Virus record (IMG/VR): IMGVR_UViG_3300026116_000091
Location: 1 to 25,563 of that record
Length of the DNA: 25,563 nt
DNA from: a virus
Strand: one strand, 5' to 3'
In this document: piece after piece, positions 1 to 25,563 of the stretch
Numbering within the stretch: the first letter of the stretch is position 1
Layout: each line of letters opens with the position of its first letter
The notes under the pieces: generated by a model
The model's input: only the letters and a program-made list of their open reading frames with translations
The model's database searches: none
What the model was told of the DNA's origin: nothing
Program-made: the position numbers and the translations under genes

Positions 1-1273
1 CCGCATCTCTTAAGGCTTGGTATTTCGCATTGATATCTTTCGTCAATACCGCATCTTTGGCCTGATAGGCTTTGACCAATGCTTCGCCGTTTTCCACATG
101 ATCTAGCGCAGTCGCATTGGGAGCCGCCCGCTCTCTAATGGCATTGATGTTGGATATCAGGTCCTGATTTTGCCGATTGAATAAATCAGCCAGTTCCGGT
201 TGTTTTCCCCGCAGGTTAAATTCATCGGAGAGTTTATGAATATTCCCCGTAGCCTGCCCCTCAGAGAGTTGCATTTGGACGGGCAGAGAATCGGCTTCGA
301 GATGCCTTTGCAGTGCAGTGGGGTCTACAGCATCTCCGGCCTTTTCCACGACTTGTTTCAATTGAGGGGAGGCATTTTCCAACGAAATTTCAGGGGCCTT
401 CTCTACCGGAGTTGTAACTTGTTCAGGAATGGGTTGTTGGCCTCTTAACATTTGGGGTGTGATTTCGGTCGAAGGGGTATTACCTCGATCAACCAATTGC
501 TGAAACCGCCCTTTCATCCCCTGTATAGAGCCTTGTCGGGCAACATCCGCCCCAACCTGCAAAGCCCCTTTCGTCTGATCCAGAAGCTCGGCGCCCCCTT
601 CAATAGCCTTTCCGGCCGTTTGAAAGGGATGGCGAATGGTTTGGGCTCCCCCCTTGATAATTGAAGGTGCAACGGCGGGCGCGAAATCCCCAGCCAGGTC
701 TTGAAAGGCCGGCGAAAAGCCCAGCTTCCCAGCCACCCACTTACCGGCCTCAACAACCGGTTCAAAGACCGTCCCAGCGACCTGGGCCAATCCTTTGCCG
801 GCTTCAGTCTGGGGTTGGTATCCGCCCTCCGTAAATGTCTTTTGGGCAGATTGCTGGGCTTCCTCTGGAGTATCCCCCCCCATCTCATAAAGCGCCCCTA
901 TGCCCTTCTGTGCGAGGGAAACGGGGCCGCTGATAACGCGCTCTGAAGTCGTTTTGGCTTGTTCGGGCGATTGACCGGAAAGATATGCGCCTTCTGCCAC
1001 CCCATGTTTAATCAGGGTCAGGGGCAATCCGGTAACGGCATTCGCAACGATTTCCCCCACGGCTTTTGGGGCGCTGAGAAGGCTATTTTCGGTATCGATC
1101 CCGGTTTGAAATCGAGAAGCCCCTTGTGCCAACCGGGTCAGGAATTTAGGCTTGGTTTGGTCGGGAAGATTCTGAGTCGATGCCGGAACCGAATCCCAGT
1201 CGCTAACCAATGAACTGGATTGGGCCTGACTTGGATTTCCGGGAATCTTGTCCCACTCTTCGGCCAGACTCAT
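1..1273 (-). CDS. Large internal virion / DNA-ejection-type protein, N-terminal part (cut by left edge)
   Basis: An open frame of 424 codons runs from an ATG at 1273 through the left edge with no stop, so this is the N-terminal part of a larger protein. The start forms an ATGA overlap with the stop of the gene before it. The N-terminus has two W-x-x-I/V-P motifs (EEWDKIPG, SDWDSVPA). Next come Ala/Gly-rich stretches that could be membrane-active (roughly residues 70-110 and 160-210), then a polar helical region containing LSEGQATG, NLRGKQPELA and INAIRERAAPN. That last block resembles, from memory, a family of very large podophage virion proteins thought to enter the cell with the DNA. It is the third ejection-type gene in a row, like gp7/gp20/gp16 of P22, though I see no direct homology to those. 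Any C-terminal lytic domain would be outside the window. Confidence 0.75.
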   Translation of the reverse strand, partial: MSLAEEWDKIPGNPSQAQSSSLVSDWDSVPASTQNLPDQTKPKFLTRLAQGASRFQTGIDTENSLLSAPKAVGEIVANAVTGLPLTLIKHGVAEGAYLSGQSPEQAKTTSERVISGPVSLAQKGIGALYEMGGDTPEEAQQSAQKTFTEGGYQPQTEAGKGLAQVAGTVFEPVVEAGKWVAGKLGFSPAFQDLAGDFAPAVAPSIIKGGAQTIRHPFQTAGKAIEGGAELLDQTKGALQVGADVARQGSIQGMKGRFQQLVDRGNTPSTEITPQMLRGQQPIPEQVTTPVEKAPEISLENASPQLKQVVEKAGDAVDPTALQRHLEADSLPVQMQLSEGQATGNIHKLSDEFNLRGKQPELADLFNRQNQDLISNINAIRERAAPNATALDHVENGEALVKAYQAKDAVLTKDINAKYQALRDA

Positions 1274-2616
1274 TTCACCAATCCCAACGATTCAGCTTGT
1301 TGCAAGGAGGCTCTAAATTGCTGTTGTTCCGCGGGCGTCATGGCAGATTTCATTTCAGCTTTATCTTTCAGCGTCATGTTCTTTAATTGCCAGATACGAG
1401 GGTCGGCCAGCTGGTTGAATTGCTGAAGTTTTTGTACATAGACTTCTGGATTATTTTTGTACTGACCTAAATAATTTTGTTTGGCTAAGCTCATCTGATG
1501 GATAGACATCACTTGATCAGCTGCTTTCCGAATAGCTTCGGGGTTCATATGAGCATTGGGGTTTGCCGCTTCGGCCAGTGTGCGGGCTAGGTTTGTATCT
1601 CCTCCTGCAAGCGCGAGCATGTTGGCGTTTTTAGCCAACAAATCTGTATCTGATTTGATATCCCCCTCAGACAATCCCGTAATACGAGAAAGATCAGAAG
1701 CCCAGCTGGCTGCGTTAAACGCTCCACCAATACCGGTCGCTGCGCCATGAGCGTATTTCTTGATGTTCTGCAGAATAGAGATTGAATTCTGAGCGTTCGC
1801 CGCATTGGCTTGGGTATCGGCAAAATCTTTGTTGGCGACCTGAACGGTACCACCCACGTTCTCAGGCTCTCCCAAGGCGGGAGCCGATTGAACACCTTTT
1901 CCACCCGGACCCATGATGTAAGGGGCGCGTGCATTGGGGTCGTAGGCTTGAGTACCCACGGGGATTTGATTCACTGCAGCCGTCCCAGGAATTGGGCCCC
2001 CCATTTGAGTGGCTGCGAGGGGATTGGTATTGACGCCATACTGAACTTGGCCGGTATTGATTTGCGGGCCACTGGGTTGCAGCACGCTGGCCTGACCCCC
2101 ACCGGTCAAACCCTGTCTCAACATATTCACCAGCATGGGTTGCACGGCTTTAGGATTATTATCAGCCAACTGCTTCAGGGGCATGATAGAGGCTTCAACA
2201 TCCTTTGGATCCGCACCATATTGCAATGCATTTTGCGCAGCCGCATCCAATGCCGCATGAATGCCTTTTACATCGCCGGTACGGATAGATTCATCCCCAA
2301 TCAGCCCTGTAATTTGATCGACGGTTTTCTGATGGAGCGCATTGGTTAAATCGTATTGCGCCCGTTGTGCGCCTGTCTGTGCAGTTTGTGTAACGGCTTG
2401 TTGTTGGGCTATGACCGGTTGTTGGGTTTGCTCGGCGACGTTCGCAGCCGCTTCTGCACTGCGCGCCTCAGCCTTTCGTTGTGCAATATCCGAGGCCAGT
2501 GTCGCCCGTCCACGCTGCACGTTTAATATTGAACCTGCGGTATTCGCAATATCCGAAAGCCGGCTTAATGGACGCGGTTGTTCAGCCTGCAGAGAAATGG
2601 ACGGATCGATAGCCAT
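1270..2616 (-). CDS. Putative phage ejection / internal virion protein (448 aa)
   Basis: A 448-residue protein rich in Ala, Gln and Asn. The first 130 residues look helical and coiled-coil-prone (Ala/Gln repeats such as QQPVIAQQQAV). A low-complexity middle has many Pro, Gly and Gln, and the C-terminal half is helical (from about 255) and ends in a Gln-rich helix, AEQQQFRASLQQAES. There is no signal peptide or enzyme motif. The ATG overlaps the previous stop by one base (TAATG) and its own stop overlaps the next start (ATGA), so translation of the three genes is probably coupled. Composition, position after the tail genes and flanking ejection-type genes fit a protein packaged in the head and released with DNA. 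I do not recognise a specific named family. Confidence 0.65.
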   Translation of the reverse strand: MAIDPSISLQAEQPRPLSRLSDIANTAGSILNVQRGRATLASDIAQRKAEARSAEAAANVAEQTQQPVIAQQQAVTQTAQTGAQRAQYDLTNALHQKTVDQITGLIGDESIRTGDVKGIHAALDAAAQNALQYGADPKDVEASIMPLKQLADNNPKAVQPMLVNMLRQGLTGGGQASVLQPSGPQINTGQVQYGVNTNPLAATQMGGPIPGTAAVNQIPVGTQAYDPNARAPYIMGPGGKGVQSAPALGEPENVGGTVQVANKDFADTQANAANAQNSISILQNIKKYAHGAATGIGGAFNAASWASDLSRITGLSEGDIKSDTDLLAKNANMLALAGGDTNLARTLAEAANPNAHMNPEAIRKAADQVMSIHQMSLAKQNYLGQYKNNPEVYVQKLQQFNQLADPRIWQLKNMTLKDKAEMKSAMTPAEQQQFRASLQQAESLGLVK

Positions 2617-3542
2617 TATGCGGTTTTCCCAAAGAGTTTATACATTGTATAAGCATCACTGATGTTCCCGAGGCTATTTCCGTATGCATTGGCCTGACCC
2701 ACGGTCCCCGCTGCTTGTGCAGCGGCGCCAGAGGTCAGATAATTATTTGCTGCCGCCGTGGATGCCATTCCTGCGTTAGCCGTTGATTGGTTGGCCGTCT
2801 GGCCCAATCCGGCAATGCTGGCCAATCTATTGAATATATTGCTTTGGTTAGAATTGTAGTTCTGATATGCCTGTTGGTAAGCGTTCTGCGCATAATTCTG
2901 AGCAAATGTATTCAGGCCTTGAAGAGCATTTCCGCTGACCAATCCACCGGTTGCATTGGCTTGGTTGCGAGCCTGCCCCAATCCTTGGTCCAACATGAAT
3001 TGATAATTGGGCGCTAAATTGGCATTGAGATCATTGGCATTGAATGCATGGGAAAACTGTCCAAACCCTTCTTCAGAGCCTGATGTCTGTGGCAATTGAA
3101 TACCACTGGTAATGCCCTCACCACCTCCGGCCTGAACGACACTATTTTCAATATTCTGAAGTGCTTCCGAATCGTTAGATCCATAACCACCATTCAAATA
3201 TTTATCGTAGGCATTCTGTGCCCATTGATCGCCACCTGAACGGGATAGAATGGGTGCAATCGCAGAGGAGGATTGCATTTTGCGAAAATCGTCTAGTGTC
3301 AGATTTTGGCCGGTTTTAGGAGTATTGACTCCAAATCCAGAGAGAATTTTGTTTAACGCCGTATATCCGGCCGAACGATAAGGAGCTTGTTGTTCATTAA
3401 CGGTGTAGAACTGCTGAAGTGATGCATCAGCGGCTCTATTTGCAGCTTTGGATTGCGAATTTGCAGCCGATTTTGCGGCATTCGCTGACAGCGCTCCGCC
3501 AACTAACGCCGTTCCGCCTACAATCGCAGCAGTAGCACCCAT
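2616..3542 (-). CDS. Putative phage DNA transfer (ejection) protein (308 aa)
   Basis: The N-terminus is a Gly/Ala-rich hydrophobic segment (residues 1-25, GATAAIVGGTALVGGALSA), followed by Asn/Gln/Ala-rich helices with little complexity. It resembles the phage DNA-transfer proteins that follow tail genes in many podophages, which also start with a glycine-zipper-like segment and continue with QQ/NQA-rich helices. The segment RSAGYTALNKILSGFG after the N-terminal domain is typical of these. Such proteins are thought to leave the capsid and help make a channel across the periplasm. An AGGG ribosome site lies 6-7 nt before the ATG. The gene starts 3 nt after the acetyltransferase stop and overlaps the next gene by one base. 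The ejection role is inferred from family resemblance and position. Confidence 0.7.
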   Translation of the reverse strand: MGATAAIVGGTALVGGALSANAAKSAANSQSKAANRAADASLQQFYTVNEQQAPYRSAGYTALNKILSGFGVNTPKTGQNLTLDDFRKMQSSSAIAPILSRSGGDQWAQNAYDKYLNGGYGSNDSEALQNIENSVVQAGGGEGITSGIQLPQTSGSEEGFGQFSHAFNANDLNANLAPNYQFMLDQGLGQARNQANATGGLVSGNALQGLNTFAQNYAQNAYQQAYQNYNSNQSNIFNRLASIAGLGQTANQSTANAGMASTAAANNYLTSGAAAQAAGTVGQANAYGNSLGNISDAYTMYKLFGKTA

Positions 3543-3545
3543 GAT

Positions 3546-4001
3546 TCACCCTAAAATTTTGGTATAAATACGCTCAAACGGCTTGTAATCCATACGCTCT
3601 AAAATAACACCCCAATCATTTGCTAATTTCACATTCTGCATGACTCGCTGTACACCGAGACGTTTTAGTTCTTCTTCAGCTGTTTTCATGATGCGTATAC
3701 CCAAAGTACCCTGACGGTATTCGGGGGCGAGATATAGAATGTCGGATAGTGCGGTTTTGCTACTCTTGTAATGCAAATGATTGTTGATAATGTAAACCTG
3801 ATATCCAATTAGCTCTGAATCATTACGAGCCGCGGTAACGCTTAACATTCCCGCATCAGACATAAGCTGATAACGATCCCAATCAGGCTCTAGTGCAATT
3901 AGATCCTTGTTGTGCGCAATTTCTTCCCAATGTCTTATGCATAAAACAGCCAAATCCGGTTGAACGAATCTCCAATCCTCAATTTGAATTGAGATGCTCA
4001 T
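3546..4001 (-). CDS. GNAT-family N-acetyltransferase
   Basis: A 151-residue protein with the GNAT layout: a beta strand ending DILYLAPEYR (88-96), then the acetyl-CoA pyrophosphate loop R96-Q97-G98-T99-L100-G101, which matches the R/Q-x-x-G-x-G/A motif A. A helix follows (IRIMKTAEEELKRLGV), then a strand and the C-terminal NDWGVILERMDYKPFERIYTK segment typical of the fold. Substrate cannot be read from sequence. The gene lies inside the virion module, coupled by ATGA to the fibre-like gene upstream. GNAT genes recur at this place in other podophage structural clusters, with roles proposed in modifying a virion or host protein. It could also be a passenger (moron) gene with a host-directed function. 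Confidence 0.85.
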   Translation of the reverse strand: MSISIQIEDWRFVQPDLAVLCIRHWEEIAHNKDLIALEPDWDRYQLMSDAGMLSVTAARNDSELIGYQVYIINNHLHYKSSKTALSDILYLAPEYRQGTLGIRIMKTAEEELKRLGVQRVMQNVKLANDWGVILERMDYKPFERIYTKILG

Positions 4002-4810
4002 ACCGCAATCCCGTCGTTAATCAATGCGGTTCTGATTTGATTCAGGAGCGCCTTGATATCGTTAAGCATGGTTTGCTCTGTCGCCGTGTAAGTGGCCCCA
4101 GCGGTTCCGGCTATAGCACCGTTTACAGCTGCACTGGTCTGCGCTGTCTTGCCATTACATCCGAAAGCACCCGTTGCCGTTACAGTGGTTCCTTTCACCG
4201 TTGAGGCAGTCGTAGCCCCCAGAGGCGTGCCATCAATCGCGCCACCGGTAATTGCAACGTTGTTAGCATTTTGTGTACTGATCGTCCCGAGCCCAGAAAC
4301 CTGTGTGTTGGCAATTGCAATGGGTTGATCTGAGGAACTGGTAACTAACCCCTTGCCGTTAACAGTGAAGGACGCCGTGCGCGAAGCCGTGCCGTAGGAT
4401 CCCGGCGTTCCATTGACTGTCGCCAACGTTAAAACGGTTGTTCCGCTCGTAGATGTAGCATCACCGGTGAATCCAGGCATCCGTAGGTCTGATAGAATCC
4501 CGCTTGTAATCTTTGAGGTATCAATTCCTGTGATCCCAATACTGATAGACCCGGGTCCGAAAGTAATCGAAAGGCCATCAGCAATAGAGATGAATCCCAG
4601 CGAATAAACACCACCGCTCCCTATTAATATTTCCCCATCGGATGGGCTGGTTCCTAACCCTGTCCCCCCTGAAGAAACATCAATGACACCTTGAATGACC
4701 AAGCTAATAAATTGAGGATTTAGCAACCACTGTTGCCATTCCCGAGTAATACGCCCTGTTTTTTGATCGACAAACGGTGATTGGGGAAACTTAATCGCTG
4801 GAACGCTCAT
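3998..4810 (-). CDS. Tail/head fibre-like virion protein (270 aa)
   Basis: The N-terminus carries a motif common at the start of phage fibre proteins: a Pro-rich segment, then FVDQKTGRITREWQQWL (14-30). The middle (about 45-235) is Gly/Ser/Thr/Ala-rich with beta-repeat character, including GTISTQNANNVAITGG and IDGTPLGATTAST, phrases that recur in shafts of phage fibres. It ends in a short heptad-like helix (MLNDIKALLNQIRTALIND), a probable trimerisation coil. Coupled by TAATG to the gp10-like gene and by ATGA to the acetyltransferase gene. By position it could serve as the appendage or needle attached to the tail hub, in place of P22 gp26, which I do not find. Receptor specificity cannot be read from the sequence. 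Confidence 0.7.
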   Translation of the reverse strand: MSVPAIKFPQSPFVDQKTGRITREWQQWLLNPQFISLVIQGVIDVSSGGTGLGTSPSDGEILIGSGGVYSLGFISIADGLSITFGPGSISIGITGIDTSKITSGILSDLRMPGFTGDATSTSGTTVLTLATVNGTPGSYGTASRTASFTVNGKGLVTSSSDQPIAIANTQVSGLGTISTQNANNVAITGGAIDGTPLGATTASTVKGTTVTATGAFGCNGKTAQTSAAVNGAIAGTAGATYTATEQTMLNDIKALLNQIRTALINDGIAV

Positions 4811-6261
4811 TAAGTCCCACCTACATCTGCATTCAAGTTGGCTGAAACGATGACGGGATTCACAGGATCGGTGATTACAACTTCATAAATGCGATCCCGG
4901 GCCCATCCCAGCCGCCGCCAAATAGCTCTGTTCTTATATTGACCTTGTTTTCCGATAGAAACCCAATGCTCCCCAGACCACGTAGAACCGCCATCATTGG
5001 ACCATCTCAGCATGGCTTGGGGGTTGTACCCCTGCCCCGTACTGAGACCCACGCCGGGCTGGAATTGAAGCTGTAAGTCGCTGTGGTAAACACGTTGGAA
5101 ATCACTGACCAAATGCGGACAACGACGCATACGGCGAATCACATTTCCGTCATCGGTATAAAGATCGGGTTCCAATGAATAGAGTTTGCCGTTCTCAAAA
5201 TCGCCGACAATCGGTATGTCGTTGAAGAATGCATAACAATTCGCACGATGGCGTTGATAAGCGCCATTCTTCCAATAGCGCCATTTATGCCAAAATTTTG
5301 TGGAGGCGTCATAAACCCAGGTTTTATTCGCGGAGGGGAATGTTACCACCCAGAATTCATGACCGCGGACTTGGTAGGTAAATCCAATCGCATCCGAAAT
5401 ATCATCATCCTGTAAGTCATTCTCCACGGCACTCGTTGAGATTCGTTCGGCTTGATAGCCATTCATTTGCAAGGCGACGGATTGCCCCCGTCTGTTACGT
5501 GAGACAAAAGCGAACGAATTACCCAATCTGGCGACCGAGAAAGGAGCCGCACACCCTGACTGGATCGAAGTACCCGGAACAATCTGGAAGGGAAACGGGA
5601 ATGACCCGACATCCACCCAGACTTCCGAATAAGACTCGCCCAATACCCAGACTTCACGGTGATCACATATCAATGCCTTGGTATGACTGGGATCTCCCAG
5701 CATGGAGGTAAAACTTAACGGCTGCGTCGTTGTTGATAGCGCATCGGAAGCCGCCCATTGATTCGAATCGGGACGGTTATAAACGAAATAATTATCGACT
5801 ATCCCGACGGTTATGCCGCCCTGAAAAGCCCCCTCACTGGCCGGTAGAGCCGTGAATACGCCGGTATTCAATATATAAGAATATCGATTGGCGCCATCGA
5901 CAATATAAACAGCTATTCCGTTATCCGAGATAGAGACAGGACCGGCCGTCGATGACAGCGTTCCAATAATTACTGCATTAAAATGAGTGTCTATCTTGTA
6001 GACCGTATCGACGGAAACAGCGATCAGATAAATACCGCCAGTGACCGTCCACAATCCGCGCACGGGACCAGTGGTCAGTTGACAGCGAGTCAAAAGGCCT
6101 GGTGTTGGATAGAGCGTGAAATCTCCGCGATCAGCAGGGCCGAAGGGGGTTTTGCCTTCCTTGCGGGGGTCGTCTTCGACAAACCAATTGATAAGCTCTT
6201 GATCGTCTTGGTAGATGGAAGGCGCGGTATAGGCATCCCCCACGAACCCAAAATCTGGCAT
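4810..6261 (-). CDS. Packaged DNA stabilisation protein, P22 gp10-like
   Basis: A 483-residue protein, close to P22 gp10 (about 472). It has the family's N-terminus (GDAYTAPSIYQDDQELINWFVE), a TPGL motif near residue 54, many short beta strands typical of a propeller-like fold, VRGLWTVTGGIYLIAV near 67-82, a central HREVWVLGESYSEVW segment and a C-terminal region with DGGSTWS and a final beta strand. In P22, gp10 forms a hexameric ring below the gp4 ring, closes the portal and keeps packaged DNA in. The gene lies directly after the gp4-like gene, the same relative order as in P22. A GAGGG site precedes the ATG. I see no truncation. Confidence 0.88.
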   Translation of the reverse strand: MPDFGFVGDAYTAPSIYQDDQELINWFVEDDPRKEGKTPFGPADRGDFTLYPTPGLLTRCQLTTGPVRGLWTVTGGIYLIAVSVDTVYKIDTHFNAVIIGTLSSTAGPVSISDNGIAVYIVDGANRYSYILNTGVFTALPASEGAFQGGITVGIVDNYFVYNRPDSNQWAASDALSTTTQPLSFTSMLGDPSHTKALICDHREVWVLGESYSEVWVDVGSFPFPFQIVPGTSIQSGCAAPFSVARLGNSFAFVSRNRRGQSVALQMNGYQAERISTSAVENDLQDDDISDAIGFTYQVRGHEFWVVTFPSANKTWVYDASTKFWHKWRYWKNGAYQRHRANCYAFFNDIPIVGDFENGKLYSLEPDLYTDDGNVIRRMRRCPHLVSDFQRVYHSDLQLQFQPGVGLSTGQGYNPQAMLRWSNDGGSTWSGEHWVSIGKQGQYKNRAIWRRLGWARDRIYEVVITDPVNPVIVSANLNADVGGT

Positions 6262-6270
6262 GCCGAGCCC

Positions 6271-7221
6271 TCAATAAATAAAACCACCTGAATAAATCCA
6301 GGCGGCATCCACTTTTTTGTTGCGGACAATGTCGGTATCGAACATCGCAGGCGCCTGAGGATTCATATTGTTGCGCTTAATAACCCCGCGGCCCAGACGC
6401 GCTTGTTCATCTATCATGGCGGCTAGGATTTGATTGACCTTTCCGTATTCGGGCATCAGCAGTTTTGCCAGATTGAATCGAATAGCCAATTCATAACCCG
6501 GAGGAAGCTGGACGGTGTCGGAAATCGTTTGAAACTTCTGCAACAATGTATCGGTGAAGATATGCATCTCACCGGATGAAGGGTTTGGCCAATAGGTAAT
6601 CGTTCCCAACACTTCAGAGGGTTGATAGTACAACGCGCGAGGCCAAGGACCGGAAAGGGTTTTTAGCCCAATGATCTCGTATTGTTCCCTCTGAATAATG
6701 GAAACAGGGTAATCGATACCACCGGCTGTAGACGGTACGCGGACAAAGGCGGAATGAATGCGTTGCGGTCTTTCGTAATATCCCGTGATGGTCGTGCTGG
6801 CCACGGTTTGATTGATGTTGACCGTATAAGTGCCCAGCTCTGTAATATTCCCACCGGCTCCTGTGTTGAAGCTGACAATCTTGGTCCCTGCGGCAATACC
6901 AGAACCTGACAGGATTTGACCAACCGCTATTCCGCCATTCGTCAAAGACGTAATGGTTAGAATGTTATTGGTGATTGAACCCGTGAATTGAGTATTGATA
7001 GAGCCTGTTGGACCGACGGTGTATTGGTAAACATTACTGGTGAGTAAATGAATAATTTCGGTCGAATAGTAGACCATCAAATGTTCATTCGACCATTGAT
7101 CCAGCATCTGATTGAGCATCGCCAGACAGTCGCTGGCCGTTGCTGCATCAGGTGGTTCGCCCGCTTCCAATGCTCCAATGGTCCTGAGAGCCTGAGAGAT
7201 CAGGTCGATAGGCTGGGTCAT
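6271..7221 (-). CDS. Tail accessory factor / head completion protein, P22 gp4-like with beta insertion
   Basis: The N-terminal helical part ([17 protein letters not shown], then [16 protein letters not shown]) and the C-terminal part ([48 protein letters not shown]) match the P22 gp4-type tail accessory family, which binds the portal ring after packaging. P22 gp4 has 166 residues; this protein has 316. Much of the extra length is a Gly/Thr/Asn-rich beta segment at about residues 75-147 that splits the usual YTVGPTG...RPQRI junction. The start overlaps the stop of the SGNH hydrolase gene (ATGA). The family assignment is strong; the role of the insertion is unknown, perhaps a surface knob on the neck. 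Confidence 0.87.
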
Positions 7222-8795
7222 GAGGTAACCAAGCGCAGGGCAGGCGCGCCGATGTTAATCACGCCAGAAGGGTTTGCTGCAAAAGTGGCTTTCCAGCGCA
7301 CAACTACAGAGGTCATTCCCGATGGAATGGTAAATGCTTTGGTCTGCAGTACCCAGTTGAAATCATCTGAACACGAGCCGGAACCGTTGTAATCCATCGC
7401 ACTGACGGTATAAGTAATACCACCGGCCGTAACTTCCACAAAAGCCGCGACATTGCGCAGATTTGCGATACTGGCGGTTCTCATACTGCAGGTGAAGATA
7501 AACTTCTCGCCCACACTCACCAGCGCATCGAGACTGTCGCATAACACATCGACGACACCGCTCGCAGCGCCGGACATGGTGATAACTAGATTATTCCCCA
7601 GCGTATCGCCATCCGCCGCAATAGTTCGTGCGGTCGTACTAAAAGCAGTCGTGGGTCCGGAACTATTGGTACAACTGTAATTCGCCGGCGCCGTACCGGT
7701 TGCCGTACCACCCACAGAGCCGCCAGTAGTCGTCAAAAACCCTGGGTTTCGTAATGCCTGCGTGGAAGTCGCATTGACACTGCGGTCGTCGGCGGAAGAA
7801 ATAAATCCCAGCCGATTGACGATATTTGGAAACATTAATTTGAGAGAGGGTGTGAAGGCGTTGTCAGTCATTCGACGCGCGCCCAGCGAATTAGGGTGCG
7901 TGCCATCAGTGGAATAACTGGCTATCCAGTCCCCCGTCGCACTCGTCGTATTCAGCGTTGCGCCTATAATATTCACCGCAATAACACCAGGTGTAGAACG
8001 TGCCAGCTGACTCAGCGCCGTATTGAGTGCCATCTCTTTAAGATCGTTGGCTTTCGGGGTAATAAAAAACAGGAAAACCGTGGCATTGATGGCCAAGGCT
8101 TTGTTGATCATCGACTGGATATTACCGAGGGTGCGGGTTTGCGAATAAGCAGCGGTATTAAGGTCGTTTCTCGCACAAGATCCAAGAATCACAATATCCG
8201 GATTCCAGGCAATCACATCCCGATCAAACCGAGCCAGCATCATCGTGGAACTCTGACCACTCCCTCCTGCATTGATCATGCGATCGATCGGATGCCCTAA
8301 TGTGGCATTGGCCATTTCGATAAAACTGCGGTCATTAACGCGCTCAGGCACCATGACTTGAATAGCTGCCGTGGCCCCTTGTTGGTCAGTCAATACCGTG
8401 GCGGTGCCCGATACCGACCGATCAGAGACGACTTGCGCGTTGTTTGCGTCGATGACAATGGCATTGGTGAAATAACCATTGAATCCGTCTTCAGTACATC
8501 CTGTGATAAAGACATCGCCACCCGGATAAATCCCGTGGTTGTTGTAGGCAATCGAAATGGTATTGCCATTCCCCTTTAGGGTTCCGGTGGTGGAGGTATA
8601 GTTTCCGCCCGCAACAATGCTATCCCCCATGGCAACAGCCAGCTTACCCGCATTGACCCCCGCAATACGTCCATTTAGGCCCATCGCAGTATGCGCATCG
8701 GCGTGGGCAGTTAATGCTGCCGAGGATGACAAATTGCTGGTAGTCAGCCCAAAGGTGTTGGTTGTGCTTTGCGAGTTCGGACCCGGATTGGACAT
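7218..8795 (-). CDS. Virion-module SGNH/GDSL-type hydrolase with C-terminal beta-sandwich domain
   Basis: A 525-residue protein with the SGNH blocks in order: block [13 protein letters not shown] with Ser59 as nucleophile; block [12 protein letters not shown] (Gly177/Gly178); block [13 protein letters not shown] (Asn210); block [12 protein letters not shown] with Asp297 and His300. This is the catalytic set of esterases or deacetylases acting on acylated sugars or similar substrates. A Ser/Thr/Gly-rich N-terminus (1-50) begins with MSNPGPN. Residues 345-525 form a separate beta-rich domain resembling a carbohydrate-binding jelly roll (ending [20 protein letters not shown]). There is no signal peptide, so it reaches its site in the virion or after lysis. 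It lies between the coat-region genes and gp4-like, an odd place for an enzyme. O-deacetylation of host surface polysaccharide is my inference. Confidence 0.85.
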
Positions 8796-8805
8796 GGAAT
8801 CAGTC

Positions 8806-9129
8806 TCAGTTCATTACCGTGGGCAGAGTTTGTTGGTTCGGACGCATAACGACGACGTAATACACCCCGGCTGCTGGAGTGGGAGTACCCGCAGTGGAGT
8901 TGCTGAAAATGATATTGAGGGTATTCAGTGCAGAGACTCGAGAATCCGCAATGCCAACACCCGCTGTTTGCGACCCCGAAAATTTAACAATAGCAATGTC
9001 GGTAGTCTGCAAACCGGGGATAGTGAACGTTTCGGAAGTGGTAGTAGAGGCGGTCAGAGCGGTCGGCGTCAGAGAAGGTGCCAGGACCATCATCGTCCCG
9101 ACATTGCCGCGCACAGCATCAGTCAACAT
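8806..9129 (-). CDS. Small beta-rich capsid-associated protein (possible decoration protein, 107 aa)
   Basis: A 107-residue protein with no signal peptide, predicted mostly beta. A central strand pattern TFTIPGLQTTDIAIVKFSG is followed by GVGIADSRVSALNTLNI and a C-terminal AGVYYVVVMRP strand. Small proteins with this pattern recur just after the coat gene in many tailed phages and may decorate or cement the capsid; I recall the pattern but cannot name a validated family. A GGAG ribosome site lies 7 nt before the ATG, immediately after the poly-U run of the terminator at 9141-9166. Expression therefore needs read-through of that terminator, or a start just after it. The next gene begins 10 nt after its stop. 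Confidence 0.65.
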   Translation of the reverse strand: MLTDAVRGNVGTMMVLAPSLTPTALTASTTTSETFTIPGLQTTDIAIVKFSGSQTAGVGIADSRVSALNTLNIIFSNSTAGTPTPAAGVYYVVVMRPNQQTLPTVMN

Positions 9130-9140
9130 GATTGATCTCC

Positions 9141-9166
9141 AAAAAAAGAGGGGGCCGAAGCCCCCT
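9141..9166 (-). terminator. Intrinsic terminator with UUCG tetraloop after the coat-proximal genes
   Basis: On the minus strand the RNA reads AGGGGGC-UUCG-GCCCCCU, a 7-bp stem with the extra-stable cUUCGg loop, followed by C and seven U. It begins 4 nt after the stop of the 139-aa gene and ends just before the ribosome site of the 107-aa gene. Placed there, it would end most transcripts after coat and the small protein and lower expression of the downstream neck, tail and ejection genes. Confidence 0.88.
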
Positions 9167-9170
9167 TAAG

Positions 9171-9590
9171 TCAGGACGAGAAGTCGTAACCGTAGATGTA
9201 AACATCCATAGTTGCGGCAGCGCCCTGGGCCGTGCCGACATTGAGATACAGATAGTCAACGGTTGATGTGGCAGTGGATGCGACCGTTCTGTCTGACCGT
9301 ACCGTGGGGCCTGTGAGACCGCTCAGGGCTGCGTTGGCGACAATGGCCGTACCACCCGCACCAGGGGCCGTAAACAGGCCGGCGGCGGCCGTGGTGAGGC
9401 TGATCGATGCATTCACAAACACCACGGTGTAAACCGAAAAGGTGGTCGTGTTGATCAACTGAATAACAGCTTGATCACCCGTCGCATTGACGTTGACGCC
9501 CTTAGCTACACCGAGCAGACGAATGGCCTGGGCCATCGATGGATTTTGCGTGTTGCTACCGACTTGAATGTTCGGACCGGGATTGCTCAT
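9171..9590 (-). CDS. Coat-proximal small virion protein (139 aa)
   Basis: A 139-residue, mostly beta protein: MSNPGPNIQVGSNTQN, a short helical stretch AQAIRLLGVAKG, a strand-rich middle (VYTVVFVNASISLTT), an Ala/Gly-rich loop, then TVDYLYLNVG and MDVYIYGYDFSS at the end. I chose the ATG at 9590 over the upstream in-frame TTG at 9596, because AAGGAG lies 8 nt before this ATG. The gene follows the coat gene by 12 nt and is followed by a strong terminator, so it is probably made in amounts similar to coat, as for a decoration protein. It shares its first seven residues with the SGNH hydrolase two genes downstream. Function is inferred from position; I do not recognise the family. Confidence 0.68.
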   Translation of the reverse strand: MSNPGPNIQVGSNTQNPSMAQAIRLLGVAKGVNVNATGDQAVIQLINTTTFSVYTVVFVNASISLTTAAAGLFTAPGAGGTAIVANAALSGLTGPTVRSDRTVASTATSTVDYLYLNVGTAQGAAATMDVYIYGYDFSS

Positions 9591-9602
9591 GATCAAGTCT
9601 CC

Positions 9603-10892
9603 TTAGGACGCAACACGGCACGCCAGCTCGATATACAGAGGTGCCCAACCAAAGAGCACATCCATCCGAGTCGGAATGGCATCGTTGTTGATGGTGTATT
9701 GCCGGACAATCCGCACCGAGAGACCGGATTCTTTGGACGCTGCGCGGCCGGCGAAGTGAACGCCTTCCGGCATTTCCAGATCCGCAGTAGCCAGCGTGAA
9801 TGCATTGCGGTGCATCACAATGTTTTGCGGACTGGATACCGCGGTAGCGGTGGTGCCAGCAATGGAGAACGGCGTTACCGTGGCGGTAGCCGAAGTGGCC
9901 GCCACAACGACGTTTTGGAATTGACCGGCGGTGATGATGGCGGGGGAAACGGTGACCGAAATCGTACCCGCTGTACCCGTTACTGCCTGGGTGACAACGA
10001 AGTTACGCAGCTTGCCATACGACTGACGGTTCTGCGGGTTCACCGCATAGACGTTGGCGATGGTAAATACGTCACCTTGTTGCAGGGTCAGCGTTTGCGA
10101 GTTGGTCAGCGTGATCGTAGAAGTAGACTGCCATCCGGAACTGATTGAACCGGTGAAAGCACCTGTGGTGTTGGCGGTCAGGGTACCGACAGTGGTCGCC
10201 CAGGAACCGAATACCTGGGTATTCACGTTCTGATCGAGCTTCCAATCCAGGCCGCCGGCATCACGCCCCATCAGACCTTTGCGATATTGCTCGCCGATAT
10301 TGCTTTGCGGGGTGAACAGACCTTTCAGCGAATCAACGATGGCCGCGGAGGTGAAGGGCTCCAGACAAACCGAGCGTTGACCATCACGAGGTGCCGCCTC
10401 GGCATCGAGATACGCTTGCGCCTGGAGGAAGGTGCTCAACGATGCTGCCGTGGTGCCTGCAATACCCACGATGTTGGCCGTGGAGTTCTTGGCCATCGAC
10501 AGACCCAGGTAATCAATCCGGTTGGCAATCGCCGCCATAGCCGGCTTTATCAGACGGTCGGAAAACCGATCCATCGACAGCGTCAGGTCTTGAGTGGTGA
10601 ATTGGGTATCGACGTGAAACTGATCACCGTAGGGGTTCGGGTTGTTAACCGAGTTACCCAGAGTGACCGGAGTCGAGCCCTCGTAGAAGTCTTCAACATT
10701 CAGGTTGGGGCCTGAAGTACCGATGAAGCGCGCCGGGCGGCGAACGTTGAGGGTATTGCCGATTTTGGCACCGGTACGAGCGAAAGCGTCGTCGTATTCC
10801 CGGTACACGCCTTTGGAGAAAGTGAGTTCGTTTTCCAAGACCATCAGGGCTTCCTGAGTGATCATGGAAATCGTCAGAATATTGTTTGACAT
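9603..10892 (-). CDS. Major capsid (coat) protein, P22 gp5-like
   Basis: A 429-residue protein, almost exactly the length of P22 coat (430). It shows the family's features: an N-terminal helix MITQEALMVLENELTF, GNTLNVRRPARFIG, DQFHVDTQFTTQDLTLSMDRFSD, an Ala-rich spine-helix region, and the FTPQSNIGEQYRKGLMGRDAGGLDW segment. A beta insertion domain spans about 235-345 (with TLTLQQGDVFTIANVYAVNP), equivalent to the I-domain of P22 coat. The C-terminal IVRQYTINNDAIPTRMDVLFGW is typical of the HK97-fold axial domain. The gene follows scaffold after the largest minus-strand gap in the late region (136 nt) and precedes the small 139-aa gene. The ribosome site is weak (GGGGA, 7 nt before ATG). Confidence 0.9.
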   Translation of the reverse strand: MSNNILTISMITQEALMVLENELTFSKGVYREYDDAFARTGAKIGNTLNVRRPARFIGTSGPNLNVEDFYEGSTPVTLGNSVNNPNPYGDQFHVDTQFTTQDLTLSMDRFSDRLIKPAMAAIANRIDYLGLSMAKNSTANIVGIAGTTAASLSTFLQAQAYLDAEAAPRDGQRSVCLEPFTSAAIVDSLKGLFTPQSNIGEQYRKGLMGRDAGGLDWKLDQNVNTQVFGSWATTVGTLTANTTGAFTGSISSGWQSTSTITLTNSQTLTLQQGDVFTIANVYAVNPQNRQSYGKLRNFVVTQAVTGTAGTISVTVSPAIITAGQFQNVVVAATSATATVTPFSIAGTTATAVSSPQNIVMHRNAFTLATADLEMPEGVHFAGRAASKESGLSVRIVRQYTINNDAIPTRMDVLFGWAPLYIELACRVAS

Positions 10893-11028
10893 TGAGGTGT
10901 CCCCATACAGTTAACAAAAGAATCAACTTTTGTCCCACTGACATGGAGACGGACGGATTTTCCCTGTTTACGTCGCAGGTTGACGAAGCCTTCCTGCCCA
11001 CCGGGTCGGGCGTTTTACCCCGGAATTA
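10893..11028 (-). promoter_or_regulatory. Scaffold-coat intergenic leader with palindrome
   Basis: This 136-nt gap is the largest inside the late gene block. Close to the coat start it holds a perfect 7-bp inverted repeat, ACAAAAG/CTTTTGT, at 10914-10933 with a 6-nt loop. Farther up are GC-rich complementary runs (GCCC/GGGC) that could fold. Scaffold ends in tandem stops (TGA TAA). I see no convincing -35/-10 pair. The likely role is an RNA structure or processing site setting the coat-to-scaffold ratio, which is inference. Confidence 0.35.
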
Positions 11029-11955
11029 TCAGATTTTCCCAGCCTCTCTCAATTTCCGATACTGCTCTGGCGTCCCACGAAATTCGCCATTGGCGTCAAT
11101 CAGGTTATCCGGCGTGGCTTTCGATTTAATCGGCCGGATGGGAGCCGGTGCTTTCGAGACTTCAGGCTTTACTTCAGCTTTCGGCTCGACCGGTTTATCC
11201 TCTCTGGATTTTTCCAATCGAGCCTCAATTTTCCCCAATTCTTTTAGCGCATTTCGCGCTGAAAGTCCATTGATTTTTGCGATAACATCTGGGTTGGATG
11301 CCAGATGATGCAATAAATAAGGGCCTAGTTCGCTTTCAACAATTGCATCGCGGATTTCATCCGAAACCTGAGCATCTGCACTCGCCAGTACTTCATCGTA
11401 ATCTTCAATTTCTTCCTTCGCCGCGGCCAAACGGGTATTCCAATTGGCTACCACGCCTTCCCGTCGCTGTTGTTCCTTGGCTGCTTTATCGGCCTCTTCG
11501 CGCTGATGCAAAGTGTCTTGAACTTTCCATTCCGCCAAGGCTTCGGCGTATTCAAACGCGTCCTTGAAATCATTGGGATTGGGTTTAGCGTTCGCCTCTT
11601 TTATCGGTTCCTGCGGCTTGAGTTTGGCTTCTAATTCTTCGCGGGCTTTACGTTCGCGGTCCACCTCTGCGCGAATGCGGTCACGATCTGCTTCCGCTTG
11701 TTTGGCCCGCTCGGTCAGCTCCCGCATACGCTCTTGGATTGCTTTCTTGGGGCGACCTGGCTTTCCCTTTTCAGGCTCTTCTTGCTTGGCTTCCGTTTCT
11801 TCTGAAGACTCCTCGGGCGTTCCATCGGGCTTTTCTTCCACAACCTCGGGTTCTTCCGGCTGCGGCTCTGTTTGGGGTGTTATACCCAAAAACTCATGGA
11901 GATTTTCAGAGGTGACAACTTGAATATCAGGACGGTCATTCGTTTCGGTCGGCAT
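11029..11955 (-). CDS. Capsid scaffolding protein, P22 gp8-like role
   Basis: A 308-residue highly charged protein (P22 gp8 has 303). Residues 25-65 are acidic and Pro/Glu-rich. A GKPGRPKK element (64-71) resembles an AT-hook, followed by a long Arg/Glu/Lys coiled coil (73-112). A helical middle contains DAFEYAEALAEWK and YDEVLASADAQVSDEIRDAI. A Lys/Pro/Glu-rich linker (about 250-285) leads to the C-terminal tail GEFRGTPEQYRKLREAGKI. Scaffolds of this class guide coat assembly and then leave the prohead; the basic C-terminal end is where P22 scaffold binds coat. The start lies 20 nt inside the portal gene, with GAGAG 9 nt before the ATG. Sequence similarity in such proteins is weak, so the call rests on position and composition. 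Confidence 0.82.
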   Translation of the reverse strand: MPTETNDRPDIQVVTSENLHEFLGITPQTEPQPEEPEVVEEKPDGTPEESSEETEAKQEEPEKGKPGRPKKAIQERMRELTERAKQAEADRDRIRAEVDRERKAREELEAKLKPQEPIKEANAKPNPNDFKDAFEYAEALAEWKVQDTLHQREEADKAAKEQQRREGVVANWNTRLAAAKEEIEDYDEVLASADAQVSDEIRDAIVESELGPYLLHHLASNPDVIAKINGLSARNALKELGKIEARLEKSREDKPVEPKAEVKPEVSKAPAPIRPIKSKATPDNLIDANGEFRGTPEQYRKLREAGKI

Positions 11956-14059
11956 CGGCTAATTCTCTCTCTTCTCGGTCGGCAGCTTCCTTGGCTTGGT
12001 TGGCGTCCAAATGTTTGCTTAACAAATCTACAATACCCTTGATCTCAGCCACACTGATTTGGGTATGGGCTTTGACAGCTGTATCATGCATCCAGGCCGC
12101 ATTGTCCTCGCGGTTCTTCAGCAAATTAACTTCATCGCGGGACTCGACATCATGGGCTTTGGTGGTGGCATTGATGAGAGTACGTTTGTTCTCACCGTCT
12201 TGTTTCATCTGCTCAATTCCATGTTTGAACTTGATCTCCAATCCCTGCGCTTGAATCACACCTTGTGCTTGTTGCAATTGTTGCTGCAGAGACTTGATCA
12301 TCATCTGCGCCGATTCAGGGATATCGGAGTGTTCATCGAGCTGGGCCAATGGATTGGCTGCTGCGAGTCGATCCGCCAGCGTTTCCATGCCGGGCGCATC
12401 AATAACCCTTACCGCAAGGTCTGCACCGGCTTTCGCGACCTCTTCGCCCAGAGGGCTGTTTAAGAGTTGGGTAAAGGCTTCCAAGGCTTCCTGGCGCTTG
12501 GTGTTATAGCCGGGACCGGTGTCCATAACGACGTCATATTCACCGACTGTAATGTCATTGATGACTTTTGCTACAGCGCCTTGTTCATCCATTTCCTTCT
12601 GGTTAATCGTTACCAGATCAGCCCGGCCATCCTCGCCAATGATTCTCAGCGTACGCTCGGTGTCATAAATCTTCGGGGCAAGATCCAATATAACCTTGCC
12701 GGTATGCGCAATAGAACGGGTCAAGTTATCGTAAAAGTGGAACGTACTGATATCCGATTGTTGCTGTTCAGACTTCAACGCCTTCCCGGAAACATTTCCC
12801 GAAATCCGTTGGGCGGGCTCCACAATCCCCAGTACAGAACTGAGATCGTCCGAAATGGACATCGCCGCAACCATCGCGCCTTCCGGAGGAGGTTCAGGCT
12901 GAAGACGTTGAGGGGGCGGGGCTTCTTGTTCCTGGATATCGCGTTGCTTGTAATGCAATACAGGGCGGGCAGAGAGGTTGGCCTGCATCCACTCTTGCTC
13001 AAATCCATCATCCTGTCCTTCTGCCAGCAGCCATTTGGCTTTAGGAGCCAAAGCGACTGATTCGGTCATGCTGGTACGCCAGAAGTTGTACATTTTCTGT
13101 GGGTCTTTAGCATGACGGACAATACCAAATTTCTTTTTCTTGCCATCCAGAATGACGATGTTTCCGAATACCGGAATAATCGGGATCCAACGTCCAGGCC
13201 ATTCCCTCTCCTCCAGAATCTCCATGGCGGTCAATTTGTACCAATGGATTTTCTTGCGATACGAAGAGCGTTCAGCAACCACCATAGGTGCAGGAATGCC
13301 AGCCTCAACCATCAGTGTGTACTGATCTTCCCAAAGCGTGGTCTTGTCGGCGAGCATATACAGTGTTTCTGACTTCTCTATCACCTCGAAATATTCGGCA
13401 ATCCGCACTTCATCTTCGGTAATCCAATCACCCATATAATCCCCGGTTCCCAATTGGGTGAAATTAGCCCCCGTATCAGACCCCGGATAATGGATTTCAA
13501 AGACTTTCTTGTTGATCAGGTCGGAGATCAAACATTCCCGCTGATCGGCCCCATCCGGCGATTCACTGGATGGATCGAAGTAAACAGAAAAGGGATTTGC
13601 GATAGGTTCAATGTAAATTTCCTGATCGAAACTCTCAGGACGGCAATAATCAGTCACTATCCGCCAGTATCCCCACCCCATTCTAAGCGCGGATTCAAAG
13701 GCGTTATCGTAAGCTGTGTCAGCCGCTGAATTAACTTCGATGTGACGGCAAATACCGGAGATCACGTCAGCAATCTTGATGTCGGCTCTGCTATCCACGG
13801 CCTGTACTTTGATACGAGGCCGTTGTTGACGTTGTTGGTTGGCCACCCGACGGATATAGGCATCGAGTTTATTAATCGTGAGGCAGGGCCTTTGCTCCAA
13901 CATACGGGAGTTTTGTATCTCTGCAGGCCACTGCTCACCATGACTGAATCTCAGATCAGATTGTGCTTCTGACCTGTTATTCGATTCAGCATCATTCGCC
14001 CGCCGAAAGAACGCCATGGCCCTGTCAATGACAGCGCGGTCGCCTTTTTTATCGGTCAT
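11936..14059 (-). CDS. Portal protein, P22 gp1-like
   Basis: 707 residues from the chosen start, close to P22 portal (725). The N-terminus has the family's DRAMAFFRRANDAESNNRSE and DLRFSHGEQWP, then RPCLTINKLDAYIRRV. A stem/wing region (ESALRMGWGYWRIVTDY, then EIYIEPIANPFSVYFDP) and a long C-terminal helix rich in Gln/Glu/Lys (about 585-700) form the putative barrel. It is a dodecameric ring through which DNA is packaged and ejected and on which gp4 assembles. An ATG nine bases upstream (14068) is also in frame. I prefer 14059 because it gives an ATGA overlap with the TerL stop, the rule in this operon, and GGGGG lies 9 nt before it. Confidence 0.9.
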   Translation of the reverse strand: MTDKKGDRAVIDRAMAFFRRANDAESNNRSEAQSDLRFSHGEQWPAEIQNSRMLEQRPCLTINKLDAYIRRVANQQRQQRPRIKVQAVDSRADIKIADVISGICRHIEVNSAADTAYDNAFESALRMGWGYWRIVTDYCRPESFDQEIYIEPIANPFSVYFDPSSESPDGADQRECLISDLINKKVFEIHYPGSDTGANFTQLGTGDYMGDWITEDEVRIAEYFEVIEKSETLYMLADKTTLWEDQYTLMVEAGIPAPMVVAERSSYRKKIHWYKLTAMEILEEREWPGRWIPIIPVFGNIVILDGKKKKFGIVRHAKDPQKMYNFWRTSMTESVALAPKAKWLLAEGQDDGFEQEWMQANLSARPVLHYKQRDIQEQEAPPPQRLQPEPPPEGAMVAAMSISDDLSSVLGIVEPAQRISGNVSGKALKSEQQQSDISTFHFYDNLTRSIAHTGKVILDLAPKIYDTERTLRIIGEDGRADLVTINQKEMDEQGAVAKVINDITVGEYDVVMDTGPGYNTKRQEALEAFTQLLNSPLGEEVAKAGADLAVRVIDAPGMETLADRLAAANPLAQLDEHSDIPESAQMMIKSLQQQLQQAQGVIQAQGLEIKFKHGIEQMKQDGENKRTLINATTKAHDVESRDEVNLLKNREDNAAWMHDTAVKAHTQISVAEIKGIVDLLSKHLDANQAKEAADREERELADADRNE

Positions 14060-15489
14060 GCCATCCAACCCCCGCCAGAACTCATATCAATGCGGGGCGA
14101 TTTCTTCTGCCGGACCGTGGCAAATCTCAACATCATGAGCGCATACCGGGTAGCGGAGAGAATGTCATCATTGAGTTTGACGATAAGACCTTCTTTGCGG
14201 TGATAGAGACGAAATTCCTCAAACCAATCGTTGAGGTGATCGAATACTTTCAGGCGTCCGGTTTGCATGCGGTCCAACATCTCCGTAACGCCGGCTTCCA
14301 CACCATTGCTGCCGTCCTGAAAAGTGGCTTTGTCGGGAAGCATTTTGAGACCTTGATGTTGATATTGTTTGGCCAATTCAATCCCAGACCCTTTGTCATG
14401 CTGCAATCCATCGTGCGGCCATGCCCAAGGAAGCCATTCCCCCCAGCCTTTAACCAGTGGAGCAAACATCAACGGTGTGTGTTCCCTGGCCCGCGTACAG
14501 GCTGTGACATAAATCGTATCCGTATCCCGATCCCACGCTAATTTCACGCCACCCGTAGGATGGTCCCAACCAAAGTCGATTCCGCCAATTTGAGGCCAGT
14601 GATCAGGGATGGGAAACGAAGCGCATTTGATATATTCCTCTTCGATAGGGAATACGCGCCCCGATCCCATCGTGGGAATGCCTTTGGATCTCGCATCCCT
14701 CTCATGCAATGGGTAGCTCATGATGATGGCCTGCCGTTGTTCTGGCGTGTAATGCAGCACATCATCGATAGTCATGTTCGTTACATGCGTACCCGGGACC
14801 TTATCCAGCAGGTAACGCTTGACCACGTTCGTCATCCCTTTGAGCGGGGTGAATGTAAACATGATCGGACCCATAGCTACATTGGTACGGGTCAGTCCTT
14901 CGGTATAAACGTCTTCGTCGTGCTCTTCATCGAACCAGATAAGATGGAGGGTCGGCCCTTGCCACTTTTCACGACCTTGATCATTGGATTTGAAGCCAAG
15001 GAGGCTTTCTCCTGCCTGGATATCACCGCCTCCACCATGACGTACAATGATGGTATCAATGGCGTTGGGTGTTCCTCTCTTGTTCGTGACATCCCTCAAG
15101 CACTCCTTTGGGATCATGCCGGTGCCCACTTGCCCCAGAGCACCGTATAAAATACGTTGTGGATTATCCCTGGTGGATTCTCCGGTAATGCCTGATGCCC
15201 ATGCGCTAATGGGCTTATCGAATACTTTCCCCTCCCACCAATCTGGGTATCTCCCTGTCAGGTGCATTGCTGTCTCGGCACCCGCTGACAAGGTCTTACC
15301 CAACTGGTTGCCCGCCATCAGCAACCGCTCTCTAAATTCCTTCCCCGCCTTGTGAAACTCCATTTGCTTCAGATAGGGCTCATAGTCCCTAAGCTGGTTG
15401 TAGCTCTTCCGCTTCTGGAATTCCCTCTCCAGCACCTTGAGCAATAAGGATGGCTCGACAGGCAGTGATAATTGCGCTGAGCTGGTCAT
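14056..15489 (-). CDS. Terminase large subunit (packaging ATPase and nuclease)
   Basis: A 477-residue protein with both terminase domains. ATPase: Walker A-like MAGNQLGKT (58-66), Walker B LHLIWFDEE with Asp187/Glu188/Glu189, and coupling motif FTFTP (211-215). Nuclease: GGIDFGWDHPTG with Asp305, and DDILSATRYALMML with Asp441/Asp442 as a late acidic pair. It works with TerS to cut concatemeric DNA and drive it through the portal. The arrangement resembles P22 gp2-type terminases, which package by headful, but mechanism cannot be settled from sequence. The ATG lies 101 nt inside the TerS gene. The stop shares ATGA with the portal start. Confidence 0.93.
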   Translation of the reverse strand: MTSSAQLSLPVEPSLLLKVLEREFQKRKSYNQLRDYEPYLKQMEFHKAGKEFRERLLMAGNQLGKTLSAGAETAMHLTGRYPDWWEGKVFDKPISAWASGITGESTRDNPQRILYGALGQVGTGMIPKECLRDVTNKRGTPNAIDTIIVRHGGGGDIQAGESLLGFKSNDQGREKWQGPTLHLIWFDEEHDEDVYTEGLTRTNVAMGPIMFTFTPLKGMTNVVKRYLLDKVPGTHVTNMTIDDVLHYTPEQRQAIIMSYPLHERDARSKGIPTMGSGRVFPIEEEYIKCASFPIPDHWPQIGGIDFGWDHPTGGVKLAWDRDTDTIYVTACTRAREHTPLMFAPLVKGWGEWLPWAWPHDGLQHDKGSGIELAKQYQHQGLKMLPDKATFQDGSNGVEAGVTEMLDRMQTGRLKVFDHLNDWFEEFRLYHRKEGLIVKLNDDILSATRYALMMLRFATVRQKKSPRIDMSSGGGWMA

Positions 15490-15754
15490 CGCTTAATTCA
15501 TCCAACGAGCTATGGACTTCCACTTCTTTGGGCAGCAATGCAGCCACTGTTCGTACATAACCACTTGGATCAGTGGCTCGCATCTTTTCAATTGCATCGC
15601 GACCATGGACCTCAAAATCTTCAGACAACTCTTTAAGAAAGTCTGCCTGTATCTTGTTTCGCGTTCCCTTAGGCTTGCCTCCAGGGTTGCCAGACTGGCC
15701 CGGCTTGAACCAGCTAACAGACCTCTTATCAACCTGCTGCTGTGGATCATTCAC
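15389..15754 (-). CDS. Putative terminase small subunit (DUF5681-like N-terminus)
   Basis: A 121-residue protein starting at GTG, directly abutting the GroES-like stop (TAAGTG). The N-terminus has the WFKPGQSGNPGGKPKGTRNK pattern (15-34) known from DUF5681-type phage proteins, a DNA-contacting basic segment in some terminase small subunits. A helical region (ADFLKELSEDFEVHGRDAIEKM) and an acidic C-terminus (GIPEAEELQPA) follow. It lies immediately before TerL. The long 101-nt overlap with TerL is unusual but both frames keep protein-like composition there. DNA recognition for packaging initiation is inferred from position and domain. The overlapping 85-aa frame starting at the ATG at 15750 is a shadow. 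Confidence 0.75.
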   Translation of the reverse strand: MNDPQQQVDKRSVSWFKPGQSGNPGGKPKGTRNKIQADFLKELSEDFEVHGRDAIEKMRATDPSGYVRTVAALLPKEVEVHSSLDELSDDQLSAIITACRAILIAQGAGEGIPEAEELQPA

Positions 15755-16066
15755 TTATGCCGCGACCTCATCCTCAATCACCCCAGCAATATCCCACTCC
15801 CTCATGACCACAATCTTTTGGCCTTCGATGTCATGCTCTTCGCCTTTATCGAGGCTGAAACACACGCGTTGGCCGACTTTGAGGGTGGTGGGGTACCAAT
15901 ATTCCTTGAGCTTGCGTTCTCGCAGGGCTTGGACGTTATCCAAGTTACCTCTCCAGATACCTGGTCCAATGCTGACGATGGTTCCATGGGCCATTTTCTG
16001 GTTAACAATGAGTCGGCCATCGTAGGTATTGCGTTGAATGAAGACTCGATCGAGGATGGCTTGCAT
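15755..16066 (-). CDS. GroES-like phage co-chaperonin
   Basis: A 103-residue protein that aligns along the length of GroES (Cpn10). The N-terminal strand ILDRVFIQR matches LHDRVIVKR. Residues 12-27 match the mobile loop with a hydrophobic Leu19-Ile20-Val21 triplet after Gly-Arg, as needed to bind GroEL. HGTIVSIGPG matches the RGEVLAVGNG strand. TLKVGQRVCF (61-70) matches DVKVGDIVIF, and KIVVMREWDIAGVIED (84-99) matches the C-terminal EVLIMSESDILAIVE. A basic/aromatic stretch at 37-60 replaces and extends the short roof loop. It would cap host GroEL to help fold phage proteins, most plausibly coat, as T4 gp31 does. It overlaps the previous stop by one base (TAATG) and abuts TerS. Confidence 0.85.
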   Translation of the reverse strand: MQAILDRVFIQRNTYDGRLIVNQKMAHGTIVSIGPGIWRGNLDNVQALRERKLKEYWYPTTLKVGQRVCFSLDKGEEHDIEGQKIVVMREWDIAGVIEDEVAA

Positions 16067-16374
16067 TAGCGGCGTGGCTCCGATTGGACTTGGACGAAGA
16101 CGGACGTGGCGCCTGCAGCACCCTGCATAGTGAGGGTGATATAGGCATTCGCTGGGAAGTTGTAGAAATCATCAGCGCCGGCGGCATAAGCAACTACGAC
16201 ACCGGAGGAGTCCCGAATGGCACGTTGTGCACCATTGGGATCCTTGAAGGTGAGAGCTACAGTTCCACCATTGAATGTCCCGTCCACATGAATCCATGTA
16301 ACCCCATTGACGTTGAGCGCCAGGGCATCTCCGTTGGCAAGGAGAGTTGTATAGTTCGGTGAATTGGTTGGCAT
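16066..16374 (-). CDS. Small beta-rich virion-type protein of unknown function (102 aa)
   Basis: A 102-residue protein of alternating short strands: LNVNGVTWIHVDGTFNGGTVALTFKD without signal peptide, an Ala/Gly/Asp turn (YAAGADDFYNFP), a strand ITLTMQG, then GATSVFVQVQSE and a basic tail EPRR. The pattern resembles small trimer- or pentamer-forming head or tail decoration proteins. It lies between the cadherin-like gene (3 nt away) and the GroES-like gene (TAATG overlap). I do not recognise a named family. A structural role follows from context and composition only. Confidence 0.6.
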   Translation of the reverse strand: MPTNSPNYTTLLANGDALALNVNGVTWIHVDGTFNGGTVALTFKDPNGAQRAIRDSSGVVVAYAAGADDFYNFPANAYITLTMQGAAGATSVFVQVQSEPRR

Positions 16375-16377
16375 GTA

Positions 16378-16842
16378 TTAGCCCTTCAGGCTGGTTTTCA
16401 ATGAGGTCTTCAGCGAGCCTTTAAGGGACTGCTTGAAGCCAGTATTTCCCCCGGTTCCTGGGGTAAGCACGGTAATCGTGAATGGTTTTTCAAAGGTCAG
16501 CGAAAATGAATCCGTAGTACGAATACGGACGGAATAGGTTCCTGCACCCAAAACCGAGGGGTCGTTACAACGCAGATTGGCGCCAGAGATATTGAAGCTG
16601 GCGTTATTCGTGCTCCCGGCGCCCGCTACCAGGGTATAGGTAAACGTATCTCCGGGATCGACATCAACGCTGCTTAGCGTCCCTACAAATGCGTTTACTC
16701 CCTCTGTCGTGTAACAAGAGCTGTTAGACAGGAGAATATCTGTTGGGGCTGCCGGGCCCGATCCACTGACCAACCCCAGTGTAATGATCCCGGCTATTGA
16801 AGAGCCCGGACCTATAGGTGTGACAAGTTGGGCAATGGACAT
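16378..16842 (-). CDS. Cadherin/Ig-like domain protein with basic Ser-Leu-Lys repeat tail
   Basis: 154 residues. Residues about 30-127 form one cadherin-like beta-sandwich: PTDILLSNSSCYTTEG, VGTLSSVDVDPGDTFTYTLV, then ISGANLRCNDPSVLGAGTYSVRIRTTDS and FEKPFTITVL. The VDVDPGDTFTY segment matches the calcium-binding-type motif of such domains. A Gly/Thr/Pro linker leads to a tail made of a short repeat, roughly SLK-G/T-SLK, ending at the last residue. Such tails occur at the C-termini of other phage virion proteins, as far as I recall. The start overlaps the previous stop (TGATG). Probable virion surface or adhesion module; partner unknown. Confidence 0.66.
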   Translation of the reverse strand: MSIAQLVTPIGPGSSIAGIITLGLVSGSGPAAPTDILLSNSSCYTTEGVNAFVGTLSSVDVDPGDTFTYTLVAGAGSTNNASFNISGANLRCNDPSVLGAGTYSVRIRTTDSFSLTFEKPFTITVLTPGTGGNTGFKQSLKGSLKTSLKTSLKG

Positions 16843-18134
16843 CAGGTAGCCCGGGTACGACTGGTCGGAGCAGTGGAGCTATCCAACGTATAGGTTGCAG
16901 CGGTCGTACTGCCGTCCAGCTTCTTGACAGTGAGGGTTGTGCCCGATACCGATACCTCGCCAACAGATTGCATAGTTAGGAAAGCCGCTTGAGCCAGGGT
17001 GGGTGCTACACCATCGGCGGCATAGCTCTCAATCATTTGAGTCGTGAGAACTGCAGTCGATACATCGGTTTTTGCAGTCGTACCCAGTGACCCGATTGAA
17101 CCCACGACGTTTCCACCGACATTACCTGTCACTGAACCTACAGCACCGGTAACAGACCCTACTGCTCCTGTGACGGAACCGACAGAACCTACAACGTTAC
17201 CACCTACGTTACCGGTAACACTGGCTACTGCAGAAGCCGCAACTGCGGTACCAATGGACGTTTTCATGGTGGCAGTAAAGTCACCCGCAGTGGGTGCATT
17301 GGTCAGGTTGGTGACGGTGGTAATCGTGCCAGCCGTGATATTGGTAGTGCTGGCCAGCGTGGCAGCAGGGAATGTAATCGTTCCTGACGCGCTTGCAGTC
17401 TGACTGCCGATTTGGGTAGCGTTGACGGGGGGTGGTGAAGCTGTAGATCCAGGTGCGCCTCCAAATAAGAAATATGTAATTGTGCCGGACGGGGTTACAT
17501 CCCAATTGGGGCTTACAGTCAAAGTATCAGTCGAGCCAACATTGCTATCCACAACACGGAATTGCCAATAACCTTGTGTCGATCCGAAAGCAGCAATAAT
17601 GTTGCCGCGGCAAGTATTATCACCAAATGCCGCAGCCGAACGCATGACAAGTGTGGAGGCAGTAGCAGATTGAGCAGTGCCGTTATCCGATATTCCAAAT
17701 GATGGAATGGCGCCGAGGGGCACATTGATATTATTAAGATCAATACCCGCTTCCCCAGTGCTGGCAATATCCAGCGTCCTTCCCGCGGTGGTCGGCATGA
17801 CAGCTGAACGGTTCTCGATCGAGAAACTACCCACCACATAGCCTACGGCGGATGTACCGCCTACCGTTCCCGTAGTGATTACTAGGTCATAGTTGGTAGC
17901 CGTTGCATATCCGTTACCGCCCGAAGCTACAACACGAACGTTGTTCAGGCCGGTTCTGCTATCGAAATCCGCAGTTAATGTGATACCCGCCGTGAGTTCG
18001 GTGGTGCTATTGGCAGGATAGGCCGAAATCACAGGACTTCCCGAGAGCGTTGTTGGAGCACCTGTCGAGGCAGCGGTTGTGGCGAATTTAATATCTATCG
18101 TATCGCCGAGCCGGATGTCTCCGTAATAGCTCAT
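16842..18134 (-). CDS. Fibre/appendage-like virion protein with glycine-valine stalk repeats (430 aa)
   Basis: I chose the ATG at 18134, not one 13 codons upstream: it forms ATGA with the preceding stop and has GGGAG 9 nt before it. The N-terminal MSYYGDIRLGDTIDIKFAT is typical of this phage family, and a beta domain with Ig-like strands follows to about 115. Residues about 120-225 form a second beta domain. A stalk at about 304-350 consists of repeats of SVTGNVGGNVVGSVG and SVTGAVG. The C-terminus has ESYAADGVAPTLAQA, then VSGTTLTVKKLDGSTTAATY, a module I recognise from many phage structural proteins. Likely a trimeric surface fibre; what it binds is unknown. Confidence 0.72.
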   Translation of the reverse strand: MSYYGDIRLGDTIDIKFATTAASTGAPTTLSGSPVISAYPANSTTELTAGITLTADFDSRTGLNNVRVVASGGNGYATATNYDLVITTGTVGGTSAVGYVVGSFSIENRSAVMPTTAGRTLDIASTGEAGIDLNNINVPLGAIPSFGISDNGTAQSATASTLVMRSAAAFGDNTCRGNIIAAFGSTQGYWQFRVVDSNVGSTDTLTVSPNWDVTPSGTITYFLFGGAPGSTASPPPVNATQIGSQTASASGTITFPAATLASTTNITAGTITTVTNLTNAPTAGDFTATMKTSIGTAVAASAVASVTGNVGGNVVGSVGSVTGAVGSVTGAVGSVTGNVGGNVVGSIGSLGTTAKTDVSTAVLTTQMIESYAADGVAPTLAQAAFLTMQSVGEVSVSGTTLTVKKLDGSTTAATYTLDSSTAPTSRTRAT

Positions 18135-18859
18135 CGCGTTAAACTCCCGAGTAAAAGACCATTGACGAGACATCCATCCACTAGATTTCCACTGCCACCA
18201 CCCCCACCGCCGGGTTCGGGCACAATGAAAATGTATGCAATGTGGTTTGCCGCTGAACCATGCGTATTGGTGAACGTCGCTTGTTGAGAGCCGGAGCTTG
18301 CCGTTTTATATTCAACGCGCAGCGCATTGGCGCCTGCGGCGCTTGTGAATCCTGTGCCGGCTGCGGGGATAGAGTTGAATGCGGAATCGCATGCAACGCC
18401 CCAGTTAACAGCCGTCGTTGCGCCCCGCGTGGCCGACCCCGAGACAACAGCATCAGTCCCAGTCCCGGCAGACGCACTCAGACTATTGGTGCCATCTGCT
18501 GCGCCCGTGCTCAACCCGCTAAACTCGGAAGTAAATCCATTCATGCCGAATGCGGGTGATGCAGACAGCGTAATTTTGATTGCAGTGACACTGGCGGGCA
18601 TGCTGGGAATATTGAATACGACCATACCCGTATCAGTTGCGTACCGTTGTGTGACGCCTTCTTCGCTGTAGGTAATCGCGTTATTGCTTTGGTCGGTCAC
18701 ACTCACCAGCGTGCGCGCGGGATCGCCGCTGTTCTGAAAATACAAAACGCCAGCAAAGACTCTGTTGCCTGTAGTAAAAGCGACAGCCGGCGTCAATGTT
18801 CTGGTTGCAGAACCAGAAACGAGGCCGAATGTTTCAGTATTGACGTGCGCAAAGGCCAT
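18131..18859 (-). CDS. Beta-rich virion-type protein with Gly-rich C-terminal linker (242 aa)
   Basis: A 242-residue protein, Ser/Thr/Gly/Ala-rich, with many short strands, for example LTPAVAFTTGNRVFAGVLYF, then IKITLSASPAFGMNGFTSEF and HIAYIFIVPEPG. It resembles phage proteins built of a single jelly-roll-like domain of about 210 residues. A run of glycines (about 216-223) links to a short C-terminal tag NLVDGCLVNGLLLGSLTR that looks like an assembly or anchoring peptide. No clear Shine-Dalgarno precedes the ATG, so translation may depend on coupling with the gene 5 nt upstream. It overlaps the next gene by ATGA. The family is not named here; virion surface role inferred. Confidence 0.62.
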   Translation of the reverse strand: MAFAHVNTETFGLVSGSATRTLTPAVAFTTGNRVFAGVLYFQNSGDPARTLVSVTDQSNNAITYSEEGVTQRYATDTGMVVFNIPSMPASVTAIKITLSASPAFGMNGFTSEFSGLSTGAADGTNSLSASAGTGTDAVVSGSATRGATTAVNWGVACDSAFNSIPAAGTGFTSAAGANALRVEYKTASSGSQQATFTNTHGSAANHIAYIFIVPEPGGGGGGSGNLVDGCLVNGLLLGSLTR

Positions 18860-18864
18860 TTTAT

Positions 18865-19119
18865 CTATTCAGCTATTTCATACTCGGAAGAAAATATATC
18901 TGGCGCCACAATACGTCGCCCACGAATAGGATGGGCAACTAAATAGTGGCCGAGGGTTGGATTAAATTCCTTCATCCATCTTTCCGATGCATGCAACTCA
19001 TAATTGTCGGAGCCTAGAATAATTGTTTGATCCGCCTCTTGTGGATGCGGCTGCATGTCAAGGATTTGCCATGCCTGACAAACATCGCCACTACTTAATT
19101 CTTTGCAGAGGATGCTCAC
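18865..19119 (-). CDS. Small conserved-type phage protein of unknown function (84 aa)
   Basis: I start it at GTG 19119, which gives a GTGA overlap with the stop of the preceding gene; an in-frame TTG at 19137 is less likely. The 84-residue product has ILCKELSSGDVCQAW, then ADQTIILGSDNYE, and a C-terminal half FNPTLGHYLVAHPIRGRRIVAPDIFSSEY. That half resembles the Pro-x-x-Gly-x-Tyr-x-Val segment in small phage proteins often ending in a Phe-x-x-x-Tyr motif. No membrane segment or signal is seen. It sits between two putative surface proteins, so it may be an assembly factor or chaperone for a fibre; that is speculation from position. Confidence 0.55.
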   Translation of the reverse strand: MSILCKELSSGDVCQAWQILDMQPHPQEADQTIILGSDNYELHASERWMKEFNPTLGHYLVAHPIRGRRIVAPDIFSSEYEIAE

Positions 19120-20252
19120 GATGTATAGGGACCCCAAGTAGTAATGACGGTATCCGTCTCATCGTATTCGACGATATAAAGACCGCTCTGGCCGGTTCCG
19201 ATGTAACCGAGGTTGACGGTGGTGGTGACCGTAATGCCGGATTTGGTGCTGGGCTGCACGACAAATTTGTTCGCCGACCCTGGCGTTGAAGCATTAATCA
19301 ATTCCACCCTTCGTCTGGCGGTTCCATTCGAGGAATAGGAAATGTACATATCGTCGATATAGAAAATCGTATCGCCCCAATCATTCCCGTTAGGGGTTGT
19401 GGGGCCATTCCCGAAATAGAGCTGGAAAATCAAATATCGGAAGGGATTGGCGTTGTCGTTTGTTCCGCGGTAAATCCGGTTTGTTGAATTGACCGTAAAG
19501 TTGTAGCTGGCGCCTGCATTCGTAATATCCCGGATTTTTCGGTTATAGATGCCGTTTGCTGTGCCCGGCGTAGAATTTTCTTTGGTGTACATCTGGTCAC
19601 GTACCCAGATGTTCTGTGGATAACCATCGACTGTGTTTAAAACGGCTTGTGAATAAGGAGAATTGGTTGATCCACCCACATAACCAGGATCTGCCGTAAA
19701 GTTGGAGAACGGCATGTTGTCGCGTGCAGCACTGGATGTGTCATAACACGAGGGTGGATATCCATCTACAACCTCTGGACCACCACCGCCTGTATGATCA
19801 GTAATGGTCTGCCAACGGTCGGTTTTGAATTGCACTCCGCTAAAACTGGCATTGCATTGCCAATAATAATTTCTGGACCGATAGACATCGGTGGAACCTG
19901 ATGCCCCTACATCAAATTGATAACTACCGCGGGCATTGGAGCTAGACTCTCCCCGTGCCGCAGGGTCATACACCAACGATTGAGCGCGAGAAAGTGTCCT
20001 TGTATTGCTGTAATACCAATCACTCAAGGTTGCAAAAAGTTGCGTCCAACCCGACTTGGTGAAATGGGTATTTAAAGTCCCGGTATTGATTGCTCCCGTT
20101 GCGCCGCCAAGAAATTCAAATGACGGAAGCGTGCCAGAAACAGAACTAGTAAGCTGAATCGAGGTGTTATCAGTGAGGGTCGAGCCACCCCCGCCACCGC
20201 CTGAATAAGCGGGACGTAATTGAGGGCGACTGGCCACCTGTATCAAGCCCAA
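19116..20252 (-). CDS. Putative receptor-binding protein with ConA/polysaccharide-lyase-like domain
   Basis: A 378-residue protein starting at TTG, supported by GGAG 6 nt upstream; no ATG fits. A short N-terminal segment (1-17) is joined by a run of six glycines to a beta domain. Residues about 60-325 look like a concanavalin-A-like or lyase-type jelly roll: WTQLFATLSDWYYSN, a central NIWVRDQMYTKENSTPGTAN, then YLIFQLYFGNGP, and WGDTIFYIDDMYISYS, a typical closing strand of such lectin-like domains. The last 70 residues form a small separate beta domain. Candidate for glycan binding or cleavage at the host surface. I cannot point to certain catalytic residues, so binding is more secure than cleavage. 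Confidence 0.65.
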   Translation of the reverse strand: MGLIQVASRPQLRPAYSGGGGGGSTLTDNTSIQLTSSVSGTLPSFEFLGGATGAINTGTLNTHFTKSGWTQLFATLSDWYYSNTRTLSRAQSLVYDPAARGESSSNARGSYQFDVGASGSTDVYRSRNYYWQCNASFSGVQFKTDRWQTITDHTGGGGPEVVDGYPPSCYDTSSAARDNMPFSNFTADPGYVGGSTNSPYSQAVLNTVDGYPQNIWVRDQMYTKENSTPGTANGIYNRKIRDITNAGASYNFTVNSTNRIYRGTNDNANPFRYLIFQLYFGNGPTTPNGNDWGDTIFYIDDMYISYSSNGTARRRVELINASTPGSANKFVVQPSTKSGITVTTTVNLGYIGTGQSGLYIVEYDETDTVITTWGPYTS

Positions 20253-20295
20253 TTAAATCTCCGTCAACATAAATGTAATCGCTTTAAGAGGTAAC

Positions 20296-20679
20296 CTATT
20301 GCACCGAGATGGTCACAGTAGGTTTTTGGGGCTTTGGGAGGGTATTGCACGCATCTTGAGCAAGAGTTGCTGTGCCTGGATCCGACCAAACGCCCAAGGT
20401 GTCACTCACGCTGGCGGCGAAAATGGTTCCCGCTTTAATACAGGAATTGGCGGGAATGTTGACGGTATAACTACATGTCTGGACCATACCCAAAGCCTGA
20501 ACGGTTTGTGTCGGCTGAGTCATTGCGAATAGATATTGTCCAATATCCGCGGCAGAGAAGACCGAGCCATCGACGCGGGTGGTTGGAGGAGCACAATTCA
20601 GGACAATTTTGGTGGCGGACTCGGAAAAATGAGAAAAGGCCACCATCCCCGCAAGCAGGGAGAGATGTATCCAGCGCAT
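20296..20679 (-). CDS. Secreted (signal peptide) protein with FN3-like domain, unknown function
   Basis: A longer frame exists upstream, but I use the ATG at 20679: CGGAG lies 6 nt before it and it starts 1 nt after the lipoprotein stop. The 127-residue product begins with a signal peptide, RWIHLSLLAGMVAFSHFSESA, likely cut near residue 22. The mature part has four cysteines (in VLNCAPP, VQTCSYTV, NSCIKAG, QDACNTL), which could form two disulphides in the periplasm. Strand pattern and the TIFAASVSDTLGVWSDPG segment resemble a fibronectin-III-like fold. A 43-nt gap follows before the receptor-binding-like gene. Export of such a protein from a late phage operon is unusual; role unknown. Confidence 0.66.
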   Translation of the reverse strand: MRWIHLSLLAGMVAFSHFSESATKIVLNCAPPTTRVDGSVFSAADIGQYLFAMTQPTQTVQALGMVQTCSYTVNIPANSCIKAGTIFAASVSDTLGVWSDPGTATLAQDACNTLPKPQKPTVTISVQ

Positions 20680-20680
20680 A

Positions 20681-21118
20681 TCAGGCTCCGGGATGGGGTG
20701 GGATATAAACTTGGGCGGCTTCGGTAATCCAGTCCAGAACATCTTTAACCTGGATAACCTGTTCTGGATTGAGCAGACCCTCACCGATGCGCTTCTGCAA
20801 TTCGGCATCGACTGCATCAACCAGTGCATCTGCCAGCAATTGATCGGAAGGCGTCAGGTCCTCGTTAGCCAACCGAAAGGTGATGGCTTGGCGAAGCGCA
20901 GGCAGGGAAAGCTGCTCCCCTCCCAAGAGGGATTTGGCGTCCCCTACGATAACGGAAACGCGCTGGGCACGAGTTACCTTATCCCCGCCCCCCTCGATAA
21001 CTTTCATGGTCGCGACCTGAATAATCAGCTTGGCCGTTTGAGGATTGTCTTTCATCCAGGCACAGGCGCCCAAACAGAGAGCAAGGAGCAGAATGGCGGA
21101 TTGGGAAAAACGGGTCAT
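20681..21118 (-). CDS. Phage-encoded lipoprotein (145 aa)
   Basis: The N-terminus is a lipoprotein signal: MTRFSQSAILLLALCLGAC, with the lipobox Leu-Gly-Ala-Cys and Cys19 as the predicted lipidated residue. Residue +2 is Ala, so outer-membrane sorting would be expected in enterobacteria-like hosts. The mature part is helical and amphipathic (KLIIQVATMKVIEGGG, then LPALRQAITFRLANED, DALVDAVDAELQKRI), unlike the short Pro-rich Rz1-type o-spanins. The start overlaps the 62-aa gene stop (ATGA). Location in the lysis region suggests a lysis or superinfection-exclusion role, but homology to neither is visible. Confidence 0.75.
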   Translation of the reverse strand: MTRFSQSAILLLALCLGACAWMKDNPQTAKLIIQVATMKVIEGGGDKVTRAQRVSVIVGDAKSLLGGEQLSLPALRQAITFRLANEDLTPSDQLLADALVDAVDAELQKRIGEGLLNPEQVIQVKDVLDWITEAAQVYIPPHPGA

Positions 21119-21303
21119 TTGGACTCCTGTACGGCTTGGGTGGGAGCTATATTCTGGGAATGGCCAACGTTCAGGGCGATGAGGCTGACCGCCGTTTTGA
21201 TCTGTTTCAGAACCGGAATATCGTTAGGAGGAATGACCGCATCGAGGATTGAGGCGGCATAACCAATTGATGTGACAATGGTAAACAATTCGGCACCCGT
21301 CAT
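21115..21303 (-). CDS. Small hydrophobic protein in lysis cassette (62 aa)
   Basis: 62 residues with a hydrophobic N-terminal part (ELFTIVTSIGYAASILDAVI, about 5-24) and a second apolar stretch (AVSLIALNVG, 38-47). GAGGA lies 7 nt before the ATG, and its stop shares ATGA with the lipoprotein start. It lies 16 nt after the holin. By size and place it could be an antiholin, a second holin or a partner of the lipoprotein. Hydrophobicity is moderate, so membrane insertion is not certain. No family recognised. Confidence 0.6.
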   Translation of the reverse strand: MTGAELFTIVTSIGYAASILDAVIPPNDIPVLKQIKTAVSLIALNVGHSQNIAPTQAVQESK

Positions 21304-21319
21304 TGCGGCTTCCTCGCGA

Positions 21320-21643
21320 TCAGATGTTCCAACGCCGGACTATCATGCGTTCGAGCAGGTAAATGGCACGGCCGCCCATATGGCCGGCAATACCTGTACA
21401 TGCAGCGGTCAGATAGAAATCCCAGCCAAGGCTGTAGCAGACATAACTCGTGATAATCCCGGCGAAGCCGGAAACAGTCCATTCGCCCATAAGCTCGATC
21501 ATCGAAAAAGGGAGTTTGTCGCGCTTAATGCGCGAGAGATAACTGGATGTGCCGCCCCAAATAGCCAAGACAATCAACCAGAGGTATCCAAGGCCACTGC
21601 CTTTGATAATCTCGGAAATACCGCTATTGGACGGCTCTAACAC
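21320..21643 (-). CDS. Holin, LydA-like (holin superfamily III type)
   Basis: From the GTG at 21643 the product has 107 residues and about three membrane segments: LGYLWLIVLAIWGG (about 18-31), VSGFAGIITSYVCYSLGW (57-74) and FYLTAACTGIAGHMGGRAIYLLE (76-98). The SYLSRIKR segment between the first two and the GHMGGRA motif fit the LydA-type phage holin family. A longer frame (start 21727) would place the terminator at 21658-21687 inside the gene; GTG 21643 lies after it, with GGAG 6 nt upstream. It would form inner-membrane lesions that release the amidase. The amidase lies upstream of the Q-like gene, so holin and endolysin are not adjacent. Confidence 0.82.
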   Translation of the reverse strand: MLEPSNSGISEIIKGSGLGYLWLIVLAIWGGTSSYLSRIKRDKLPFSMIELMGEWTVSGFAGIITSYVCYSLGWDFYLTAACTGIAGHMGGRAIYLLERMIVRRWNI

Positions 21644-21657
21644 GGTTTTCTCCGGGC

Positions 21658-21687
21658 AATAAAAAACCCGGCACGATGGCCGGGTTT
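21658..21687 (-). terminator. Intrinsic terminator between the Q-like gene and holin
   Basis: On the minus strand AACCCGGC and GCCGGGTT form a perfect 8-bp stem with a 6-nt loop, followed by a T-rich run. It lies about 20 nt after the Q-like stop, and its T-run ends 14 nt before the holin start, so no promoter fits between. Late transcripts must pass it. It would suit the tR' role of a Q-antiterminated late operon, which is inference. Confidence 0.85.
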
Positions 21688-21707
21688 CAGAAAGAATTGG
21701 GCAAATT

Positions 21708-22082
21708 TTAGAGACAGCTACGCCCACGAGCGCTAGTTAAGCGCGGTTCTAATTCCATGTCAATAGGTGATTGATATTCCCGGATAAAGGCTAACTTGGC
21801 CGCATCGAGTTGCCGATAGGAGTAGCTCAAATGCCGAATATATCGCCCCTGCAAGACCTGAAAATGATGGGGGGAAACTGCCTTGAGAATGCCAAGAGCT
21901 GAATCGACATCAATCATGACAATATCGTCTCCGGGTGGAATCTCGCTTTCTGGCGCCTCATCCGCAAACCCCGAGCGATAATCCATTTGCCATTTCGCAG
22001 CGGAATATTCCAGCTTCCGCAGTTCGTTGGCCGACCATTCGGCCCATTGGGCTAATAGATTATCCGCATCGCTCAAGGTCAT
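21708..22082 (-). CDS. Putative late-gene antiterminator, Q-like
   Basis: A 124-residue, mainly helical protein. The N-terminal LLAQWAEWSANELRKLEYS resembles the opening of the phage antitermination Q (AntitermQ) family, which also begins with a W-x-x-W helix. The middle is a polar loop (ESEIPPGDD). The C-terminal part, VDSALGILKAVSPHHFQVLQGRYIRHLSYSYRQLDAAKLAFIREY split over two helices, looks like the sigma/HTH-like DNA-binding half of that family, whose length is about the same. Position is right: last gene before a terminator, after which the late genes begin. It starts 3 nt after the endolysin stop. Similarity is moderate, so this could be another small HTH regulator. Confidence 0.5.
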   Translation of the reverse strand: MTLSDADNLLAQWAEWSANELRKLEYSAAKWQMDYRSGFADEAPESEIPPGDDIVMIDVDSALGILKAVSPHHFQVLQGRYIRHLSYSYRQLDAAKLAFIREYQSPIDMELEPRLTSARGRSCL

Positions 22083-22085
22083 GCA

Positions 22086-22502
22086 TCACCCCCTGAAATT
22101 CCACCATGCCCGCGCATCAAAAGACGGGCAAGCTTTTGCCGGATTGAGATCGCGATGGCCACAAATTGCGGCTTTCGGATATCGGCTCACCAACTCGGTA
22201 ATCAAATCACGCAGTTGTGCCCATTGCTCCCAGGTAAAGTTGCAAATGCCATGACCGCCACCCACTACACAAACGCCGATGGAATTTGCATTATGGCCTG
22301 CTACATGAGCGCCCACCTCTTCTTCGGAACGCCCTGGCTCAATGGTTCCATTGCGTCGAATAACCCAGTGGTAGCCAATGTCTCGCCATCCCCGTCCTTG
22401 CGGCGGCGGATCGGTATGCCATTTGCGAATCTCGGTCGCTCCAATATCCATTCCGGCCGGAGTATCGGAACAGTGGATTACGATTTGATTGATTTCACGC
22501 AT
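22086..22502 (-). CDS. Endolysin: N-acetylmuramoyl-L-alanine amidase, T7-lysozyme-type (Amidase_2)
   Basis: A 138-residue single-domain amidase from the ATG at 22502; an in-frame TTG at 22535 would overlap the previous gene by 31 nt and is less likely. Zinc ligands His10 (INQIVIHCSDTP), His116 (ICGHRDLNP) and Cys125 (AKACPSFD) and the catalytic pair Tyr44 (DIGYHWVI) and Lys123 match T7 lysozyme, so it should be active. It cuts the amide between muramic acid and L-alanine in peptidoglycan. No signal peptide or membrane segment is present, so release needs the holin. The GHNANSIGVCVVGG segment is typical. No strong ribosome site is visible; translation is probably coupled to the 88-aa gene, whose stop is 2 nt upstream. 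Confidence 0.92.
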   Translation of the reverse strand: MREINQIVIHCSDTPAGMDIGATEIRKWHTDPPPQGRGWRDIGYHWVIRRNGTIEPGRSEEEVGAHVAGHNANSIGVCVVGGGHGICNFTWEQWAQLRDLITELVSRYPKAAICGHRDLNPAKACPSFDARAWWNFRG

Positions 22503-22504
22503 AT

Positions 22505-22771
22505 TTAGAGTGCCCGGAAGAAATAATAACGGCAATTCGGATTGACTGAATCTGCATAGTCTCCAATGAATTTCCCGCCTGCAGCAATATCATTACTAAA
22601 AACCGCTGCAGGAATAATTATTCGAAGGCATAAATCACCAGCTTGCGCGCCAGCAGCGTTTTCAGCCTCTGTGGGTTGATCAACCAAGCGCATGCCGCGC
22701 AATGCGGGCACAGTATCAATATCAATGCCGTAAACGGCCAGCACACTATCTCTATCGATTACTTTTTCCAT
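22505..22771 (-). CDS. Hypothetical phage protein (88 aa)
   Basis: An 88-residue protein with an acidic start (MEKVIDRDSVLAVYGIDID), a charged middle (LVDQPTEAENAAGAQAGDLC), then an apolar stretch LRIIIPAAVF and a C-terminal CRYYFFRAL. There is no signal peptide or clear motif. AAGG lies about 8-9 nt before the ATG. It ends 2 nt before the endolysin start, so the two are probably co-translated. I do not recognise the family. It could be a small regulator or a factor for the endolysin, but nothing in its sequence shows this. Confidence 0.55.
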   Translation of the reverse strand: MEKVIDRDSVLAVYGIDIDTVPALRGMRLVDQPTEAENAAGAQAGDLCLRIIIPAAVFSNDIAAGGKFIGDYADSVNPNCRYYFFRAL

Positions 22772-22789
22772 TGCTATTCACCTTCAGAT

Positions 22790-23116
22790 TTATGTGATAT
22801 TCCCAACCCGGCGATTAGCATTTTCGCTTCGCCAGCACTCCACAATTAACTCTTCGCTGCTTCGCTCATTTTTCAGCTTTTCATAATCGAAAACAGCCTC
22901 CTCATGCTTCTTGAGCCATTCGCGATAACTTTCGCTAACTCTAGCCATGGCTTCACGCTCCTGTGCATTGCTGCCTTTGCATTGCAGGATTTCGATAGCC
23001 AGGACAGTCTTCTCTTGTTTGTCTAGGCCAACCATATAAGCTTTCGCCCTGGCAGCGACCTCATCTGTCTCAACCAAGAACCGCATGGCTTTATCGCGGC
23101 GGCTGATATCGATCAT
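22790..23116 (-). CDS. Hypothetical helical phage protein (108 aa)
   Basis: 108 residues, highly charged and helical. The first half has RRDKAMRFLVETDEVAARAKAYM and the second NAQEREAMARVSESYREWLKKH, then a coiled-coil-like EAVFDYEKLKNERSSEE, ending WRSENANRRVG. I recall small phage proteins with this TDE-x-x-A and W-R-S-x-x-A-N pattern near ninG-like genes but no assigned function. Its ATG overlaps the ninG stop by ATGA, so it belongs to the ninG transcript. DNA metabolism or recombination help is a guess from context. Confidence 0.6.
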   Translation of the reverse strand: MIDISRRDKAMRFLVETDEVAARAKAYMVGLDKQEKTVLAIEILQCKGSNAQEREAMARVSESYREWLKKHEEAVFDYEKLKNERSSEELIVECWRSENANRRVGNIT

Positions 23117-23685
23117 GCCCGCACCCTCAGCTCTTTAAGCTTTCGCCTGTATTCCGCCTTGATCGCCATGAGATCGTCGATACCGTATTTCTTGACCAAA
23201 TGCGGCCCCTCAATCTCAGCGACTATTTCCGGCCCATACTTGAGCAGTAATCCGATTCGATAATTAGCGATATTCCCTGAGAGGTGGCTGTTGCAATATT
23301 TGCATTGTTTGTTCGCGTTCCGTTCGTGGAAACGCAGTTCTGGGTTCGCCCCAACAGACCGATAATGGCCGCAGTCGTAATCTCCCCCGCGTGTCATCGG
23401 CGTGAAATCACCGCAGGAGATGCAGGGCAGGTCAACATCACGGGCGCGGATATAGGCATTGAACGCCGCCTGCGCCTCTCTCAGATGCTGTGAGCGTGTC
23501 TTGAGTGCGCGCTTGCGCTCAGCATGCAGTCTGCGCTCAATCTTCTCGTGGACCTGTCTTGTGGCCGCTATGGCGCATTCGGTCGAACAAACCCGTTGCA
23601 GACCACTCCGAGGGATAAACTCTTCCCGGCAGATCCTGCATTTTTTGGGCTTTAGTTGGGGGAATGCGCGAGCCGAAGAAATCAT
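23113..23685 (-). CDS. ninG: NinG/Rap-type recombination protein
   Basis: A 190-residue protein matching lambda NinG (Rap). The N-terminal KPKKCRICREEF with C16-x2-C19 and C33-x3-C37 forms a zinc-ribbon-like part. A basic helix (41-75, REAQAAFNAYIRARD) leads to CISCGD (C88/C91), DCGHYRSVGANPELRFH (C105, H107) and NANKQCKYCNSHLSGN (C128/C131), the HNH-like core. NYRIGLLLKYG follows. Rap is an endonuclease of branched recombination intermediates in the lambda Red pathway. The ATG follows the operator-bearing gap; no clear Shine-Dalgarno is visible. The first gene of the leftward set, it may use a promoter in the 107-nt gap. Confidence 0.9.
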   Translation of the reverse strand: MISSARAFPQLKPKKCRICREEFIPRSGLQRVCSTECAIAATRQVHEKIERRLHAERKRALKTRSQHLREAQAAFNAYIRARDVDLPCISCGDFTPMTRGGDYDCGHYRSVGANPELRFHERNANKQCKYCNSHLSGNIANYRIGLLLKYGPEIVAEIEGPHLVKKYGIDDLMAIKAEYRRKLKELRVRA

Positions 23686-23703
23686 GGGAAAAATCCGACG
23701 AAC

Positions 23704-23716
23704 GGCACATTGTGCC
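23704..23716. promoter_or_regulatory. Operator-like palindrome O1
   Basis: GGCACA-T-TGTGCC is a perfect 6-bp inverted repeat, 18 nt upstream of the ninG start. A second 13-bp site of the same consensus lies with its centre 25 bp away. Probably bound by a dimeric repressor; the nearby small HTH protein is the best candidate, by inference. Confidence 0.65.
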
Positions 23717-23718
23717 TA

Positions 23719-23747
23719 TTGCAATTGAGGCACGATGTGCCTAATCT
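23719..23747 (+). promoter_or_regulatory. Weak candidate promoter for the plus-strand pair
   Basis: TTGCAA (23719-23724) and TAATCT (23742-23747) are separated by 17 nt; the -10 match is poor. The second operator fills the spacer exactly, so a bound repressor would block polymerase. It would start transcripts about 35-45 nt before the 112-aa gene. A leftward partner promoter is expected but not clear. Confidence 0.3.
23729..23741. promoter_or_regulatory. Operator-like palindrome O2
   Basis: GGCAC-GAT-GTGCC, flanked by A and T so that arms extend to six bases, matches the consensus of the first site, GGCACNNTGTGCC. It lies in the spacer of the candidate rightward promoter. Two matched sites in a divergent gap argue for a real regulator-binding region. 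Confidence 0.65.
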
Positions 23748-23792
23748 ATACCCATGCCAGCCACAACGGCGAGGCGGAAAAGGAGAAATAAA

Positions 23793-24131
23793 ATGAGCAA
23801 CGCCACTGCAAAAATCATCGAAAAAATCGACGTTGAACGCGACTACGGTTTGATCGGCACCGCACTCGTCATCGACCATGAAAAACATGGCCGTTTGCTG
23901 CTCAATGACGGGTTTGGCGGCATCGATACACCGGCGGGCGGGGCTGTGCGCTGGCGGCATGGGATGGCAGTCAAGTTGCTGCCGAGCGATACCATCGAGT
24001 CGCTGCAATCCACGCCGTGGAACGACTACGCCTCTACCTACGATGCCGTGCTTGCTGGCCATGACAAAAATCGCCCGGTGCTGGACTGGACTGGCGACAT
24101 GGTCGAACGCCTTGCGAAATTTGCGCTGTGA
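23793..24131 (+). CDS. Hypothetical protein paired with small HTH regulator (112 aa)
   Basis: I start it at the ATG 23793, with AAGGAG 7 nt upstream; a longer in-frame ATG (23754) lacks such a site. The 112-residue product has IDVERDYGLIGTALVIDHEKHGRLLLND split over two strands, FGGIDTPAGGAVRWRHGMAVKLL, then DTIESLQSTPWNDYA and a C-terminal RPVLDWTGDMVERLAKFAL. No signal or membrane segment. Its stop shares ATGA with the HTH gene. One of only two plus-strand genes in the window, and visibly GC-richer than the neighbours, consistent with a separate transcription unit (moron). Function unknown; a toxin/antitoxin or anti-repressor role is only a possibility raised by the HTH partner. Confidence 0.75.
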   Translation: MSNATAKIIEKIDVERDYGLIGTALVIDHEKHGRLLLNDGFGGIDTPAGGAVRWRHGMAVKLLPSDTIESLQSTPWNDYASTYDAVLAGHDKNRPVLDWTGDMVERLAKFAL

Positions 24132-24322
24132 AACCCGACGCGTCAAAACACAACCCAGACCCCGAGTACATCCGGGGTCTTGTGTCGTCCACCGGACTCT
24201 CTCAGCATGCCGCAGCGCAACAGATTGGCATTTCGGCGCGCGTGATGCGGTATTACCTGTCGGGCGAGCGCGACGCTCCATACCCGGTCCAGTACGCTCT
24301 GGAGCAATTGGCTGGCACATGA
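24128..24322 (+). CDS. Small helix-turn-helix regulator (64 aa)
   Basis: A 64-residue protein that is almost entirely one DNA-binding fold: YIRGLVSSTGLSQHAAAQQIGISARVMRYYLSG split into helices at about 14-21, 25-32 (SQHAAAQQ) and a recognition helix 36-44 (ARVMRYYL), then GERDAPYPVQYALEQLA. The pattern S-x-x-A-A-x-x-I-G-x-S-x-R-x-M-R-Y-Y is typical of small XRE-like phage/plasmid regulators. It is coupled to the 112-aa gene (ATGA) and is the obvious candidate to bind the two palindromes at 23704-23741, giving autoregulation and control of ninG. It is shorter than CI/Cro-type repressors with oligomerisation domains. Confidence 0.82.
   Translation: MKPDASKHNPDPEYIRGLVSSTGLSQHAAAQQIGISARVMRYYLSGERDAPYPVQYALEQLAGT
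24157..24180 (+). repeat. Perfect 8-bp hairpin inside the HTH gene
   Basis: AGACCCCG and CGGGGTCT form a perfect stem with an 8-nt loop, about 30 nt into the HTH coding sequence. No U-run follows, so it is not a plain intrinsic terminator. It could slow ribosomes or serve in RNA-level control, or simply reflect coding of DPEYIRGL. Confidence 0.4.
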
Positions 24323-24328
24323 ATGCGC

Positions 24329-24359
24329 GAGCGGGAGAGGTCATACCGCATTCTCGCTC
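24329..24359. repeat. Imperfect hairpin in the convergent gene junction
   Basis: GAGCGGGAGA and TCTCGCTC pair with one or two bulged bases around a 13-nt loop, where the plus-strand HTH gene ends and the leftward 132-aa gene ends. It may act as a weak two-way terminator, although no U-tract longer than two bases follows on the plus strand. It overlaps the end of the 132-aa gene. Confidence 0.3.
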
Positions 24360-24739
24360 TTAGGGTTTATATATTCGACAATTGATGGAGTGCCTATGAG
24401 GACTCCATGTTTGAATAAAGCGGAAAATTCAATCCAGCCAGACTGCTTCTCTTTTGGGTCTATGAGAAAATCGTAGAATCTGATCTCTCCAGTGAAATTC
24501 TCCTTTTCCCAGCGCTCGTTAATAGGAGTCATTAAGCCAACTAACGCGGCCAGTCCCTGCGCATTTGGATCGCTACGGTCTTCAACGTCATATTCCAAAT
24601 GCCACAAACTGCCATCGGCCTTGATCAAATAGTTATCACATAACTGTGCTGGTGTATCCTTGGTCTGATAATTAAGTGCATTGGCGCCATCCACGGGCAA
24701 TGGATATTCACATTTGAGATAGTCAAACATGCCCATCAT
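24341..24739 (-). CDS. Hypothetical phage protein, MFDYLKCEYPLP-type (132 aa)
   Basis: 132 residues. The N-terminal MFDYLKCEYPLP and NYQTKDTPAQLCDNYLIKADGSL are a pattern I recognise from many phage and prophage early-region proteins of unknown function. The rest is mixed alpha/beta with EIRFYDFLID and SGWIEFSALFKHG. Three in-frame ATGs sit close together (24739, 24736, 24730); a strong GGGGAGGGGG precedes them, favouring the first. Its start overlaps the stop of the 46-aa membrane ORF by ATGA. No catalytic motif seen. Confidence 0.7.
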   Translation of the reverse strand: MMGMFDYLKCEYPLPVDGANALNYQTKDTPAQLCDNYLIKADGSLWHLEYDVEDRSDPNAQGLAALVGLMTPINERWEKENFTGEIRFYDFLIDPKEKQSGWIEFSALFKHGVLIGTPSIVEYINPKSENAV

Positions 24740-24876
24740 TCCCCCTCCCCGCGCTTAACCTCGTCCATCTCCGCGCAATACACGTCGTCATCCGATACCG
24801 AAAGTAACCAATGGAAAATAAACACCAACGCCAGCTCAAAGAGCATTCCGCAGATAACGCCGCCGAAGAAGGTCAT
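24736..24876 (-). CDS. Small single-span membrane protein (46 aa)
   Basis: Short ORF read by eye: MTFFGGVICGMLFELALVFI, then FHWLLSVSDDD, then a charged tail ending VKRGEGE. Residues about 3-27 form one transmembrane segment, followed by an acidic and Lys/Arg-containing tail. Both ends fit the operon rule: its ATG overlaps the stop of the upstream 125-aa gene by ATGA, and its TGA overlaps the next ATG. Such double coupling is unlikely by chance. No family recognised; small phage membrane peptides may affect host envelope functions or regulators. Confidence 0.6.
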   Translation of the reverse strand: MTFFGGVICGMLFELALVFIFHWLLSVSDDDVYCAEMDEVKRGEGE

Positions 24877-25250
24877 GGCTGCCTCGCCATTACTGGGGTC
24901 CCATTGTGGCGCGCATGCTCATCTTCAAATTCCAAATTCGCTACCTCCATCAACTCATACAACATGCCGTATTTCATCATCTCGCGTAATTGGGAAACGG
25001 CCGGATAATTGGACGGCGGCAAATATCTGCCGAAGATATCCAACACCCACGCAACCTGATCGCAATTCAATTTGCGAGGCGCAGCACGCCCAATATCTTC
25101 GAATCGCTGCTTAATGCGCTCCAGGCCGATATACTCCGTATCGGCGCCCACTGGCCCAGGCATGCGATCACCGCCGACAGCCTCCAATTCGCCATTAGAG
25201 CCAACATGCAAAACCAATCTCACAGAGTCGTTACCGGGATGTTCGGTCAT
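24873..25250 (-). CDS. Hypothetical phage protein (125 aa)
   Basis: I start it at the ATG 25250, with GGGAGG about 9 nt upstream and a one-base overlap with the stop of the 35-aa ORF; the longer frame to 25289 is less likely. The 125-residue product has DSVRLVLHVGSNGELEAVGG, then ADTEYIGLERIKQRFEDIGR, LNCDQVAWVLDIFGRYLPPS and LREMMKYGMLYELMEVANLEFEDEHARHNG in successive helices. No signal peptide or known catalytic motif. Part of a run of small coupled genes typical of phage early regions. Function unknown. Confidence 0.62.
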   Translation of the reverse strand: MTEHPGNDSVRLVLHVGSNGELEAVGGDRMPGPVGADTEYIGLERIKQRFEDIGRAAPRKLNCDQVAWVLDIFGRYLPPSNYPAVSQLREMMKYGMLYELMEVANLEFEDEHARHNGTPVMARQP

Positions 25251-25357
25251 CACCAATTCCCTCCCGCAATCGCGTGCCACGTGGCACAAACACCTGCCAG
25301 CAGCAGGACCAATGCAATGACTTCACCGATGTAATTAGATCCGTGCGTGCGTTTCAT
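25250..25357 (-). CDS. Small single-span membrane protein (35 aa)
   Basis: Short ORF read by eye: MKRTHGSNYIGEVIALVLLL followed by AGVCATWHAIAGGNW. A basic N-terminus and one transmembrane segment (about 10-31) could also be read as a signal-anchor. GGGGAG lies 5 nt before the ATG. Its start overlaps the upstream stop by ATGA and its own TGA shares one base with the next ATG. Conservation of both couplings supports translation. Role unknown. Confidence 0.55.
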   Translation of the reverse strand: MKRTHGSNYIGEVIALVLLLAGVCATWHAIAGGNW

Positions 25358-25563
25358 GCGGTCTCCCCGAACAAAGATTTCAAGCGTGCTAGATTCTCCA
25401 GCGCAATTCGTTTGCGACGCTCCTTGCCGGTTTTGTCTTCAAGCCGAGACCATTGCGCCCGCATACCCTTCCACTCGTCCTCGGCACGCTCGATACGTTT
25501 GTGCTCCCAGCTGACCTCGTCGTCTCCGGTGCAGAGTTTCCGGAACTCCGGAGCGCTCGGCGG
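25354..25563 (-). CDS. Hypothetical protein, C-terminal part (cut by right edge)
   Basis: The last 69 codons of a gene that begins beyond the right edge. The visible part is strongly charged and helical: EFRKLCTGDDEVSWEHKR, then IERAEDEWKGMRAQWSRLED, KTGKERRKRIALENLARLKS and LFGETA at the end. The heptad-like charge pattern suggests a coiled coil. Its stop overlaps the 35-aa ORF start by ATGA. Too little is visible for a family call. Confidence 0.6.
   Translation of the reverse strand, partial: PPSAPEFRKLCTGDDEVSWEHKRIERAEDEWKGMRAQWSRLEDKTGKERRKRIALENLARLKSLFGETA

Follow-up and report, generated by a model that had tools for sequence, protein, structure and literature searches.

The window analysed here, an IMG/VR virus record 25,563 bases long, carries on its minus strand a P22-like operon of structural genes in the order large terminase, portal, scaffold, coat, dec1, dec2, SGNH hydrolase, gp4-like and gp10-like. 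The portal is of the P22 type (PF16510), as is the coat protein (PF11651, 9603–10892), which is followed by two small decoration-like genes, namely dec1 (9171–9590), a decoration/cement-like protein with an NPGP start and a predicted 8-stranded jelly roll, and dec2 (8806–9129). ORF calling and Pfam placed at 7218–8795 an SGNH/GDSL hydrolase gene of 525 amino acids, whose TGA stop overlaps, as ATGA, the start codon of the gene for a gp4-like head-tail adaptor (6271–7221); a gp10-like head closure/packaged DNA stabilisation protein (PF11134) follows at 4810–6261. The original prediction had located the hydrolase between capsid and neck genes, and this was borne out, as was its interval, which holds exactly one open reading frame; its strand, minus, had not been given. 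The GC content of the gene (0.522, against 0.515 for the window) ruled out a compositionally foreign piece of DNA, and no plasmid match was found. Regarding other parts of the window, the gp4-like protein has an insert at about residues 79–150 with matches to tail-fibre PHROGs, which is absent from the gp4 of locus L067; a GNAT acetyltransferase is encoded at 3546–4001 in the tail module, where phages PBR31 and Pam1 also have acetyltransferases; and several unassigned ORFs at 16378–20252, flanked by the lysis genes and the small terminase gene, are possible structural or fibre genes, those tested giving no Pfam match over cut-off.

The hydrolase scored 44.1 bits against PF13472 (curated cut-off 32.9) and 27.5 bits against PF00657 (curated cut-off 23.6), and also matched the esterase/lipase family phrog_19622; its nearest natural relative in the PDB is the putative acylhydrolase 4PPY. 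Judged by the Pfam scores and by the alignment of blocks I, II, III and V, the gene belongs to the SGNH/GDSL hydrolase superfamily. A direct search of IMG/VR and GTDB genomes gave no close relatives, and two further scans gave one relative (A6) and none (P0008). Most of the catalytic set originally proposed aligned, at the proposed residue numbers, with other phage SGNH proteins: the putative nucleophile Ser59 (8619–8621) in the GDS of block I (residues 57–59), Asn210 (8166–8168) in block III, which reads ARND vs GxND, and Asp297 (7905–7907) and His300 (7896–7898) in the DGTHPN of block V. The exception was block II, where Gly177/178 had been taken as the conserved glycine and the alignments instead show Gly180 of NAGGSG (8256–8258), the probable oxyanion glycine, to be invariant.

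The SGNH domain is preceded by a Ser/Thr/Asn-rich linker, which separates it from the N-terminal peptide, and contains between blocks I and II a long insertion (residues 62–160, 8316–8612) for which strands are predicted with low confidence. Residues 350–525 (7221–7748; NPGF...GTATGTAP...) form a putative beta-rich C-terminal domain, a candidate carbohydrate-binding module. The AF2 model of the protein, built with 3 sequences in the alignment, has a mean pLDDT of 40.5 and yields the order of secondary structure only; the strands that it places at residues 382–523, and the similar C-termini of other phage SGNH proteins, are what supports the C-terminal beta domain of the original prediction. 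No signal-peptide-like hydrophobic start was found and, for this reason, a lysis or exported-esterase role like that of PBR31 gp40 was rejected.

The protein begins with MSNPGPN (8775–8795, minus strand), which is also the start of dec1, and no similarity between the two proteins was found beyond this tag. In general, dec1 starts with M(A/S)NPGP, to which two further residues are added in some cases. NPGP was invariant in 34 diverse dec1 proteins picked among tagged sequences, of which the other 33 are 36–80% identical to that of the window, and was present in 12 of the 13 dec1 relatives chosen by homology alone (set A2), the remaining one having NPGA. In the AF2 model of dec1, an eight-stranded beta sandwich, with pLDDT of about 90 for most of residues 23–136, is preceded by a disordered start (pLDDT below 50 at residues 7–17). 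The best fold match in the PDB is the cement protein of BPP-1 (3J4U, E 5e-3, TM 0.47) and the eighth is the Pam1 cement protein gp6 (7EEL, E 1.4e-2, TM 0.46); both are weak, and they are a pointer to the jelly-roll cement class rather than a proof of it. The dec1 profile gave no match to PDB sequences. The dec1 protein resembles both cement proteins in predicted fold, and that of Pam1 also in gene order, although Pam1 gp6 has no NPGP. It has been reported that the N-terminal loop of the BPP-1 cement protein touches two coat subunits (PMC3863775) and that the corresponding loop of the Pam1 protein contacts the coat (PMC9698820). A start that is conserved yet predicted to be unfolded, on a cement-like protein, fits the expectation for a docking peptide.

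Among 8,180 ORFs in 239 loci, 140 are tagged; these numbers include overlapping genome copies and rely on mechanical ORF calls, so that they show how rare the tag is rather than how often it arose independently, and many of the loci were fetched because of a dec1 match. All the tagged ORFs with a coat gene in view sit downstream of it, and for the 119 dec1 genes with a coat gene in view the distance to it is in every case at most 400 bp. Outside the tagged ORFs, NPGP occurred twice in 1.26 million residues. The same start is found just after the coat on other bodies, namely on dec2-like proteins in L060, L070 and PBR31, and on proteins of about 78 amino acids in L074, L093 and others. In five loci, tagged proteins of 77–95 amino acids replace dec1 directly after the coat (L074 16432–16668, L093 1566–1802, L097 2343–2582, L103 718–1005 and L107 1858–2091); they share the motif (L/V)(G/A)F(Y/H)G.(T/S)P(V/I).Q, and the one in L074 matched a head-fibre PHROG at chance level only (E 0.77).

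The finding of one peptide on different bodies, in genes as close to each other as dec1 and the hydrolase, might also have arisen as a side effect when neighbouring genes recombined at their 5' ends; the tag would then have no docking role and the enzyme, if in the virion, would be there by other means. The two tags of the window differ by synonymous codons, which favours selection on the peptide over a recent copy, and the tag is invariant in the 34 dec1 proteins and recurs, as described below, on a second, very divergent SGNH protein, so that we regard an origin by recombination alone as very improbable.

The interval between the decoration genes and gp4 is a hypervariable slot, of which the SGNH gene is a rare cargo. 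In the closest relative found, L002 (gp4 83%, coat 86%, portal 81%, dec1 80% and dec2 68% identical), dec2 is followed directly by gp4 and the SGNH gene is missing. The large terminase of the window (14056–15489) shares only 40% identity with its counterpart in L002 (84–1547), which, compared with the value for the portal, indicates a mosaic break between the two genes. Where other relatives have the interval complete, it is in most cases filled by fibre-like genes of 600–1080 amino acids together with small genes. Among 192 related phage records PF13472 was matched in L159 and PBR31 only, a count to be read as a lower bound as many of the records are fragments.

The variable presence of the gene among close relatives would suit a non-structural moron that came to lie in a structural operon by chance, e.g., an esterase working within the host on surface polysaccharide or in superinfection exclusion, and the lysis block of PBR31 does include an SGNH gene whose product has a signal peptide. 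The hydrolase of the window has no such start; it bears instead the cement-type tag and overlaps gp4, and for it we consider a moron very improbable.

The content of the slot raises a second possibility, that the enzyme replaced a slot fibre and is an appendage of the neck or tail, attached near gp4, with a function like that of a tailspike deacetylase. Besides the large fibre-like ORFs of most relatives, the overlap of the SGNH stop with the gp4 start points in this direction, as does the 166-aa fibre-like ORF of L115, which is tagged and lies 4 bp before gp4; moreover, those phage SGNH enzymes that have been characterised belong to the tail (PMC13123978, PMC11654681). The slot fibre genes themselves start with M(A/S/T)(N/D/S)P(A/S), and some short ones with MSNPGV, a looser form resembling the tag. 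If this is one and the same signal, the tag may address proteins to the virion in general, or to the neck, which makes a neck or tail site possible. By contrast, the N-terminus of the hydrolase has no match to the fibre motif NLLPVQ..DG.F.TFIG and shows the cement protein's NPGP in its strict form. Searches of Pfam and PHROG gave no spike or fibre family match, so that neither the fibre start of the family nor a known spike or fibre domain, by which a tailspike or tail fibre would be recognised, was found; of the features of the dec1 cement type, the protein has the NPGP tail but lacks the jelly-roll body. Weighing these points, we judge a neck or tail appendage rather unlikely, though it deserves more weight than recombination or a moron.

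Only 3 of the 311 slot ORFs of at least 150 amino acids have the tag, namely the hydrolase of the window, an SGNH protein of L159 and the ORF of L115 mentioned above. In L159 the order of genes is coat, dec1, a 112-aa ORF and the tagged SGNH ORF, which is cut by the end of the contig and has 429 amino acids or more; the tagged SGNH proteins are therefore two in all, one of them incomplete. The L159 protein scored 36.9 bits against PF13472, above cut-off, while phmmer detected no similarity to the hydrolase of the window; the best BLASTP match between them lies over the tag (15 of 28 residues identical), and those in the SGNH and C-terminal domains are weak. As far as can be told from these alignments, the two proteins share the tag and perhaps the layout, and are far from each other in their catalytic domains. 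In the L159 protein the Asp/His block reads DPSIH, a spacing that departs from DxxH and makes its activity less certain.

Taken together, the explanation that we prefer, and hold to be somewhat more probable than all the others combined, is that the hydrolase is a polysaccharide O-acetylesterase mounted on the virion by means of a cement-type N-terminal peptide. Its first 17 residues or so would serve for docking in the way proposed for dec1, the phage's own putative cement protein, and the presence of the same peptide on both suggests that the enzyme uses the dock of dec1. Docking to the coat lattice at the cement sites would place the enzyme on the head; as a second choice, it could dock to the neck via gp4 or the portal. 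The SGNH domain would remove ester groups, most likely O-acetyl, from the host surface polysaccharide, to which the C-terminal domain, a candidate sugar-binding module, would probably bind. We build on what is seen in the sequences, that is the SGNH match, the conserved residues, the position in the operon, the shared peptide and its restriction to one gene interval; docking by the peptide, its partner on the virion, and the activity and substrate of the enzyme are inferred from these.

The original prediction had gone as far as an active enzyme on the virion, possibly on the capsid surface instead of the tail tip. Indirect support for the first part comes from the conservation of the catalytic residues, from the ATGA overlap and the place in a structural operon, from the lack of a signal-peptide-like start and from the cement-type tag. 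Regarding the second, a capsid site has gained in probability, owing to the tag common to the hydrolase and to dec1 beside the coat, while the looser start of the fibre genes keeps the neck or tail under consideration. The proposed deacetylation of capsule or O-antigen is consistent, by analogy, with the characterised phage SGNH proteins (PMC13123978, PMC11654681).

More generally, and only tentatively, as we would put it at clearly less than an even chance, NPGP may be a plug-in address onto the coat lattice, used by cement proteins, by small head-fibre-like proteins and, twice, by very divergent SGNH esterases, with a sugar enzyme displayed on the head as the outcome. Enzymes that strip sugars from the host surface are known on phage tails. 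If the proposal is true, a head-mounted enzyme fixed by a cement peptide would change the view of how such phages move through capsule or biofilm, and with the peptide, a short tag of natural origin, enzymes could be loaded onto a P22-like shell.

A search of the open-access literature found no report of capsid-mounted esterases. The characterised phage SGNH esterases are tail proteins, active on p-nitrophenyl acetate, which target host surface polysaccharides (PMC13123978, PMC11654681). Like the receptor-binding SGNH esterases G7C gp63.1 and the SGNH fibres of Klebsiella prophages, and like the Moo19 and B2 tailspikes with esterase activity, the hydrolase of the window would belong to the class of virion esterases; unlike these tail fibres and tailspikes, it adjoins the coat region and has a cement-type tag. 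The cement proteins of BPP-1 and Pam1, for their part, have no enzyme domain. The phrog_19622 esterase/lipase and the SGNH proteins that actinophages encode beside the capsid (Casserole gp16, Blubba gp91 and Lambo gp5) have an SGNH domain about 24–36% identical, a beta-rich C-terminus and genes near those for capsid or portal. In Arthrobacter phage Casserole the related gene directly follows that of the major capsid protein, where two tandem hydrolase genes, the SGNH esterase and another annotated hydrolase, are found (L247 2764–5556); in Mycobacterium phage Blubba it lies three genes after that of the major capsid protein and adjacent to a head-fibre gene; in Gordonia phage Lambo it is near the portal, and in other phages near the tail tube or baseplate. 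The location had been presented as unusual, and this holds only in part in view of these actinophage genes, which come from different hosts, encode different N-termini and have no NPGP tag. Finally, Xanthomonas phage PBR31, a related P22-like phage, has the NPGP start on gp23 and also encodes an SGNH esterase, gp40, which differs from that of the window in its signal peptide and its place in the lysis block. On these sequence comparisons, an SGNH gene beside a capsid gene is not unique; what is new here is the cement-type tag that it carries.
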